From positions 2,144,001 through 2,208,000 of the forward strand of contig CP014609.1 of assembly GCA_001586195.1 (NCBI GenBank): a stretch of DNA of 64,000 nt, read 5' to 3'. Positions within the stretch are counted from its first letter, which is position 1. Each line of letters begins with the position of its first letter. The stretch comes from Solibacillus silvestris (GTDB lineage: Bacteria; Bacillota; Bacilli; Bacillales_A; Planococcaceae). Under the pieces are notes generated by a model that was not told the origin of the DNA, searched no databases, and saw only the letters and a list, made by a program, of their open reading frames with translations. This document shows positions 1 through 64,000 of this stretch, piece after piece. The translations under genes and the position numbers were made by a program.

Positions 1-65
1 CATCCTGCTACCGGACGACTGCATTTTTAAATAAAGGGAAGATCGTCAACTTTTCCAAAAAGCAA

Positions 66-100
66 AAACGCAACCCATATTATATGAGTTGCGTTTTTTT
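66..100. terminator. Terminator after nrdJ, possibly bidirectional
   Basis: A roughly 10-bp GC-containing stem (GCAACCCATA/TATGAGTTGC, with G-U pairs) is flanked by A and T runs on both sides. On the minus strand it follows the nrdJ stop immediately and ends in a T run. Confidence 0.85.
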
Positions 101-103
101 ATT

Positions 104-1240
104 TTATAAACCGCATTTCAGCTGTGCACCACAGTTTGTACATGTGTTGCACCCGCCCATTTCTTCTACCGTACCTTGACGGCAAACCGGGCATGTATTG
201 CCAACTTCCGAACCAATTGTCACGTCTGTATCTGTTAATGGTTTAATTGTATCCACTAGCACAACTTGACGCTTCACTTGGTCTTCTGATTGCTTTAATT
301 CTTCAAATTCCAATTGCTCATCTGAATTTGCCTCTTCAGCTTTTAATGTTAATACTTGTGTGTCACGAGACCCATCGACATACACTGTACCACCCTTTGC
401 ACCGCCGCGGTATAGACGCTCGTACACTTTTTGCACTTGCTCTACTCCATAGCCTTTTGGCGCATTTACTGTTTTGGAAATAGATGAATCAATCCAGTTT
501 TGAATAATACATTGAACATCTGCATGGGCTTCCGCAGAAAGCTCCATTGAAGATTTGAACCAGTCCGGTAAGTTATTTTCATCCACACCCGGGTTGGCAT
601 CTAAATATTCTTTTACGATTTCAGCTTTTACTTCAATAAACTTCCCTAGACGACCTGAACGGTAGTAAGTGAAGCTGAAGTAAGGTTCAAGCCCTGTTGC
701 AACTCCGACCATTGTACCTGTAGATCCAGTTGGCGCCACCGTCAATAAATGCGAATTACGAATACCGTTTGCCACAATATTTTCGCGAATATGCTGTGGC
801 ATTTTTTTCATGAAGCCTGTGTTAATAAATGCTTCACGCAAACGTGCTGTTTCTGCTTCTGTCTGTCCTTCAAGGAATGGGAAGCTGCCGCGCTCTGTAG
901 CCAGTTCAACCGACTCTTCATACGCTGCAACCGCAATTGTCTTGAAGATTTCATCGACTAGCGCATTACCTTCTTCAGAACCGTACTCTTTTTCACAGTA
1001 AATCAATAGATCGGCAAGGCCCATTACACCAAGCCCAACTCGACGTTCACCAAGTGCCTGCTTTTTGTTCTCTTCCAGGAAGTACGGTGTTGCATCGATA
1101 ACATTATCCTGCATACGTACGCCAACTTTGACCGTTTTGCGCAATGAATCAAAATCAACTGTTTTCGTTTCTTTGTTTGCAAACTTCGCCAAGTTAACGG
1201 CAGCCAAGTTACAAACGGAATATGGTGCTAATGGTTGTTC
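104..1240 (-). CDS. nrdJ: Class II (B12-dependent) ribonucleotide reductase, exon 2 (C-terminal part)
   Basis: Second exon, 378 codons plus stop. It supplies the active-site Glu (first codon) and the C-terminal half of the catalytic barrel of the adenosylcobalamin-dependent enzyme that reduces ribonucleotides to deoxyribonucleotides. The sequence begins EQPLAPYSVCNL, the usual continuation of the class II NPCGE motif. The C-terminus has the family's Cys-rich tail (CPVC...CNTC-TNC...KCGL), which re-reduces the active-site disulfide. Joining it to the upstream exon at 2442 keeps the frame and gives 855 residues, the usual size for Bacillales NrdJ. A TTG at 1243-1241 could be mis-called as a start, but that G is the last intron base. 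It is followed by a strong terminator. Confidence 0.93.
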   Translation of the reverse strand, partial: EQPLAPYSVCNLAAVNLAKFANKETKTVDFDSLRKTVKVGVRMQDNVIDATPYFLEENKKQALGERRVGLGVMGLADLLIYCEKEYGSEEGNALVDEIFKTIAVAAYEESVELATERGSFPFLEGQTEAETARLREAFINTGFMKKMPQHIRENIVANGIRNSHLLTVAPTGSTGTMVGVATGLEPYFSFTYYRSGRLGKFIEVKAEIVKEYLDANPGVDENNLPDWFKSSMELSAEAHADVQCIIQNWIDSSISKTVNAPKGYGVEQVQKVYERLYRGGAKGGTVYVDGSRDTQVLTLKAEEANSDEQLEFEELKQSEDQVKRQVVLVDTIKPLTDTDVTIGSEVGNTCPVCRQGTVEEMGGCNTCTNCGAQLKCGL

Positions 1241-2441
1241 CAAATTTTTGTTAACCCCTAGGCTTTTTATCCTAAGGTTCTTACACTTGTCATTCGTGCA
1301 AGTTCAGCATACATTTTCATTGCAAATACTCTTCATAAACTTAAGTAACTCTTTTCTACCGCAATCTTTTCCAAAAATAGCTTTAGAAATAATTCTTAAA
1401 TCTTTAATCCCATATTTTAATTCAATTTCTCTTAGTAGTGGATCTATCGTTGGCTTAATTTTATTAAAAGGTGTTTTTTCAACAATTTCATTATTTTCAA
1501 TTGTCCAGGCGATAACATACTTTTTAATTTCTTGATGCAATAATAACTGCTTGTTTATTGATGCTTCTGTTGCTAATTTAATTGCTACAGATCCTGAACA
1601 TGTTCTACTGCAATATTTTTGTATTGATGTTTCAAGTGCAATAAATGGTTTGTTACAATGTAAGCATTCTCTTTCAACCCTTCGAACTTTAATAAATCCT
1701 TTTTTCATACCACTTTTTTTCAAACCTTCAATCATTTTCAGTTTTGAGATACTATCAGTTTCCCACAACAACTTGGTATGTGCTCCAATCTTCTTCTTAG
1801 TAGAATCATTGTGCTTCATCTGATAATGTCCATTTAAAGCTCCAAATGCAGCTTTATTAATAGTTGTATGATCTGAGTTGATCCATTCTGTAATGACTGA
1901 GTTAAGAGAAAAAGGTAAGGGTTTATACAGTTCTAAAAGTTCTTTATATGAGATTACATCAACATCGTAGCCATACTGTTCACTAATAATTTTCAAGTCA
2001 GTTTTTGCCTGTTCAATTGCTTTTTTATTTCTCGATTTTATTTCCACTATTTTCTTTATTGAATTATTTGGATTTAAGATAAAAAAATCTGGTTTATAAA
2101 GTTTATATCCTAAATTAAATACTTGTATTTCAAATTCCCATTTTATTTTATAAAAATCAAGATATTTTGCATAAGCATATTCATAGGAACTTCTCAAATA
2201 TACATTTTTATAAAATCCAGCATAGCCTCTATTAGCCATAACTTCACCTCATAAATATATTTGAGTCAAAAGATTTAATTTAGTGCAATGTCGCGGTCTC
2301 GTGGATAGATTATATTCTCAAATGATGAGGTTCACTATCTATGCGTTGCCCCTGACGAACATTTTACAATTCGTCTTCGGTTCGGATTAGCATTTCAGCC
2401 TTCCCGCTTCATCCCGCGATGTTTAACGTGAGGCGAACTCC
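1241..2441 (-). mobile_element. Group I intron inside nrdJ, carrying a homing endonuclease gene
   Basis: The intron is 1,201 nt. Exon 1 ends in T and the intron ends in G, as in group I introns. The last exon bases CGTGTGGT (2442-2449) pair with GCCTCACG (2427-2434), leaving one U-U mismatch and a U-G wobble exactly at the splice site: a P1 helix. The intron bases GTTC (2435-2438) pair with GAAC, the first bases of exon 2: a P10 helix. R-like (2333-2346, ACGCATAGATAGTG on the minus strand) and S-like (2303-2316) segments can form P7 (TAGAT/ATCTA), with a short P8 between them. A P-Q-like GCGGGAAGGCT...GCTAATCCG lies upstream. All core elements precede the ORF, so the ORF sits in the P9 region. 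Hairpins after the ORF (near 1255-1297) fit P9 subdomains. Removing the intron restores NPCG|EQPL. I placed the helices by eye, so the subclass (probably IA) is uncertain. Confidence 0.92.
1304..2239 (-). CDS. Intron-encoded homing endonuclease, PD-(D/E)XK type with zinc knuckle
   Basis: 311 residues, AT-rich compared with nrdJ, with a good ribosome site (GAGGTGAAG) before ATG. Residues about 12-70 carry a PD-(D/E)XK nuclease signature: R16-S-S-Y-E20, a hydrophobic strand, P50-D51, then E66-I-K68. Residues about 145-180 (KKKIGAHTKLLW...GLKKSG) resemble NUMOD3-like DNA-binding modules of intron endonucleases. C192-x2-C195 and C210-x3-C214 look like a small zinc finger. No LAGLIDADG, GIY-YIG or HNH motif is visible. 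The location inside a group I intron points to a homing role: cutting intronless nrdJ at the NPCGE site. The ORF end overlaps the 3' intron structure region. The nuclease class is read from short motifs. The homing function is inferred from context. Confidence 0.8.
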   Translation of the reverse strand: MANRGYAGFYKNVYLRSSYEYAYAKYLDFYKIKWEFEIQVFNLGYKLYKPDFFILNPNNSIKKIVEIKSRNKKAIEQAKTDLKIISEQYGYDVDVISYKELLELYKPLPFSLNSVITEWINSDHTTINKAAFGALNGHYQMKHNDSTKKKIGAHTKLLWETDSISKLKMIEGLKKSGMKKGFIKVRRVERECLHCNKPFIALETSIQKYCSRTCSGSVAIKLATEASINKQLLLHQEIKKYVIAWTIENNEIVEKTPFNKIKPTIDPLLREIELKYGIKDLRIISKAIFGKDCGRKELLKFMKSICNENVC

Positions 2442-3872
2442 ACCACACGGATTTGTCGCAACAACTTTCTGACCGTACGCTTTTGCGTTTGTCATATCGT
2501 TTGCGTTATCAATGAAGAAAATACCCGGTTCTGCTGCATATGTTGCGCAGACGTTGATTAAATTCCACAGTTCTTTTGCTTTGATTGTGCGATACGTTCG
2601 AACTGGGTAACCAAGTTTCTCCCATTCACGAACGTCACCGACTTCATGCCATTTCTCGTTGTAATCGAGCATTTGTGCAGGTGTGTAGTTTTCTACATCC
2701 GGGAAGCGTAATTCGAAGTCCTCATCGTTTTCCACAGCATTCATAAACTCTTTCGTTAATGTAACCGAAATATTTGCACCTGTTAAGAAATCCGGATTAT
2801 GGACTGAGTACGTTCCGCCATCGCGTAGCTTCGTTTCAGCGTCACGAATAATCGCTTCGTTAAATCCGCCAAAACCTTCAATATTTTTATAGTTCACAAT
2901 GCCTTGATACATCGCATCTTCCTGCTGTGTTAAAGGCTTGAATTTCAATTTTTCTTTTGCTAGACGAATAATTGATTCATCTTCTGTATTCTCGATTAAG
3001 TAACGGAGAATACGTGGATTTTGCATTTTTGAAATGATAAATTCCACAATATCCGGATGCCAATCTGCCAGCATAATCATTTGAGCACCTCGGCGACTCC
3101 CACCTTGCTCAACAAGATGTGTCAGCTTGGCAATATCGTCAAGCCAGCTTACAGATCCGCTTGATTTACCGTTTACACCGCGCGCCAATGTGTTGCGCGG
3201 GCGAAGTGTCGATCCGTTCGTCCCAACTCCACCGCCCCGGCTCATAATTTCCATTACCTGCTTACGGTGATCACTAATGCCTTCACGCGAATCAGCGACA
3301 AATGGCATTACATAACAGTTGAAAAATGTTACTTCTGTTTCCGAACCTGCCCCATAAATTACACGGCCTGCAGGGATAAAATTCATTGACACAAGCTCTT
3401 CATAAAACTTTCCGAACCATTCTTTGCGCTTTTCTTCTGTTTTCTCAACTGAAGCTAAGCCTGTTGCATTACGTTTTGCAATTTGCTCATAAAAAATTTC
3501 GAGCGGCTTCTCAATAATATCCAATGAGCGTTCAATAATACCCGTCTCTTGTTCTTCGCCTTCCAATACATGACGGTAATCTTCATCAATTTTAATAAGA
3601 GCGGTATTCTTTTCCGGATTAATCGAATGAATAATGCCAAGTCCACGCGCCGGGAATTTCGGATCTTGTTTCACTGTCAAAACAACAAAATCCCCCGTTT
3701 TTAATGTTTTCTTTTCCGTATCTTTAAAAGAATAACGGTCAATCATAACAAGACGTGATACACCTTTATGCGTAATATGCATATCCGGTGTAATCGGGTG
3801 CACTTGAGGAAATTGCTCAATATCTTGATTTAATTGATTGACTTGGATGGATTGTTCTAAAACACTTGCCAC
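2442..3872 (-). CDS. nrdJ: Class II (B12-dependent) ribonucleotide reductase, exon 1 (N-terminal part)
   Basis: First exon, 477 codons, starting at GTG (3872) eight bases after a GGGGGG ribosome site. It encodes the N-terminal and first barrel part of adenosylcobalamin-dependent ribonucleotide reductase, including the family stretch around SRGGGVGTNGSTLRPRN and ARGVNGKSSGSVSWL, and ends at N474-P-C476-G477. C476 and N474 correspond to the thiyl-radical Cys and the Asn of the N-x-C-x-E active site. The Glu (E478) lies in exon 2. If the intron is not removed, translation continues 10 codons into it and stops at TGA, giving a catalytically dead fragment. The upstream region has two NrdR-like boxes. 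The coenzyme requirement is family knowledge. I saw no B12 riboswitch upstream. Confidence 0.94.
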
Positions 3873-3943
3873 CGCGTAAGCCCCCCTTTGGACGATTTAA
3901 TAATTTTAAGATTCCCTTCACGAATGTAAACTAAACACATTTT

Positions 3944-3991
3944 ATACCATATATTGTGCTTATTTCTTAAATACCATTCTATATGTTGGGT
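3944..3991 (-). promoter_or_regulatory. Two NrdR-like boxes in the nrdJ promoter region
   Basis: ATACCATATATTGTGC (3944-3959) and ATTCTATATGTTGGGT (3976-3991), read on the plus strand, match the NrdR consensus ACACWATATMTWGWGT at about 13 and 12 of 16 positions. They are 16 bp apart, the spacing known for paired NrdR sites. A possible minus-strand -10 (TATAAA, about 3939-3944) abuts the first box. This suggests ATP/dATP-responsive repression of nrdJ. Confidence 0.7.
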
Positions 3992-4135
3992 TATATAATT
4001 ACACTTAAAAAAGATTACAATAAATCTTTTTTTCAAACAAGGGGTTGATTTTTTTTAGTTTTTGTTAAATCCACCTATACCAACGTTTCGGGTATAAAAA
4101 TTTTTTTATAAAAAATCAAAACACACGTTCGCAAT

Positions 4136-4969
4136 CTATTTTTTGAAATTCCATTCATCTGTTAAATATTTATTTTGCATTAATTGTTCTACATATTGTG
4201 TTTGCTGCTCCGTTAATTCATAAGGAATCAGTTCTATATCCAAAGCTATCTCAAACCCTTTAGAAAATGCATTCACACATTGCTCGATTGTAAATGGCGT
4301 ATCGACAAACTGATTCATCGCAACGGCTTTCTCGGGTAATTTTTTCCGCATTTTTTCTTTAGCTTCGGCTGTAGCAAAATTAAACACTGAAAGTAGCAGC
4401 TCTTCGTTCAGGTCCAATAAAATGGCTCCATGCTGCAAAATTACGCCTTTTTGACGTGTTTGTGCACTGCCCGCTACTTTTTTCCCTTCAACTACTAGCT
4501 CATACCAGCTTGGTGCATCAAAACAAACCGCGCTTTTCGGTTTCTTTAAATCATCCAGTTGTTCTTTCGTCTCCGGCACACTAAAATAAGCGTCCAACCC
4601 TAATAGGCGGAACCCTTGTAAAATTCCTTCGCTAATGACACGGTACGCCTCTGTAACAGTCTCAGGCATATTCGGGTAGCTCTCTGTCACAATCACTGAA
4701 TATGTAAGCTCCTGGTCATGTAAAACAGCACGTCCGCCTGTAGGACGACGAATGAAACCTAAATTTTGCTTTTTTACGGCTTCTAAATTAATATCTTTAT
4801 GTACTTGCTGAAAATAACCGATTGATAATGTTGCAGGATTCCACTCGTAAAAACGAATAACCGGCGGGATTTCCCCTTGGCTATGCCAATCTAGTAACGC
4901 TTCATCTAATGCCATGTTATAGGCTGGGCTGCATGGCCCCGAATTTATAAAATACCATTGTTTTTTCAC
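4136..4969 (-). CDS. lipM: Octanoyltransferase LipM (lipoate-protein ligase A family)
   Basis: 277 residues from GTG at 4969. It transfers octanoyl from acyl carrier protein to GcvH, the first step of lipoate assembly in the Bacillus pathway. The family motifs [11 protein letters not shown] and the active-site Cys in SAVCFDAPS (C149) are present, followed by [11 protein letters not shown]. It is nearly collinear with B. subtilis LipM (278 aa). A longer frame with an ATG at 4993 exists, but GGTGGAGGCGAG sits seven bases before the GTG, so the shorter start is preferred. It is divergent from the rhodanese gene, as in B. subtilis (yqhM-yqhL), and lies near the glycine cleavage genes, whose H protein is the octanoyl acceptor. 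Confidence 0.94.
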
Positions 4970-5068
4970 AATTTCTCGCCTCCACCAATTCATTTTAACA
5001 AACTCGCTCGACTAACTCTAGTTCATCTCTTATAATAGTAAGTACAGAAAGAAAGGGGCAATATCGCA

Positions 5069-5452
5069 GTGACAATTTTATATACGATACTAATAATTTT
5101 AGTAGTCATCGTTGCTTACGTAGTAATCAACTCTATGCGCTTAAAAAAATCCGTTACAAATTTAACACAGGAGCAATTTATCGAAGGCTACCGTAAAGCC
5201 CAATTAATCGATTTACGCGAACCTAAAGAATTTGAAGCAGGACATATTTTAGGTGCACGAAACATTCCGATGACGCAGCTTAATACACGTCATAAAGAAA
5301 TCCGACCAGACCTGCCTGTATACCTTTACTGCCAAAACTCTGGCCGTAGTGCACGAGCAGCGCTGACATTAAAGAAAAAAGGCTATAGCCAACTGTATCA
5401 GTTACAAGGCGGATTCAAAACTTGGACAGGTAAAGTTAAATCGAAAAACTAA
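5069..5452 (+). CDS. yqhL: Membrane-anchored rhodanese-like protein (YqhL type)
   Basis: 127 residues, GTG start. One N-terminal membrane helix (about 3-22) is followed by a single rhodanese domain (about 33-124). The catalytic loop is C88-QNSGRS, so a persulfide-carrying Cys is retained. The conserved LIDLREPKEFEAGHI opens the domain. It probably moves sulfane sulfur or senses redox state at the membrane; the substrate is unknown. Its position opposite lipM is the B. subtilis yqhL arrangement. A small hairpin terminator follows. Confidence 0.88.
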   Translation: MTILYTILIILVVIVAYVVINSMRLKKSVTNLTQEQFIEGYRKAQLIDLREPKEFEAGHILGARNIPMTQLNTRHKEIRPDLPVYLYCQNSGRSARAALTLKKKGYSQLYQLQGGFKTWTGKVKSKN

Positions 5453-5462
5453 TCTTAAAAGT

Positions 5463-5489
5463 TCTCTACAGTGTAGAGGGCTTTTTAAT
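5463..5489 (+). terminator. Terminator of yqhL
   Basis: CTCTAC/GTAGAG stem with a very small loop, followed by GGGCTTTTTAA just after the rhodanese stop. Confidence 0.65.
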
Positions 5490-5583
5490 TTTCACTCACC
5501 GGCAGTATCGTTCATAATTATCTGTTTTTCAGTAGTTTCTTCTATTATATACTGACACGTTAGAAGTCTAACCTTATTCAAAG

Positions 5584-5619
5584 AAAAAAGGTCAGAAAAC
5601 AGCTCTGACCTTTTTTGTC
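5584..5619 (-). terminator. Terminator of the gcv operon
   Basis: AAGGTCAGA/TCTGACCTT stem flanked by A and T runs, directly downstream of gcvPB on the minus strand. Confidence 0.85.
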
Positions 5620-5624
5620 ACAAT

Positions 5625-7106
5625 TTATGAAATTGTGACTTCTTCTTTTTTAGTATAACGTAACACCGGTGTACGGGCAGCACGTGTTTCGTCTAAACGG
5701 CTGATTACTGTAGTATGCGGTGCTTCTTGAACGATCGATGGGTTATCGATTGTTTCTTGAGCAATTTGAATCATTGCATCACAGAATGCATCCAATGTTT
5801 CTTTCGATTCTGTTTCTGTTGGTTCGATCATAATCCCCTCTTCCACGTTTAACGGGAAGTAAACTGTTGGTGGATGGTAGCCAAAGTCAAGAAGGCGTTT
5901 TGCGATATCCAATGTACGAACACCTAATTTTTTCTGACGACGGCCTGATAACACGAATTCGTGCTTACAGTGACGGTCATACGGTAAATCAAAGTGCTCT
6001 TCCAAGCGGCGCATCATATAGTTTGCATTTAATACAGCATATTCTGTTACAGCCTTTAAGCCATCTGGACCCATTGAACGGATATACGTATATGCACGGA
6101 CATTAATGCCGAAGTTTCCGTAGTATGGTTTCACACGACCGATTGATTGTGGACGGTTATAGTCGAAGTGGAACGTGCCATCCTCTTTTTTCACTAGCAC
6201 CGGCTTCGGCAGGAATGGAATTAAATCCGCTTTTACTCCTACAGGACCTGAACCCGGACCACCGCCACCGTGTGGACCTGTAAATGTTTTGTGTAAGTTT
6301 AGGTGAACACAGTCAAAGCCCATATCGCCAGGACGTGCTTTGCTCATAACAGCGTTTAAGTTCGCGCCGTCATAGTAAACTTTACCGCCGACACCGTGCA
6401 CGATTTCAGCCATCTCTAATATGTTTTCTTCAAATAAACCTAAAGTGTTCGGGTTTGTCAGCATTAATGCTGCTGTATCCGGACCGACAACACGGCGTAA
6501 ATCTTCAAGATCCACTAAGCCGTCATCACCTGATTTAATTGTGATTGTTTCAAAGCCTGCAACTGTAGCAGAAGCCGGGTTTGTACCGTGCGCCGAATCC
6601 GGTACGATTACTTTGTTACGGTGACCTTCACCATTTGCCTCATGGAATGCACGGATCATCATTAATGCTGTCCATTCACCATGGGCGCCTGCTGCTGGCT
6701 GTAATGTTACTTCATCCATACCTGTAATTTCCTGAAGGGATGTTTGAAGATCATATAATAATTCCATTGCACCTTGTACTGTTGACTCATCCTGTAATGG
6801 GTGAACATTGGCAAAACCAGCGTAGCGTGCAACAGTTTCATTGATTTTCGGATTGTATTTCATCGTACATGAACCAAGCGGGTAGAACCCTGAGTCTACA
6901 CCATGGTTACGGCGTGAAAGTGCTGTATAGTGACGCATAATATCTAATTCTGCAACTTCCGGCAGTTCAGCCGCTTCTTGACGTACTAACTCTTTTGGAA
7001 GCAGTTCTTCAAGATCAAAATCAGGAACATCCAATGGCTCTAAGTTGTAGCCGACACGACCTGGTTTTGTAATTTCGAAAATGAGTGATTGGTTTTCGTT
7101 ATGCAT
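5625..7106 (-). CDS. gcvPB: Glycine dehydrogenase (decarboxylating) subunit 2
   Basis: 493 residues. PLP-binding half of the P protein of the glycine cleavage system: it decarboxylates glycine and passes aminomethyl to lipoyl-GcvH. The PLP lysine lies in HLNLHKTF, next to a Gly/Pro-rich [12 protein letters not shown] loop. The [10 protein letters not shown] motif near the N-terminus is typical. The start at 7106 is preferred to an in-frame ATG seven codons upstream because GGGGGCTTACA precedes it and the N-terminus then matches the family. It overlaps the end of gcvPA by 8 nt, implying coupled translation with its obligate partner. Confidence 0.96.
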
Positions 7107-8445
7107 TGTAAGCCCCCATTTCTGCAACTAATTGCTCGATTTCTTCTTTTGTACGGATTTCCGTAACAGCAATGAGTGCATGATTTTCTAATTCAGGATA
7201 AACACGACCTAAGTCAAAACCGCCGATAATGCCTTTTTCGATTAATGCTTTGTTTAGCTCTGTCACATTATGATTTGTCTTAACGACGATTTCGTTGAAG
7301 TGTGCCCCTTGATAAACAACTTCAAAACCAGCTGCTTCAAAGGCATTTTTAGCAAAGCGTGTCTTCACGATATTTTGTTTCGCCATTTCCTGCATACCTT
7401 GTTTTCCAAGAGCTGTCATTGCTACTGAAGAAGCAAGTGCAAGTAATGCCTGGTTAGAACAAATATTAGATGTCGCTTTGTCGCGACGGATGTGCTGCTC
7501 ACGCGCTTGTAATGTTAATACATAACCACGGCGACCCTCTTGGTCTACTGTTTCCCCAACAAGACGGCCAGGTACTTTACGCATTAATTTATTCGTTACC
7601 GCGAAATAGCCACAGTGTGGACCACCGAATGCTTCAGCAATTCCGAATACTTGTGCATCCCCAACTGTAATATCGGCACCTAATTTTCCTGGAGGTGTTA
7701 ATACTCCAAGAGCTAACGGGTTAGCAGATACGATAAACAATCCTTTTGCATCGTGTGTAATGTCTGCAAGTGGCTGTAAGTTTTCAATTTGACCAAAGAA
7801 GTTTGGATATTGAACAATAACACCGGCTGTTTGATCATCGATTAAGCCTTTTAATGCTTCGATGTCTGTCACACCGTCTTTTGCAGGAATAGTAACAACT
7901 TCAATTGATTGTCCTGTTGCATACATTTTCACAACATCGTGATATTCTGGATGGACAGTTCCTGAAACGAGTAATTTACCGCGACGTGTATGGCCTGCAG
8001 CAAGCATACCTGCTTCTGCCAATGCCGTACCGCCATCGTACATAGAAGAGTTTGCAATATCCATACCTGTCAGTTCCGCAATCATCGTTTGGAATTCAAA
8101 AATAGCTTGAAGTTCGCCTTGAGAAATTTCCGGCTGATAAGGTGTGTAGGCTGTATAAAACTCTGAACGTGAAATAACGTGATCGACAATTACCGGTTTA
8201 TAGTGATTGTAGACTCCTGCACCTAAAAATGAGACATTACTTGCTGTATCTTTATTTTTTGAAGCAAGTTGTGCCAGTTCTTTCATTAAAGCGGCTTCAG
8301 ACTTTGCAGGTTTAATATTGTAGCTTCCTTGGAAGCGAACTTTTTCAGGAATATCCTCGAAAAGTTCATCAATTGTCGCAACCCCGATACGGTCTAACAT
8401 TTCTTGTTTATCTTGTTCCGTCATTGGTAAATAACGATGTTTCAT
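7099..8445 (-). CDS. gcvPA: Glycine dehydrogenase (decarboxylating) subunit 1
   Basis: 448 residues, equal to B. subtilis GcvPA. Non-PLP half of the split P protein; it forms the functional dehydrogenase with GcvPB. N-terminus [13 protein letters not shown] is the family start and is preceded by GAGGG at good spacing; an in-frame ATG six codons upstream is disfavoured. Middle gene of gcvT-gcvPA-gcvPB, under the glycine riboswitch. Split P subunits are the usual state in Firmicutes. Confidence 0.96.
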
Positions 8446-8504
8446 TGTTAACCCTCTTTTCAAAAGTTTTATCCCGCAATTAACGGGTAGATTGAAGTTT
8501 CACT

Positions 8505-9614
8505 TTATTTTGCACGCTTGTAAAATGGTGTTTCTACTACAACTGCTTTTGCTCTATTTTTTCGTACTTCGATTTCTAATTCAGTTCCAACTTCCGTGAA
8601 TTTTGCGTCAATTAAAGCTAAACCGATATTGCGCTTTGTCATTGGTGACTGAGTTCCTGTAGTTACAAAACCAATCTCTTCACCATCTTTAAATACTTTA
8701 TAGCCATGGCGGGGAATACCTTTATCAATCATTTCGATACCTACAGATTTACGTGTTAGGCCATGTTCTTTTTGGTCAATTAATGCTTGCTGACCGATAA
8801 ACTGCGGATCTTTCGCCAATTTCACGGCAAAGCCAATCCCTGCTTCAAGTGGTGAAATTTCTTTTGAAATCTCTTGGCCATATAATGGCAGGCAAGCTTC
8901 AAAGCGAAGTGTATCACGAGCGCCTAAACCGGCTGCTACTACACCTTGGTCTTTTCCTGCTTCCAAAATTTTGTTCCACAAGTCAACAATCGCTGCTGGA
9001 GCACCATAAATTTCAAATCCGTCTTCTCCCGTATAACCTGAGCGCGAGACAAGAACCGAATGTCCGCCTACTTCTACATTGTCCTGGAATTTAAAATATT
9101 TGATTGCCGTTAAGTCTGTTGCTGTTAATGTTTGCAGAACTTCCTGAGATAAAGGTCCTTGCAAAGCGATTTGAGCGTAGTCATCTGACAAATTTGCCAC
9201 TTTGACATCCCCTTCGACATGCTGCTGTAACCACTTGAAGTCCTTTTCAATATTCGCTGCATTGACACATAGTAAATAGCGATTATCTTCCAAACGGTAT
9301 GTCAGTAAATCGTCAACAACACCGCCATCTTCATAGCAAAGTGCACTATATTGCGCGCCGCCAATTGCAATTTTCGAAATATCATTGGAAAGCATCTTTT
9401 GTAAATAAACAAGTGCATCCGGACCTTCGACGATGATTTCCCCCATATGAGAAACATCAAAAAGTCCTGCACGATTACGTACCGCATCATGTTCATCTTT
9501 GATCGAAGAAAATTGTACAGGCAACTCCCAGCCGCCAAAATCAACTGTTTTCCCACCATACTTTGCATATTCATCAAAAAGTGGTGTGCGCTTTAGCTTT
9601 AATTCATTTGTCAT
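8505..9614 (-). CDS. gcvT: Aminomethyltransferase, glycine cleavage T protein
   Basis: 369 residues from the ATG at 9614, eight bases after GGAGG; an ATG two codons earlier is too close to that site. It moves the aminomethyl carbon from GcvH to tetrahydrofolate, releasing ammonia. Family motifs include [21 protein letters not shown], a Tyr-rich [14 protein letters not shown] and GLGARDTLR. First gene after the glycine riboswitch. gcvH is not in the window. Confidence 0.96.
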
Positions 9615-9741
9615 GTTCATTTCCTCCTTTAATTATGTATGTTCGTTTTGCAATGCAAAGGGGAAAGCAACATTACACCTATCAAAAGTGTAAATCTATC
9701 TTTTTATTAGAATCATCAGAATATTAAAAGCCGATTTCTCC

Positions 9742-9982
9742 ACAAAAAAAGACAGACGAATCCCCTTTAGCGAGATTCTCTGTCCTGGCACCTGAAAGTT
9801 ACACCTGAATTTGATCCTCTATCACAATTTAGGCTTTCCCCTTTGGTGGCTGTTTGTAACAATAGCTATTACAGCACTCTCCAGAGTTGCGTCCAATACG
9901 AGTCTTTTTGCCTGAGAGATTCATAGCTTAGCTATTTGCTCCTTCGGCGACGTGACATCACGTTCTCTCCCCGTATCATCAT
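9742..9982 (-). promoter_or_regulatory. Tandem glycine riboswitch with terminator
   Basis: On the minus strand two aptamer units occur in series: GGGAGAGAACG...GCCGAAGGAGCAAA...TCTCAGGCAAAAAGACT...CTCTGGAGAG (about 9890-9980) and ACCAAAGGGGAAAGCC...CTTTCAGGT-CAGGACAGAG (about 9780-9890). An expression-platform hairpin GACAGA-GAATC/GATTC-GTCTGTC with a T7 run follows at 9744-9784. By the known class, glycine binding prevents termination and turns on gcvT-gcvPA-gcvPB. Confidence 0.95.
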
Positions 9983-10108
9983 CCGCGTTAGATTATTTAC
10001 TTCATGTTATTGCTCTTCTTAGCAATATCCTAACATTGAATATAATGCAAACGCAATCTTTTTTTATTTTTATTCAAAATACGAACATTAAGTTTAATTA
10101 TCGTAAAA

Positions 10109-10621
10109 TCATTCGCCTTTAAGACGTTTTACTTGAAACCCGATGTACTCGACAATTTGTCTTAATGTTCTTCCGGCTGTGAGTACTTGTATATGGCCAG
10201 CTAGTCGATAACTCCTTCTGCGTTGGTGATACAGATTTTCCAATTCTTGTTCCGATGACGATTGAACAATAGGACGGTTTTTATCATTCCGAATCCGCAT
10301 ATAAATATCTTCAAATTTAGCATCAAGAAAAAATACGAGCCCTGTCTGGCGCATAATTCTCCTGTTTTCTTCATTGACGGCTACCCCACCGCCTGTAGCG
10401 ATAATGCATGCTTCATCACGAAAATTCTTTAAAAATTCCGTCTCGATTTTTCGGAAGTGTGCTTCGCCGTATTTCTCAAAAATTTCAGGAATTGTCATAC
10501 CCTGCTGACGTACAATTTCGTGATCCATATCGTAATACGGCATTTTCAAGAAAAAACTTAAACGTCTACCAATCGCACTTTTTCCGCAACCCATAAATCC
10601 TACTAAATAAATTTTACGCAT
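10109..10621 (-). CDS. aroK: Shikimate kinase
   Basis: 170 residues. Phosphorylates shikimate at the 3-OH in chorismate synthesis. P-loop GFMGCGKSAIG, shikimate-binding DMDHEI, ATGGGV and a lid region around RNDKNRP are present. The ATG at 10621 follows AAGGTG; the GTG three codons earlier overlaps that site and is not used here. It sits between gcvT and comG, as aroK does in B. subtilis. Confidence 0.93.
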   Translation of the reverse strand: MRKIYLVGFMGCGKSAIGRRLSFFLKMPYYDMDHEIVRQQGMTIPEIFEKYGEAHFRKIETEFLKNFRDEACIIATGGGVAVNEENRRIMRQTGLVFFLDAKFEDIYMRIRNDKNRPIVQSSSEQELENLYHQRRRSYRLAGHIQVLTAGRTLRQIVEYIGFQVKRLKGE

Positions 10622-10773
10622 GCTGTTCACCTTCTTCTAATTACGGACTACTTTATCAATTACACCTCTACCTATTCTTTCGTTTCCATTTTGCGTTTTA
10701 ACACAAATATTTTTGTATCAAACAAAACCGCATGATGTGACATTTTTTCGACTTTGCAAAAAGAAGTCGAACT

Positions 10774-10980
10774 TTAAGGTAAATTTAGTATATTTATCGT
10801 AGCACGAACGTAAATAGATTCCAATGAATTATATACTTTTATTTGCGCAAAATATGCATTTGTATAGAAAACAGCAGCACCAGAAACGATGAACAATAAA
10901 AATACAGCCAGTAAAAATAATGCACCCTTCTCATTCTGGAGGCAATGGCAATACGAGATCTCTTTCTCGCTTTGTTCCAT
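10774..10980 (-). CDS. comGG: ComGG-like pseudopilus protein, short or interrupted
   Basis: 68 codons in the comGG position. One hydrophobic segment (ALFLLAVFLLFIVSGAAVFY) follows NEKG, as at the N-terminus of ComGG. B. subtilis ComGG has about 124 residues. Here the frame meets TAA at 10776-10774 but stays open for 33 further codons to a TAG at 10672, so the gene may carry a nonsense mutation or be naturally short. The start is unsure: this ATG is inside comGF, and no ATG occurs next to NEKG. ComGG is a minor pseudopilin of the DNA-uptake apparatus. Confidence 0.55.
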   Translation of the reverse strand: MEQSEKEISYCHCLQNEKGALFLLAVFLLFIVSGAAVFYTNAYFAQIKVYNSLESIYVRATINILNLP

Positions 10981-11386
10981 TTTTCATCACTACCCTCATA
11001 TTCACTTCATTTTCAACAATCGTCAGTTCCCATTCCTTAACAAAAGGCAGCATAATCTCATTTCCCCCTTTATTCGACCTTTTACGCAAATGCTCTTCTG
11101 ACTTATCAAAGACAAACAACCGCTCCTCGGGATCATTTAACATTTCCAGTTGCAGCATATTAGAATTGAGTACCCTACCAGATGCGGAATTCATATTGTA
11201 TTGGTGAAGATCATAAACGAACAATTCCCAGTTCACCTCATCTTTCATCTTCTCAAGCTGTTGAAGATCCCGAACCCATATGAGGATCAGCAGGCTAATT
11301 GCGGTAAAAAGCACAAACACGGTTAACTGAAACAAGCTTTCCAGTAGTGTAAACCCCCGCTCACTTAATGTTTGCTTGAAATTCAT
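10931..11386 (-). CDS. comGF: Competence protein ComGF
   Basis: 151 residues. Minor pseudopilin of the competence pseudopilus. N-terminal prepilin-like GFTLLESLFQL with a hydrophobic helix, followed by the ComGF-type domain. The start ATG at 11386 overlaps the comGE stop as ATGA and follows GAGGAAC, so the two are coupled. Confidence 0.88.
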   Translation of the reverse strand: MNFKQTLSERGFTLLESLFQLTVFVLFTAISLLILIWVRDLQQLEKMKDEVNWELFVYDLHQYNMNSASGRVLNSNMLQLEMLNDPEERLFVFDKSEEHLRKRSNKGGNEIMLPFVKEWELTIVENEVNMRVVMKNGTKRERDLVLPLPPE

Positions 11387-11676
11387 ACACAAAGTTCCTC
11401 ATCTTTTTCATTGTTGTCATAACGGACGCATACTCGGTGTCCGTCGTAATTCCATTGAAACTGCATGCCATCAATTTGTTGTGTACCGGCTGATTGACCA
11501 TACCTTTTATACTTCATCGCTCCTATATAAGCCACTTCCGCTGCATGGGCTTGTATTTTTTGTATGGCAATTTGCTGTTTCATATTAAACGTGAGCGGTA
11601 TCATTGTCGACGAGAGGAATAATAAAATGACGACTGCTAATAGTGTTTCTACAAGAGTTAGTCCTTCCTGGTTCAT
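11383..11676 (-). CDS. comGE: Competence protein ComGE
   Basis: 97 residues from the ATG at 11676, behind a GGAGG site. Type IV prepilin-like N-terminus (NQEGLTLVETLLAVVIL) and a short C-terminal domain with two Cys. The comGD frame runs 92 nt into this gene. Minor pseudopilin of the DNA-uptake machine. Confidence 0.82.
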   Translation of the reverse strand: MNQEGLTLVETLLAVVILLFLSSTMIPLTFNMKQQIAIQKIQAHAAEVAYIGAMKYKRYGQSAGTQQIDGMQFQWNYDGHRVCVRYDNNEKDEELCV

Positions 11677-12136
11677 GAAAAACCTCCTTTTCCAAAATTC
11701 TGGCTTTCCCGATATTAATAGAATATTGATAGCTTTTATTCTCAAAATGATATGTCAGTCGTCCAAACGCCTGGACATTTCCTCTTGTATTAAATATCAG
11801 CCGGTTATTCGGAGTAGTTAAATACATATCTAGTGGCCGCGCTATTCTTTGATCGAAAACAATAGTAGAAGTATTGCGCTCTCTTACTTGAATCCGGTGA
11901 CAATTAATAATTTCAAAGCTATGGTAGGTTCCGGTCTCAATGGATAGTAATTGTGTCATGCGTATTAACATCTCGTTTTGGCTCATCACTTGTTTTTCTG
12001 TATAATCCATTAACGGCTTTTGTGAAAAATACAGAATCGCTGAATTGACGACTAAAAAAATAAAGAGAACGATAAGCATTTCCAGTAGTGTAAAACCTTT
12101 TTCATCTGTTAACTGTGATTTAACTTTCTGCATCAT
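11585..12136 (-). CDS. comGD: Competence protein ComGD, long C-terminus
   Basis: 183 codons. The prepilin signal KGFTLLEMLIVLFIF is followed by a ComGD-type domain that fits to about residue 146. The remaining ~37 residues (EKEVFHEPGRTNSC...) have no counterpart in the 143-residue B. subtilis protein and overlap comGE in another frame. This may be a natural stop loss. It starts just after the comGC stop with no clear ribosome site, so translation is probably coupled. Confidence 0.8.
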   Translation of the reverse strand: MMQKVKSQLTDEKGFTLLEMLIVLFIFLVVNSAILYFSQKPLMDYTEKQVMSQNEMLIRMTQLLSIETGTYHSFEIINCHRIQVRERNTSTIVFDQRIARPLDMYLTTPNNRLIFNTRGNVQAFGRLTYHFENKSYQYSINIGKARILEKEVFHEPGRTNSCRNTISSRHFIIPLVDNDTAHV

Positions 12137-12138
12137 CG

Positions 12139-12453
12139 TTACGTTTCGCTGTTCGCCGGTCCAACGACTTTTCCGTCCACAATTTTAATTTCAGTATTAT
12201 CCGGACATCTTAAATCTTCTTCCACAATATAATCCTCTTCAATTAGATCTGTGACCGAAGACGGATATTCATTATGATTCAGTTTATATGCCTCTACCTG
12301 TCCTTGAAGCATCAAAATATAAGCATCACACCCTTTTTCATCAATTGATGCAAAGTGCTTTGAAACGTTTGGAATTGTGACTAATATTAAAATGGAGATG
12401 ATTAATAAAACAACAAGCATTTCTACTAGCGTAAATCCTTTTTCATTCTTCAT
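12139..12453 (-). CDS. comGC: Major competence pseudopilin ComGC
   Basis: 104 residues. Major subunit of the pseudopilus that pulls DNA to the membrane. Classic prepilin N-terminus NEKGFTLVEMLVVLLIISIL, to be cut after Gly by ComC. Two Cys (GCDAY and LRCPDN) match the intramolecular disulfide of ComGC. The ATG at 12453 sits behind GGGTGG; a GTG three codons upstream overlaps that site. Confidence 0.94.
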   Translation of the reverse strand: MKNEKGFTLVEMLVVLLIISILILVTIPNVSKHFASIDEKGCDAYILMLQGQVEAYKLNHNEYPSSVTDLIEEDYIVEEDLRCPDNTEIKIVDGKVVGPANSET

Positions 12454-12468
12454 CTGTTCCACCCTTTC

Positions 12469-13542
12469 TTATATAAAATCAATGACATCATACATCGGAA
12501 TTAAAATACTCAAATAGGCAGCAATAACACAAATGGCAATGATCACAAAAAGCAGCGGCTGAATAATTGCCAGTATTCGTTCAATTATCTTCTGTAGCTT
12601 TTCATCCAAAAGCTCACAATATAAAATAAGCTCCCGTCCTAATAAGCCGCTCGCCTCACCATGTGCAATAAAGTGCTCAAACTTCGGATAAAAGTAGCCG
12701 ACGACTTCCACCGTCCGCTCCAAGGAATCGCCAATAAGAATGCGTTCTTGAAGTGAACCAGCAATATAGGCAATCTGCTTTTGGTGCTGTTGGGATTTTA
12801 AATGATCGAATGCCTTTTGGAGCGAGAAGCCAGCTAATAATAAATTGCCTAAATGGCGAGCAAACTGTCTCGTCAGAAAAAGTCGCCAAAAAAGGCCGAT
12901 TAAAGGGAGCTTAAACAGTAGATGAAGCTGTAAATCGATTCGCTTCTTACGGATATAATAAACAAAAATGGAAAGAACAATGACCAGAACAATTCCAACT
13001 GCAATAATGTAGTCCGGCATATGGAGGAAAAACGTCGACCACTGAATGCTTGCGGACGATTCGCTATGGACGCGGGATGTAATAACAGAAGACATATTCG
13101 GCAGAAAGTATGTTCGAAAGGCTAAAAACAATATAATTAAAAATGTAAATAAAATGAGCGGATATGACATCACTTTTATTAGTTTCATTTTCGCCTGCTG
13201 TTGAAAAACGAGCTGTTTTGCGACAAGACCAATCGCTTCGCTTAGTTTGCCCGTCGCTTCCGCCAACTCAATAGATACTAAATATTGTGTATCAAGAGAA
13301 AGTAGCTGAAAAACTTGTGTTACACTACCACCCCCACGCAATATATTCGATATTTCCTGTTGGAGGGGCTCATATTGTTTTACATGATAGGGCAACAGCA
13401 TTTCGATACTATGGGCAAATGTATAGCCTTCATTTAACAGTGTGGAAATTCGTTGGAGTAATGTAGGGAGCTCTGAGGACTTAATGACAGGTTTTTTAAA
13501 TAAAGCAGCAGTTGCGGTATTTTTAAGGAGCGTTATATTCAT
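12469..13542 (-). CDS. comGB: Competence membrane protein ComGB (type II secretion F family)
   Basis: 357 residues. Polytopic platform protein of the pseudopilus, with two T2SF repeats and membrane helices near residues 130-150, 180-200 and 325-350. AGGAG precedes the ATG. Its start overlaps the comGA end by 20 nt. Confidence 0.93.
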   Translation of the reverse strand: MNITLLKNTATAALFKKPVIKSSELPTLLQRISTLLNEGYTFAHSIEMLLPYHVKQYEPLQQEISNILRGGGSVTQVFQLLSLDTQYLVSIELAEATGKLSEAIGLVAKQLVFQQQAKMKLIKVMSYPLILFTFLIILFLAFRTYFLPNMSSVITSRVHSESSASIQWSTFFLHMPDYIIAVGIVLVIVLSIFVYYIRKKRIDLQLHLLFKLPLIGLFWRLFLTRQFARHLGNLLLAGFSLQKAFDHLKSQQHQKQIAYIAGSLQERILIGDSLERTVEVVGYFYPKFEHFIAHGEASGLLGRELILYCELLDEKLQKIIERILAIIQPLLFVIIAICVIAAYLSILIPMYDVIDFI

Positions 13543-14539
13543 AGTATTCTCCTAGAAGCTTTGCCCTTTGACCTGCCAATGTTTGATCAAACGGTAATGT
13601 AAAAGATCTATCTTGGATAATTGATTCAAAGGCAAGCTGTAATTGATCGTCAGTTAAAAATTCGAAAATCGCTTTATAGCCATTAACCTCCGTTTCGATT
13701 AGCCGCTGTGAAACAACCGCTCTAAGCATCTGCCGCATCTCCTCAAGTGAAACCGATAAATCATGAAGCCGGTAAATACAGTTCACCGTATCCTTTGCAT
13801 GTATCGTTGATATGACGAGGTGTCCGGAGAACGCTGCTTCTATGGCAACCTTTGCCGTTTCCCTGTCCCGAATCTCCCCTAACATAATAACTTCGGGAGA
13901 ATGCCTTAAAATTGCTTTTAAACCTGCTGAATACGTCATTCCGGCTCGCTCATTCACTTGTATTTGCAATAGCTGTTCTTGTCTGCTTTCCACTGGATCC
14001 TCCAATGATATGACGTGACGGGATAAATGCTGTGAACAATATTGGAGCAGTGAATATAACGTTGTCGTTTTGCCGGTTCCGGTCGCACCGCTAATCAAGA
14101 TTAACCCGCTTTCAAGACTGGCCAATTGATACAGCTGTTCAACACTTTCCTGGAAATGACATAAAGTCTGTAAGGGGACGGTATAATTTTGACGTAATAT
14201 TCGAACGGCTAAACTTTCTTTAAAGAAGCTGGAAGGTAATGTGGAAATACGGAACGCATACATGGACTGGTCAATAAATTTTTGGAAGGAACCACTCTGA
14301 GGCTTTCTCTTTTCACTAATATCAAGCGAAGAAAGAAATTTAAAATAGGAAATCATACGGGTAGCGAGCTCTGTAGGAAGTTCATCTTCCTTTTCAAAAC
14401 GGCCGTATTTTCTCATTAATAAATCATAGCACCCGTCTCTGGGGAGTAAATGGATGTCGGTCACATTAAGCTGCGCTGCATTAGATAAAAGCTCCAAACA
14501 TTTTTGTTCAATGATTGATAATGGTTTAATCGAAATCAC
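13523..14539 (-). CDS. comGA: Competence assembly ATPase ComGA (GspE/PilB family)
   Basis: 338 residues. Traffic ATPase that powers pseudopilus assembly. Walker A GATGTGKTTTLYSLL, an Asp box (SLEDPVE), Walker B (EVIMLGEIRD) and His box (STIHAKD) are all present. The GTG start overlaps an AAGGGG ribosome site, which is odd; a non-canonical start a few codons inside cannot be excluded. First gene of the comG operon. Confidence 0.93.
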   Translation of the reverse strand: MISIKPLSIIEQKCLELLSNAAQLNVTDIHLLPRDGCYDLLMRKYGRFEKEDELPTELATRMISYFKFLSSLDISEKRKPQSGSFQKFIDQSMYAFRISTLPSSFFKESLAVRILRQNYTVPLQTLCHFQESVEQLYQLASLESGLILISGATGTGKTTTLYSLLQYCSQHLSRHVISLEDPVESRQEQLLQIQVNERAGMTYSAGLKAILRHSPEVIMLGEIRDRETAKVAIEAAFSGHLVISTIHAKDTVNCIYRLHDLSVSLEEMRQMLRAVVSQRLIETEVNGYKAIFEFLTDDQLQLAFESIIQDRSFTLPFDQTLAGQRAKLLGEYYEYNAP

Positions 14540-14560
14540 CCCTTTATTTAAGATGACTCC

Positions 14561-14613
14561 ATTATAAATGGATTGTCTAGTATTTTATATAAAAACAGAT
14601 AAAATTTCTTTTT
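14561..14613 (-). promoter_or_regulatory. Candidate comG promoter with ComK-type box
   Basis: A TATAAT -10 lies at 14561-14566 (minus strand) with no recognisable -35. AAAA-N5-TTTT, the ComK half-site pattern, lies at 14601-14613. I found only one perfect copy, whereas ComK sites normally have two. ComK control of comG is known in B. subtilis. Confidence 0.4.
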
Positions 14614-14721
14614 AATAGGAATTTTCTTTCTATATCAACAAATTCACTAATAATTCATGTAGAATATTAGTTAAGCTAGCATTTTTAAATTTTAAATTTT
14701 TACCGTATTGGGGGTTTATAT

Positions 14722-15420
14722 ATGATTCATCCGATTAAAATTTCTAGCACTTTTGCCGATGAAACCCGGTTTTCCATTTATGAATTTATGTTACAGCAAA
14801 AGCAATTTTTATCCGTTCAAGATATTGCAGATCAATTTAAAATCCACTCCAATGTAGCACGCCTGCATTTAACGAAACTTGCAGAAATCGGTGCCATAAC
14901 ATCAGAACATTTAAAAACCGGAAAAGGCGGCCGACCTGGAAGAGTATATAAAGCAAAGCAAGAAGGAATCAATTTAAGTATTCCTCGACGCGAGCCATCT
15001 TCATTAGTTAAATGGTCACTTGAACTTATTCGCGAGCTTGGTGAAGATGCTCTGAGTAAAGCACAGGAAATCAGTTACCGTGACGGAAAACAATCGATGC
15101 TTGAACAAATGAATTCACATAAACGAAAATCTCCCTATACATTTGATGAGAAATTAGCCATGTTAACTAAAAGTGCGACATTAATAGGTTATATACCGGA
15201 AGTTATTGAAGATAATCAATCCAAATCCATTATATTCTCACTTTTCAACTGTCCCTTCCAGGAACAGTTAATGAACTACGGAGAAATTGTATGCCAACTC
15301 CATGAATCCTTTTTGTATGGACAAGTTGATACACTGTTTGAAAGTCATGAAATTACAAAAATAGAAAGTATGGTACATGACTGTGACTTCTGTAAATACA
15401 AAATTTCCGTTCACAATTAA
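14722..15420 (+). CDS. HTH regulator with Cys-rich C-terminus (SufR-like, COG2345 type)
   Basis: 232 residues behind a GGGGG site. A winged helix-turn-helix occupies about residues 8-75 (FADETRFSIYEFML...SNVARLHLTKLAEIGAI, then a wing GKGGRPGRVY). The C-terminal half has C177-P, C191 and C221-x2-C224, the pattern of SufR-like regulators that hold an Fe-S cluster or metal. It is transcribed divergently from comG, 182 bp away. Targets are unknown. An iron or redox sensor is inferred from the Cys pattern only. Confidence 0.75.
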   Translation: MIHPIKISSTFADETRFSIYEFMLQQKQFLSVQDIADQFKIHSNVARLHLTKLAEIGAITSEHLKTGKGGRPGRVYKAKQEGINLSIPRREPSSLVKWSLELIRELGEDALSKAQEISYRDGKQSMLEQMNSHKRKSPYTFDEKLAMLTKSATLIGYIPEVIEDNQSKSIIFSLFNCPFQEQLMNYGEIVCQLHESFLYGQVDTLFESHEITKIESMVHDCDFCKYKISVHN

Positions 15421-15537
15421 TGGAAAAATTATTCATTTGTCACAACTCTTCCATATCTCGCAGTTTACATTATCCAGAAACTTGATTTATAATGAATGAG
15501 AGACTATTCTATTTTTTTAGAAAAGGAGGGATATTTC

Positions 15538-15780
15538 ATGAGCAATATGTATAAAGTTATGGCATTCTGGACTGCTATTTTTGCCGTTATGTTCTACCTT
15601 GGAGGTATGAACGAGGTTTCGCTATTATTCGTAGGTAATACAGGTTTATTTTTATTATTAGGCTTCTTAAATCTTTCAGAACGCATGTACATGTACATTT
15701 TTGGCGCATACTTAACTGTTTTCTTCGCCGGTTTCACCTATTACACAACATTCATACACACTCCAGGTGGCGGACATTAA
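15538..15780 (+). CDS. yqgY: Small membrane protein, DUF2626 (YqgY type)
   Basis: 80 residues, three predicted membrane helices, ending HTPGGGH. AAAGGAGGG precedes the ATG. Resembles B. subtilis YqgY; function unknown. It keeps the yqg neighbourhood with yqgX and yqgW. Confidence 0.82.
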   Translation: MSNMYKVMAFWTAIFAVMFYLGGMNEVSLLFVGNTGLFLLLGFLNLSERMYMYIFGAYLTVFFAGFTYYTTFIHTPGGGH

Positions 15781-15822
15781 AAAACGACACGCTCTTCAAT
15801 CGAGAGCGGTCGTTTTTTCATT
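15779..15822. terminator. Bidirectional terminator between yqgY and yqgX
   Basis: AACGAC-CGCTCT/AGAGCG-GTCGTT stem with A and T runs on both sides, between two convergent genes. Confidence 0.88.
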
Positions 15823-15835
15823 TACATAGGGATAA

Positions 15836-16480
15836 TTAAAAGCCATTTAAAAACGGGTTGGAATCCATTTCAGCAGCTGGTGTCGTATAATCACCATGCC
15901 CCGGATATATAATTGTATCTTCAGGTAATGATAATAGCTTATCGTGAATCGATTTTAGCAAGACATTCATGGAACCACCGATCAAATCAGTACGTCCAAT
16001 GCTTTGTTCAAATAATGTATCGCCTACAATCGCAAAAGCATCATCTTTGAAAATAAAGGATACACTTCCCGGAGAATGTCCTGGTGTATGGGCTACCGTA
16101 AAGGTAAACGCACCGATAGTCATTTCTCCTTCTTTTCGGATAATATGTTCTCCATCGGGTTTTTTAACAATATAATTTGGCAATTCCGCATATTTGCCCG
16201 AACCATTTTTCATTGGATCAGCAAGCCATTCCACTTCTTTTTCATGTACATACAGCGGAATATTATATATTGCCCGTACCGCATCCACTCCACCGATATG
16301 ATCAAAATGGGTATGGGTTAATAAAATCGCTAATGGATTCAAGCCATTTTTACGTAATTCATTTACAATACGTGCCCCTTCTTCACCTGGATCAAAAATT
16401 AAACAGTCTTTTTCTTTATTGCTTACAATATAGCAATTAGTTTGTATCGGTCCAAGACTATATTTTCTAACATTTAACAT
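15836..16480 (-). CDS. yqgX: MBL-fold metallohydrolase (YqgX, glyoxalase II-like)
   Basis: 214 residues. Metallo-beta-lactamase fold with the dinuclear zinc motif THTHFDH, a later HTPGHSPGS, D in GDTLF and H in PGHGDYT. Family members hydrolyse thioesters or act in bacillithiol-linked detoxification. The substrate here is not visible. Convergent with yqgY. Confidence 0.88.
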   Translation of the reverse strand: MLNVRKYSLGPIQTNCYIVSNKEKDCLIFDPGEEGARIVNELRKNGLNPLAILLTHTHFDHIGGVDAVRAIYNIPLYVHEKEVEWLADPMKNGSGKYAELPNYIVKKPDGEHIIRKEGEMTIGAFTFTVAHTPGHSPGSVSFIFKDDAFAIVGDTLFEQSIGRTDLIGGSMNVLLKSIHDKLLSLPEDTIIYPGHGDYTTPAAEMDSNPFLNGF

Positions 16481-16652
16481 GGATTATCACCTCAGTTTCC
16501 ATTATACATTTTTTCAATCGTTCTGATAGAGAAAGTTATCGTTCAAACAAACGCCACTTTTAGTTCTCGACAAACGATTTGGAAACCTTTACAATAAAAG
16601 AGGAATATTGTTGAGACATTTTTTGGAATGTTGAAAGGAGTGTCAATTTTTT

Positions 16653-16829
16653 ATGAACTTATTAATGGTTATTTTTGGTTTAGTTGCAATTTTTGGCGTA
16701 ATTGGCATATTCCAATCAATCAAAGAGAAAAACCTTTTAGCTGCTGCTTTTAACGCTTTAGCTGCAGGTGTTTTCGGTTGGTTCGTCATTATGACGGTTT
16801 TAAATCAAGGCTATCCACCAACCCACTAA
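16653..16829 (+). CDS. yqgW: Small membrane protein, DUF2759 (YqgW type)
   Basis: 58 residues (MNLLMVIFGLVAIFGVIG...NQGYPPTH) behind GAAAGGAGTG. Two membrane helices. Matches the YqgW/DUF2759 pattern and lies in the expected yqg order, followed by a strong terminator. Function unknown. Confidence 0.8.
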   Translation: MNLLMVIFGLVAIFGVIGIFQSIKEKNLLAAAFNALAAGVFGWFVIMTVLNQGYPPTH

Positions 16830-16837
16830 TTGCAACC

Positions 16838-16873
16838 AAAAAACGTATTGCTACACTAGCAATACGTTTTTTA
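16838..16873 (+). terminator. Terminator of yqgW
   Basis: AAAACGTATTGCT/AGCAATACGTTTT stem with a T run. Confidence 0.88.
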
Positions 16874-16882
16874 TATGAAGAA

Positions 16883-16918
16883 AAAAAGCTGCTCCCGAAT
16901 TTCTCCGGGGCAGCTTTC
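16883..16918 (-). terminator. Terminator of the LTA synthase gene
   Basis: AAAGCTGC-CCC/GGGG-CAGCTTT stem followed by T-rich sequence on the minus strand, directly at the gene end. Confidence 0.82.
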
Positions 16919-16919
16919 A

Positions 16920-18821
16920 TTATTTATAATTCGTATCAATCAGCAGATTTCCTGTTTCTGTATCATAGAAACGCAACAGGTCACCATTAATAATTTGATC
17001 CGAGTATTCTAATTCTTGCGTTGCACGATCAATAAATGGCTGACACGCTTCCGTATCAATTGCTTCTCCCGACTCCCGGTCGTAGCATACTTCACCTGCA
17101 TATACATATTTATCTGTTACAAAGCGACCATCACGGAAGATAACGAAATCCTCATGCTCTTCTGAGAACAGGTCAGCACCTAATTGCATATCTTTTGAAG
17201 TCTCGATACCTAACAGGTGCAGTAATGTAGGACGAATATCTAGCTGACCCGCTACATTATCCATCACTTGTCCATCATTCGAACCAGGGATGTGAATATA
17301 TAATGGGACAGCCTGTAAAAGTGCACTGTCATATGGTGTAATTTCTTCTTTGTTTAAATATTTTGCCATTGCTTTATTATGGTTTTCGGAAATCCCATAG
17401 TGGTCTCCGTACATCACAATAATTGAATTTTCATATAAGCCCTGTTCCTTTAAATCATCAAAGAATTCCTTCACCGATTCATCCAAGTAGCGAACTGTTT
17501 GGAAATAACGATTTAAAGTTCCTGAATTTGAATCGTATTCCGGAATCATTATATCTTCCGGATCCAAATAGAACGGATAGTGGTTTGTTAATGTAATTAA
17601 ACGGCTGTAAAACGGCTGTGGCATTTCTTTCATCAATGCTGCAGATTGTTCAAAGAAAGGAATATCCTTTAATCCCCAGTTTACAGATGTTTCCTCTGTT
17701 ACATTGTAAGATTCGAGATCATAAAACTGATCTAGTTTGAATGATTTGTAAATCATGTCACGATTCCAGAATGATTTATTGTTCGCATGCATAACATTTG
17801 TAAAATACCCATTCTCCCCTAATCGCTCTGCAAAGGAATTATACGTATTTTCACCATGTGTAAAGAATACTGCCCCTCGACCTAAACCATACAATGAGTT
17901 TTCGAAAATAAACTCAGAATCCGAAGTTTTCCCTAATCCCGTTTGGTGGTAAAAGTCGCTGAAGTAATACGTATCCTTATCGTTTGTTAATGAATTCAGG
18001 AAAGGTGTCACCACTTCCCCATTCATTTCTTCGTTAATAACAAAAGACTGCAATGATTCCAGTGAAACGGCAATTACATTTCGGCCTTCATACTTGCCGA
18101 ACATTTCAACATTAGGTTCCGCCTGGTTAGCACGAACATAGTTGCTTACTTCAACAAGCTCACTCCCGTCAGCCAATGCACGCTGGGCTGACGATTTCGA
18201 CTGAACATAAACATCGTATAGATGATAGTTGTACGTTCCGATATTTTTCACTAACAGTTCACGATCAAATGCTCGTGTCAATAATTGCGGACGTTCTGTT
18301 TCAGCTAAGCCTAAGTTTAAAAACAAAATAGCTGCCGTCATGACAAAGTAAGCTTTACGCGCATCTTTACGTATAGGCAGTAACTGCTCATCCGCTTTCG
18401 GTAAAAACTTCACAGCAATAATAATCAGTAAAACATCGACAAAGTAAAATATGTCCATCCAGCTAATAATAGCTGCTGCTGATGTTCCCAACTCTCCAAA
18501 ATTGCTCGTTTGGAACAAAACAGGCAATGTTACAAAGTCATTATAGAAACGGTAAAAGGCAACATTTCCGTATACTACGAAGGACAGTAAAATACTACTG
18601 CCAACAATATAGCGATTTCGTGCTTTTTGTGATTTCAAGAACAATGACAATCCATAGAAGAACAATAAGAAGCTTAATGGATTGATAATCAAAATTAACA
18701 ATTGCATTGCATTTTCTATCTTCATATCAAAGCTAGTTTCATAAACAATTACAGTTTTAATCCAGGTTGCTATTACGGCAATCGCTAATATCGAATGTTT
18801 AGGCCATTTAAAATCTTTCAT
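16920..18821 (-). CDS. Lipoteichoic acid synthase-type phosphoglycerol transferase
   Basis: 633 residues. Five N-terminal membrane helices (about 10-200), a linker with an ALA-like processing site (AQRALA), then an extracellular sulfatase-type domain. The catalytic Thr lies in GLGKTSDSEF (about residue 300). Metal ligands are visible in SLESLQSF and YGDHYG-N-H. It polymerises glycerol phosphate from phosphatidylglycerol onto the LTA anchor. The yqg context suggests the YqgS paralogue of B. subtilis, but LtaS, YfnI and YqgS cannot be separated by eye. Confidence 0.93.
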   Translation of the reverse strand: MKDFKWPKHSILAIAVIATWIKTVIVYETSFDMKIENAMQLLILIINPLSFLLFFYGLSLFLKSQKARNRYIVGSSILLSFVVYGNVAFYRFYNDFVTLPVLFQTSNFGELGTSAAAIISWMDIFYFVDVLLIIIAVKFLPKADEQLLPIRKDARKAYFVMTAAILFLNLGLAETERPQLLTRAFDRELLVKNIGTYNYHLYDVYVQSKSSAQRALADGSELVEVSNYVRANQAEPNVEMFGKYEGRNVIAVSLESLQSFVINEEMNGEVVTPFLNSLTNDKDTYYFSDFYHQTGLGKTSDSEFIFENSLYGLGRGAVFFTHGENTYNSFAERLGENGYFTNVMHANNKSFWNRDMIYKSFKLDQFYDLESYNVTEETSVNWGLKDIPFFEQSAALMKEMPQPFYSRLITLTNHYPFYLDPEDIMIPEYDSNSGTLNRYFQTVRYLDESVKEFFDDLKEQGLYENSIIVMYGDHYGISENHNKAMAKYLNKEEITPYDSALLQAVPLYIHIPGSNDGQVMDNVAGQLDIRPTLLHLLGIETSKDMQLGADLFSEEHEDFVIFRDGRFVTDKYVYAGEVCYDRESGEAIDTEACQPFIDRATQELEYSDQIINGDLLRFYDTETGNLLIDTNYK

Positions 18822-19134
18822 ATCCTATACATCCTCTCTTTACATATTCGATTTTTTTTAAATACATTGTTTTATTTGTGTAAATTCCTTATTCAAACAA
18901 AATCTATGTTAAAGCTTTTCAAACAAATCCGCAACATTATTTCGTTTAAACAGATTACATTCATAAAATAGCACTATTATTTAGTACGTATTAACTTCGA
19001 AAAGGTTTCGTTAAATATGAAAACAGCGATTTATTCCCGCTGTAACACTCAGGGTATGTTCATCAAAAAGTCCAAAACCCTAAGTAAACAAGTAACCCTT
19101 TATCCGACCTTTACTATTATACGTTAAATTCCAG
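18822..19134. other. Intergenic region between LTA synthase and yqgQ
   Basis: AT-rich. It holds the LTA synthase leader next to the gene and a weak ACAGCG/CGCTGT hairpin near 19024-19046 that could end the yqgN-yqgQ transcript. No ORF or RNA is recognisable. The rhomboid protease gene that lies beside yqgQ in B. subtilis is absent. Confidence 0.5.
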
Positions 19135-19335
19135 TTATTTTCCTGCTTTAAGCCTTTGCTCTTCTTGGCGCAAGATTAACAAGGCCATTTGAAAATCTTT
19201 CGTCTCGATAAATTTAGATTTATATAATTCCTTAATTTCGTCTTCCATTAAGTACAAATCTCCAATACGGTCCTTTGTATAAATGTAAATGCCGTATTGT
19301 TTTAAGATGCCAAGCACATCCAACATTGACTTCAT
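19135..19335 (-). CDS. yqgQ: YqgQ family protein (DUF910)
   Basis: 66 residues, short helical protein (DVLGILKQYGIYIYTKDRIGD...LEEE-type C-terminus). Known structures are small three-helix bundles suggested to bind single-stranded nucleic acid. Downstream of the cyclo-ligase gene with a 17-bp gap, so probably co-transcribed. Confidence 0.85.
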   Translation of the reverse strand: MKSMLDVLGILKQYGIYIYTKDRIGDLYLMEDEIKELYKSKFIETKDFQMALLILRQEEQRLKAGK

Positions 19336-19352
19336 TCTCGTTCCCCCACCAT

Positions 19353-19934
19353 TTATTCGCAGATTATGCGATTTTTGTCTGTAAGTAGTATATGTACCGG
19401 AAGATCATGTGATTCTCTCGGTATTTCGTTCAACAGTTGCTCCTCAAACGCCAACGATATCCGCATCCCTTTAAACCCGACTAAATAGCGGTCATAATAG
19501 CCCCCGCCAAATCCAATACGGTACCCATGACGATCGAATACTACCCCTGGTACAATCATTACATCAATTTGTTCTTTTTCGACCAGTTCCGTTCGTTCAG
19601 GTATCGGTTCTAATATATTTTTATAAGCTCGTTCGGTTTCATCAAAACTGTTAATTTTGTAAAACTGCATCGAGCGATCTTTAGGATTACATTTCGGAAC
19701 TGCAATATATTTATTTAATTTCCATAATTCCTCAATAATAAACGTCGTATCCACTTCCGGCTGGTTTGATAATGTAATGGCGATAATATTTGCTTTTTGA
19801 ATAGATGGTTCTTGTACTAATTGCTGAGCAATTTCCAATGAACGTTCACGATATGCCTGATCGTTCATTTTGGACAATTTTTCCTGCACTTTTATACGAT
19901 AGTCTCTTTTCTCCAAACAAATCCCTACTTTCAA
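19353..19934 (-). CDS. yqgN: 5-formyltetrahydrofolate cyclo-ligase
   Basis: 193 residues. ATP-dependent conversion of 5-formyl-THF to 5,10-methenyl-THF. The N-terminal KRDYRIKVQEKL helix and the C-terminal PGVVFDRHGYRIGFGGGYYDRYL motif are diagnostic. Operon with yqgQ. It also protects folate enzymes such as the glycine cleavage system from 5-formyl-THF. Confidence 0.93.
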   Translation of the reverse strand: MKVGICLEKRDYRIKVQEKLSKMNDQAYRERSLEIAQQLVQEPSIQKANIIAITLSNQPEVDTTFIIEELWKLNKYIAVPKCNPKDRSMQFYKINSFDETERAYKNILEPIPERTELVEKEQIDVMIVPGVVFDRHGYRIGFGGGYYDRYLVGFKGMRISLAFEEQLLNEIPRESHDLPVHILLTDKNRIICE

Positions 19935-20014
19935 TAAAGCTGTTTTAAGTTAAACATTACTATCATAAATCAATTTTGTTGAATCATCATAGTAAAATTT
20001 AAGAGGGTAGCAAG

Positions 20015-20048
20015 TAAAAAGCCAAAACCAACGAGTGGTTTTGGCTAA
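20015..20048 (-). terminator. Terminator of rpmG
   Basis: AGCCAAAACC/GGTTTTGGCT perfect stem followed by TTTTT on the minus strand. Confidence 0.88.
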
Positions 20049-20059
20049 ATGAGCGATTA

Positions 20060-20209
20060 TTACTTTGTTTCACGGTGAAGAGTGTACTTCTTCTCGCGAG
20101 AGCAATATTTTTTAAGTTCAAGACGCTCTGGATTGTTACGCTTGTTCTTTTTTGAAATGTAGTTACGTTCGCCGCAGTCTGTGCAAGCTAAAGTAATGTT
20201 TACGCGCAT
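20060..20209 (-). CDS. rpmG: 50S ribosomal protein L33, three-Cys form
   Basis: 49 residues, [17 protein letters not shown]...[18 protein letters not shown] site favours the second of two adjacent ATGs (20209). Zinc-type L33 has two CxxC pairs. Here C9 and C12 are intact and C36 is kept, but position 39 is Glu, so the fourth ligand is missing. It closely resembles the zinc-free B. subtilis RpmGA outside these positions. It looks intermediate between C+ and C- forms. Confidence 0.94.
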
Positions 20210-20433
20210 CATTAACCCTCCCACTCTAAATTAAGAATAAATTTATTTGAGCATGATTTATACGACTTACCTATTATAACACACTGTTTCAAAAAATCTA
20301 GTATGATTTCTTAATAAGTTTTACTATGTTAAAATAAAGGGAATCTGCAGTAGGAAAACACATTTCCTATTATAAAAATTGCTTGTTTCCTGTCTAAACT
20401 AAGAAATAGATTAAATGAAATGGAGGATTTCAT

Positions 20434-20898
20434 ATGGGACTTTCTTCAATATTAATGATTGCCGGTATTGCTGTCATTATTATATCCCTATTATTTAAAG
20501 ATAAATCAGCACGTGTTGAAAAAGATGTAGAAGATTTATCAATCAATATTTATCAAGAAACGAATGCTTTAAAACGACGCGTAAAAGCATTGGAAGAGGA
20601 ACTGCTTGTAGAACCTAATTTTCAAGTAAGAAAACCTTCTTCTGTCCAACAAAACTCAGAGCAGCAAGCAGCGTTTTCATCTTTCCAGCAAGTGGCAGCA
20701 CAAGTAAAAGCGGCTCAAAGCAATGGAACGGCTCCTAAAGTTAATCCGTCAAAAAGCACGAAGCCTATTAACGGCATTCTAGTTAGCCAAGTGCTCGCTC
20801 TCAATAGTCAAGGTCTATCGATCGAGGAGATCAGTAAACGCTCCACATTATCACATGCTCAAATCCATTCGATTATAGCAAATGGAGGTCAACAATGA
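20434..20898 (+). CDS. Membrane-anchored coiled-coil protein with C-terminal HTH-like segment
   Basis: 154 residues. One N-terminal membrane helix (about 4-21), a coiled coil (about 27-60), a Q/S/K-rich linker, then ILVSQVLALNSQGLSIEEISKRSTLSHAQIHSIIAN, which has the shape of a helix-turn-helix. I do not recognise a characterised homologue; it resembles DUF6115-type proteins. It overlaps the next gene by ATGA, so they are co-translated. Confidence 0.7.
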   Translation: MGLSSILMIAGIAVIIISLLFKDKSARVEKDVEDLSINIYQETNALKRRVKALEEELLVEPNFQVRKPSSVQQNSEQQAAFSSFQQVAAQVKAAQSNGTAPKVNPSKSTKPINGILVSQVLALNSQGLSIEEISKRSTLSHAQIHSIIANGGQQ

Positions 20899-21383
20899 AA
20901 TCATCGTTGCGAGCATTTGGTATCGGTCTTTTTGTGGCAGGTGCGTGCATGGCATTGTTTGACCAGCTCTCTTCTGATTCCAATGAGAAAGAGATCGCCG
21001 TTTATGAGAAGCAAGTAAAAGACTATGAAAAACAAATTGCTGAACTTTCAAAACAGTTAAAGGAGCAAAATCCGGTATCCGCCGATCCATCAAAAGTGGA
21101 CAAGCAAACAAATAGTGCAACCGCTGAGAACACTTCTGTTACAAAAAAAGAAACTGATTCAGGTGTTGTTGAAGCGACAATTTATATTTATGAAAATGTT
21201 TCAATTTATACAATTGGCCAGCAGGCAGAAGACTTAGGCATTGTAGCAAATGGTCGTGAACTTGAACTTTATTTGTCAAAACCGGAATTTGCACGTTCTA
21301 TTCAAAAAGGTGCATTTGATCTCCGCTCTGATATGACAATCGAGGAAATTGCCCAAGTGTTAACAGGGCAACCGACCGAATAA
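20895..21383 (+). CDS. Membrane-anchored protein resembling the LysM-like part of MltG
   Basis: 162 residues. N-terminal membrane helix (about 7-22), coiled coil (about 30-58), a low-complexity linker, then a domain (about 95-155) with the pattern IYENVSIYTIGQQAEDLGIV...ELELYLSKPEF...AFDLRSDMTIEEIAQVLTG. This resembles the LysM-like segment of endolytic transglycosylase MltG, but no catalytic domain is present. Function unknown. Coupled to the preceding membrane protein; the pair probably sits together at the envelope. Confidence 0.7.
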   Translation: MKSSLRAFGIGLFVAGACMALFDQLSSDSNEKEIAVYEKQVKDYEKQIAELSKQLKEQNPVSADPSKVDKQTNSATAENTSVTKKETDSGVVEATIYIYENVSIYTIGQQAEDLGIVANGRELELYLSKPEFARSIQKGAFDLRSDMTIEEIAQVLTGQPTE

Positions 21384-21456
21384 CTACAAATCGTATCATA
21401 CAATTCTTCTTCCAAACTATCGATTATTCAAAAGTATTCATGATTGAAGGGATTAT

Positions 21457-22662
21457 ATGGACTATATAAAAAAAGGAACAAAAGCTTTTACGATGACCAA
21501 TATCGCGTTATTTGCTGCAGGTTTTATCACTTTTGCCAACCTATATATTACGCAGCCGTTAATGCCGCAGTTTTCCAATGATTACAATGTATCCCCTGCA
21601 GTAGCCAGTTTATCCTTATCTGCTGCAACATCCGTACTGGCATTTAGTCTGTTACTGTTCGGTTCATTGTCGGAAGCTTGGGGGCGAAAAAAATTGATGA
21701 CCGCTTCGATTTTTGCGGCATCCTTTTTAACACTCGCTTTAGCATTTGCTCCCAATTTTGAGACGATTCTCGCATTGCGTATGATTCAAGGTTTTGTATT
21801 TGCCGGGGTTCCTGCCATTGGGATGGCTTATTTAGGAGAAGAAATGGATCCTTCCAGCTTAGGCGTGGCAATGGGTCTTTACATAAGTGGAAATGCGATT
21901 GGAGGTTTATCGGGGCGTATAATAATCGGGACGATGAGTGATTTGTTCAGCTGGCAGATGGGGGTGATTGTGCTTGGGGTTTTAAGCATTATCATCAGCT
22001 GCTACTTCGTATGGGCACTACCCGAATCGAAACACTTTACTCCACGCCCATTACAATTCCGATTGCTGACTAAAACACTATTCCAGCATATAAAAGATAG
22101 AAGGCTTATTTTATTGTTCGGGATTGGATTTACTTTAATGGGCAGCTTTGTGACAATGTACAATTATATCGGCTTCAAACTGGTCGAGCCTCCCTATAAT
22201 CTAAGTATGACATTTGTAAGTTGGCTATTTGTTGTTTATTTAGTCGGTACGTGGAGCTCTACATGGTTTGGAAATTTGTCTGATCAATATGGCCGGCAAA
22301 ATGTTCTATATAGCGGCATTGTCATTATGTTCGTTGGCGTAATGCTCACTTTTCCTATAAGTTTGCCGTTGAAAGTAGGCGGACTCATTATTTTCACTTT
22401 CGGATTTTTTGGCGCCCACTCCATTGCAAGCGGCTGGGTCAGTTTTTTAGCCAAAATCGACAAAGCCCAGGCATCTTCATTATATTTGTTTGCCTATTAT
22501 ATGGGGTCAAGTATCGGGGGGACAGTAGGCGGTATTTTTTGGATGCACTACGGATGGACAGGCATTGTACTTTTCATCGGATCGGCACTCGTCCTTACAT
22601 TTACTTTTGCAGGCTTCATTCATTACTATCAATCTAAATACGAAAAAATGCAGAGCCCCTAG
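21457..22662 (+). CDS. MFS transporter
   Basis: 401 residues, about 12 membrane helices. Motif A-like GSLSEAWGRKKLM lies between helices 2 and 3 and a second copy, NLSDQYGRQNVL, is in the second half. It resembles the drug/arabinose-type exporters of the YnfM group. Substrate unknown. Single gene with its own terminator. Confidence 0.85.
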   Translation: MDYIKKGTKAFTMTNIALFAAGFITFANLYITQPLMPQFSNDYNVSPAVASLSLSAATSVLAFSLLLFGSLSEAWGRKKLMTASIFAASFLTLALAFAPNFETILALRMIQGFVFAGVPAIGMAYLGEEMDPSSLGVAMGLYISGNAIGGLSGRIIIGTMSDLFSWQMGVIVLGVLSIIISCYFVWALPESKHFTPRPLQFRLLTKTLFQHIKDRRLILLFGIGFTLMGSFVTMYNYIGFKLVEPPYNLSMTFVSWLFVVYLVGTWSSTWFGNLSDQYGRQNVLYSGIVIMFVGVMLTFPISLPLKVGGLIIFTFGFFGAHSIASGWVSFLAKIDKAQASSLYLFAYYMGSSIGGTVGGIFWMHYGWTGIVLFIGSALVLTFTFAGFIHYYQSKYEKMQSP

Positions 22663-22686
22663 AAAGTGGCCCTGCATTTTTTTATT
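22643..22686. terminator. Terminator shared by the MFS gene and degV
   Basis: ATGCAG-GCCC/GGCC-CTGCAT stem spanning the MFS stop, with T7 on the plus strand and A6 on the other side. The two genes converge here. Confidence 0.78.
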
Positions 22687-23533
22687 CTCGTATCCATGTC
22701 AAACCTAATGTTCCTTCACCCGCATGGACACCTACACAGGCAGAAAGCGGTGTTGGAGTAAATTGAATTGATGGAAAAGCCTTCAACAACTCTTTTTTCC
22801 ACTCGATGGCCCCTGCTTCATTATTACAGTGAATAATTGCTACTTCCTTTACAGGTGACTTTAAAATGGCACGTTCAAGTTTTTCGATGACCACTTTTTT
22901 GGCACGATTATCAGCGCGTACTTTTTTCGTTACCTCAACGCCGCCTTCTTTATTGTATTCAATTACGAGTTTAATATTCAGTAAATTACTAAGGAACATG
23001 GCCATTCCTGATACACGTCCACTTTTATGCAATTGCTCCAAGCTAGCAGGGATGAAAGCAAGTTCCGCCTTACCACGCATTGCTTCAATTTTCTCAACGA
23101 TTACTTCTGGTGCATGTCCTTGATTTTCAAGCTCTATCCCGAGAGCCAGCATCACTTGCATTGGATATGAACCAATTTTTGCGTCAATGACATAGCTTTT
23201 GAAACCTGCCTGTTCTGCAGCCATTGGAGCACTTGATACTGTTCCTGATAGTTGTTCTGAAGTATGAATGGCAATGGCACAGTCATACCCTTGATCTTTT
23301 AGTTTTTCATACAATGCCACATGTTCGCCGAATGCTGGCTGAGATGTTTTCGGATGTTTTGGTGAATTTCTTAATTTATCGTAAAATTCATCGTGCGTCA
23401 TGTCCACTGTTTCACGAAGAGCACCTTCCTCAAAAACGATGTTCAATGCAAGCACATGAATTGAGTGTTCTTGAATAAAACGTTCTGGTAATAATGCTGC
23501 CGTATCTGTAATCCATGCAATTTTTTTGTTCAT
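22682..23533 (-). CDS. DegV family fatty-acid-binding protein
   Basis: 283 residues. N-terminal IAWITDTAALLP and the fatty-acid contact regions SQPAFGEH and HTSEQLSGTVSSA are typical. FakB proteins of this family present fatty acids to FakA kinase; other DegV members are uncharacterised. The ATG at 23533 follows GGGAG; a longer frame starting upstream is not supported. fakA is not in the window. Confidence 0.9.
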   Translation of the reverse strand: MNKKIAWITDTAALLPERFIQEHSIHVLALNIVFEEGALRETVDMTHDEFYDKLRNSPKHPKTSQPAFGEHVALYEKLKDQGYDCAIAIHTSEQLSGTVSSAPMAAEQAGFKSYVIDAKIGSYPMQVMLALGIELENQGHAPEVIVEKIEAMRGKAELAFIPASLEQLHKSGRVSGMAMFLSNLLNIKLVIEYNKEGGVEVTKKVRADNRAKKVVIEKLERAILKSPVKEVAIIHCNNEAGAIEWKKELLKAFPSIQFTPTPLSACVGVHAGEGTLGLTWIRE

Positions 23534-23772
23534 TGTAAAACTCCCTGATGTAAAATTTTTATGCCAACCAAAAATGTAAGCGCAATCACAATAATGGCAC
23601 AGTGACACATGTCATATTTGAATAGATAAGTTCGGTGGCCGTCATTATTTCGACAAGAGTCATATTTTATTTTTGTGTTTTGATGATAGCGATTATTTTA
23701 CATGTGCGCTTTATTTCAAGTACGATAAAATTACAAACCATTATATTAGTAGTTTCGAGGAGGAACGAAAGC

Positions 23773-24243
23773 ATGAATATTTACGATATTCCTGTTAAGA
23801 CAGAAAAAGGCGAGCAATATGAATTAGATCGATATAAAGGCCAAGTAATGATGATTGTCAACACCGCAAGCAAGTGCGGATTTACAAATCAGTTTACACA
23901 GCTGGAAGAATTATACGAAAAATATAAGGAAGAAGGATTTGTCGTACTCGGCTTCCCTTCCGACCAATTTAAACAGGAATTGTCTTCCGGTGAGGAAGCT
24001 GCCGAATTTTGCCGCTTGGATTACGGTGTAACGTTCCCGATGCACGAAATGGTAAAAGTGAACGGTACAGAAGCCCATCCATTATTTAAACATTTATCTT
24101 CCGAAGCAAAAGGTCTTTTAGGACAATCGGTAAAGTGGAATTTCACGAAGTTTTTAGTCGACCGTGATGGGAATGTCATTAAACGTTATGCACCACAAGA
24201 TTCACCGACAAAAGCAGAAAACGATATTGCAAAACTACTTTAA
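23773..24243 (+). CDS. bsaA: Glutathione peroxidase-family thiol peroxidase
   Basis: 156 residues behind GAGGAGG. Peroxidatic Cys is C35 in NTASKCGFT, with the conserved Gln/Trp positions in GFPSDQF and [14 protein letters not shown]. Bacillales lack glutathione, so it probably uses thioredoxin or bacillithiol. Single gene with a terminator. Confidence 0.93.
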
Positions 24244-24265
24244 GGGTCACTTATATATAATAGAA

Positions 24266-24299
24266 GAAAGCTGCCGAACATTTTTTTCGGCTGCTCTTT
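24266..24299. terminator. Terminator after bsaA, also serving the convergent gene
   Basis: AAGCTGCCGAA/TTCGGCTGCT stem with a T run. Confidence 0.75.
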
Positions 24300-25163
24300 T
24301 TAAAATAAGAATTCCTCTTCCTCTGTTAGTTCCAAATACAATGGCATAACGATGAAAAACATCGCCGGGACATAAAAAGCCAGACTTAAAATAGTTAATG
24401 AAATCGGTAACCCAAACGAAGAAGAGAAAATAATCGTTGGCGTAGTAAGCATCGATAAGCCCCCAATTATTTGACGGTATTTTTTAGAATAAAACAGTTT
24501 TTGTTTACAGGAAGGGCAACGCAATTCCAATTGAAACTTACATACCATTTTTCTCTGCTCTTTTTCAGAATACGAATAACCGCAATGCGGACAGCATACC
24601 TTCCGTGTTCTATTGCGGGCAAAGTAAAATAAAAGTACAATTTGCAAAATATTTATAAGCATAAAAATACTAAGTTTCAGCCACTGAATGTCCACTTCAT
24701 ACATCTGAATTAGGCTCCCGATTGCATAGACGATAAACGGTGAGAGAATGATAAGCAAATAGCGCCATCTATAAACTGTTTCACGAAGTTTGCGTATTTT
24801 CGGTTTTTGCCATCGCTTCATCGTAAAGAAAACAATTGTGGCAAGCACACCGTTGAGAATTAGCAGTAAACTAATGATGGCCACATGTTTGCCTCTTCTT
24901 ATAACTTCAGCTGAATGTTCGTTTTCATAACTCTCCGTTACAGGATCTGATGCTTGATTAAGAGGTGAAACGAACGGATCATTCGTCATCAAATATAAGA
25001 AAAACAATGCCGTAAATACAAAAATTGGAGCAATCACAATCGTCCAGTTCTTATGACGTTTCGGGCGTTTGGAATGATCGATCATTTGCATTAAATTTAT
25101 CTTCTGTTGTTCCGTTAATTGCACTCTACTTAATTCTTGCTGCCACTTCTCCTTAATCATCAT
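24300..25163 (-). CDS. Membrane protein with zinc ribbon, probable anti-sigma partner
   Basis: 287 residues. A short N-terminal cytoplasmic segment is followed by a membrane helix (about 40-58), helices near 95-115, 132-152 and 160-178, a four-Cys zinc ribbon (CCPHC...CPSC, about 190-225) and two more helices. No named anti-sigma domain is recognisable. The start overlaps the end of the ECF sigma gene by 11 nt, the usual arrangement for sigma/anti-sigma pairs, so a regulatory role is inferred from position alone. Two adjacent ATGs (25163 and 25160) are possible starts. Confidence 0.7.
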   Translation of the reverse strand: MMIKEKWQQELSRVQLTEQQKINLMQMIDHSKRPKRHKNWTIVIAPIFVFTALFFLYLMTNDPFVSPLNQASDPVTESYENEHSAEVIRRGKHVAIISLLLILNGVLATIVFFTMKRWQKPKIRKLRETVYRWRYLLIILSPFIVYAIGSLIQMYEVDIQWLKLSIFMLINILQIVLLFYFARNRTRKVCCPHCGYSYSEKEQRKMVCKFQLELRCPSCKQKLFYSKKYRQIIGGLSMLTTPTIIFSSSFGLPISLTILSLAFYVPAMFFIVMPLYLELTEEEEFLF

Positions 25164-25647
25164 CCATCACCTCCACGCTTAATTTTGGCTTTAATTTTAC
25201 TCTTGCCCGCTGCAATCGCGATTTTACAGTCGATACTGCCAACTCTAATAACTCGGCGATTTCAAAAACAGTCATCTCCTCATAATAATAGAGTAATAAT
25301 ACTTCCCGATCTTTAACCGGTAACGAAAGTACAGCAGCGGTTATTTCACCTTGTAATTCCTTCTCGACATAGATTTGTTCTGCACCTTTTTCATATTGCT
25401 GAAAAAACTGAGCAATAAAGAACTTCTTATTTTTCCAGCTTCGTAAATAATCATAGCTGCGGTTAATCGTCATTTTCACTAAATATGTTTTAATCGATGC
25501 TTTCTGTTCAAACTGATCGGATTTATGATAATAGTTTACAAATACGTCTTGAACAACTTCTTCAGCTGCTAAACGATCCTTTGTATAGATAAAAGCAATG
25601 CGGTACAAATAGTCACTGTATGTATCAATTAGCTTCTCAATTTCCAC
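25153..25647 (-). CDS. ECF-type RNA polymerase sigma factor
   Basis: 164 residues from the GTG at 25647, seven bases after AAAGGAGG; a longer frame is not supported. Region 2 (YLYRIAFIYTKDRLAAEEVVQDVFVNYY) and region 4 (LPVKDREVLLLYYYEEMTVFEIAELLELAVSTVKSRLQRAR) are complete. It would direct polymerase to its own small regulon on an envelope signal. Operon with the membrane protein downstream. Confidence 0.92.
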   Translation of the reverse strand: MEIEKLIDTYSDYLYRIAFIYTKDRLAAEEVVQDVFVNYYHKSDQFEQKASIKTYLVKMTINRSYDYLRSWKNKKFFIAQFFQQYEKGAEQIYVEKELQGEITAAVLSLPVKDREVLLLYYYEEMTVFEIAELLELAVSTVKSRLQRARVKLKPKLSVEVMDDD

Positions 25648-25715
25648 TAGCCGCCCTCCTTTCACCCCTATAGACGGAATTTATTAAAATTTGGACGCAT
25701 TTCTTTGTGAATTCA

Positions 25716-25753
25716 CTAAAAAAACGCCTAACCAATGAACGATTAGGCGAATC
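25716..25753 (-). terminator. Terminator of the trpE-trpG-DUF5071 operon
   Basis: CGCCTAATC/GGTTAGGCG stem followed by T7 on the minus strand. Confidence 0.85.
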
Positions 25754-25755
25754 TT

Positions 25756-26127
25756 TTATGGTTGAAAACTTAATAAAGCTTCTTTTGCGGCTTCAATATT
25801 ATCTTCAGTAAAAGGTGTTTTCTCCATTGTGGCAATTTGTTCCACAGCATTTGCCAAAACGAGCTTCGAATAAAATGGCAGCCTCGGTACAATCGCCACA
25901 AGACACCAGTAAATCCACATATCATCATCTCCAAGCAGCACCTCTTCAACAAGTGGTGTTAGTTCATTGGGATAATGAAGCAGCAGTTCTACCATTGGCT
26001 CGGCGATCGGCCAGTTCATATCTTGCACCCATTCAAGCAGCTGCGGCAATAATGGAATGACCGACTCTACTTCCATTGTCCCCAGTTTCTCTACTGCTGC
26101 AATATCATGTTTATCTTTTGGAATCAT
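25756..26127 (-). CDS. DUF5071 family protein
   Basis: 123 residues. HEAT-like helical protein with the family opening MIPKDKHDIAAVEKLG and PLLPQLLEWVQDMNWPIAEPM. Function unknown. The start overlaps the trpG stop by ATGA, so it is translated with the anthranilate synthase genes and should come under the same T-box control. No known link to tryptophan. Confidence 0.85.
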   Translation of the reverse strand: MIPKDKHDIAAVEKLGTMEVESVIPLLPQLLEWVQDMNWPIAEPMVELLLHYPNELTPLVEEVLLGDDDMWIYWCLVAIVPRLPFYSKLVLANAVEQIATMEKTPFTEDNIEAAKEALLSFQP

Positions 26128-26705
26128 GCTAATACTTCTACCTTCTTTAAGAACATGCTAATCATATCCTTACCAAGTTCTGTTCCGATTGACTCAGGGT
26201 GGAATTGCAGTCCATATACCGGATATTGCTTATGTTGAATGGCCATTATTTCCCCATCATCTGCGCTTGTAGCGACAATGCGGAAATCTTCGTGCAATGT
26301 TTGTTTTTCAATGATTAGCGAATGATATCGCATCACTTCTACTTCTCGTTCAAATTGTGCAAACAAACCCGTTTTTTCAAACTGCAGCAGGCTCGTTTTC
26401 CCATGCATAATATTTTTGGCACGGCTCACCGTTGCACCAAACGCTTCGCCAATCGATTGATGGCCGAGGCAGATTCCCAATATCGGAATCTCTTTGTAAA
26501 GATCGCGGATCATTTCAATGACAATCCCTGCGTCTCTCGGTTCCCCGGGTCCTGGAGAAATAACTATTGCTTTCGGCTGCAATGCGCGGATTTCCTCAAC
26601 CGTGATGGCATCATTTCGAATAATTTTTATGTCTTCTCCAAACTGTGCAATTTGGTGATACAGATTATACGTAAATGAATCGTAATTATCAATCAGTAAA
26701 ATCAT
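26124..26705 (-). CDS. trpG: Anthranilate/aminodeoxychorismate synthase glutaminase subunit
   Basis: 193 residues. Class I glutaminase that feeds ammonia to TrpE. Catalytic Cys in GICLGHQSIGE, oxyanion GPGEP, and His/Glu in LQFHPES. In Bacillus this subunit (PabA) serves both tryptophan and folate synthesis. Overlaps trpE by 4 nt. The T-box argues for a tryptophan role here. Confidence 0.93.
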   Translation of the reverse strand: MILLIDNYDSFTYNLYHQIAQFGEDIKIIRNDAITVEEIRALQPKAIVISPGPGEPRDAGIVIEMIRDLYKEIPILGICLGHQSIGEAFGATVSRAKNIMHGKTSLLQFEKTGLFAQFEREVEVMRYHSLIIEKQTLHEDFRIVATSADDGEIMAIQHKQYPVYGLQFHPESIGTELGKDMISMFLKKVEVLA

Positions 26706-28090
26706 TTCCGCACCTCCAGCAATGCTTTTGCTTTATTTAACGTTTCTTCATATTCCAATTCAGGGACAGAATCATAAACAATCCCTGCACCTGCCTGAAC
26801 ATAGGCTTTCTCATCTTTTATTATCATTGTGCGGATTGCAAGGGCTAAATCCATATCCCCCGAAGTCGATAAATATCCAATAGCACCCGCATAAATTCCG
26901 CGCTTTCTCTTTTCCAGCTCATTAATAATTTGCATCGCTCGAATTTTCGGCGCACCTGATACAGTACCTGCAGGCAGGCTTGATGCAATGACATCGACTA
27001 AGTGGGCATCGTCCCGTAATTTACCTGTTACTTCAGAAACGATATGCATCACATATTTATATTTTTCTATTTCCATATATTTTGTAACAGCTACTGTTCC
27101 AACCTGCGCTACCCGGCCAACATCATTTCGTCCTAAATCAACAAGCATTTTATGCTCGGCTATTTCCTTTTCGTCTTGCAGCAATGCATTTGCGATTGCA
27201 TCATCTTCCTGTGCATTTTGTCCACGTGGCTTTGTACCGGCAATTGGATTTGTTGTGACAAGCCCTTTTTGAACTTTCACGAGACTTTCCGGTGATGTGC
27301 CAAGAACCGTATAATCCCCAAATTCCATAAAGAACATATACGGCGAGGCATTTGACGTCCGTAGTTTGCGGTAAAGCGTCAATGCATTTTCACGGTAATC
27401 AGCTTCAAATGTTTGTGACAAAACAACTTGGAAAATGTCGCCTTTACGTATATGCTGCTTTGCAGTTTCAACCATTTCAATAAAGCGTTCTTTTTTAATT
27501 GTCGGTGCGAACTGTACATCGATTTCTGCTGTGTGCTTATATGATACAGATGACATCATCATTCGTTCGATATCATCCACTTTTTGTTGCATGAAATCCA
27601 TCGAATGCCCCACCTGAAACAGATCCATTGCTACAATGGATACTTGCTGTAACAGATGATCGATGACGATGAATGTTTCATAAAAATAAACATGAACATC
27701 CGGCATATTGTATACATCGCCTACAATTTCCCCAATTTGTTCAAAATGATATGCTGTTTCATAGCCAAAATAACCGATTGCCCCGCCAAAAAAGGCGAAT
27801 GGAGCTTCTTTATTTTGAATTGGCAATAGCTCCCTCAACAAAGTTAATACTGGTTTCTGCTCTGCCTTCAGCTCCTGATTATGGATAGAATAAGAACCGG
27901 ATTCCGCATTCCCTTTCAGTTCACCAACGGGATTAAAGGCGATGAAGGAATAGCGCCCGTTTTGCTTAAATTTTGCATTGGATTCGAATAATACTTTTTT
28001 CGTTCCAACTATCGATTCAAAAATCGAAATAGGCGTGTACGTATCGCCATTTACCTGCTTCATTACATACTTATCTGTCTTTACTGCCAT
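26702..28090 (-). CDS. trpE: Anthranilate synthase component I
   Basis: 462 residues. Converts chorismate and ammonia to anthranilate. The C-terminal chorismate-binding domain is complete (GDIFQVVLSQTFEA, NPIAGTKPRG, EHKMLVDLGRNDVGRV, SSLPAGTVSGAPKIRAM). The ATG at 28090 is eight bases after GGAG and is preferred to one two codons upstream. The rest of the trp pathway is not adjacent, so this is a separated trpEG unit. Confidence 0.94.
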   Translation of the reverse strand: MAVKTDKYVMKQVNGDTYTPISIFESIVGTKKVLFESNAKFKQNGRYSFIAFNPVGELKGNAESGSYSIHNQELKAEQKPVLTLLRELLPIQNKEAPFAFFGGAIGYFGYETAYHFEQIGEIVGDVYNMPDVHVYFYETFIVIDHLLQQVSIVAMDLFQVGHSMDFMQQKVDDIERMMMSSVSYKHTAEIDVQFAPTIKKERFIEMVETAKQHIRKGDIFQVVLSQTFEADYRENALTLYRKLRTSNASPYMFFMEFGDYTVLGTSPESLVKVQKGLVTTNPIAGTKPRGQNAQEDDAIANALLQDEKEIAEHKMLVDLGRNDVGRVAQVGTVAVTKYMEIEKYKYVMHIVSEVTGKLRDDAHLVDVIASSLPAGTVSGAPKIRAMQIINELEKRKRGIYAGAIGYLSTSGDMDLALAIRTMIIKDEKAYVQAGAGIVYDSVPELEYEETLNKAKALLEVRK

Positions 28091-28126
28091 ACTCATCTCT
28101 CCTCAGCTTTTCTTTTTTGTGAACAC

Positions 28127-28380
28127 AAAAAGGCCCTTTCGTATTTAAAGGACGAAAGAGCCGTGGTGCCACCTTTATTGACTAAATTAATTAGTCCACT
28201 CAAAACTCGTAACGTGAGTGCTACGGCACAGCATTTCCTCTGTGCAGCTAGAAAGTCCATTCATAAAGTACGTTTACCGACTTCCACCAACCGTCAGCTC
28301 TCTATAAAACGCTGCTTTACTACTCTTTTTTCATCATCGCTTTTACTATACTTGCTATTGTATCGTTTCAGCCTGAGTTT
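28127..28380 (-). promoter_or_regulatory. T-box riboswitch of trpE, Trp specifier
   Basis: The minus strand carries AGAGAG, GACGGTTGGTGGAAGTC (Stem I distal), the T-box AGGTGGCACCACGG (28161-28175) and a terminator stem CTCTTTCGT/ACGAAAGGG with a T5 run (28127-28162). The specifier loop reads GAA-TGG-A at 28254-28262, with TGG at 28257-28259: tryptophan. Uncharged tRNA-Trp would switch on trpE-trpG-DUF5071. Confidence 0.93.
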
Positions 28381-28396
28381 TACAAACTATTTTAAA

Positions 28397-29764
28397 TTAA
28401 CTGTAAATATAAAGTTGCCCATGTGATTTTGCATAGTACAGACTCGCATCTGCAAAGGCGGCTAATTGTTCATACGATAATTCTTCTTGTGGAAGTTGAT
28501 CTGAATGGATAAACCCAAAATGAATCGGAATTTCTACGACTCCTGATGTCGAATGAACAACATTCATTCGAAGTTTCTCCTCCAGTTTCATCAACAATTT
28601 AAAAAAGTCCGCTTCGGAAATATTTTGGATAAAGGCTTCCCCTGTATTTTTTGTTAATACATTCACTTTTGCATTATGTTCAAAAATATTCGAATAAATT
28701 GATTCAAATAATGTAAATAACAACTGCTCTGTGAATAAACTGCCGAACAACTCTTCAATTTTGTCCGTTATAAAGCACCAATGAATACAGTAAAGCGCCT
28801 CATTATTTGTAAGTGCCTGTTTTACATATTGGATCGTACTCTCTTTTGAAACAACATGAGGATATTTGATTTTAAGCGCGGTCGTTTCTTCTTCAAAAAA
28901 TAAATCATCATGTATATTCCGTATTTTGCGTATATTTTCCGGCTCTCTTTTGTTCGTTTCAATCAGCTGCTGCATTTCCTCCCTATATCGGAAATGCTTC
29001 ATTAGGCCAAAACGCTCCAGATACCTTTCAACTACCGACAATAATACAAAGTTACGCTGTTTTTCCAACTGTAAAAAAGCCTGCTCAAATAATTTCAGAC
29101 TTTCTTGTCTTTGCCCAGAATTATAGTTTAAAATCGCTTCCGCAAAAAGCAGACTTCCCTCATAGTAAGGATGTTTACCTGTGAGCTGTTGTAAAATGCC
29201 ATGCTTTATCCGATTAAATTCCACGTCATTATTTGTTGATGCATAATAATAGAGTGCTCCAAAATAACCTCGGACGATCGTCGCATTGATTGAAGTTAGT
29301 TTTTGTTTATAAAATTCCGCCAAACGAATGGCGATCGTTGCTTTTTCCGAGTCATTTATATAACGGTACTGTGCCGCCAAATTGAAGTAGTTGATAACGA
29401 CAAGTTCATCATTCTGTAAAAAGTGGGCATATTCAAGCGATTTTTTTGCTGCTTCAATTGATTCATCATGATGTTTTGTAAAGATATGTTCGAGACTGTA
29501 TAAGTAGTAGTAGATCATCTTATTCTCACTGTTTCCATATGTTAAGCAAAGCTTTTCATAATCATCCATGACCGCGTGAAAATTTCGATAGCTGCCTATT
29601 TCAAAATATGCTGAGGCCAAATATTCATAACATAGAAGAGCTTCATCATATCTCTTTTCTTCGAGAGTAGTCGGCAATGTAATTGTGCTAAACTGAATCA
29701 CTTCCATATATTTCAGCTCTATAAATGAATTACGTAAATGTTCGATTTGGTTTAAAATTTTCAT
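28397..29764 (-). CDS. TPR protein with C-terminal degenerate GGDEF-like domain
   Basis: 455 residues from the ATG at 29764. Residues about 1-270 are helical repeats of TPR type (for example ALLCYEYLASAYFEIGSYRNF, QNDELVVINYFNLAAQYRYINDSEKA). The C-terminal ~170 residues end in QLAAFADASLYYAKSHGQLYIYS, the hallmark tail of GGDEF domains, but the GGDEF position reads NTGEAF, so cyclase activity is unlikely. It overlaps its partner upstream by ATGA. Probably a sensor or scaffold; function unknown. Confidence 0.7.
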   Translation of the reverse strand: MKILNQIEHLRNSFIELKYMEVIQFSTITLPTTLEEKRYDEALLCYEYLASAYFEIGSYRNFHAVMDDYEKLCLTYGNSENKMIYYYLYSLEHIFTKHHDESIEAAKKSLEYAHFLQNDELVVINYFNLAAQYRYINDSEKATIAIRLAEFYKQKLTSINATIVRGYFGALYYYASTNNDVEFNRIKHGILQQLTGKHPYYEGSLLFAEAILNYNSGQRQESLKLFEQAFLQLEKQRNFVLLSVVERYLERFGLMKHFRYREEMQQLIETNKREPENIRKIRNIHDDLFFEEETTALKIKYPHVVSKESTIQYVKQALTNNEALYCIHWCFITDKIEELFGSLFTEQLLFTLFESIYSNIFEHNAKVNVLTKNTGEAFIQNISEADFFKLLMKLEEKLRMNVVHSTSGVVEIPIHFGFIHSDQLPQEELSYEQLAAFADASLYYAKSHGQLYIYS

Positions 29765-30402
29765 GATACTCGCCCACCCCAATCATTTATCAATCCAAAT
29801 ACAGCTTCATAAATTTCACTTGCCTCATCAATTGCTTGTTCAAATATAAGTTTGAGTGGCTGTTCATGTTCCTCCATAATTTCCTGCAATTCTTTTACTA
29901 CCGTACTTTGCAATAACGCCAGTTGTTTCGGGTAATTTTCAACTTCTATATATTTCGAATCATAGTAAGGTCGTAAACTTTTATCTTTGAATTCTCTAAG
30001 GGCTAGAAAGTTTATCGCAATTTCTTCATTTTTCTTCATTTTCTCTAAAACAAACTGATCGAGTTTCAAATAAATATATATCGCACAGATAAATGCCAGT
30101 TTATCGTTCTCATATAACGCAAGCTGAATATAACGTTTTATTTGAAAGTTTTTAATTCTATCTAGTAAATAATTCCGCATTGGATAAATCATAATGTTTT
30201 CGGGATGAGCAATACGGTCAGCCTCTTCTGTATTCAGTAAATACCAAATATCAAATATTATGATAGAACGCTGGTATGAATCCTCACTGAAAGGTAGTAT
30301 TAACGTGAACAAGTCAAGTTCATCTATCAATTGTTGAAATTGGCACATTTTTTCATCAGAAATTAAAAACATGCAATCTGCTACATCTATTTTAGCGTCC
30401 AT
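29761..30402 (-). CDS. Unknown helical protein coupled to the TPR-GGDEF-like protein
   Basis: 213 residues, no signal peptide or membrane helix, predicted mostly helical, rich in Glu/Ile/Leu/Tyr. GAGGTGGG precedes the ATG. No family recognised. Translation is coupled (ATGA) to the TPR/degenerate GGDEF gene, so the products may act together. Confidence 0.65.
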   Translation of the reverse strand: MDAKIDVADCMFLISDEKMCQFQQLIDELDLFTLILPFSEDSYQRSIIIFDIWYLLNTEEADRIAHPENIMIYPMRNYLLDRIKNFQIKRYIQLALYENDKLAFICAIYIYLKLDQFVLEKMKKNEEIAINFLALREFKDKSLRPYYDSKYIEVENYPKQLALLQSTVVKELQEIMEEHEQPLKLIFEQAIDEASEIYEAVFGLINDWGGRVS

Positions 30403-30489
30403 GTAAAATATCCCACCTCAAATAACTGTCAGTTTCATCCATCATATCATAAACTTATAGCTGTGAAGTATTTCATTTCGTTATCATTT

Positions 30490-30541
30490 TATTAAAAAAA
30501 GTGATGTGCTGGAAACTTCTTTTCCAGCACATCACTTTTCA
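30490..30541 (-). terminator. Terminator of the yrrB gene
   Basis: Long perfect stem AAAAGTGATGTGCTGGAA with its complement, flanked by A and T runs. Confidence 0.9.
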
Positions 30542-30560
30542 TCTTTTCGGGAGAAAATGT

Positions 30561-31226
30561 TTAGTTCGAACGTTGGCAAATCATATCATATAAATACTTA
30601 GCTTGTTCAAATTCAGGCTGCAATGTAAAAGCCTGTTTCAAATGATACTTTGCTTTATCGGTATCTGTTGTAGCTACCGCGTATAATACACCTAAATTAT
30701 AATGCGCATCTGCATTATTCCAGTCTTCTTCAATAACAAATTCCAGCTCCGGCTTCGCAAAATCGAACATTTCCAAAGAGCAGAGCAAAATTCCGTATGC
30801 TAAACGAATTTGCAGATCTTTTGGCGCAAGCTCTGCCGCACGCTGCATAAATGGCAGGGCCAACTTGAATTGCTGTTCCCGCTCAAAAGATTTAGCCAGC
30901 ATATAATAGGCATCTGCCCCTTCGATTCCGTAATCGATCGATTTTTGATATAGTTTTGCTGCTTCTGTATAGCGCTCAGCTTCGTAGTATAAATTTGCCA
31001 ATCCGTAATACGCTGTAGCAGCTTTTTCGTCTACTGTAATCGCCTTTTGGAAAAAACGTTCAGCACGTTCAATATCCCCCATTGCCGCAAGCAATGTACC
31101 GAAGTTCACATAGCCAATCGCATCGTTCGGCTGTGCTTCAATTGCCTGTGTAAAAGCTTGTGCAGCTTCTTCATAACGCTTTTCCTGGAATGCTTTAATC
31201 CCGATTTCATTATAGTTTGTATCCAT
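30561..31226 (-). CDS. yrrB: TPR repeat protein (YrrB type)
   Basis: 221 residues, about six tetratricopeptide repeats (for example AAQAFTQAIEAQPNDAIGYVNFGTLLAAMGDIERAE). In B. subtilis YrrB lies in the same place after trmU and is thought to scaffold proteins. No catalytic domain. A hairpin without a T run lies between it and mnmA. Confidence 0.87.
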   Translation of the reverse strand: MDTNYNEIGIKAFQEKRYEEAAQAFTQAIEAQPNDAIGYVNFGTLLAAMGDIERAERFFQKAITVDEKAATAYYGLANLYYEAERYTEAAKLYQKSIDYGIEGADAYYMLAKSFEREQQFKLALPFMQRAAELAPKDLQIRLAYGILLCSLEMFDFAKPELEFVIEEDWNNADAHYNLGVLYAVATTDTDKAKYHLKQAFTLQPEFEQAKYLYDMICQRSN

Positions 31227-31283
31227 TATGTCACCTCTATAAATATGTATAGACGCTCATTTTTAATGAACGTCTATCGTCTA

Positions 31284-32402
<1,119 letters not shown>

Positions 32403-32461
32403 TTACTATTCACCTTTTCTTAGACAAATCGCGTAAAAGGCGCGAAGTCTTTCTTATAAAT

Positions 32462-33607
32462 TTACGAAGTTAGACGTTTCACAATTTCAGCAGTACGCTT
32501 ACCTGCTTCTCGCACTAACTCATCTGTTAATCCTAACCCAAAACTGAAACGAATGGAACTACGAAGCTCAGGGGCGTTCTGTCCATACATTGCAACAAGT
32601 ACATGGGACGGATCAATCGAACCTGCTGTACAAGCAGAACCGCTGGATACGAGTACGCCGGCCATATCCAAATTGATTAAAAATGATTCAACATCCGTCC
32701 CGGGGAAAGTCACATTCAATACATGCGGTAAAACGCTCGTTTGATGACCATTCAGATGAAAATCAATATTCGCCTGCTGGAACTGTTCGATTAAAATATT
32801 TTTGAAACCATAATACTGCTCCATACGCTGTTGTGAAGACTGTCCTGCTAACTCGGCAGCTTTTGCAAAAGCAATCACAGCCGGGACATTTTCGGTACCT
32901 GCACGGCGTTTTTTCTCCTGTGATCCACCATAAAGGATATTTGTCAGTTTGACTCCTGTTTTTGCATATAAAAAGCCGATTCCTTTGGGACCGTTAATTT
33001 TATGCGCCGAAACACTTAGTAAGTCAACGTGAAGTGCTTCAACATCCATTTTTTCCAGTCCAAATGCTTGTACAGCATCTGTATGAAATGTTGCGGTATG
33101 TTCTTTTAATATCGCACCAATTTCTGCAATAGGCTGGATTGTGCCGACTTCATTGTTACCATACATAATCGTCACTAAAATCGTATCGTCACGTAAAGCC
33201 TCTTTTACCTGTTCAGCGCGGATACGTCCCGTTTGATCAACTGGTAAATACGTCACCGTGAAACCTTCTTTTTCAAGCTTTTCACACGCATGTAAAACGG
33301 CATGGTGTTCAATTGCGGTTGTGATAATATGTTTACCTTCTTTTTGGCGCGCATACGCTGTTCCAAAGATGGCCATATTATCGGCTTCTGTTCCTCCGCT
33401 TGTAAAAATAATTTCAGAGGGCTTCGCATTTAATTTGGCTGCCAAACTAGCCCGAGATTCATCCAGTGCTTTACGTGCACTGCGTCCAACTGTATGAATA
33501 CTTGATGCATTACCGCTTTCCTCTGCCATTGCACGTGCCATTACATCAATTACTTCCGATGCAATTGGCGAAGTAGCGGCATGATCAAGATAAATTGAAT
33601 TTTTCAA
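32462..33607 (-). CDS. yrvO: Cysteine desulfurase (YrvO type)
   Basis: 381 residues. PLP enzyme that takes sulfur from cysteine. PLP Lys in SVSAHKINGPKGIG, substrate His in TAIEHHAVLH, active Cys in SSGSACTAGS. Its position between cymR and mnmA indicates tRNA thiolation rather than general Fe-S assembly. Confidence 0.94.
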   Translation of the reverse strand: MKNSIYLDHAATSPIASEVIDVMARAMAEESGNASSIHTVGRSARKALDESRASLAAKLNAKPSEIIFTSGGTEADNMAIFGTAYARQKEGKHIITTAIEHHAVLHACEKLEKEGFTVTYLPVDQTGRIRAEQVKEALRDDTILVTIMYGNNEVGTIQPIAEIGAILKEHTATFHTDAVQAFGLEKMDVEALHVDLLSVSAHKINGPKGIGFLYAKTGVKLTNILYGGSQEKKRRAGTENVPAVIAFAKAAELAGQSSQQRMEQYYGFKNILIEQFQQANIDFHLNGHQTSVLPHVLNVTFPGTDVESFLINLDMAGVLVSSGSACTAGSIDPSHVLVAMYGQNAPELRSSIRFSFGLGLTDELVREAGKRTAEIVKRLTS

Positions 33608-33631
33608 ACTAACTAACTCCTTTAAATAACA

Positions 33632-34051
33632 CTAAATGTAAAACATGTAACCGTCAGATACTTCATTATTCGTATATTTTGCCAAATCATCAATCGTCGT
33701 TGTATCCAATACATTTTTTACTGCATCCCGAATACGCATCCACAGTTCACGCTGTGGCGCTTCCTCGTTTTCAATTCCTTCAACCGGCTGGATCGGGCCT
33801 TCCAATACGCGGATGACATCAGCAGCCGAAATTTCATTAGGTTTATGTGCCAACATATAGCCGCCGTATGCACCACGAACACTTTTTACTAGGCCTGCAT
33901 TGCGGAGTGGAGACACTAACTGCTCTAAATACGCTTCAGATAAATCTTTATCCGCAGCAATTTGTCGCAACGGAATCGGTCCTTCACCATAATGCTTTGC
34001 CAATTCAATCATAATCGTTAAACCGTAACGCCCTTTAGTCGATATTTTCAT
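33632..34051 (-). CDS. cymR: Rrf2-family regulator CymR
   Basis: 139 residues. Winged helix with MKISTKGRYGLTIMIELA and LEQLVSPLRNAGLVKSVRGAYGGY. It lacks the three-Cys cluster motif of IscR, in line with CymR, the cysteine-metabolism repressor that acts with CysK. Adjacent to the cysteine desulfurase gene, as in B. subtilis. Confidence 0.92.
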   Translation of the reverse strand: MKISTKGRYGLTIMIELAKHYGEGPIPLRQIAADKDLSEAYLEQLVSPLRNAGLVKSVRGAYGGYMLAHKPNEISAADVIRVLEGPIQPVEGIENEEAPQRELWMRIRDAVKNVLDTTTIDDLAKYTNNEVSDGYMFYI

Positions 34052-34184
34052 CGTTACACCTCTTATTTTCTAGTCCTATAATATTATTCATTATAACACA
34101 ACTCCTTTTAAACCACTCGGAAATACTTTATGATAATTAACAATAACCAATTTATTTAACTGAAAAGAAAAGGAGCGAAAAATT

Positions 34185-35465
34185 ATGCAAAATGAACCGC
34201 TCGCCTATAAAATGAGACCTCGTACAATTCATGAAATTGTCGGGCAACAGCATATTATTGGATCAGCAACACCATTGTTTAGAATGATTGAAAAAGGACA
34301 TGTACCTTCGATGTTGCTATACGGACCTCCGGGAGTTGGAAAAACATCGATTGCCAATGCCATTGCCGGGAGTTCGAAACTTCCGTTCTTTGCATTGAAC
34401 GCAACACATGCTGGGAAGAAAGATATTGAGCAAATCGTTATGGACGCGCGTATGAGCGGTAAAGTCCTCTTATTTTTAGATGAAATCCACCGCTTCAACA
34501 AACTTCAGCAAGATACATTGCTGCCGCATGTGGAAAACGGTTCAATCGTCTTAATCGGGGCAACAACGGAAAACCCGTTCCATGATGTAAACCCTGCCAT
34601 CCGTTCGCGCTGCGGGGAAATATTACAATTGGAACGCTTAACAGGCGATGATATCATTCAACTACTCAATCAGGCATTGGCAGATAAAGAACGTGGACTT
34701 GGACATTTAGAAATTGATATAACCGAACAGCAAATCGAAAAAATTGCCAATGCTTCCAACGGAGATGCCAGAAAAGCACTAACCCTTTTGGAATCGGTCT
34801 ATTATGCTTCAGATGAAAAAGACGGAGTAACTATTATCAACGATAATGCGATCGACGCACTTGCAAAAAGAATTGGGGTTTTTGGGGATAAAGGGGGCTC
34901 TCATTTCTATAACTTATTGTCTGCCCTTCAAAAATCGGTACGAGGCAGCGATCCAAATGCTGCGCTCTATTATTTGGCTCATTTACTCGAAAATGGGGAC
35001 TTAGTTGCAGTATGTCGAAGACTGCTCGTCATGGCCTATGAAGATATCGGACTTGCGAATCCTAGTGTCGGAGCACATGTGCAGGCAGCGACGGAAGCTG
35101 CCGTGAAACTCGGGTTGCCGGAAGCACGCATACCACTTGCAACCGCTGTCGTTGAAATGTGTTTATCGGACAAATCGAATTCAGCCTATAAAGCATTGGA
35201 TTCAGCGATTGCAGCAATTCATGAAGGGAAAACCGGTGATATACCGAACCATCTAAAAGATGCTCATTATGCGGGTGCGGCAGAACTCGGTCATGTCGGT
35301 TACAAATACCCTCATGATTCCCCTATTGGAACATTTGGTGGCTGGGTGCAACAGCAATATTTACCGGATGAATTGGCAGGTACCGAATTTTATAAGCCCG
35401 TCATAGCAGGTGAAGAAAAAAGAATGGCCGCTATATATGAGAAGCTAAAATCCTTTAAGAAATAA
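34185..35465 (+). CDS. rarA: Replication-associated recombination protein RarA (MgsA)
   Basis: 426 residues. AAA+ clamp-loader-like ATPase acting at stalled forks. Walker A GPPGVGKTS, Walker B LFLDEIHRFNK, sensor ATTENPFHDVNPAIRSRC. AAAAGGAGCG precedes the ATG. Divergent from cymR (yrvN-cymR order of B. subtilis). Confidence 0.95.
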   Translation: MQNEPLAYKMRPRTIHEIVGQQHIIGSATPLFRMIEKGHVPSMLLYGPPGVGKTSIANAIAGSSKLPFFALNATHAGKKDIEQIVMDARMSGKVLLFLDEIHRFNKLQQDTLLPHVENGSIVLIGATTENPFHDVNPAIRSRCGEILQLERLTGDDIIQLLNQALADKERGLGHLEIDITEQQIEKIANASNGDARKALTLLESVYYASDEKDGVTIINDNAIDALAKRIGVFGDKGGSHFYNLLSALQKSVRGSDPNAALYYLAHLLENGDLVAVCRRLLVMAYEDIGLANPSVGAHVQAATEAAVKLGLPEARIPLATAVVEMCLSDKSNSAYKALDSAIAAIHEGKTGDIPNHLKDAHYAGAAELGHVGYKYPHDSPIGTFGGWVQQQYLPDELAGTEFYKPVIAGEEKRMAAIYEKLKSFKK

Positions 35466-35482
35466 AAGACAATTTATAACGA

Positions 35483-35528
35483 ATACAAAAAGAGTCATTT
35501 TCAAATCAATGAAAATGACTCTTTTATA
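35483..35528. terminator. Bidirectional terminator between rarA and the following gene
   Basis: AAAAGAGTCATTTTC/GAAAATGACTCTTTT stem between convergent genes. Confidence 0.87.
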
Positions 35529-35530
35529 TT

Positions 35531-36025
35531 TTACTTTTCGTATGACTCTGCAAATTTCTTAAATGCTTTAATACACTGCTCCACATTGTCGGCAACAGTC
35601 AGCTTAACTTCTTCACCGCTTAACTGGTAAATACTCTTTTGAATCTCCGAAAGCAATTCTTCATTATTTTCAGTATGCGCGTTTGGAATACAGCTCGCAC
35701 TTAACTCATAAAACTTACTCACATGTGCACGTGCATCCATATCATCTTCCGCAATTAAGTTGGCATGCGCTAAACCGGTAAAGTATAAAAGTTTTGAAGC
35801 AATATCCATATAAAGCGTCCAATAAGTAGTGCTTGATGGCAGTTCCCCGTCATTTTTAGCAATGAAATAATTAAAATTATTCGCTACTTTGTGCAATAAT
35901 CCATCAAGCTGCTCAAAAGCTTTCGACCAATTTGGTTTTGTATCGATATTTTCAAAAACGATTGTATCCATCTTCAACTGCAGACTCGGCAAATTCAATA
36001 AATCATTTTTCATTTCGATTGTCAT
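35531..36025 (-). CDS. Uncharacterised cytoplasmic protein
   Basis: 164 residues from the ATG at 36025, nine bases after AAGGAGG; an ORF extending further upstream is unlikely to be used. Mostly helical and acidic, no signal or membrane segment. No family recognised. Single gene convergent with rarA. Confidence 0.65.
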   Translation of the reverse strand: MTIEMKNDLLNLPSLQLKMDTIVFENIDTKPNWSKAFEQLDGLLHKVANNFNYFIAKNDGELPSSTTYWTLYMDIASKLLYFTGLAHANLIAEDDMDARAHVSKFYELSASCIPNAHTENNEELLSEIQKSIYQLSGEEVKLTVADNVEQCIKAFKKFAESYEK

Positions 36026-36169
36026 TCTATCGTTCCTCCTTGCATCCCCATGCATATTATCAATACACTCTAACTATAGCAAAAAAAAGGAATTTTTCTT
36101 AAAAAACGAAAAAATCATTAAAATCCTGCCATATTTTTGCCATAATTATTCTCTTAATAGAATATTATG

Positions 36170-36574
36170 TCATTTGCCATTTAAAGATTCACCCGTCAAA
36201 CGGGAAAAGTACTTTTCATACAATAACTTCTCTATATTTATATAGTCGTTTTTAAATACAACCATCTCACCCAGTTTATAGATTTTAACGGAAGGGCCTG
36301 AACTGTAAAAAAACCAGTTAAATGATTCAATCCATACATCTAAATTTTTTTCATCATTGCTCAAAAATAATTGCTTTTCTTTTATTACATTCGCCATTTT
36401 CCAGAAACCTTCACTTAGCTTGAAGTTTTTCGTTAAAAAATCATATTCAGGTTCAACAATATGATCGGTGTCATAAATGTGAATCGTATTTAAATCGGCA
36501 TCAATTGCAATTTCCACTGAGCCGATCACATCATGTAAATTCAAACCCCGGTATTCCAATTGTTGTATGACCAT
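36170..36574 (-). CDS. Uncharacterised protein
   Basis: 134 residues behind GGAGC. N-terminal half has strand-like segments (GSVEIAIDADLNTIHIYD), C-terminal half is helical with many aromatic residues. No motif recognised. No ribosomal or regulatory context helps. AT-rich flanks on both sides. Confidence 0.6.
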   Translation of the reverse strand: MVIQQLEYRGLNLHDVIGSVEIAIDADLNTIHIYDTDHIVEPEYDFLTKNFKLSEGFWKMANVIKEKQLFLSNDEKNLDVWIESFNWFFYSSGPSVKIYKLGEMVVFKNDYINIEKLLYEKYFSRLTGESLNGK

Positions 36575-36893
36575 TTCTTAAGCTCCATTTCTTAAACATT
36601 TTTATTGTTTTATCACAATAATATTGTATTCCATTTAATGAATAACCATTCATGACAAAACCACTTTATGAGGAAATTTTTGTATAAACTAATATAAGTA
36701 TGTAATTTAATACGCAATAATTTGATTAACGGAAAGATAAATTTGATGGTTCATTAATTGTCTAATGACGTTTTAGATGTAAAAACAACGTTTAAATCAG
36801 TAAATATCATTTAACAATTCCTCAATAAAAAAGATGTGTTAAAAGGTTTCGGAATCCCTTTTACACATCCTTTCATTTATGGAAGTTTACGAA
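36575..36893. other. AT-rich intergenic stretch
   Basis: No ORF with a ribosome site and no recognisable RNA. The only structured element is the tcdA terminator at 36825-36875. Confidence 0.6.
36825..36875 (-). terminator. Terminator of tcdA
   Basis: GATGTGTTAAAAGG/CCTTTTACACATC stem with a T run on the minus strand. Confidence 0.85.
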
Positions 36894-37655
36894 TTACCCT
36901 TGAACACGTTTAATTTCGATATCTTTTAAAATCGTATTAATAACCCAGCTTGCTGCAATTAATCCGGCAACAGATGGTACGAATGCATTTGATGAAGGTG
37001 GTAATTGTGCTTTGCGGATTTCCGCTTCAGGCTTTCCTACATATTGTGCAACGTCCGGACGTACGACAATTGGGGATTCGTCTGAAAATACAACAGTTAC
37101 ACCTTTTTTAATGCCTTCTTTACGCAGTTTTGTACGGATTACTTTTGCTAGTGGATCTGTATGCGTTTTTGAAATATCGGCAATTTGGAATCGTGTAGGA
37201 TCCATTTTATTGGCAGCACCCATGCTTGAGATAATTGGAATGTTGCGTTTTAAACATTCTTTCATAATATGGATTTTGTACATAACTGTATCGGATGCAT
37301 CGATTACATAATCAATTCCTTGTGCGAAAAACTGTTCATATGTTTCTTCTGTATAAAACATATGCATATCAATTACTTCACACTCCGGGTTAATATCTGC
37401 AATCCGTTCTTTCATAATAGCGGACTTTGATTTTCCAACTGTTGATAGATATGCAACTAATTGACGATTGACATTCGTAATATCCACATTATCTTTATCT
37501 ACTAATATGATACGGCCAATCCCGCTGCGTGCACATGCTTCTGCCGCAAACGAGCCTACACCGCCTACACCTAAAATTGCGACTGTCGTTTCTTTCAGCT
37601 TTTCTAACCCTTCTGTTCCAATAGCTAACTCGTTTCGTGAAAATTGATGTAACAT
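36894..37655 (-). CDS. tcdA: tRNA threonylcarbamoyladenosine dehydratase (TcdA/CsdL, YrvM)
   Basis: 253 residues. E1/ThiF-fold ATP enzyme that cyclises t6A37 of tRNA. Nucleotide loop GVGGVGSFAAEACARSG, DKDNVDITNVNRQ, and DASDTVMYK. Same place as yrvM in B. subtilis, beside the 6S RNA gene and aspS. Confidence 0.93.
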   Translation of the reverse strand: MLHQFSRNELAIGTEGLEKLKETTVAILGVGGVGSFAAEACARSGIGRIILVDKDNVDITNVNRQLVAYLSTVGKSKSAIMKERIADINPECEVIDMHMFYTEETYEQFFAQGIDYVIDASDTVMYKIHIMKECLKRNIPIISSMGAANKMDPTRFQIADISKTHTDPLAKVIRTKLRKEGIKKGVTVVFSDESPIVVRPDVAQYVGKPEAEIRKAQLPPSSNAFVPSVAGLIAASWVINTILKDIEIKRVQG

Positions 37656-37800
37656 CTAATTTTACCCCTCAATCTTTATCATTCTACTAGGCATTATAAC
37701 GACATCATATACGAGATGCAAGCAACAATCTAATGACAGAAAGCAGCATTTTCCATAATATCATTTCAGGAATGCTCAAATTCCAGTTATTATAACAAAA

Positions 37801-37840
37801 TAAAAATACTCTTCTACATAAAAGTAGAAGAGTAAAATTA
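37801..37840 (-). terminator. Terminator downstream of 6S RNA
   Basis: TACTCTTCTACTTTTATGTAGAAGAGTA hairpin followed by TTTTTA on the minus strand, just 3' of the RNA. Read as stem TACTCTTCTAC/GTAGAAGAGTA. Confidence 0.82.
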
Positions 37841-37845
37841 GAAAT

Positions 37846-38048
37846 GGACGAATCCCAAAAATGCCGTCTTGCTACAACATCGTTTTGATCCCGCGTCTAT
37901 AGCAAGGGGGTGCACTAATCGCAGCGTTAAACTTCCCGCTCCAAATGGGGCATGTTTGCTTCTACGGTAATAGTAGCTCCCAACGATTTATTGTTCGGTC
38001 AAAAGTGTTTAGTAACAAATATAGCGACGAACACATCAGGATTCGTAT
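37846..38048 (-). ncRNA. bsrA: 6S RNA (6S-1/BsrA type)
   Basis: About 201 nt, the length of B. subtilis 6S-1. The ends pair (ACGAATCC near 38047 with GGATTCGT near 37848). The 5' part has CCTGATGTGTT and CTTTTGACCGAAC; the plus strand at 37993 reads GTTCGGTCAAAA, identical to the start of the known B. subtilis 6S-1 pRNA as I recall it. It lies between aspS and yrvM/tcdA as in B. subtilis. It binds the housekeeping polymerase holoenzyme as an open-promoter mimic. Exact ends are inferred. Confidence 0.9.
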
Positions 38049-38055
38049 TAGTGTT

Positions 38056-38084
38056 ATATTAACACCAATATTCTGATTATTCAA
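38056..38084 (-). promoter_or_regulatory. SigA-type promoter of 6S RNA
   Basis: TTGAAT (38079-38084) and TAATAT (38056-38061) separated by exactly 17 bp on the minus strand, placing the start near 38048, where the RNA's closing stem begins. Confidence 0.8.
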
Positions 38085-38163
38085 TCGAAAACATTCCATT
38101 CTTATAAATTATTAAAATTGTACTAATTTTTTAGAATAATATGGTTCCAATTTACTTTATAAA

Positions 38164-38202
38164 GAAAAGGTACTTCTTCCCGTGAGAAGAAGTACCTTAA
38201 CA
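38164..38202 (-). terminator. Terminator of hisS-aspS
   Basis: AAGGTACTTCTT/AAGAAGTACCTT stem directly after the aspS stop, T-rich 3' side on the minus strand. Confidence 0.85.
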
Positions 38203-38203
38203 T

Positions 38204-39976
38204 TTATTTTTTTGCTGTCGCTGCGATACGTAAGCTTAACTCTTCAAGCTGTGCATCTGAAACTTGTGATGGTGCATCTGTTAATAAACAGCTAGCTGTT
38301 GCCGTTTTAGGGAATGCAATTGTATCACGTAAGTTTGTACGGCCAGCAAGAAGCATTACTAATCGGTCAAGTCCCATCGCCAAACCACCATGTGGAGGAA
38401 CGCCGTAGTCAAATGCTTCAAGTAAGAAGCCGAACTGTGCACGCGCTTCTTCTTCAGTAAATCCAAGCAGTTCAAACATTTTTGCTTGTAAATCCGGCTC
38501 ATAAATACGTAGTGATCCGCCGCCAAGCTCATAACCGTTTAATACGATATCATATGCCTGTGCACGAACTTCTTTAGGATTTGTATTCATTAACTCTAAA
38601 TCTTCATCAAATGGGCGAGTGAATGGATGGTGGGCCGCATAGTAACGACCTTCCGCCTCATCGTATTCGAATAATGGCCAATCAACAATCCATAAAAATT
38701 CGAATTTCGACTCATCGATTAAGCCTAGTTCTTTTCCTAATTTTAAACGTAATGCGCCAAGTGCGTCTGCAACTACAGAAGATTTGTCTGCAACGAATAA
38801 TAATAAGTCACCAGCCTGTGCTTCTGTTGCTTGGATGATTGTGTCAGCTGCTTCGCCTTCAAAGAACTTCGCAATCGGGCCATTCAAGCCTTCTTCTGTC
38901 ACTTTTAACCATGCTAACCCTTTTGCCCCGTAACGGCCTGCAAACTCGCCTAATGCATCAATATCTTTGCGTGAATAGTTTGCTGCTGCGCCTTTTACAT
39001 TGATTGCCTTCACTTCACCGCCATTTGCCACTGCGTTAGCAAATACACCGAATGCTGATTCTTTTACGATGTCTGAAAGCTGTTTTAATTCCAGTCCAAA
39101 ACGAACATCTGGTTTATCTGAACCGAAACGATCCATTGCTTCTTTATAGCTCATGCGCGGGAATGGTGTAACGACATCAATGCCTTTTACATCTTTCATA
39201 ACTTGAGTAAGAAGACGTTCGTTCATTTCAATAATTTCATCCATTGATAAGAATGAAGTTTCGATGTCGACTTGTGTAAATTCCGGCTGACGGTCTGCAC
39301 GCAAATCTTCATCGCGGAAGCAACGAGCAATTTGGAAGTACTTCTCAAAGCCACCTACCATTAATAGCTGTTTAAATAACTGTGGTGATTGCGGTAATGC
39401 ATAAAATTCACCATCATGTACACGAGATGGAACTAAATAGTCACGTGCTCCTTCTGGTGTTGATTTCGTTAAAATTGGTGTTTCCACTTCCAGGAAGCCT
39501 TCGTTTTGTAAGAAATTGCGGATTGTACGTGTTACATCAGAGCGCATCTTAAATGTGTCATACATTACAGGGCGACGTAAATCCAAATAGCGGTATTTCA
39601 AACGTAACTCTTCTGAAACTTCCGCATTGTTATCGATTGCGAATGGCGGGTTTTTTGCTTCATTAATAATCGTCAGTTCAGAAGCAACCACTTCGATTTC
39701 GCCTGTCTTCATATTTTTGTTAATTTGGGAAGCATCACGTAAAACTACTGTACCTTTTACTTCAATGACAAATTCATTACGAATTTTATTGGCAAGTTCT
39801 AAAGCGTCTTTCGCTTGATCACCGAAAACTACCTGTACGATCCCTTCACGGTCACGCATATCCACGAAAATTAATCCGCCTAAATCACGACGTTTTTGTA
39901 CCCAACCTTTTAATACAACTTCCTGTCCCGCTTCTGCAGCTGTTACTAAGCCACATGCATGTGTTCTTTGCGCCAT
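38204..39976 (-). CDS. aspS: Aspartyl-tRNA synthetase
   Basis: 590 residues. Class II synthetase: N-terminal OB fold ([30 protein letters not shown]), motif 2 ([18 protein letters not shown]), bacterial insertion domain and motif 3 ([15 protein letters not shown]). Downstream of hisS by 14 bp, so under the same T-box. Confidence 0.97.
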
Positions 39977-39990
39977 TGTTATTCCTCCAA

Positions 39991-41259
39991 CTATTTGTTT
40001 TCTAAAACGTATTGGACAAGCTGACCGAATTCCACTTTTGTCTGATCGCCTGTTTCCATTGTTTTGACGTTTACTGCTTGCTCTTCTAATTCTGACTCAC
40101 CTAATACAATGACAAATTTCGCATTCGCACGGTCAGCAGCTTTCATTTGCGCTTTCATTTTCCGGTCCAAATAATCCATATCTGCTGAAATGCCTTTTGC
40201 GCGGAACGAACTTACAAGTTCCACTGCTTTGAGTTTAGCTTCTTCACCCATTGCCACAACATACATTTCCAGATTATTTCCCGTTGCAAGCTCGATGTTT
40301 TTTGCTTCAAGCGCTAATAATAATCGTTCAATTGATAGGGCAAAACCGATACCAGGTGATTCCGGTCCGCCAATATCTTCAACTAAACCGTTATAGCGCC
40401 CGCCACCGCAAAGTGTCGTAATTGAACCGAACCCTTCACCGGTAATCATAATTTCAAACGCCGTATGATTATAGTAATCAAGACCACGTACTAAGTTAGG
40501 ATCCACTTCATAGGAAATGCCCAGTACATCCAAATATTGTTTTACTTTCGTGAAGTATTCTGCAGAAGAATCCGTCAAATAATTTGTTAAAGCCGGTGCA
40601 GTAGCCATTGCCGGGTGTTTAGCATCTACTTTACAATCTAAAATACGTAAAGGATTTTTCTCCAGACGGCTTTGACAATCACTGCAAAGCTCCCCAACAA
40701 CCGGAGTAAAATGCTCAATTAATGCACTGCGGTGCGCATCACGAGTATCTTTGTCACCTAATGAATTAATGACTAATTTTAAATCGGACAAACCAAGTGT
40801 TGTATAGACATCCATTGCAAGTGCCATTACTTCCGCATCAATTGCCGGATCAGCTGAGCCGATTGCTTCTACACCAAACTGTACGAATTGGCGATAGCGT
40901 CCTGCCTGTTGACGTTCATAACGGAACATTGGACCTGTATAATAAAGTTTGACAGGTTGATCTGCCTGACCGAACATTTTATGCTCCACGTATGCACGTA
41001 CCGCTGAAGCTGTTCCTTCTGGACGTAATGTTAACGAACGATTTCCTTTGTCCGTAAATGTATACATTTCTTTTTGTACGATATCCGTTGTATCGCCTAC
41101 ACCGCGTTGAAACAGTTCTGTTGATTCAAACATTGGTGTGCGAATTTCGTTATAGCGATATTTTTCACATAAATCACGGATGACACGTTCTACATACTGC
41201 CATTTTTCGGATTGACCCGGTAAAATATCCTGTGTTCCTTTTGGTACTTTAAAATTCAT
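39991..41259 (-). CDS. hisS: Histidyl-tRNA synthetase
   Basis: 422 residues. Class II: motif 1 region [13 protein letters not shown], motif 2 ([20 protein letters not shown]), His-specific [13 protein letters not shown] and motif 3 ([15 protein letters not shown]), plus a C-terminal anticodon domain. First gene of hisS-aspS. Confidence 0.97.
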
Positions 41260-41317
41260 AAAAGCACTCCTCTCTTAATTGACCAAACACATTGCGAGCT
41301 GAAGAAAGAAGAAAATA

Positions 41318-41590
41318 AAAAAAGCTTTCGTCCCTTGCAAAAACTGCAAGGGACGAAAGCTTGTAAATTCTTCCGCGGTTCCACCCTAATTGATGTATCT
41401 CTACATCCTCTCGAATTCGGATAACGGCCGATTCCGTCTTCCCCTACTAGAAAAAATTTTTCGAGGAAACGCCTCTCAACTGTTGTTCACATGTTACATA
41501 CTGCAGGAAAGATTACAGCCTATGTCTTTCCCTCTCTTTTCAGCATTGGCAACCGCTACTTGTTTGGTCATTGGCAATGTTACTTTTGTT
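41318..41590 (-). promoter_or_regulatory. T-box riboswitch of hisS-aspS
   Basis: T-box AGGGTGGAACCGCGG (41371-41386 region) and a strong terminator AAGCTTTCGTCCCTTGCA with its complement and a T run (41318-41363). Stem I is traceable to about 41590. The 3' side of the specifier loop reads TGTGAACAACAG: neither a His (CAC/CAT) nor an Asp (GAC) codon stands in the usual place; AAC (Asn) or CAA (Gln) fit, depending on helix register. T-box identity is certain, specificity is not. Confidence 0.88.
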
Positions 41591-41735
41591 AAATTAACAC
41601 TAATCTTAATGATGTCATGACAAGTTGTCAACCATTTTCAAAAAAACGCTATATTTTTTGTCATAAATACTTTTATAATATAGGGGGATATAGTGAAAGG
41701 GTCATTTAAACAAAATAATTTTAAAGGAGGAAACT

Positions 41736-43337
41736 ATGAAAAAAAATAAAATAATAGTTGGTTTATCAATTTTATTATTGTTCACAGCGGTAATTCCGTA
41801 TAATTTTTCCGCTCGCCCTGCTTATGCCAACGGGGAACCGTTGTATGTAAACTCGGAAATTTTATATTTACGTGAAGGTCCCGGTCTTTCTTATCCGATC
41901 ATTGATACGTTAAAAGAAGGAACTGAGATCATTTCGATTGAAAAACAAGGTGATTGGCACCATGTTCAGGTCGGACAACAAGAAGGTTGGGTTGCGGCAT
42001 GGCTTGTGAAAACAGCAAATGTGCAAAAAGACTCTTCATCAGACAAAACGGTCATTTCTCAAGTGGACTCCTTAAATGTTCGCGTAGCGCCATCATTATC
42101 CGCATCTGTGCTGACGAAAATCTCTTCAGGGACGGAAAGTAAATTTTTACAACAAGAACAAGATTGGATTCAAATTCAGTTCGGGGAAATGACAGGTTGG
42201 GTATTCGCAGAATATGTCACAGTAAAAGATGCAAAGTCGGAAACACCGGAAACTCCAACTGATAATGTGCAACAGGAACAATCAAATGAACCTATAGAGC
42301 AAATTGATCCGAATACATTTACTGTTAATGTAAGTGCCGTAAACATCCGAAAAAAACCTGATTTAACAGCAAAAAAATTAGGACTTGCATCGGAGGGCCA
42401 ACAGTTTAAAGTGCTTAGCCGCGATCATAATTGGGTCGAGATTGAATATGAAAAAGGCAAAAAGGGTTGGATTTACAGCTTTTACGGAACTTTCACAAAA
42501 CAATTGAAACAAAATCATTCATCTGAGAAAGAAGAAGCGAAAAACTTTGTCACGATTATTTATAACGGGACAAACTTAAGGGAATCCCCTTCTACTTCTT
42601 CAAATGTAGTCGTTATCGCAGATGCTGGTCATACATATCCGATAGTGGAAAGTGAAGGCGACTGGTTTAAAATCGCAGTAAAAGATCAACAGACTGCGTA
42701 TGTCGCAAACTGGGTTGTAAGTGAAAACAATTCACAGGGAACTACATCCCAAAACAATACAAGTCAAGTAGCCGAGCGTAAACAGGGTACATTAAAAGGC
42801 TTAACAATCGTGCTGGATGCCGGTCATGGAGGTAATGACCGTGGTACTACCGGCGTTCGTGGAACCGACGAAAAAGATATTAATATTATTACAGCAGAAA
42901 TGCTCCGTTCCAAATTACAGGCTGCCGGTGCAAATGTTGTCATGACACGGGAATCTGATATATTTGTCGACTTGCGAAAGCGTGTAGCAGTGTCGCATCA
43001 GGCAAGTGCCGATGCGTTTATCAGTATTCACTATGACGCAAATGAAGATAGTTCAGTGAGCGGCTTTACGACCTATTATACAAATGGTTACCAGCAAAAG
43101 CTTGCCGAATATGTTCATGAAGGCTTGGCATCAAAAGTTAACTTGAAGGACCGTGGACCGCGCTTCGGAAACTATTTAGTGCTACGCGAAAACCGGCAAA
43201 ATGCTATATTGCTTGAGCTCGGTTATTTAAGTAATCCTTCTGAAGAACGGGCAATTACTACAGATTATTACCGGGAACAAGCAACACTGGGCATCTATCA
43301 AGGGTTATTAAACTATTTCGACGACCAACTTGAATAA
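41736..43337 (+). CDS. yrvJ: Secreted N-acetylmuramoyl-L-alanine amidase with four SH3b domains (YrvJ type)
   Basis: 533 residues. Signal peptide (1-31, ending PAYA), four bacterial SH3 repeats (about 34-93, 105-160, 190-250, 270-330; each NVRxxPS...GWV), then an Amidase_3 domain (about 355-530) with zinc ligands H in LDAGHGG, E in DEKDIN-ITAE and H in SIHYDAN, and catalytic E in LLELGYLSN. Cuts the bond between MurNAc and the stem peptide. Divergent from the hisS leader. Confidence 0.95.
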   Translation: MKKNKIIVGLSILLLFTAVIPYNFSARPAYANGEPLYVNSEILYLREGPGLSYPIIDTLKEGTEIISIEKQGDWHHVQVGQQEGWVAAWLVKTANVQKDSSSDKTVISQVDSLNVRVAPSLSASVLTKISSGTESKFLQQEQDWIQIQFGEMTGWVFAEYVTVKDAKSETPETPTDNVQQEQSNEPIEQIDPNTFTVNVSAVNIRKKPDLTAKKLGLASEGQQFKVLSRDHNWVEIEYEKGKKGWIYSFYGTFTKQLKQNHSSEKEEAKNFVTIIYNGTNLRESPSTSSNVVVIADAGHTYPIVESEGDWFKIAVKDQQTAYVANWVVSENNSQGTTSQNNTSQVAERKQGTLKGLTIVLDAGHGGNDRGTTGVRGTDEKDINIITAEMLRSKLQAAGANVVMTRESDIFVDLRKRVAVSHQASADAFISIHYDANEDSSVSGFTTYYTNGYQQKLAEYVHEGLASKVNLKDRGPRFGNYLVLRENRQNAILLELGYLSNPSEERAITTDYYREQATLGIYQGLLNYFDDQLE

Positions 43338-43372
43338 ATTATTACCATTTTTAAATACGCTGGATCATAACC

Positions 43373-43415
43373 CAAAAATGCTATTTTTCTCTAAGAGAAA
43401 AATAGCATTTTTTTG
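43373..43415 (+). terminator. Terminator of the amidase gene
   Basis: AAAAATGCTATTTTTCT with its complement around CTAAG, ending in T7. Confidence 0.87.
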
Positions 43416-43424
43416 CTGAGCGTT

Positions 43425-43496
43425 AAAAATTGATTTCCATTCCAGGTCGGACGCTTTCCGCGGGCGTGGCCTCCCCTCCATTCCAATCAATTTTTA
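43425..43496. repeat. Intergenic inverted repeat with GC-rich core
   Basis: AAAAATTGATT...CCATTCC at the left and its near-complement (CCATTCC reading differently, AATCAATTTTT) at the right enclose a GC-rich core GGTCGGACGCTTTCCGCGGGCGTGG. It differs sharply in composition from its AT-rich flanks. It resembles dispersed palindromic repeats known in Bacillaceae/Planococcaceae. No other copy seen in the window. Confidence 0.55.
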
Positions 43497-43590
43497 TAAA
43501 ATATCCGTTACTTAATAAAGGTTTCTTCTTTTTCTAACGGTACTTCTATTTATGATTCACCCTCTTTTTATACCTCGTTTTCCTTATCCA

Positions 43591-44790
43591 TTATTCCTGA
43601 ATGACTTGATATAAATAAAACATTTCATCTTTATTCACAATGCGCGGTACCGGGTACAGCGGGTTCGCTTCTTGTATAGCGCGCTCTACCATTAATGGCA
43701 CATCACGGTTGATGATTCCTGTTATTTTTCGAGGGATGTTCATCTTTTCATTTAACGCTTCAATCGCTTCAATAAATAACTTTGCCTTTTTTTCATCGCT
43801 GTCTGTTATTTTTCCGATTCCTACAATTGTCGCCAGTTCTGCTAATGGCTTAGCAGCGCTTTTGCCGTAAAATCGCAGGACATGTGGCAGGATAATCGCA
43901 TTGGCAAATCCGTGCGGAACTTGATAGAAACCACCGAGTGTATGAGCAATGGCATGAACATAGCCTACATATGCCCGGGTAAATGCAAGTCCGGCCAAAT
44001 AGGACGCACGCTGCATTTCCGTCCTTGCTTTCATATCTGTTCCCTCAACATAGGCGCGCTCTAAATACTTAAAAATAAGTATAACCGCTTCACGGGCATA
44101 TTTTCTCGTCTCCTCTGTATTACTTTTTCCAATATAGGCTTCCACGGCATGTGTCAAAGCGTCCATTCCCGTCGTAGATGTAATATGCGGAGGCAAATTA
44201 ATCGTTAATACCGGATCTAGTACAGCGTAATGCGGGACAAGCACCGGATCCATAATAGCGAATTTCTCATGTGTTTCACTATTTGATACGACTGCGGCTA
44301 TCGTCCCTTCGCTTCCCGTTCCGGCCGTTGTCGGAATCGCAAAAAACGGCGGCATTTCTTTTCTTACTTTGAATAATCCCTTTAAATCAACCAGCGATTT
44401 ATCGGGGCGTGCTATCCTTGCCGCAACTGCCTTAGCACAATCCATCGGTGACCCGCCGCCAAATGCTATAATGCCATCACAATTATTCGCATTATACAGT
44501 TCCAACGCTTCTTCAATATTTGTGAAAGTTGGATTTGGAACGGTTTTACTATAGACAACAAATGCAATATTTTGCTCCTGTAAGCCCTCCAATAACTTAT
44601 CCATAAGCCCAAGTTTGTGAATTCCTTCATCTGTAATCACTAAAAGCATATTTAACTCTAAACTTTTCACAAGGTCCGGCAATTTTTCAAGGCTGTTTTC
44701 CCCTTGGAGTAATTCTGGCTTTCTCCAGTTCATAAGCTTCATACCGACACGCATTGAACTTTGGACGGTTCTACAATAGGCTGTATACAT
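43591..44790 (-). CDS. Iron-containing alcohol dehydrogenase
   Basis: 399 residues. NAD-binding GGGSPMDCAKA, PTTAGTGSEG, and Fe ligands in TGMDALTHAVEAY, AIAHTLGG and PHGFANAIILPHV. Group III dehydrogenase; substrate unknown. The ATG at 44790 follows GGAG by 11 nt; a GTG four codons upstream overlaps that site. Single gene. Confidence 0.91.
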   Translation of the reverse strand: MYTAYCRTVQSSMRVGMKLMNWRKPELLQGENSLEKLPDLVKSLELNMLLVITDEGIHKLGLMDKLLEGLQEQNIAFVVYSKTVPNPTFTNIEEALELYNANNCDGIIAFGGGSPMDCAKAVAARIARPDKSLVDLKGLFKVRKEMPPFFAIPTTAGTGSEGTIAAVVSNSETHEKFAIMDPVLVPHYAVLDPVLTINLPPHITSTTGMDALTHAVEAYIGKSNTEETRKYAREAVILIFKYLERAYVEGTDMKARTEMQRASYLAGLAFTRAYVGYVHAIAHTLGGFYQVPHGFANAIILPHVLRFYGKSAAKPLAELATIVGIGKITDSDEKKAKLFIEAIEALNEKMNIPRKITGIINRDVPLMVERAIQEANPLYPVPRIVNKDEMFYLYQVIQE

Positions 44791-44884
44791 CGAACGAAAC
44801 ACTCCATTTCTCTCTATTTATGTATCCTTACTTTAATTATTCCGCACTCCCTTTTAAAATTCCTTGTGTGTAACAAAATTGGGC

Positions 44885-44914
44885 AAATTAAAAACGAACC
44901 CAAAACGGATTCGT
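44885..44914 (-). terminator. Terminator of the VWA-like gene
   Basis: AACGAA-TCC/GGG-TTCGTT stem with TTTAATTT on the minus strand. Confidence 0.75.
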
Positions 44915-44918
44915 TTCA

Positions 44919-45704
44919 TTAATCGTTGGCAAAAAATACTTTGTCTGCAAAGGAAATCGGCTGTTTTTCAAAGGCGGTTTCGCTCATCGCGATGACCGCT
45001 AGATCGATATCAAGTTCCTGCATTTTTCCGGCAGCAACTTCTTGATTCAGTTTATGGAAATCGCTAAATTGATTATCCGTAATAATCATAAGATCCCGCT
45101 GATGGCCAATGTTGTCTTGGGTAAAAAGTTCAATCGCCTTGTCTATAGCCGGCATAATTTGAGCGTCTCCAGTTAAAAAATGCTGCAGAAATTGATTGAA
45201 CAGTTCAATTTCAAGTGTTCCATTTTTAAAAAGAAGTGGTTGAGCCGGTTTATTACTAAACGGAAGTATGATTAAATCACGCTTTTGGACAGCACATAAA
45301 TTAAATAGCGGTAAAATGGTCCCTTTTGTAAAGGCTTCAACCCCCTGCATAGCGTCAGATTGCTGTAGGATGACTATCATGGGCGAATAAAGATTTTTCA
45401 TCTCTTCAAAGGGCACATACAGTACATTGCCATCAATAACAGTCCGATCTTTCAGTAATTGCTTTTGTTGCTCAATCGGGAATAAATAATCTCTATCCTG
45501 TATTTTCGGCATCGTTGCTTCCACTTCTGCAATCATTTCTTCAAGTGCAATTGCAATTTCGATAACCTCTATAAATAATGGTTGTTTACCGAATTTCTCC
45601 AAAAACTGTTGCTGCTCATTTTCATCTAAAGCTTGAAAAGATACATTACGATATAAAAAATGAAGAATTTTATCTGTTAATACAGTCTTATATTCATTTG
45701 TCAT
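44919..45704 (-). CDS. VWA-like protein with degenerate metal site
   Basis: 261 residues from the ATG at 45704 (GGAGGG before it). The C-terminal half has the order of a von Willebrand A domain: SPMIVILQQSDAMQG (canonical DxSxS is lost), then DLIILPFSN and DLMIITDNQFSDF (like xxTDG). No partner MoxR-type ATPase nearby. N-terminal half helical, unknown. The MIDAS loss suggests a non-metal binding role. Confidence 0.65.
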   Translation of the reverse strand: MTNEYKTVLTDKILHFLYRNVSFQALDENEQQQFLEKFGKQPLFIEVIEIAIALEEMIAEVEATMPKIQDRDYLFPIEQQKQLLKDRTVIDGNVLYVPFEEMKNLYSPMIVILQQSDAMQGVEAFTKGTILPLFNLCAVQKRDLIILPFSNKPAQPLLFKNGTLEIELFNQFLQHFLTGDAQIMPAIDKAIELFTQDNIGHQRDLMIITDNQFSDFHKLNQEVAAGKMQELDIDLAVIAMSETAFEKQPISFADKVFFAND

Positions 45705-45821
45705 GTAAAACCCTCCATCTGTTTTCAAATCAATACCGATAGTATAGCGAAGATTAAAATTAAAAAGTAGTAATTTAAACTGTGGGCGAATAACTAACTT
45801 TATAATCGTTTTTTCTGCATA

Positions 45822-45856
45822 AAAAAAAGCGGTATCACTAGGATACCGCACCACAC
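45822..45856 (-). terminator. Terminator of the 73-residue gene
   Basis: GCGGTATCC/GATACCGC stem with T8 on the minus strand. Confidence 0.87.
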
Positions 45857-45870
45857 ATAAATGTATGTAA

Positions 45871-46092
45871 TTATAATTTTTGAGTTAAACCGTGTAAAGT
45901 ATCTTTTAAATCACGATCGTTGTCTGAAAGCTCGATTAGGTTTCCTAAACGTTCGTGTAAAATTGGACGTTCAATTACTAGTTGCTCATCTAAAACTTGA
46001 ACCAATAATTCAAGAAGCATACGGTTTTGTACTAATAATGCTTCTTCCACTCGATCTGGGTTAATTTTATATTCTTTTACTTTTTTCGCCAT
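45871..46092 (-). CDS. Small uncharacterised protein
   Basis: 73 residues from the ATG at 46092, GGGAGG before it. Helical, MAKKVKEYKINPDRVEEALLVQNRMLLELLVQVLDEQL. No family recognised. It has its own terminator, supporting a real gene. Same strand as the VWA-like and NUDIX genes, but not clearly co-transcribed. Confidence 0.65.
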   Translation of the reverse strand: MAKKVKEYKINPDRVEEALLVQNRMLLELLVQVLDEQLVIERPILHERLGNLIELSDNDRDLKDTLHGLTQKL

Positions 46093-46276
46093 TTGAAAAT
46101 AGCCTCCCTTTTGTTTATACAACGTTATTTTAGCACACGGTTGTTTAATTTTGTGAAATTATTTCAATTTCAGCATTCGTTTGTGTTTTTCTGTATATCA
46201 GCGAGTTGAATCCAGAAAATCTCCGTATGGAAAAAATCAGTCTTTAGTAAAAATGTTATCCATTTCAGCCTATCGT

Positions 46277-46840
46277 TTAACAGCCGATTTTTTTTACCTT
46301 CTCTATAATTTTCTCATAGATTGGAATCATATGCGCTTCCGTACATTTTTCGGCAACTTCGTCTATTGCGATCCAACCGACTTCACTGTTTTCATCAAGC
46401 TTCGCTTTAAATGTCGCTTCATCTTCCACTTCAAATATATAAGTCACATTAAAATGTAAATGTGCTGCAACATATTTTTCGTTTTTCATATGACCGATAA
46501 CCGGCAGGATATCCAGCGAAATAATATCGTCCTGTATTGCTTTTGCTTCTGTAAGACCTGCTTCTTCCATCAGCTCTTTTTTCGCTACATTAAATAAATC
46601 AGGATCGCCGTCTGCATGACCGCCCATCCAGCCCCATGAATTATAAATATTATGATGAGCCATCAGTACACGGGTGCGGTCTGGATTGAATACAAAAGCT
46701 GAAGCAGTAAAATGCAGAACTTCATTATTTCTTGTCAGGACATCCGATAAACTAGCCATTGCACGTAAAATGATGTCTCGATCTTTTGCTTCCTGTTCAT
46801 TGTAAGGTACATACAGTTCAATTTGTTCATGTAAGGTCAT
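46277..46840 (-). CDS. NUDIX hydrolase
   Basis: 187 residues from the ATG at 46840 (GGGAGG). NUDIX box is a variant: GGHADGDPDLFNVAKKELMEEAGL, with Asp and Lys at two positions that are usually Glu and Arg. The EExG metal-binding core is intact. Hydrolyses a nucleoside diphosphate-linked compound; substrate unknown. Confidence 0.84.
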   Translation of the reverse strand: MTLHEQIELYVPYNEQEAKDRDIILRAMASLSDVLTRNNEVLHFTASAFVFNPDRTRVLMAHHNIYNSWGWMGGHADGDPDLFNVAKKELMEEAGLTEAKAIQDDIISLDILPVIGHMKNEKYVAAHLHFNVTYIFEVEDEATFKAKLDENSEVGWIAIDEVAEKCTEAHMIPIYEKIIEKVKKIGC

Positions 46841-46975
46841 TTTAATCCTCCCTATCCTAATTCCTTTTTGTAGTGTAATGGTTATAATTTTAGAAAAATA
46901 TAGCGAAAAGGACGTGACCGTCAATTAATTGCGGCACACCTCCTTTTCTGTTACTTGACAATGCTTATTTTCATT

Positions 46976-47404
46976 TTAGGAAATGAGCGTTTTGACAACT
47001 TTTGAAATTGTCGCTCCGTCTGCTTTTCCATCAAGTAAAGGCTTTGCAATTTTCATTGCATCCCCCATATTCATGCCTGAAGTAATACCAGCTGCCTGAA
47101 GCTCAGCTGAAATTTCTTCCTCTGTTAACTGTTTTGGTAAGAAGCTTTTTAAAATGACTAATTTTGCTTCCTCTTTTTCGATTAAATCTGGTCGGTCTGC
47201 TTGTTTTGCACCTTCTAGTGACTGGTTTGTCTGCTTAATTTCACGATTAATGACAGCAATTTCTTCCTGTGGCGTCAATTCCGCACCTTTTTCCTTTTCT
47301 GCAGAATCCAAAGCGGACTTCACTAAAGTTAATACCCCTTTAGCTAATACATCTTTGTTTTTCATCGCTTGCTTTAATTGGTCAAATACAATTGTTTTTA
47401 ACAT
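46976..47404 (-). CDS. yqeY: GatB/YqeY domain protein
   Basis: 142 residues. Matches the tRNA-binding YqeY domain related to the GatB tail (DQLKQAMKNKDVLAKGVLTLVKSALDSAEKEKG). The ATG at 47404 follows GGGG. In Bacillus it follows rpsU; here rpsU is absent upstream. Confidence 0.9.
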   Translation of the reverse strand: MLKTIVFDQLKQAMKNKDVLAKGVLTLVKSALDSAEKEKGAELTPQEEIAVINREIKQTNQSLEGAKQADRPDLIEKEEAKLVILKSFLPKQLTEEEISAELQAAGITSGMNMGDAMKIAKPLLDGKADGATISKVVKTLIS

Positions 47405-47517
47405 GCTGTCTACCCCTTTACATTTAAATAAGTACATGACTTATTTGAATTACCTTTATTGTACCATGTACCCTTTCATTACATAAATTATTCATGAACA
47501 AATTTGTTTGATTTAAG

Positions 47518-47557
47518 AAAAAAAAGTATAGAAAGTTTCCTCCCTATACTTTTTACA
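47518..47557 (-). terminator. Terminator of the pst-phoU operon
   Basis: AAAAAGTATAG/CTATACTTTTT stem right after phoU. Confidence 0.83.
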
Positions 47558-47558
47558 T

Positions 47559-48212
47559 TTAATTATTCAGTTCATAATGCTTCCCTTTTACAAGGTAGAA
47601 TAAATGCTCGGCTATATTTGTTGCGTGGTCTGCCGAACGTTCGATACAGCGGCATACGTATGATAAACTCGTCACTTGTGCCACTTGCTCATTGGAAACA
47701 GACAACTTCATTAAGTTACTCAGTATATTGCCTGTTAATTCGTCGACCTCATCATCCAGTTTTGCAATTTCTTTTGCCTTAGTTGTATTCTCCTCTAAAA
47801 AGGCGTCGACAATTTGGCGCAGCATTAAAATTGTTTTATGGAACATTTCCTCAATCGGCTCCACGCTCGTGACAAATGGTGTTTTTCCGATTCGAATCGT
47901 TTCCTTTGCGATATTGACCGCATGATCACCTATGCGCTCCATATCCGTTGCTGCTTTAATCACAACAATTAAACGGCGTAAATCTGTCGCAACAGGCTGT
48001 TGTTTTGCAATGAGTAAAATGACACGGTCATTGATTATTTCCTCCAACCGATTAATCTTCGGATCGGTATCAATAACTTGTAGCGCCAAATCAATATCCT
48101 TTTTTAAAAAAGCTTTAAAAGACTCCTGCAATGAATGAATACTTAAATCACACAGTTCCATTAAATCTTGCTGTACCGCTATTAGATCATGTTCAAAACG
48201 CTCGCGAATCAT
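47559..48212 (-). CDS. phoU: Phosphate transport regulator PhoU
   Basis: 217 residues. Two PhoU repeats, each with a metal-binding stretch (RLEEIINDRVILLIAKQQPVATDLR, ERIGDHAVNIAKE and EVDELTGN, CIERSADHATNIAE). Links Pst transport to the PhoR/PhoP state. The ATG at 48212 is ten bases from GGAG; an ATG three codons upstream is too close. Last gene of the operon. Confidence 0.93.
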   Translation of the reverse strand: MIRERFEHDLIAVQQDLMELCDLSIHSLQESFKAFLKKDIDLALQVIDTDPKINRLEEIINDRVILLIAKQQPVATDLRRLIVVIKAATDMERIGDHAVNIAKETIRIGKTPFVTSVEPIEEMFHKTILMLRQIVDAFLEENTTKAKEIAKLDDEVDELTGNILSNLMKLSVSNEQVAQVTSLSYVCRCIERSADHATNIAEHLFYLVKGKHYELNN

Positions 48213-48234
48213 CGTTATCATTCTCCTTTTCTCG

Positions 48235-49050
48235 TTATCCAAATCGACCGGAAATATAGTCTTCGGTACGCTGATCTGACGGTGTCGAGAAAATGATATC
48301 TGTCTTATCAAACTCTACTACTTCCCCGTTCAGGAAGAAGGCCGTTTTGTCGGAAATACGTGCCGCCTGCTGCATATTATGTGTCACGATGACGATTGAA
48401 TATTGTTCTTTCATCTGCTGTACAAGCTCTTCAACTTTTAATGTTGAAATTGGGTCAAGCGCTGAAGTCGGCTCATCCATTAAAATGACATCCGGTTCGA
48501 TTGCCAAACAGCGTGCGATACAAATACGCTGCTGCTGACCGCCTGATAACCCATAAGCATTTTGATTTAAACGGTCTTTCACCTCATCCCAGATGGCTGC
48601 ACCACGCAGTGACTTTTCCACAATTTCGTCCAGGATTTTCTTATTTTTAATTCCATGTATTCGTGGTCCGTATGCGATATTATCATAAATCGATTTTGGA
48701 AACGGATTCGGTTTCTGGAACACCATGCCCACCTTCGTGCGCAGTTCTTCCACTTCATAGCCGTTTGAAAAAATATTACGGCCGCGATAATTGATTTCTC
48801 CTGATGTCCGTACGATCGGCACAAGTTCTACCATACGGTTTAATGCTTTTATATATGTCGATTTCCCGCAGCCGGAAGGACCGATAATTGCCGTTACTTC
48901 GTTTTCCTTCATGTCTAAGTTGATATCTTTTAAAGCATGGTGATCCCCATACCATAAATTAAAATTATTGGACTGCATGACATTCGCTTGATTCTGTTCG
49001 ATTCCCATTGCAGATTGACCCACATTATTTTTCGTTAATACTTGAACCAT
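48235..49050 (-). CDS. pstB: Phosphate ABC transporter ATP-binding protein
   Basis: 271 residues. Walker [11 protein letters not shown], PstB-type [15 protein letters not shown], signature LSGGQQQR, Walker [13 protein letters not shown], switch THNMQQ. Only one PstB is present, where B. subtilis has two. Confidence 0.96.
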
Positions 49051-49062
49051 TCCATTTCACTC

Positions 49063-49941
49063 CTAATAACGTTTTTGGAATTTATTTCGAATAAAGATTG
49101 CAATCGAATTCATCGTTAATAAGAAAATCATTAATACGATAATTCCTGCTGAAGCCACATACTGGAACGCTTCTTGCGGACGTTTTGCCCAGTCGAAAAT
49201 CTGCATCGGCAATGCGGTAAATGTATCGAGATATCCTGTTGGTAAAAACTGCAGAATGACTGGAATACCGATTACTACTAATGGTGCTGTTTCACCAATT
49301 GCTCGAGATAACGCTAAAATACTACCTGTTAAAATTCCCGGAATAGCTGCCGGCAGTACGACCCGAACAATTGTTTGCCATTTCGTAGCGCCCATTCCGT
49401 ATGAAGCTTCGCGCTGTTCATTTGGTACCGAGCGGATCGCTTCTTGAGCCGCAACAATAATAACAGGCAATATGAGTAGACTCATCGTCAGTCCGGCTGC
49501 CAAAATACTTTTTTCAAAGCCAAACAGTCGAACGAAAATTGTTAATCCAAGTAAACCGAAAACTATTGAAGGAACCCCTGCCAAGTTAGAAATATTTATG
49601 CGGATAAAATCATTTAATTTGTTTTGCTTTGCATATTCCTCCAAATACAACGCTGTACTTACCCCTAAAATAATCGAGACAGGAGCAACAACGCTCATCA
49701 GCCATAATGATCCGACTAGTGCTGCTTTAATCCCTGCATTTTCGGGAATACGTGACGCGAAGTTTGTAATGAAATTCATATCTAAAAAACCAATTCCTTG
49801 CGACAAAATTCGGTATAGTAACATACCTAAAGAAACAAGGGCAAAACTTGTAGCAATAATGAAAATTATTTTCCACATTTTATTCGAATTGAGGCGTTTA
49901 TTCATCCGCTTCATCACTAAATCTTCTTGTATATAGCGCAT
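49063..49941 (-). CDS. pstA: Phosphate ABC transporter permease PstA
   Basis: 292 residues, six membrane helices. EAA-type loop GMGATKWQTIVRVVLPAAIPGILTG. The ATG at 49941 is chosen for its GAGAGGAG site; a longer frame overlaps pstC. It starts two bases after the pstC stop. Confidence 0.94.
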   Translation of the reverse strand: MRYIQEDLVMKRMNKRLNSNKMWKIIFIIATSFALVSLGMLLYRILSQGIGFLDMNFITNFASRIPENAGIKAALVGSLWLMSVVAPVSIILGVSTALYLEEYAKQNKLNDFIRINISNLAGVPSIVFGLLGLTIFVRLFGFEKSILAAGLTMSLLILPVIIVAAQEAIRSVPNEQREASYGMGATKWQTIVRVVLPAAIPGILTGSILALSRAIGETAPLVVIGIPVILQFLPTGYLDTFTALPMQIFDWAKRPQEAFQYVASAGIIVLMIFLLTMNSIAIFIRNKFQKRY

Positions 49942-49942
49942 A

Positions 49943-50887
49943 TTAATACTCCTCTCGGAAGCGTTTTGAAATGTAGGTTGCAAGCAAGTTCATTGCTAAA
50001 GTGAAAATAAACAATGTAAACCCTACTGCGTAAATTGAGTAGTAAATTGTTGTACCGTAACCGGCATCACCTGTCGTTACTTGCACGATATAAGCAGTCA
50101 TTGTTTGAATCGAATCAGTAAAGCCAAAGTCGAATTTTGGTGTAGATCCGCCTGCCAGTGAAACAATCATCGTCTCCCCTATTGCCCGGGAAATACCTAA
50201 TACGACAGAAGCGACAATACCTGATAATGCGGCTGGCAGGACAACCTTAACTGCTACTTCGAATTTTGTCGCCCCTAACCCTAACGCACCTTCACGAATC
50301 GAACTTGGAACAGAGCTCATTGCATCTTCGGACATGGATGTGATCATTGGCAGTATCATGATTCCGACAACAATCCCGGGGCTTATTGCATTAAATATTT
50401 TCAAATCGGGAATAATGGCCTGTAAAATGGGTGTAATAAATGTTAAGGCAAAGAACCCGTAAACAATTGTTGGTACACCTGCCAGTACTTCTAAAATCGG
50501 TTTAATAATTTTTCGTACACGTTCTGATGCATATTCACTTAAATAAATGGCAGCGCCCAAACCGAATGGTACTGCTACAATAATAGCAATCAGTGTTATT
50601 TTAAATGTCCCGAATATTAATGGTAATACTCCATACAATGGCTCCTTACCTGAGAATGGCAGCCATTCTGTACCAAATAAATAATCGGTAATCGACACTC
50701 GCGTGAAGAATTCAAATGTCTCAAATATTAGTGTAAATACAATCCCAAACGTCGTAAGAACCGAAATTGTTGCTGCTAAAAATAACCCGATTGGTACTAA
50801 CTTTTCGATTACTTTCTTTCCTTTGCGATTGCGCGAACGCTCGATTAATTGTTGGACACTTACTTGCTCCTGTTGTTTAAGAGCCAT
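49943..50887 (-). CDS. pstC: Phosphate ABC transporter permease PstC
   Basis: 314 residues, six membrane helices with EAA loop GLGATKFEVAVKVVLPAALSGI. AAGGAG precedes the ATG. Pairs with PstA to form the channel. Confidence 0.95.
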   Translation of the reverse strand: MALKQQEQVSVQQLIERSRNRKGKKVIEKLVPIGLFLAATISVLTTFGIVFTLIFETFEFFTRVSITDYLFGTEWLPFSGKEPLYGVLPLIFGTFKITLIAIIVAVPFGLGAAIYLSEYASERVRKIIKPILEVLAGVPTIVYGFFALTFITPILQAIIPDLKIFNAISPGIVVGIMILPMITSMSEDAMSSVPSSIREGALGLGATKFEVAVKVVLPAALSGIVASVVLGISRAIGETMIVSLAGGSTPKFDFGFTDSIQTMTAYIVQVTTGDAGYGTTIYYSIYAVGFTLFIFTLAMNLLATYISKRFREEY

Positions 50888-50940
50888 GTGCGAAAACTCC
50901 TTCCAGTCATCTATATAAATAATCGGTCAATTTTTATCAT

Positions 50941-50984
50941 TAAAAAACGTGTGGGGAGGCATGAGAGCCACCCCACACTATTAA
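50941..50984 (-). terminator. Hairpin between pstS and pstC
   Basis: GTGTGGGG-GGC/GCC-CCCCACAC stem with T6 after it on the minus strand. It lies inside the operon, so it probably limits readthrough and makes pstS more abundant than pstCAB. Confidence 0.8.
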
Positions 50985-50993
50985 ACATCGTAA

Positions 50994-51965
50994 TTATTTT
51001 AATCCTTCTAACTCTTTTAGAGCTTCTTCATACTTTTCATCCGGTAAGCTCACATACCCTACTACTTCTGCCATTTCACCAGCATTTTCAAGTGTGAATT
51101 TCATGAAGTCATATGTAGCTTCATTGTCTTTAAGTGCACTGTTTTTCACATAAACGAAAAGTGGTCGTGATAATGGTGAGTATTCACCTGATTCGATTGT
51201 TTCGTTTGTCGGTTCCACACCGTCAACAGTTACAACTTGTAATTTATCTTTATTTTCCAGGTAGTATGCGTATCCGAAATAGCCGATTGCATTTTTATCT
51301 GCTGTTACACCTTGTACTAACACATTGTCATCTTCAGATAATGTGGCTGTTTTAACAATGTCTTCACCGTCTAAAATGACTTCATCAAAGTAATCATACG
51401 TACCTGAGTCAGAACCTGGTGAGTAGAATACAATTTCTTCATCCGGCCATGAAGGATCAATATCAGACCATTTTTTCGTAGAACCATCTTCAATCCAAAT
51501 CTTCTTTAATTGGTCAACTGTTAAATCTTTTGCCCAAGTATTTTCAGGGTGTACAACTACCGATAAACCGTCGTAAGCAAGTTCAAATTCTGTATATTCT
51601 ACTCCTGCGTTTTTAAGCTCTTCCATTTCAGTATCTTTGATTGGACGAGAAGCGTTTGAGAAATCCGTTTCACCATTGATGAATTTTTCGAATCCGCCGC
51701 CTGTACCAGATACACCAACTGCTACGCGTACATCTTTTTGTACGCCCGCGTATTCTTCAACTAATGCTTCTGTAATTGGAGCAACTGTTGACGAACCATC
51801 GCCTACTACGTTACCTGTCAATTGTGCGCTGCCAGTTTCAGCTTGTTCAGTGTTTGTTTGTGCAGATGTTGATGTTTCATCATTATTTTCTTCTCCACCA
51901 CATGCTCCTAAAAGAATTGCTGAACCTAGTAAAGCTGTTGATGTTAAGTACTGCCACTTTTTCAT
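50994..51965 (-). CDS. pstS: Phosphate-binding lipoprotein PstS
   Basis: 323 residues. Lipoprotein signal with lipobox LGAC, then an acidic Ser/Thr-rich linker and the phosphate-binding fold (DGSSTVAPI, VSGTGGGFEKF, SNASRPIK). GGAGG precedes the ATG. First gene of the pst operon, behind a Pho box. Confidence 0.95.
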   Translation of the reverse strand: MKKWQYLTSTALLGSAILLGACGGEENNDETSTSAQTNTEQAETGSAQLTGNVVGDGSSTVAPITEALVEEYAGVQKDVRVAVGVSGTGGGFEKFINGETDFSNASRPIKDTEMEELKNAGVEYTEFELAYDGLSVVVHPENTWAKDLTVDQLKKIWIEDGSTKKWSDIDPSWPDEEIVFYSPGSDSGTYDYFDEVILDGEDIVKTATLSEDDNVLVQGVTADKNAIGYFGYAYYLENKDKLQVVTVDGVEPTNETIESGEYSPLSRPLFVYVKNSALKDNEATYDFMKFTLENAGEMAEVVGYVSLPDEKYEEALKELEGLK

Positions 51966-52048
51966 TTGTAATTCCTCCGCTTGTTTAATAGATGTTTTTC
52001 TTACAATTCCAACTATAGTCACAAATTGTTAAGCTTATATAATTCCGC

Positions 52049-52075
52049 AGTTAATTGAATGTAAAGCTTTGTAAA
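52049..52075 (-). promoter_or_regulatory. PhoP box of pstS
   Basis: Three hexamers on the minus strand, TTTACA (52070-52075), TTTACA (52060-52065) and TTAACT (52049-52054), spaced by 4 and 5 bp. This fits the PhoP TTHACA direct repeats. Located about 84-110 bp upstream of the pstS start. Confidence 0.78.
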
Positions 52076-52077
52076 TA

Positions 52078-52119
52078 AAAAAGACAATTTACAGGAGTTC
52101 CCGGCAAATTGTCTCATTT
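52078..52119 (-). terminator. Terminator of the membrane protein gene upstream of pstS
   Basis: GACAATTTG-C/G-AAATTGTC stem followed by T6 on the minus strand. Confidence 0.83.
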
Positions 52120-52124
52120 TCTTC

Positions 52125-52538
52125 TTATTGAATCTTTTTTACGCTTTTAATGTTAATAAGTTTAATAGGATGTTCCTTATAGGCTGCTTTTTCCTTTTTC
52201 GTCTTTACTTTATGTACATAAAGTAAAATGGTTTTCGCATCTTTTGGATGGGCATAGCCTTCGAACGTAGCATTATATAACACTGAACCGTCGCGCATTG
52301 TAACCGTCGCTTTTTTTGCGTCAACCAATTCTCGTAAAAAAGGATAGGCTTTAACATTCCGTTCGCGTTCGGCACGGACTAAACGGGGCTCCAATACAAG
52401 CAGGAGCCCTTCAAAAATAGCAATATAGATTACCGACATTAAAAAAATGAGCCATGCCGGCAAATCCATGAATGCTAGAATCGCTGCATTACTTAGGGCA
52501 CCGATGATCACAACAATATGTATTATCTTCTTTCTCAT
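52125..52538 (-). CDS. Uncharacterised membrane protein
   Basis: 137 residues. Two N-terminal membrane helices (about 5-25 and 28-50), then a cytoplasmic domain (about 75-130) with strand-like segments and no motif I recognise. Between pbpA and pstS; the pbpA terminator separates it from pbpA. Confidence 0.7.
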   Translation of the reverse strand: MRKKIIHIVVIIGALSNAAILAFMDLPAWLIFLMSVIYIAIFEGLLLVLEPRLVRAERERNVKAYPFLRELVDAKKATVTMRDGSVLYNATFEGYAHPKDAKTILLYVHKVKTKKEKAAYKEHPIKLINIKSVKKIQ

Positions 52539-52555
52539 TAAATCTTCTCCTTAAA

Positions 52556-52588
52556 AAAATCCCGTAGCAGAAACTACGGGATCATAAT
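52556..52588 (-). terminator. Terminator of pbpA
   Basis: ATCCCGTAG/CTACGGGAT stem with a T run. Confidence 0.87.
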
Positions 52589-52589
52589 T

Positions 52590-54839
52590 TTATTCATTTA
52601 CAGTTTCAACTTCTTCATCCTCATCCAGCTTTTCATCTGAATGCTTGATGATCGGTTTTTCTACTTTACTTGTAGATAAGCCCTCTTCTGCATATTTATT
52701 TTTCAGTTCAAAATAGGAATCTACTAATTCACGTGCTGTCAAATTCGCCTGTGGTAAATAGTTATTTGTAAAGTTCGTTGTTGCCCATGGAAAAATGACT
52801 GCATAAGCAATTTCAGGATCATCAAATGGTGCGTAGCCTACATGGACAATATTGATCGTGTTAGTTTTCCATTTATCACGCTGCGGTCCATAGTAAACTA
52901 CCTCGGCTGTACCCGTTTTACCAGCAGCTGTATAATCTGCTGTTTCAAACTGACGGCGGGCAGAACCATTTGCCCCGAAGTATACCCGGCGCAGACCTTC
53001 TTGTACTTGCTCAATTTCCCGTTGGCTGTTTTCAATTTTATTTAAAATATTAGGTGTCACTTCTTCCACAACTTGCCCTAAATACTCGCCATCTTTAGAA
53101 GGGTTGCGTATTTCTTTTAACATGCGTGGTTGAATGCGGTAGCCACCGTTTGCAATCGTTGAAATATATTGTGCCAATTGCATCGTTGTATACGTATCAA
53201 ACTGGCCGATTGCCAAGTTTAATAGTTTTACATCGGTATCCGGGTCTGCCTGATAACCTGTCGATTCCCCAGGAAGGTCGATCCCCGTTGGCACACCTAG
53301 TCCAAACTGTGCATATTCATTTCGCATTGTCTGCAGTGTACCTGGAGCTAAACTGAATCGCATACCAGGTGAATACGTCCGGCCGCCAATACCCATCGCG
53401 ATTTTGAACATATAGACATTTGAAGAACGCTCTAATGCCGTTAAATCACTAACCATGACACTACCATTCTTGTTGAATAATGTATTTAACGTAATATTCC
53501 CGATTCGCATTGGAGAATCGAGCAAAACCGTCCCCGGCTTAATAATTCCTTCATTGTAGCCCATTAAAACAGTAGCTGCTTTTACAGTTGAACCTGCTTC
53601 ATATGCTGACGTAAATGTACCGTAAGAATAGTCGACAATATATGGTTTGCCAGTCTCTTCATCCTTCTCTATTTTCTTGCCTACTACCGATAAAAGTTCG
53701 CCGGTTTTTGGATCCATTGCCACTAAAAATCCTCGGTCCAATAATTGAGAACCACCTTTAGCTTTCAATTCCAATAAATACTTTTCCAAAATTTCATCTG
53801 CTTTTTGCTGGAGCTCCACATCGATTGTTGTCACTAAATCTTTGCCGGGCTCGCCTGCGAAAGTCGTCATCGTTTCAACTACTTGGCCTTTTTTATTCGT
53901 TATGTTTTTAACGACTGATTTTTCACCCTGTAAGATTTCTTCATACTGAGCTTCAAAATAACTTTCCCCAACCCGGTCGTTTCGAGAGTAATCACGGGCT
54001 AAGTAATGGTTTAGTTTCGATTTAGGTACACCTTTGCTCGGTACTGTTGTTCGGCCTAAAACCGCTAACGGAGACAATCGCACCCGCTTCCAATCGGTTG
54101 TCGTATTCACACCAGGAAGATCCGCCAATTGTTCTGAAACGCGGGCAAACTCTTCCGGTGTAACATTCTCCCCTTTAATAATTTGCGGTGATAAATTATA
54201 GCCAGTCATCATTTCACGGTAAATCGCCAGAACTTCCAGGTCAAAGTCGGTAAGCTGTTCCAGTTCTTCATCTGTAATTCGATCCCGAATCCGTCGATCA
54301 TACTCTTTATTGATTTCCTTCGTTTCTAATTCTTCATTTTCAAGTTGGAATTTCGTCATTTCCTTTTGTGTTACTTTTTCTTTTGCTTTTTCCGGATTCC
54401 GTAAAATCCAGAAATCTAATTTATCGCGCTGTGTTACTTTTTCTGTCGGCTGCTCGATGAGATTTGCAAGTTTTTCTGCTATTTCAAGCATTTCAGCGGA
54501 TTTTGTTGTTTGCATTTTTGTATACGTAATCGCATTTTCAGGTTGATTATCAACTAAAATACGACCATAACGGTCAAAAATACGGCCACGGGGCACACTA
54601 GTATTTACCCGCACTTCCTCTGTACGCTCTAATGCACGCACATAATCTTCACCTTTTACAATTTGTATATATCCTAGACGAAATATTAGTACTGAGAACA
54701 AAACAAATATTGAAAAGAAAAGGATATTCATCCGAAAAGTTAAACTTGCCCGTTGCTTTGCCTTCGGATTTTGCTGACGATTTTGCGTAATTTTGCGCAA
54801 AGAACTCTTCCCCTTCCTTACTTTATGTATCGTGTACAT
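52590..54839 (-). CDS. pbpA: Class B penicillin-binding protein (PBP2A type)
   Basis: 749 residues. N-terminal cytoplasmic tail and one membrane helix (about 40-62), PBP dimerisation domain (VPRGRIFDRYGRILVDN) and transpeptidase domain with SxxK in YEAGSTVKAAT, SxN in ERSSNVYM and KTG in AAGKTGTAE. Final ~40 residues are acidic. In B. subtilis pbpA precedes pst. The ATG at 54839 has no clear ribosome site; a TTG about 13 codons inside, after GGAAGGGG, is another candidate start. Cross-links lateral wall. Confidence 0.92.
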   Translation of the reverse strand: MYTIHKVRKGKSSLRKITQNRQQNPKAKQRASLTFRMNILFFSIFVLFSVLIFRLGYIQIVKGEDYVRALERTEEVRVNTSVPRGRIFDRYGRILVDNQPENAITYTKMQTTKSAEMLEIAEKLANLIEQPTEKVTQRDKLDFWILRNPEKAKEKVTQKEMTKFQLENEELETKEINKEYDRRIRDRITDEELEQLTDFDLEVLAIYREMMTGYNLSPQIIKGENVTPEEFARVSEQLADLPGVNTTTDWKRVRLSPLAVLGRTTVPSKGVPKSKLNHYLARDYSRNDRVGESYFEAQYEEILQGEKSVVKNITNKKGQVVETMTTFAGEPGKDLVTTIDVELQQKADEILEKYLLELKAKGGSQLLDRGFLVAMDPKTGELLSVVGKKIEKDEETGKPYIVDYSYGTFTSAYEAGSTVKAATVLMGYNEGIIKPGTVLLDSPMRIGNITLNTLFNKNGSVMVSDLTALERSSNVYMFKIAMGIGGRTYSPGMRFSLAPGTLQTMRNEYAQFGLGVPTGIDLPGESTGYQADPDTDVKLLNLAIGQFDTYTTMQLAQYISTIANGGYRIQPRMLKEIRNPSKDGEYLGQVVEEVTPNILNKIENSQREIEQVQEGLRRVYFGANGSARRQFETADYTAAGKTGTAEVVYYGPQRDKWKTNTINIVHVGYAPFDDPEIAYAVIFPWATTNFTNNYLPQANLTARELVDSYFELKNKYAEEGLSTSKVEKPIIKHSDEKLDEDEEVETVNE

Positions 54840-54937
54840 GAATGTATAGTCATAGCTTTTAGTATAACACTGAAAACTCCATGAAAAAAGAGTTCAGATT
54901 TTTATTATTCATCTTTTAGACGGCTGTACTTTTATAA

Positions 54938-54985
54938 AGTTTCACAAAAAAGAAGCTTCACGAAAATTACGTGGAGCTTCGTCAA
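54938..54985 (-). terminator. Terminator of the universal stress gene
   Basis: GAAGCTCCACG/CGTGAAGCTTC stem with T6 on the minus strand. Confidence 0.8.
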
Positions 54986-54989
54986 CTTT

Positions 54990-55433
54990 TTAGGAATTTC
55001 TTACAACAAGAACGTCACAGCGGGCATTTCTTAATATCCCTTCCGATACAGATCCAAGGAAAAGGCGGGCTAATTCCCCTTTTCCGGTTACACCGCAAAT
55101 AATTAAATCAATTTTTTCCTGCTGAGGGATATCACGTGCAATGACATGCTTAGGCGTTCCGTATTCAATAAGTTTTTTTATATTTACCAAGCCTGACTGC
55201 TGCGCTTTTTTTTCATAACTATCTAACAAATCCTTTTTATTATTCGTAATTTTTTCCGCCATATCAAAGTTATAGCCTTCTGAAAATGCAAAGGAACGGG
55301 TATCAATTACATGAACAATATACAGCTTACTTCCGACATTATTGAGTACAACTTGCACAGCTCTTCTAAAAGCAATCAGCGACTCATTCGTTTCATCCAC
55401 GGCAACTAGTATATTTTTGTACGTCATGCTCAT
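54990..55433 (-). CDS. Universal stress protein (UspA family)
   Basis: 147 residues. Rossmann-like fold with NILVAVDETNES, and the ATP-binding loop GVTGKGELARLFLGSVSEGILR (G-2x-G-9x-G-S pattern). Probably an ATP-binding stress or metabolic regulator. GAGG-AATAA-ATG start. Confidence 0.9.
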   Translation of the reverse strand: MSMTYKNILVAVDETNESLIAFRRAVQVVLNNVGSKLYIVHVIDTRSFAFSEGYNFDMAEKITNNKKDLLDSYEKKAQQSGLVNIKKLIEYGTPKHVIARDIPQQEKIDLIICGVTGKGELARLFLGSVSEGILRNARCDVLVVRNS

Positions 55434-55516
55434 TTATTCCTCACCTCTCTTTACTTTATTCACAAGTAGCTTAGTTTAGGTGTACTTACGACTATATAAG
55501 GAAGAATAAAATATAC

Positions 55517-55556
55517 AAAAAAGCTCTGCAACCGAAGTTACAAAGCCTTTTAGAAA
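55517..55556 (-). terminator. Possible terminator of the DUF1801 gene
   Basis: GCTTTGTAAC/GTTGCAGAGC stem (with G-U pairs) then T6 on the minus strand. It lies 115 bp downstream of the DUF1801 stop; a second weaker GGACGAAC/GTTTGTCC hairpin is at about 55632-55664. Confidence 0.6.
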
Positions 55557-55671
55557 ATATAATTATTAAGCTGGACTACCTGCATCTTGTTCCGTTCACT
55601 GGAACCATGCAAGATGTCGAGCAATAAGACAGGACGAACAAGGAAATGTCCGCTCGTTTGTCCTTCTTTAT

Positions 55672-56109
55672 TTATCTCTGTATTTCATTTTCATAGGCAG
55701 CAATCCACTGCTCTACCGACATTTTTTTGCTCAGTTCCCCGATCAGTTCATAGGGGATATGTTTTGTCGAGGTCCAGCGAATACAGCTTTTCCCCATATT
55801 TAGTTTTGTTGGAACCGCTTCGGCATAGGCTTCCTGAAACCATTTGAGAAGTTCAGGATTACTGTAGATGCCCATATGATAAAGGCCAATATGGCGCTTT
55901 TGTGGAGCAAGGGCCAAAAACGGTAATGGTGTGTTCCTTGTTACATGATACCCTTTTGGATAGGTTGTTAATGGTACATTATATGTGATCATATTCCTAT
56001 CAATTGACTTTTCAAACCCTGGCGGCAAGTTCTCATCAATCGCCTCCATTAATTTGTTAAAAGCACCGTGCCACTTCTCATCAATTTGTGCAATAAATTC
56101 ATCAATCAT
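55672..56109 (-). CDS. DUF1801 family protein
   Basis: 145 residues from the ATG at 56109 (GGGGTG). Matches the DUF1801/YdhG-like pattern (MITYNVPLTTYPKGYHV...FLALAPQKRHIGLYHM, MGKSCIRWTSTKHIP). Fold known, function unknown. Single gene upstream of the sodA terminator. Confidence 0.83.
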   Translation of the reverse strand: MIDEFIAQIDEKWHGAFNKLMEAIDENLPPGFEKSIDRNMITYNVPLTTYPKGYHVTRNTPLPFLALAPQKRHIGLYHMGIYSNPELLKWFQEAYAEAVPTKLNMGKSCIRWTSTKHIPYELIGELSKKMSVEQWIAAYENEIQR

Positions 56110-56167
56110 CCACTGCCGCACCCCAATTCTATTTACTATTTTGAGCGTAGCAGATAACTGTAAAAAA

Positions 56168-56215
56168 ATACATAAAAAAACGCATGGAAGTAATGAACTT
56201 CTCATGCGTTTTACG
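56168..56215 (-). terminator. Terminator of sodA
   Basis: AAAACGCATG-GAAGT/ACTTC-CATGCGTTTT stem with T7 on the minus strand, about 180 bp downstream of the stop. Confidence 0.8.
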
Positions 56216-56284
56216 TTTAAAATATTTTGTACCTGCCGCTTCGCTTTCGGTACAGAAATAATTAAATTTGAATGTGCAAATTTA

Positions 56285-56435
56285 ATTATTTTGCAGCTTG
56301 GAATTTAGCTTCTACTACGTCCCAGAAGTGCTCCTGTCGCTTCGCTTTCGTCGCAAACTGGTTGTCCGTTTAGTATATAGCTACTTCTTCGCATATTATT
56401 TTGCAGCTTGGAATTTAGCTTCTACTACGTCCCAG
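56285..56435. repeat. 41-bp perfect direct repeat of the sodA 3' end
   Basis: Positions 56285-56325 and 56395-56435 are identical over 41 bp, including the sodA stop codon; the copies are 110 bp apart. Copy one continues with a diverged version of sodA sequence that appears to lack a 15-bp internal piece. Two related tracts CGCTTCGCTTTCG lie at 56239-56251 and 56338-56350. Confidence 0.9.
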
Positions 56436-57001
56436 TTCACTACGTTCCAGAATGCACCGATGTAGTCTGGACGACGGTTTTGGTAGTTTAAGTAGTAAGC
56501 GTGCTCCCAAACGTCTAAGCCTAGAATTGGTGTTTTACCTTCCATTACTGGAGAGTCTTGGTTTGGAGTTGAAGTAACAGCTACACCGTCACCATCAACG
56601 ATTAACCAAGCCCAACCTGAACCGAAACGAGTTGTTGCAGCTTTTGCAAATTCTTCTTTGAAAGCGTCGAATGAACCGAATTTTGCATCGATTGCAGCAG
56701 CTACTTCACCTACTGGAGTGTTAGAACCGCCTGGAGCGATTAATTCCCAGAATAATGTGTGGTTAGCATGTCCGCCACCGTTGTTACGTACAGCAGTTTG
56801 TTTGTCAGCTGGTAAAGCATCGATGTTAGCGATTAACTCGTTGATGTCTTTGTCAGCGTATTCAGTACCTTCTACTGCTGCGTTTAAGTTTGTTACGTAA
56901 GTATTGTGGTGTTTAGAATGGTGAATTTCCATTGTTTTTGCATCGATATGTGGTTCCAATGCGTCGTAAGCGTAAGTTAATTCTGGTAATTTGAATGCCA
57001 T
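56396..57001 (-). CDS. sodA: Superoxide dismutase, Mn/Fe type
   Basis: 201 residues. Metal ligands H27 ([10 protein letters not shown] region), H in NHTLFWELI, and D/H in [19 protein letters not shown]. Typical of Bacillus SodA. GGGAGG ribosome site. yqgC-sodA-pbpA neighbourhood as in B. subtilis. The 3' end is duplicated downstream. Confidence 0.97.
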
Positions 57002-57243
57002 GATAATATTCCTCCCTGGAACAAGTAATTAATGTTGATTACAGTACTAGGTTATCAAAAAATGATTGCTCATTCAATGAAAAAAACAGTAATATTTGCA
57101 TTTCAGTCTTTTGACGGAAAGGCTGAGGATTACTCGTCTCACCTGTGTTTGTAATCTTTCCTCTATTAGTGTAAGCGATACCCGATCGATTTTACAAATA
57201 TTTGCTCCCCATCAATTAAATCTACTTCAATTAATAAAAGAAA

Positions 57244-57732
57244 CTAAATAGCAATAAAAAACAAGACAATCATAATGACTTGAATAATACCTTTCGTTAC
57301 CACCGATGTTAAAAATCCGACAACTGAACCAACACCAACTTTAATCGCCTGCTGTAGATTGCTTCGTGTCACAATTAACTCGCCAATGATGGCACCGATA
57401 AATGGTCCTGCGATAATTCCGGCAAACGGTATAACAAATGGCCCGATCAATAAACCAATCGTACTTCCCCACATCCCTGCTTTTGATCCGCCGAATTTTT
57501 TCACTCCAATTAGGTTCGAGACCGTATCTGCCGCAAATAACAGTGCAACAAATAATAACTCAATTAACCAGAACCACCACGGCAATTCGGTAAAACTGTA
57601 AAATAGCCCATAAACGATAAACCCGCCCAGCAAAAATAAGACTGATGGGATAATTGGATATACTAAACCGATAAACGCGATAATAAACAGCGCAATAATA
57701 AGTGTCCATGCAATAATGTCCAACCATTTCAC
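57244..57732 (-). CDS. yqgC: Membrane protein, DUF456 (YqgC type)
   Basis: 162 residues, about four to five membrane helices, Gly-rich repeated GPF/GAIIG stretches. Matches DUF456 and the YqgC position beside sodA. Function unknown. The 242 bp between it and sodA hold a possible sodA promoter near the gene and a GATTAC/GTAATC hairpin around 57130-57165. Confidence 0.87.
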
Positions 57733-57865
57733 ATCCTTTCAAATTTTCTTCTTATATGTGTTCACAGATTATACGTAATAAACAAAGAAAAGATTCAATT
57801 TTCTATTCCGAGTTCAAATCGAATTTTTTTCATGTTACACTACCTTTGTAAAGGAGCAACCAACA

Positions 57866-58372
57866 ATGAAAATTTCACATATGCAGTTACTTATACATAG
57901 TTTAACAAGCCCTAAAAAACTGGGCGCCTATCGAATTCTATCAATTGGAAAAGTGATGCAGTATGCCTTTTTAATGATTACCCTTATTACCGCTTTTTCA
58001 TTCGGCCAATTTATCAATACAGGGACAGCCGAAATTTTCGGTTATTCGGAAATTGAACAGTATGCACAAAATATTCAATGGATTGTTTACCCGATTGCCA
58101 TTGTATTTTTATTCGTACTAAATACGTCGATCTATTTTATTAAGGTAAGTTTATATGCACTTGCAGGTTTGTTTTTCGTTAGGCCGATGAGACGACGCGG
58201 TGAATATCGGCAAGTATGGCGAACAGCTGTTTTTGCAAGTACATGGGGTACATTTCTAACGATGTTCGGAAATCTGTTTATCCTCTCTCAAACTGTAGTC
58301 ACGCTTATCAGTATTTTTATTACGATGCTCTTTATAATCGTTGCCTTAACAAAATATCCCGTACAAAAATAA
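57866..58372 (+). CDS. yqgB: Membrane protein, DUF1189 (YqgB type)
   Basis: 168 residues, four membrane helices. AAAGGAG precedes the ATG. Resembles B. subtilis YqgB, next to yqgC. Function unknown. Confidence 0.83.
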   Translation: MKISHMQLLIHSLTSPKKLGAYRILSIGKVMQYAFLMITLITAFSFGQFINTGTAEIFGYSEIEQYAQNIQWIVYPIAIVFLFVLNTSIYFIKVSLYALAGLFFVRPMRRRGEYRQVWRTAVFASTWGTFLTMFGNLFILSQTVVTLISIFITMLFIIVALTKYPVQK

Positions 58373-58447
58373 TAAATTCTCCTTATGAATCATATAGTTT
58401 AACAATCTATTAACGAGTTAAATTGTAGAGAGATAAGGAGGATTTAA

Positions 58448-58783
58448 TTGCGCTTTTTAATAGCTTCCATTGTGCTTTTGTTGTTTGCGTTTGTCATTAA
58501 AGTAGATCTACAGGAAGGTACACTCCCATTAGCATCCTTTTATGCTGCTCCTCAATCATGTGAGGAAGCGGAAAAAGAAAGCTATGTAGTCGTAAAAATC
58601 CAGCAGGATGATACAATTTACAGCCTATTCTCAGCAACTCCCTCGCCTATTAAAACCACTTTTCCTGAAAGACTTGCCCAATTTTATCAACTTAACCCGC
58701 ATTTAAATTTACAGCCGCTTGTACCAGGAGATACTGTCCTCATCCCAATCATCTCGAACGTGAAGGAAAATTGTCTAAATTGA
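58448..58783 (+). CDS. yqfZ: Secreted or anchored LysM-like protein (YqfZ type)
   Basis: 111 residues, TTG start behind GGAGG. N-terminal hydrophobic signal/anchor (2-17), then a LysM-like segment (YVVVKIQQDDTIYSLFS...LNLQPLVPGDTVLIP). Lies just before ispG, as yqfZ does in B. subtilis. Likely wall-binding. Confidence 0.78.
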   Translation: MRFLIASIVLLLFAFVIKVDLQEGTLPLASFYAAPQSCEEAEKESYVVVKIQQDDTIYSLFSATPSPIKTTFPERLAQFYQLNPHLNLQPLVPGDTVLIPIISNVKENCLN

Positions 58784-58913
58784 ATTCATAATGTTTCTTC
58801 CTTGTTCTTCTTTTCATACACTGATAAAATAAGGAACAGTGACGGCTTACATATCGTTATATCTATATAGGTGATATAACAACATTAAAAGCCTGAAAAG
58901 GAGAGAATTTTTC

Positions 58914-60023
58914 ATGAGTGAAATCGTTCACCGTACGAAAACACGTCCTGTGCGTGTCGGTAACTTAACAATTGGTGGTAATAACGAAGTCGTAATCCAA
59001 AGTATGTGTACGACGAAAACACATGATGTAGAAGCAACAGTTGCCGAAATTAAACGTTTAGAAGAGGCAGGTTGTCAGATCGTACGTATTGCAGTACCGG
59101 ATGAGCGTGCTGCAAATGCAATACCTGAAATAAAAAAACAAATTAATATCCCATTAGTAGCGGATATTCACTTTGATTACAAATTAGCACTAAAAGCCAT
59201 TGAAGGTGGCATCGATAAAGTACGTATCAACCCGGGTAACATCGGGCGCCGCGAAAAAGTAGAGGCAGTTGTAAATGCCGCAAAAGCAAAAGGTATTCCG
59301 ATTCGTATCGGTGTTAACGCTGGTTCTTTAGAGCGCCATATCCTCGAAAAATACGGCTACCCTACTGCAGATGGAATGGTAGAATCTGCACTGCACCACA
59401 TTAAAATTTTAGAAGACTTGGATTTCCATGACATTATTGTTTCGATGAAAGCATCGGACGTAAACTTGGCTATTGAAGCATATGAGAAAGCTGCACAAGC
59501 ATTCAATTATCCACTGCATTTAGGAATTACAGAATCAGGTACATTATTTGCCGGTACTGTTAAATCAGCTGCCGGTTTAGGTGCGATTTTATCTAAAGGG
59601 ATCGGGAATACATTACGTATTTCATTATCTGCAGATCCAGTGGAAGAAATTAAAGTAGCTCGTGAATTATTAAAATCATTTGGCTTGGCATCAAACATGG
59701 CGACATTAATTTCATGTCCGACTTGCGGCCGTATTGAAATTGATTTAATTTCGATTGCCAACGAAGTAGAAGAATATATTTCTAAACTGAATGTTCCGTT
59801 AAAAGTAGCCGTTTTAGGCTGTGCGGTAAACGGTCCTGGAGAAGCACGTGAAGCGGATATTGGTATTGCCGGTGCACGTGGCGAAGGGCTGTTATTCATG
59901 AAAGGTAAAACAGTTCGTAAAGTCCCTGAAGAAACAATGGTGGAAGAACTGAAGAAAGAAATCGATAAATTAGCTGCTGAAATGGTTGCAAAGCGCGAAG
60001 CAGAAATAAATGCAAGCGTGTAA
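58914..60023 (+). CDS. ispG: 4-hydroxy-3-methylbut-2-en-1-yl diphosphate synthase
   Basis: 369 residues. Reductive step of the MEP isoprenoid pathway. TIM-barrel N-terminus and C-terminal 4Fe-4S motif SCPTCGR plus [26 protein letters not shown] precedes the ATG. Confidence 0.97.
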
Positions 60024-60041
60024 AGAAATGAGGTAATGGAA

Positions 60042-60617
60042 ATGACAAACTTAAAACATCGGTTCGGCATTGATATTGATGGGACTGTCACATGTCCTGC
60101 TACATTAATTCCACATATTAATAAACAATACAATATTAATATGACGCTACAAGATGTAACGGAATATGATTTTTTAAGTGGCTTTCCACACCCTGTAGAC
60201 CGCGCACAGTTTCAGGCCTGGTTTAAAGAAAATGAGCCACGAATGTATGAAGTAAGTGAGCTTGCTGCTGATGCACATCGCATTTTAACAGCATGGCAAA
60301 ACCAGTATGAGCTTTATTATATTTCTGCGCGTGGAGAAAATGTTTTCGATATTACAAAAAACTGGTTTGATCAATTTAAAGTACCTTATGACCATATCGA
60401 ATGTATCGGCAGTCATAACAAAATTGCCATCGCAAAAAAGCATGGAGTAGAAGCTTTTTTCGAAGACAAACATGATAATGCAGTGGAAATTGCCGAAGAG
60501 CTTAAAATTCCTGTCATTTTATTTGATACACCGTACAATCAAATGTCCGTACCGAATAACGTAATTCGCGTTAGTAATTGGGTAGAAGCAAACGATTGGA
60601 TTCTTAAAAACTTTTAG
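60042..60617 (+). CDS. yqfW: 5'-nucleotidase/HAD-like hydrolase (YqfW type)
   Basis: 191 residues. HAD motif I FGIDIDGTVT (DxDGT), motif II in YYISARGE, and Lys/Asp motifs III-IV (AIAKKHGVEAFFEDK). Resembles YqfW and deoxyribonucleotidases. The ATG at 60042 is eight bases from GAGGT; an ATG two codons upstream is too close. Follows ispG by 18 bp. Confidence 0.86.
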   Translation: MTNLKHRFGIDIDGTVTCPATLIPHINKQYNINMTLQDVTEYDFLSGFPHPVDRAQFQAWFKENEPRMYEVSELAADAHRILTAWQNQYELYYISARGENVFDITKNWFDQFKVPYDHIECIGSHNKIAIAKKHGVEAFFEDKHDNAVEIAEELKIPVILFDTPYNQMSVPNNVIRVSNWVEANDWILKNF

Positions 60618-60640
60618 TTGTACAAAACCATTTCTACAAT

Positions 60641-60692
60641 AACCAAAAGGGTCAACTCAGCAATAATCATGCTGGGTTAACCCTTTAATTTT
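60641..60692. terminator. Bidirectional terminator between yqfW and the NlpC/P60 gene
   Basis: AAAGGGT-AACTCAGCA/TGCTGGGTT-ACCCTTT stem, A and T tracts on both sides, between convergent genes. Confidence 0.87.
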
Positions 60693-60695
60693 GTA

Positions 60696-61508
60696 TTAAA
60701 AAATACTGCCATATTCCGTAATTGTTGTCGCCAAGTCTTCGCGGTAATTTTCATGTTGCAAGCTCAGGCTGTTTACATTGACTTCGTTTCCTCCTAGCGA
60801 GGAATGGATATACTCATTATTACCAATATACATCGCTACATGGCCAGGGAAGAAAATTAGATCCCCCGGCTTTAAATTTTCGCGTTCTATCTTTCTTAAC
60901 GGGAAACCTTCCACTATTTTCGCATCTCGGAAAATATAGACGCCATTCAGCATATAGGCCATCGAAACAAGTCCTGAACAGTCAATGCCTAAAGGTGTTT
61001 TACCACCCCAGCGGTATGGAGTTCCCATATAGCGAAAAGCCGTTTCCACAACTTGCTTGCGAAATAAAGCTTCATTTGCCGTATATACTTTAACTCGATC
61101 CTGGATCCAGGCTGACCGTACATACCCTACTTCCCCTGTAACAAGCTGCACTTTTGCCCAAGCTGTATCAAGTCCTGCTTCCAGTACAACTTTTATAAAA
61201 GCACCCCGCGTCAATGTCATGATGTTTTCACTTTGTATTTTAGGGGCTGCAAGAACATCGGCAAAGCTTTGAATAACGACATCATTCGCTTCATATACCC
61301 AGTTTACAGTAGGTTCACTTCCAATATGCAAGTTGGATTTTAATGTATAGCCTTCGTAACGGTAAAAAGTAAGGATTTTGACCCAAGTTTCATCAATTTC
61401 TTCCTGTACCTCGACCGGCATCCCATACAACACCTCATCGATTAATTCAGAATGCGTGTCAGGTTCTGCATGTAAACTCGCAATTTTTGTTTTCACTACG
61501 GCATTCAA
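60696..61508 (-). CDS. NlpC/P60 peptidase with SH3-like domains (YkfC type)
   Basis: 270 residues, TTG start behind GGAGGAGG. Two SH3-like modules (about 4-65 and 70-140), then NlpC/P60 (about 150-265) with Cys in GIDCSGLVSM, His in FFPGHVAMYIG and a third polar residue in EYIHSSLGG. No signal peptide, so it is cytoplasmic and resembles YkfC-type gamma-D-Glu-diamino acid endopeptidases that cut recycled muropeptides. Overlaps the upstream gene (TTGA). Confidence 0.9.
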   Translation of the reverse strand: MNAVVKTKIASLHAEPDTHSELIDEVLYGMPVEVQEEIDETWVKILTFYRYEGYTLKSNLHIGSEPTVNWVYEANDVVIQSFADVLAAPKIQSENIMTLTRGAFIKVVLEAGLDTAWAKVQLVTGEVGYVRSAWIQDRVKVYTANEALFRKQVVETAFRYMGTPYRWGGKTPLGIDCSGLVSMAYMLNGVYIFRDAKIVEGFPLRKIERENLKPGDLIFFPGHVAMYIGNNEYIHSSLGGNEVNVNSLSLQHENYREDLATTITEYGSIF

Positions 61509-62290
61509 TCGGTTCCCTCCTCCTGTTTTGTAAAATGTTCATAGACAATTTTAGAAATAGCACCAATCGTTTGTCTCGCTTTATCATTATCGGTCACTTC
61601 TGTAGTGAATACCCCGATAAAATAATCGCGAACTTCTAAAAATACAATTCCTGTGTCATGATCCACAGTATCGAGACCGCCTGTTTTATGGGCCATCTTC
61701 ACATCGTCTGCGATATAGCGTTTGAGTGATTCGTGACTGCGCTGTCTGCTTAATATATCAAGTGCAACTGCATTCCATTCACTTGTAAGAAGCGTACCTC
61801 TATAAATTTTCCGGAAAAGCTGCTGCATATCCTGTGCTGTTGTTACATTATCAAAGCCGAGCTTTTGACGTTCAAAATCCATCATCTTCCGCTGGACCCG
61901 AGTATTATGTAAGCCGATTTCATTAAAATAGTCATTGAATGCGTCCATGCCTAATAGATCGATACATACGTTTGTTGCTGTGTTGTCACTCGTAATCGTC
62001 ATCCAAAGTAACAGTTCATGCAGTGTAGCTCGTATTTGCTTCTGCTCTGTAATGACACTGAAATCGACCATGTTTTCCGGCGAAATTTTGAAAACCTGAT
62101 TTAAACTGCCGTTCGTTTTTTGCAAATGAGCTAATATAGCAATGAGAATCGGCACTTTGATTATACTTGCACTGCTGAAGATTTCCTCAGCCCGAATTTT
62201 CCAGACGATTTCGTCCGTTTTGTAGTCTTCGACAATGACATGGACTTTATACGGGCATTGTGCAATGATGCGATCAAGTTGTTTATGCAT
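61505..62290 (-). CDS. Class A beta-lactamase-like serine hydrolase, cytoplasmic
   Basis: 261 residues. SxxK in SSASIIKVP, SDN in TSDNTA, and KTG in AHKTGG; an intact serine-hydrolase triad. No signal peptide. Secreted beta-lactamases would have one, so this copy likely acts on a cell-wall-derived peptide inside the cell. Between the NlpC/P60 and LD-carboxypeptidase genes in one operon. Confidence 0.85.
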   Translation of the reverse strand: MHKQLDRIIAQCPYKVHVIVEDYKTDEIVWKIRAEEIFSSASIIKVPILIAILAHLQKTNGSLNQVFKISPENMVDFSVITEQKQIRATLHELLLWMTITSDNTATNVCIDLLGMDAFNDYFNEIGLHNTRVQRKMMDFERQKLGFDNVTTAQDMQQLFRKIYRGTLLTSEWNAVALDILSRQRSHESLKRYIADDVKMAHKTGGLDTVDHDTGIVFLEVRDYFIGVFTTEVTDNDKARQTIGAISKIVYEHFTKQEEGTD

Positions 62291-62294
62291 CGGA

Positions 62295-63233
62295 CTAACC
62301 TACAACCTGAATCGATCTATTCGTTGCATCGATCGTTACGGTTTTACCAAGCGGCAATGACATCGTTGGCAGCACATGACCACATGTTACATCTTTTATT
62401 ATGGGAATATTCAATGGCACTAAAATTTCTTCAAATACAGCATCCAAACTTAAATTATTTTCTTCATTATTTATATCCATTGGCCCACAATCCGTCCAAC
62501 TACCCAGCAAAATACCTGACAGCTGCTGGAGTTTCCCTGACAATGCAAGCTGTGTAAGCATTCGGTCGATCCTTTGTACATTCTCATCTATGTCTTCCAA
62601 AAATAGAATTTTCCCGTTCAGATCAATCTCGTATGGTGTCCCCAGAGATGCGTTGACAAGTGTTAAATTGCCTCCCACTAATTCACCAGTAGCCGTACCA
62701 GGAACAACGGTGTTCATATTCTGGCCTTCCGCATTTTCCAGGAAATAATCACCCCATCCGGTATTGGTGACACTGTTGATAAAATACGTCCATGTATAGT
62801 CATCCATTTCAGGACGAATAAATTCTGTTGACGGCATCGGTGTATGGTACGTTACAAATCCACAGTGTTGATTGAATACAATATGCAGTGCTGTAACATC
62901 ACTGTAGCCTGCAAATACTTTCGGGTTTTCTTTAATCATTTCCAGATCAAGCATCGGTAAAATCCTTGTCGCTCCATAGCCCCCGCGAATACAAAAAATA
63001 CCGTCTATTTCAGGGTTGCGGAACATGTCATTCAGTTCTTTTGCACGCAGATTATCACTGCCTCCAAAATAACCGTGTCGCGCTCTGCACGTTTCTCCTA
63101 CTACTACACGGAAACCCAACTTCTCCACTGCCTGGATTGCACGTTCGATACGGTGTTCCGGTGTTGCTCCGGATGCACTGATTAATGCTACCGTATCGCC
63201 TTTTTTCAATGACTTCGGAATTTTCATTGCCAT
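62295..63233 (-). CDS. LD-carboxypeptidase (LdcA/YkfA, S66 family)
   Basis: 312 residues. S66 peptidase: nucleophile Ser in GYSDVTAL, Glu in FLEDIDENVQRIDRML, His in DVTCGHVLPTM. Removes the terminal D-Ala from tetrapeptides or acts on murein peptides in recycling. GGAG-8-ATG start. Four bases downstream of the ABC ATPase stop. Confidence 0.92.
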   Translation of the reverse strand: MAMKIPKSLKKGDTVALISASGATPEHRIERAIQAVEKLGFRVVVGETCRARHGYFGGSDNLRAKELNDMFRNPEIDGIFCIRGGYGATRILPMLDLEMIKENPKVFAGYSDVTALHIVFNQHCGFVTYHTPMPSTEFIRPEMDDYTWTYFINSVTNTGWGDYFLENAEGQNMNTVVPGTATGELVGGNLTLVNASLGTPYEIDLNGKILFLEDIDENVQRIDRMLTQLALSGKLQQLSGILLGSWTDCGPMDINNEENNLSLDAVFEEILVPLNIPIIKDVTCGHVLPTMSLPLGKTVTIDATNRSIQVVG

Positions 63234-63236
63234 CGT

Positions 63237-64000
63237 CTACACTCCACTTCCGGCAAGCACCGCCCGATACTGTGCCTGCTCTTCTTGATTGGCCAATACG
63301 AAATGTCCCTCTTCAATTTCAACAAATTCAGGTGGATCCATTTCATACTGATGGACAGTCGGATCATATACTTGCAGCTTTTTTCTTCGTTCCTTTAGCG
63401 GATTCGGTTCCGGAACGGCTGACAGCAATGCTTTCGTATATGGATGCAGCGGATTGTTGAACAGCTTTTCCGTTTCACCCAGTTCAACGATTTTCCCTTT
63501 ATAAATGACCGCCGTACGATCTGTAATAAAGCGGACAATTGACAGGTCATGAGCGATAAATAAATAGGTCAACTCACGATGTTCCTGTAAGCTGGACAAT
63601 AAGTTCAATACTTGAGCACGAATCGAAACGTCCAGTGCAGATATCGGTTCATCCGCTACGATAAATTCCGGTTCCATGACGAGCGCTCTAGCAATACCGA
63701 TCCGTTGACGCTGTCCGCCAGAAAACTCATGCGGGAAACGTGACGCAAATTCCGGCAGCAGTCCGACTTCCAGTAATGCTTTTTTTACTTTATCGATCCG
63801 CTCCTGTTCATTGCCGTACCTTTTATTATTAATCAGGCCTTCCGAAACAATATAGTCAACCTTTGCCCGCTCATTTAAAGAAGCACCGGGGTCCTGGAAA
63901 ATCATTTGAATCTTTTGGGTAATTTCATGATCCCAAGCGCTGGTAATACGACCATTGATCGGTTTACCATGGAACAGAATTTCTCCGTTAGTTATCGGAT
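63237..64000 (-). CDS. Peptide ABC transporter ATP-binding protein (OppF/DppF type), 5' end beyond window
   Basis: At least 254 residues; the frame is open to the right edge, so the start and Walker A lie outside. Q-loop MIFQDP, signature [14 protein letters not shown], Walker [13 protein letters not shown], switch IAHDL, and the oligopeptide C-terminal [16 protein letters not shown]. In one operon with LdcA, the serine hydrolase and NlpC/P60, so the likely cargo is murein peptide. Confidence 0.93.

Follow-up and report, generated by a model that had tools for sequence, protein, structure and literature searches.

A probable mobile group I intron within the active-site codons of nrdJ in Solibacillus silvestris and its relatives in Bacillales

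The class II ribonucleotide reductase (RNR) gene nrdJ was analyzed in a 64,000-nt stretch of the Solibacillus silvestris genome (hereafter referred to as the window). The gene is interrupted by 1,201 nt (2441–1241, minus strand), exactly between the codons for G477 and E478 of the N-P-C-G-E motif. We put at about 0.92 the probability that this insert represents a mobile group I intron with IA layout, carrying an ORF that most likely codes for a homing endonuclease of the PD-(D/E)XK type. The insertion is precise, the core covaries, the exons are conserved, presence among relatives is patchy, and ORF states differ on near-identical cores. Below, a slash within a protein motif marks the site of an insertion.

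The interrupted nrdJ gene and the intron core

Exon 1 ends with ...AAT CCG TGT GGT and exon 2 starts with GAA CAA CCA TTA (Table 1). The exons joined by script form one 855-residue NrdJ frame with VATNPCG/EQPLAPY at residues 471–484, and the RNR barrel domain is recognised by Pfam in both halves. The unspliced frame reads NPCG-GVRLTLNIAG-stop, ending 10 codons into the insert. In class II RNRs the cysteine of this motif bears the thiyl radical and the glutamate is catalytic. An initial annotation of the window had placed the insertion between the codons for C476-G477 and E478 and predicted that splicing would restore NPCGEQPL and a single protein of 855 residues; the exon sequences agree with it exactly, residue numbering included.

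Table 1. Coordinates of the nrdJ exons, intron elements and other RNA features (window positions unless a contig is named)
Feature	Position	Strand	Remarks
nrdJ exon 1, to ...NPCG	2442..3872	minus	PF02867, PF00317; last 8 nt (2449–2442) form the P1 5' strand
Group I intron	1241..2441	minus	1,201 nt; terminal G at 1241
Internal guide	2427..2438	minus	P10 strand GUUC (2438–2435) and P1 3' strand GCCUCACG (2434–2427)
P3	2291..2419	minus	2419–2414 with 2296–2291; encloses P4–P6, P7 5' strand and P7.1
P4, J4/5, P5, J5/4	within 2351..2406	minus	P4 2406–2403/2386–2383; J4/5 AA; P5 2400–2398/2391–2389; J5/4 AA
P6, P6a	within 2351..2406	minus	P6 2380–2379/2352–2351; P6a 2375–2369/2360–2354
P7 5' strand	2340..2344	minus	GCAUA; guanosine-binding helix, R element
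P7.1 hairpin	2304..2339	minus	2339–2335 with 2308–2304
P8 5' strand	2284..2290	minus	CAUUGCA
P8 3' strand, J8/7, P7 3' strand	1307..1324	minus	P8 3' 1324–1318; J8/7 AAAAUG 1317–1312; P7 3' UAUGC 1311–1307; inside the ORF
311-aa ORF in P8 loop	1304..2239	minus	PD-(D/E)XK-like region, zinc-finger-like cysteines, conserved C-terminus; putative homing endonuclease
P9, P9.1	1256..1302	minus	P9 1302–1296/1286–1280; P9.1 1277–1271/1262–1256
nrdJ exon 2, from EQPL...	104..1240	minus	its initial GAAC forms P10 with the guide
Group I intron in nrdE	G000:C1:1331182-1331509 (L194:2383-2710)	minus	RF00028 match below gathering score
Tandem glycine riboswitch	9778–9982	minus	Rfam; ordinary
Two T-boxes	28145–28346; 41346–41580 (minus)		Rfam; ordinary
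6S RNA	37848–38045	minus	Rfam; ordinary

The gene was compared with nrdJ of genome G001, which is uninterrupted at NPCG/E and itself interrupted further on. Over the 627 of 855 codons compared (454 in exon 1 and 173 in exon 2), 617 of 627 residues are identical, and the codon differences comprise 136 synonymous-only and 10 non-synonymous ones. One would not expect such a ratio if nrdJ RNA never underwent splicing; both exons, in the parts compared, are under strong purifying selection, and NrdJ function seems to be kept. Of 151 related genomes, the window's own being one of them, 77 have an unbroken NPCGEQP coding pattern. Within the genus it was found in 12 of 16 genomes, and the other four (G000, G003, G006 and G013) all contain the intron. 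Since 38 of the 261 family genomes have a homologous insert at exactly the NPCG/E codon, the insertion is not a matter of chance.

Helices P1 and P3 to P10, including P7.1, P9.1 and J4/5, were placed by hand from compensatory differences between loci. P1 is formed by CGUGUGGU/GCCUCACG with one internal U-U mismatch and a U.G pair at the 5′ splice site, and P10 is GUUC/GAAC in the window intron; these elements, together with the terminal G, had been pointed out in the initial annotation and are all present. The pairings were examined in an alignment of 19 ORF-less introns, 18 from nrdJ and one from a helicase-like gene (L051). The 64 named pairs, P7 and P10 included, are 97.6% paired, and 26 of them are changed on both sides. 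There are 87 double-changed cells versus 20.2 in shuffles, and none of 500 shuffles reaches 87. When partners were slid by 1–3 columns, pairing fell to 29–42%. For the 5′ core, examined in 11 sequences, 98.0% of the cells are paired and 42 are double-changed, versus 12.1 in shuffles.

Covariation was detected in P3 (UCGCGG/CCGCGA, UUGCGG/CCGCAA and CUGCGG/CCGCAG), P4/P5, P6a, P8, P9 and P9.1. In the 5-bp stem of P7.1 all five pairs are changed on both sides among relatives, and the stem is 100% paired. P6 has two pairs, both invariant, and the outer pair of P5 is broken in 12 of the 19 introns. Three P10 pairs hold in 17–18 of 18 sequences and the fourth in 8 (it fails in 10). The U.G pair at the 5′ splice site is present in 18/18 nrdJ introns (L051 was not aligned there), as is the terminal G before GAACA in the 18 ORF-less nrdJ introns. 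P1 shows no covariation of its own because it never varies at the nrdJ site. P7, GCAUA/UAUGC, is invariant in 19/19 introns; a regex search found two relatives outside nrdJ with compensatory P7 pairs, GCACA/UGUGC and GCGUA/UACGC. P7 is the R/S pairing that holds the guanosine site. In the same search 143 of 186 GCATA occurrences had TATGC-TGA in range, overlapping loci being counted repeatedly. Seven other five-base strings (19 occurrences) had no downstream partner in any case and were treated as chance. Minimum free energy folding of the 5′ part of the intron was not better than that of shuffles (z −0.95).

P7.1 and P7.2 are typical of subgroup IA. A subgroup-IA layout of the intron is strongly supported, the label being taken from the position of P7.1 between P7 and P3. 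Parts of PMC3984707 list P7.1/P7.2 as class features.

The intron lineage and its distribution

In an Rfam covariance search RF00028 had no match to the window, even at E ≤ 5. It also missed 7 of 7 related ORF-less introns (six in nrdJ, one in another gene); in four of the seven loci (L023, L025, L029 and L035) it found another group I intron ~700 nt upstream, about at the GGSRRG site of nrdJ. We used a covariance model, R1, built from the 5′ core of the intron. R1 matched introns L055, L056 and L058 with 45.5, 39 and 33 bits, all three also being above the gathering score of RF00028. Two R1 matches (85.5 and 84.4 bits) were found in the topoisomerase gene of phage AR9, which is annotated as joined from three pieces; frame breaks in the gene are consistent with this. 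This bridge to RF00028-recognised introns and to AR9 identifies the nrdJ lineage as group I. Covariation and bridging homology together mean that RF00028 is blind to the lineage, not that the core is absent. A covariance search without a group I core had been named by the initial annotation as a refutation; the search was negative with RF00028, and the group I identity is upheld by covariation and by the link that R1 provides. Viral stretches were picked by a 16-base core string; of the 120 obtained, 80 were scanned with R1, which matched 78 of them, the exceptions being L122 and L143. The lineage is common in viral contigs too, largely beyond the reach of RF00028.

A search with the intron ORF revealed seven loci in genome contigs and matches in 4 of 151 relatives, own genome included. 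In all ten non-window loci (L001–L007 and L009–L011) the insert is at the same nrdJ codon; in L007 and L011 most of the ORF is gone. In the family R1 matched 39 of 261 genomes, 38 at nrdJ NPCG/E and one (G153) elsewhere. By manual grouping, the 38 introns comprise 11 with an intact PD-(D/E)XK-like ORF in L8, five in which it is broken or deleted, four with an HNH ORF in L5 (one broken; three Pfam-scanned), one with a LAGLIDADG ORF in P9 and 17 with no ORF, of which L032 has extra P9 sequence. ORF-less copies at the nrdJ site are 243–281 nt long. In a class sample R1 matched 20 of 398 genomes, some of them also in the family count; here a GIY-YIG gene with an internal stop was found in the P7.1 loop of L052, the single such copy seen. 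In a phylum sample 4 of 398 genomes matched: the window's own, one with 77.6 bits and two weakly. Domain E values at the nrdJ site were 5e-11 to 1e-9 for HNH, 1e-6 for LAGLIDADG_3 and 2.5e-5 for GIY-YIG. Among the loci newly added by the class sample, L048 and L049 have, by eye, the PD-like ORF in another RNR gene, and the L051 intron is in a helicase-like gene.

Identical core segments were found with different ORF states (HNH in L053 versus none in L035; PD in L022 versus none in L025), and HNH rows nest with PD rows on the core tree, where 15 of 41 forks are starred as weakly supported. For 47 nrdJ rows ORF state changes 20 times on this tree, compared to a minimum of 5 and an average of 23.5 with shuffled labels; ORF state is therefore weakly tied to the core tree.

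Several further R1-type introns were recorded. Genomes G160, G164 and G166 each have a second, weaker R1 match outside nrdJ. The G153 match (L063) is a distant R1-type intron outside nrdJ with the variant P7 GCGUA/UACGC, and a 277-aa frame, LAGLIDADG-like by eye, lies just upstream of it. A Rossellomorea megaplasmid (L192) has an R1-type intron of 131.6 bits where an annotated RNR gene ends, and a Priestia megaplasmid (L193) has one of 122.6 bits in an unannotated stretch. Four ORF-less introns (L042, L044, L068 and L069) contain an additional hairpin in P5 with ends similar to the edges of the L054 HNH ORF; it is possibly a scar or a landing platform.

The putative endonuclease and related systems

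The residues P50-D51...E66-x-K68, with the PD motif N-terminal, are invariant in 6/6 aligned ORFs, as are four zinc-finger-like cysteines and conserved C-terminal residues. The best Pfam match was VRR_NUC, with an E value of 0.0095, falling short of the cut-off and for the window's copy only (1/6). Weak TnsA-like (E 0.24) and HSDR_N matches were each obtained for one of the six copies. PHROG endonuclease families match four to six of the six ORFs, and a PHROG “head closure” family also matches all six. NCBIfam gave no match for the window's ORF, and a PDB sequence search gave no useful one, the caspase, isomerase and synthase matches looking like chance. PD-(D/E)XK homing endonuclease is the likeliest name for the ORF product, one left unproven by the weakness of the domain matches.

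I-Ssp6803I is said to be a bacterial PD-(D/E)XK homing endonuclease encoded by a group I intron of a cyanobacterial tRNA gene. The window ORF is likewise of a putative PD-(D/E)XK type; unlike I-Ssp6803I, it has zinc-finger-like cysteines and overlaps the ribozyme core, and it gave no useful match to any PDB chain. Meng et al. 2007 reportedly described an IS element together with a group I intron in the RNR gene of a bacterium, and thus, as in nrdJ, an intron of group I in a bacterial gene for this enzyme. That intron is cyanobacterial according to a passage of PMC3984707.

The overlap with the core concerns the ORF codons C-N-E-N-V-C, which double as P8′, J8/7 and P7′, the stop codon being at 1306–1304. 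Among 15 intact ORFs the last seven codons have a synonymous identity of 0.887 versus 0.531 for the rest, the highest of 304 windows compared, as expected if these codons also form P8′, J8/7 and P7′. ORFs reaching into group I cores are known in kind, as parts of PMC3984707 indicate. The initial annotation was silent on the endonuclease ORF, on its overlap with the core and on the wide occurrence of the intron in Bacillales.

Group I introns with endonucleases in conserved RNR codons are a well-known kind of element. RNRdb, as described in part of PMC2795772, contains more than 100 curated RNR group I introns. Sections of PMC3984707 and PMC3653736 place such introns in nrdE/nrdF of the B. cereus group and SPbeta and in nrdE of phage Twort; some have homing endonucleases, and those of Twort lie near conserved functional residues. 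The nrdJ intron is of the same group I kind, but in those cases the host genes are class I, whereas here the host gene is class II nrdJ, the site is NPCG/E and the lineage is of IA layout and missed by RF00028. The topoisomerase introns of jumbo phages AR9/PBS1 have the same 5′ core by R1; in contrast to nrdJ, the gene there is a phage gene, and searches of viral contigs and of phage records yielded no relative of the 311-aa ORF. Bastillevirinae phages have group I introns that are, in the portion of PMC11878797 available, mostly IA, with HNH, GIY-YIG, VSR and LAGLIDADG endonucleases across introns, RNR genes included, and 8 of 9 tested intron-bearing genes were spliced. The host genes there are phage genes, and the section does not report a single lineage whose copies at the same codon hold four endonuclease families in four different loops. 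In open-licence PMC literature we found no description of an intron at nrdJ NPCG/E, of this RF00028-silent lineage or of four endonuclease families at one codon; subscription papers and RNRdb were outside the scope of this search, so absence from print is not established.

Ribonucleotide reductases of the host and interpretation of the insert

PF02867 detects only nrdJ and one nrdE gene in the window's genome. The nrdE gene is split between ...LAIAP and TGSISYI..., in the APTGS motif (by eye, the parts not being joined), by an ORF-less insert that RF00028 matches with 36.6 bits (E 8e-7), below its gathering score. The nrdE-associated small-subunit (R2) gene is uninterrupted. Neither a class III NrdD nor an intron-free RNR large-subunit gene was found in this genome. 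With both host RNRs split and no class III enzyme found, dNTP synthesis in the host probably needs RNA splicing. The initial annotation had stated such dependence outright from nrdJ; the split of nrdE, beyond its view, adds to the case.

Breaks at several sites were seen in the RNR genes of the 16 genus genomes. RF00028-type introns are also found in relatives near GGSRRG/AQM and APTG/STG of nrdJ (L199, L200, L201, L203 and L209) and at a second nrdE site, several of them below the gathering score. Four introns were counted in genome G013: three interrupt nrdJ, including an R1-type one, and the fourth is in nrdE; one has a Vsr/DUF559-like ORF. Shared open frames had suggested an intein at the third site in nrdJ, an idea dismissed when RF00028 matches were found beside HNH-type ORFs (L201 and L199); RF00028 also matches at this site in L209. 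In G001 (L202) the same HNH ORF is present at APTG/STG with no RF00028 match at E ≤ 0.01. A piece of a group II intron (RF02004, 53.8 bits; L206:1-62, minus strand) was observed at the end of the G001 nrdE stretch.

Self-splicing, cleavage activity and homing are predicted here from sequence comparison. The pre-mRNA would fold into a P3–P9 ribozyme, and guanosine bound in P7 would attack the 5′ splice-site U.G pair, just past the GGU of NPCG. P10 would align GAAC of the 3′ exon, the terminal G marking the 3′ splice site, and exon joining would restore the N-P-C-G-E active-site loop of class II NrdJ. The product of the L8 ORF may cut intronless nrdJ at or near the conserved junction, whereupon the intron would be copied in. 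On this reading the core persists across Bacillales, with endonuclease genes being gained, broken, lost and swapped between families and loops.

An intein or a two-piece NrdJ could be considered, as inteins and split forms are frequent in RNR genes in the account given in parts of PMC3653736. However, the frame stops soon after entering the insert, the ORF has no intein domain in Pfam, what is conserved is the pairing of the RNA, and short ORF-less copies occupy the same site, which makes this explanation exceedingly improbable. The insert might also be a decaying intron that no longer splices, nrdJ being split or dead and the cell living on its other reductase. A second RNR (nrdE plus R2) is indeed present in the genome, but nrdE, too, is interrupted by a group I intron; the codon differences from G001 argue against a dead nrdJ, and the window intron has intact core helices, for which relatives show covariation. 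We regard this scenario as highly improbable.

That splicing is a regulated gate on dNTP supply, and not a neutral by-product of a selfish element, would agree with the two split large-subunit genes and with the failure to find a class III gene in the host. We consider it quite improbable: near-identical cores with unlike ORF states are in keeping with a selfish element, and a gate would be dispensable, given the empty nrdJ site in 12 of 16 genus genomes. Finally, the 311-aa ORF could be a maturase-like splicing cofactor or an unrelated passenger, and spread could be mainly vertical or via phages. The domain matches of the ORF are sub-threshold; vertical spread is favored by a moderate correlation of core and exon distances (Spearman 0.47, 42 loci kept after removal of duplicates and of loci without both core segments), and spread via phages by the same core in viral loci, though these were picked by a core string. 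On the other hand, the P-D...E-x-K motif is invariant, homologous introns at the same site bear HNH, LAGLIDADG and GIY-YIG nuclease domains, and the ORF seems dispensable for splicing, since 17 of 38 introns are kept with no ORF. This explanation appears unlikely, and the insert is best read as a mobile group I intron with a putative homing endonuclease gene.

A wider proposal, which we offer as tentative and rather less than even in likelihood, is that four unrelated endonuclease folds have independently entered four loops of one intron lineage at one site (PD-(D/E)XK in L8, HNH in L5, GIY-YIG in P7.1 and LAGLIDADG in P9), both RNR large-subunit genes of the host also being split and all of its dNTP synthesis gated by splicing. 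If each endonuclease homes, or once homed, into the nrdJ junction, four folds would have converged on one target. Since RF00028 overlooks the lineage wherever tested in nrdJ, although dozens of Bacillales genomes contain it, RNR genes of this type are in danger of annotation as fragments. The precursors of DNA come from RNR, and in the host all the large-subunit genes found for this enzyme apparently need repair at the RNA level. The nrdJ site forms a natural series of empty sites, ORF-less introns, broken ORFs and four kinds of endonuclease, useful for testing the cycle of endonuclease gain and loss and the convergence of unrelated nucleases on one target.
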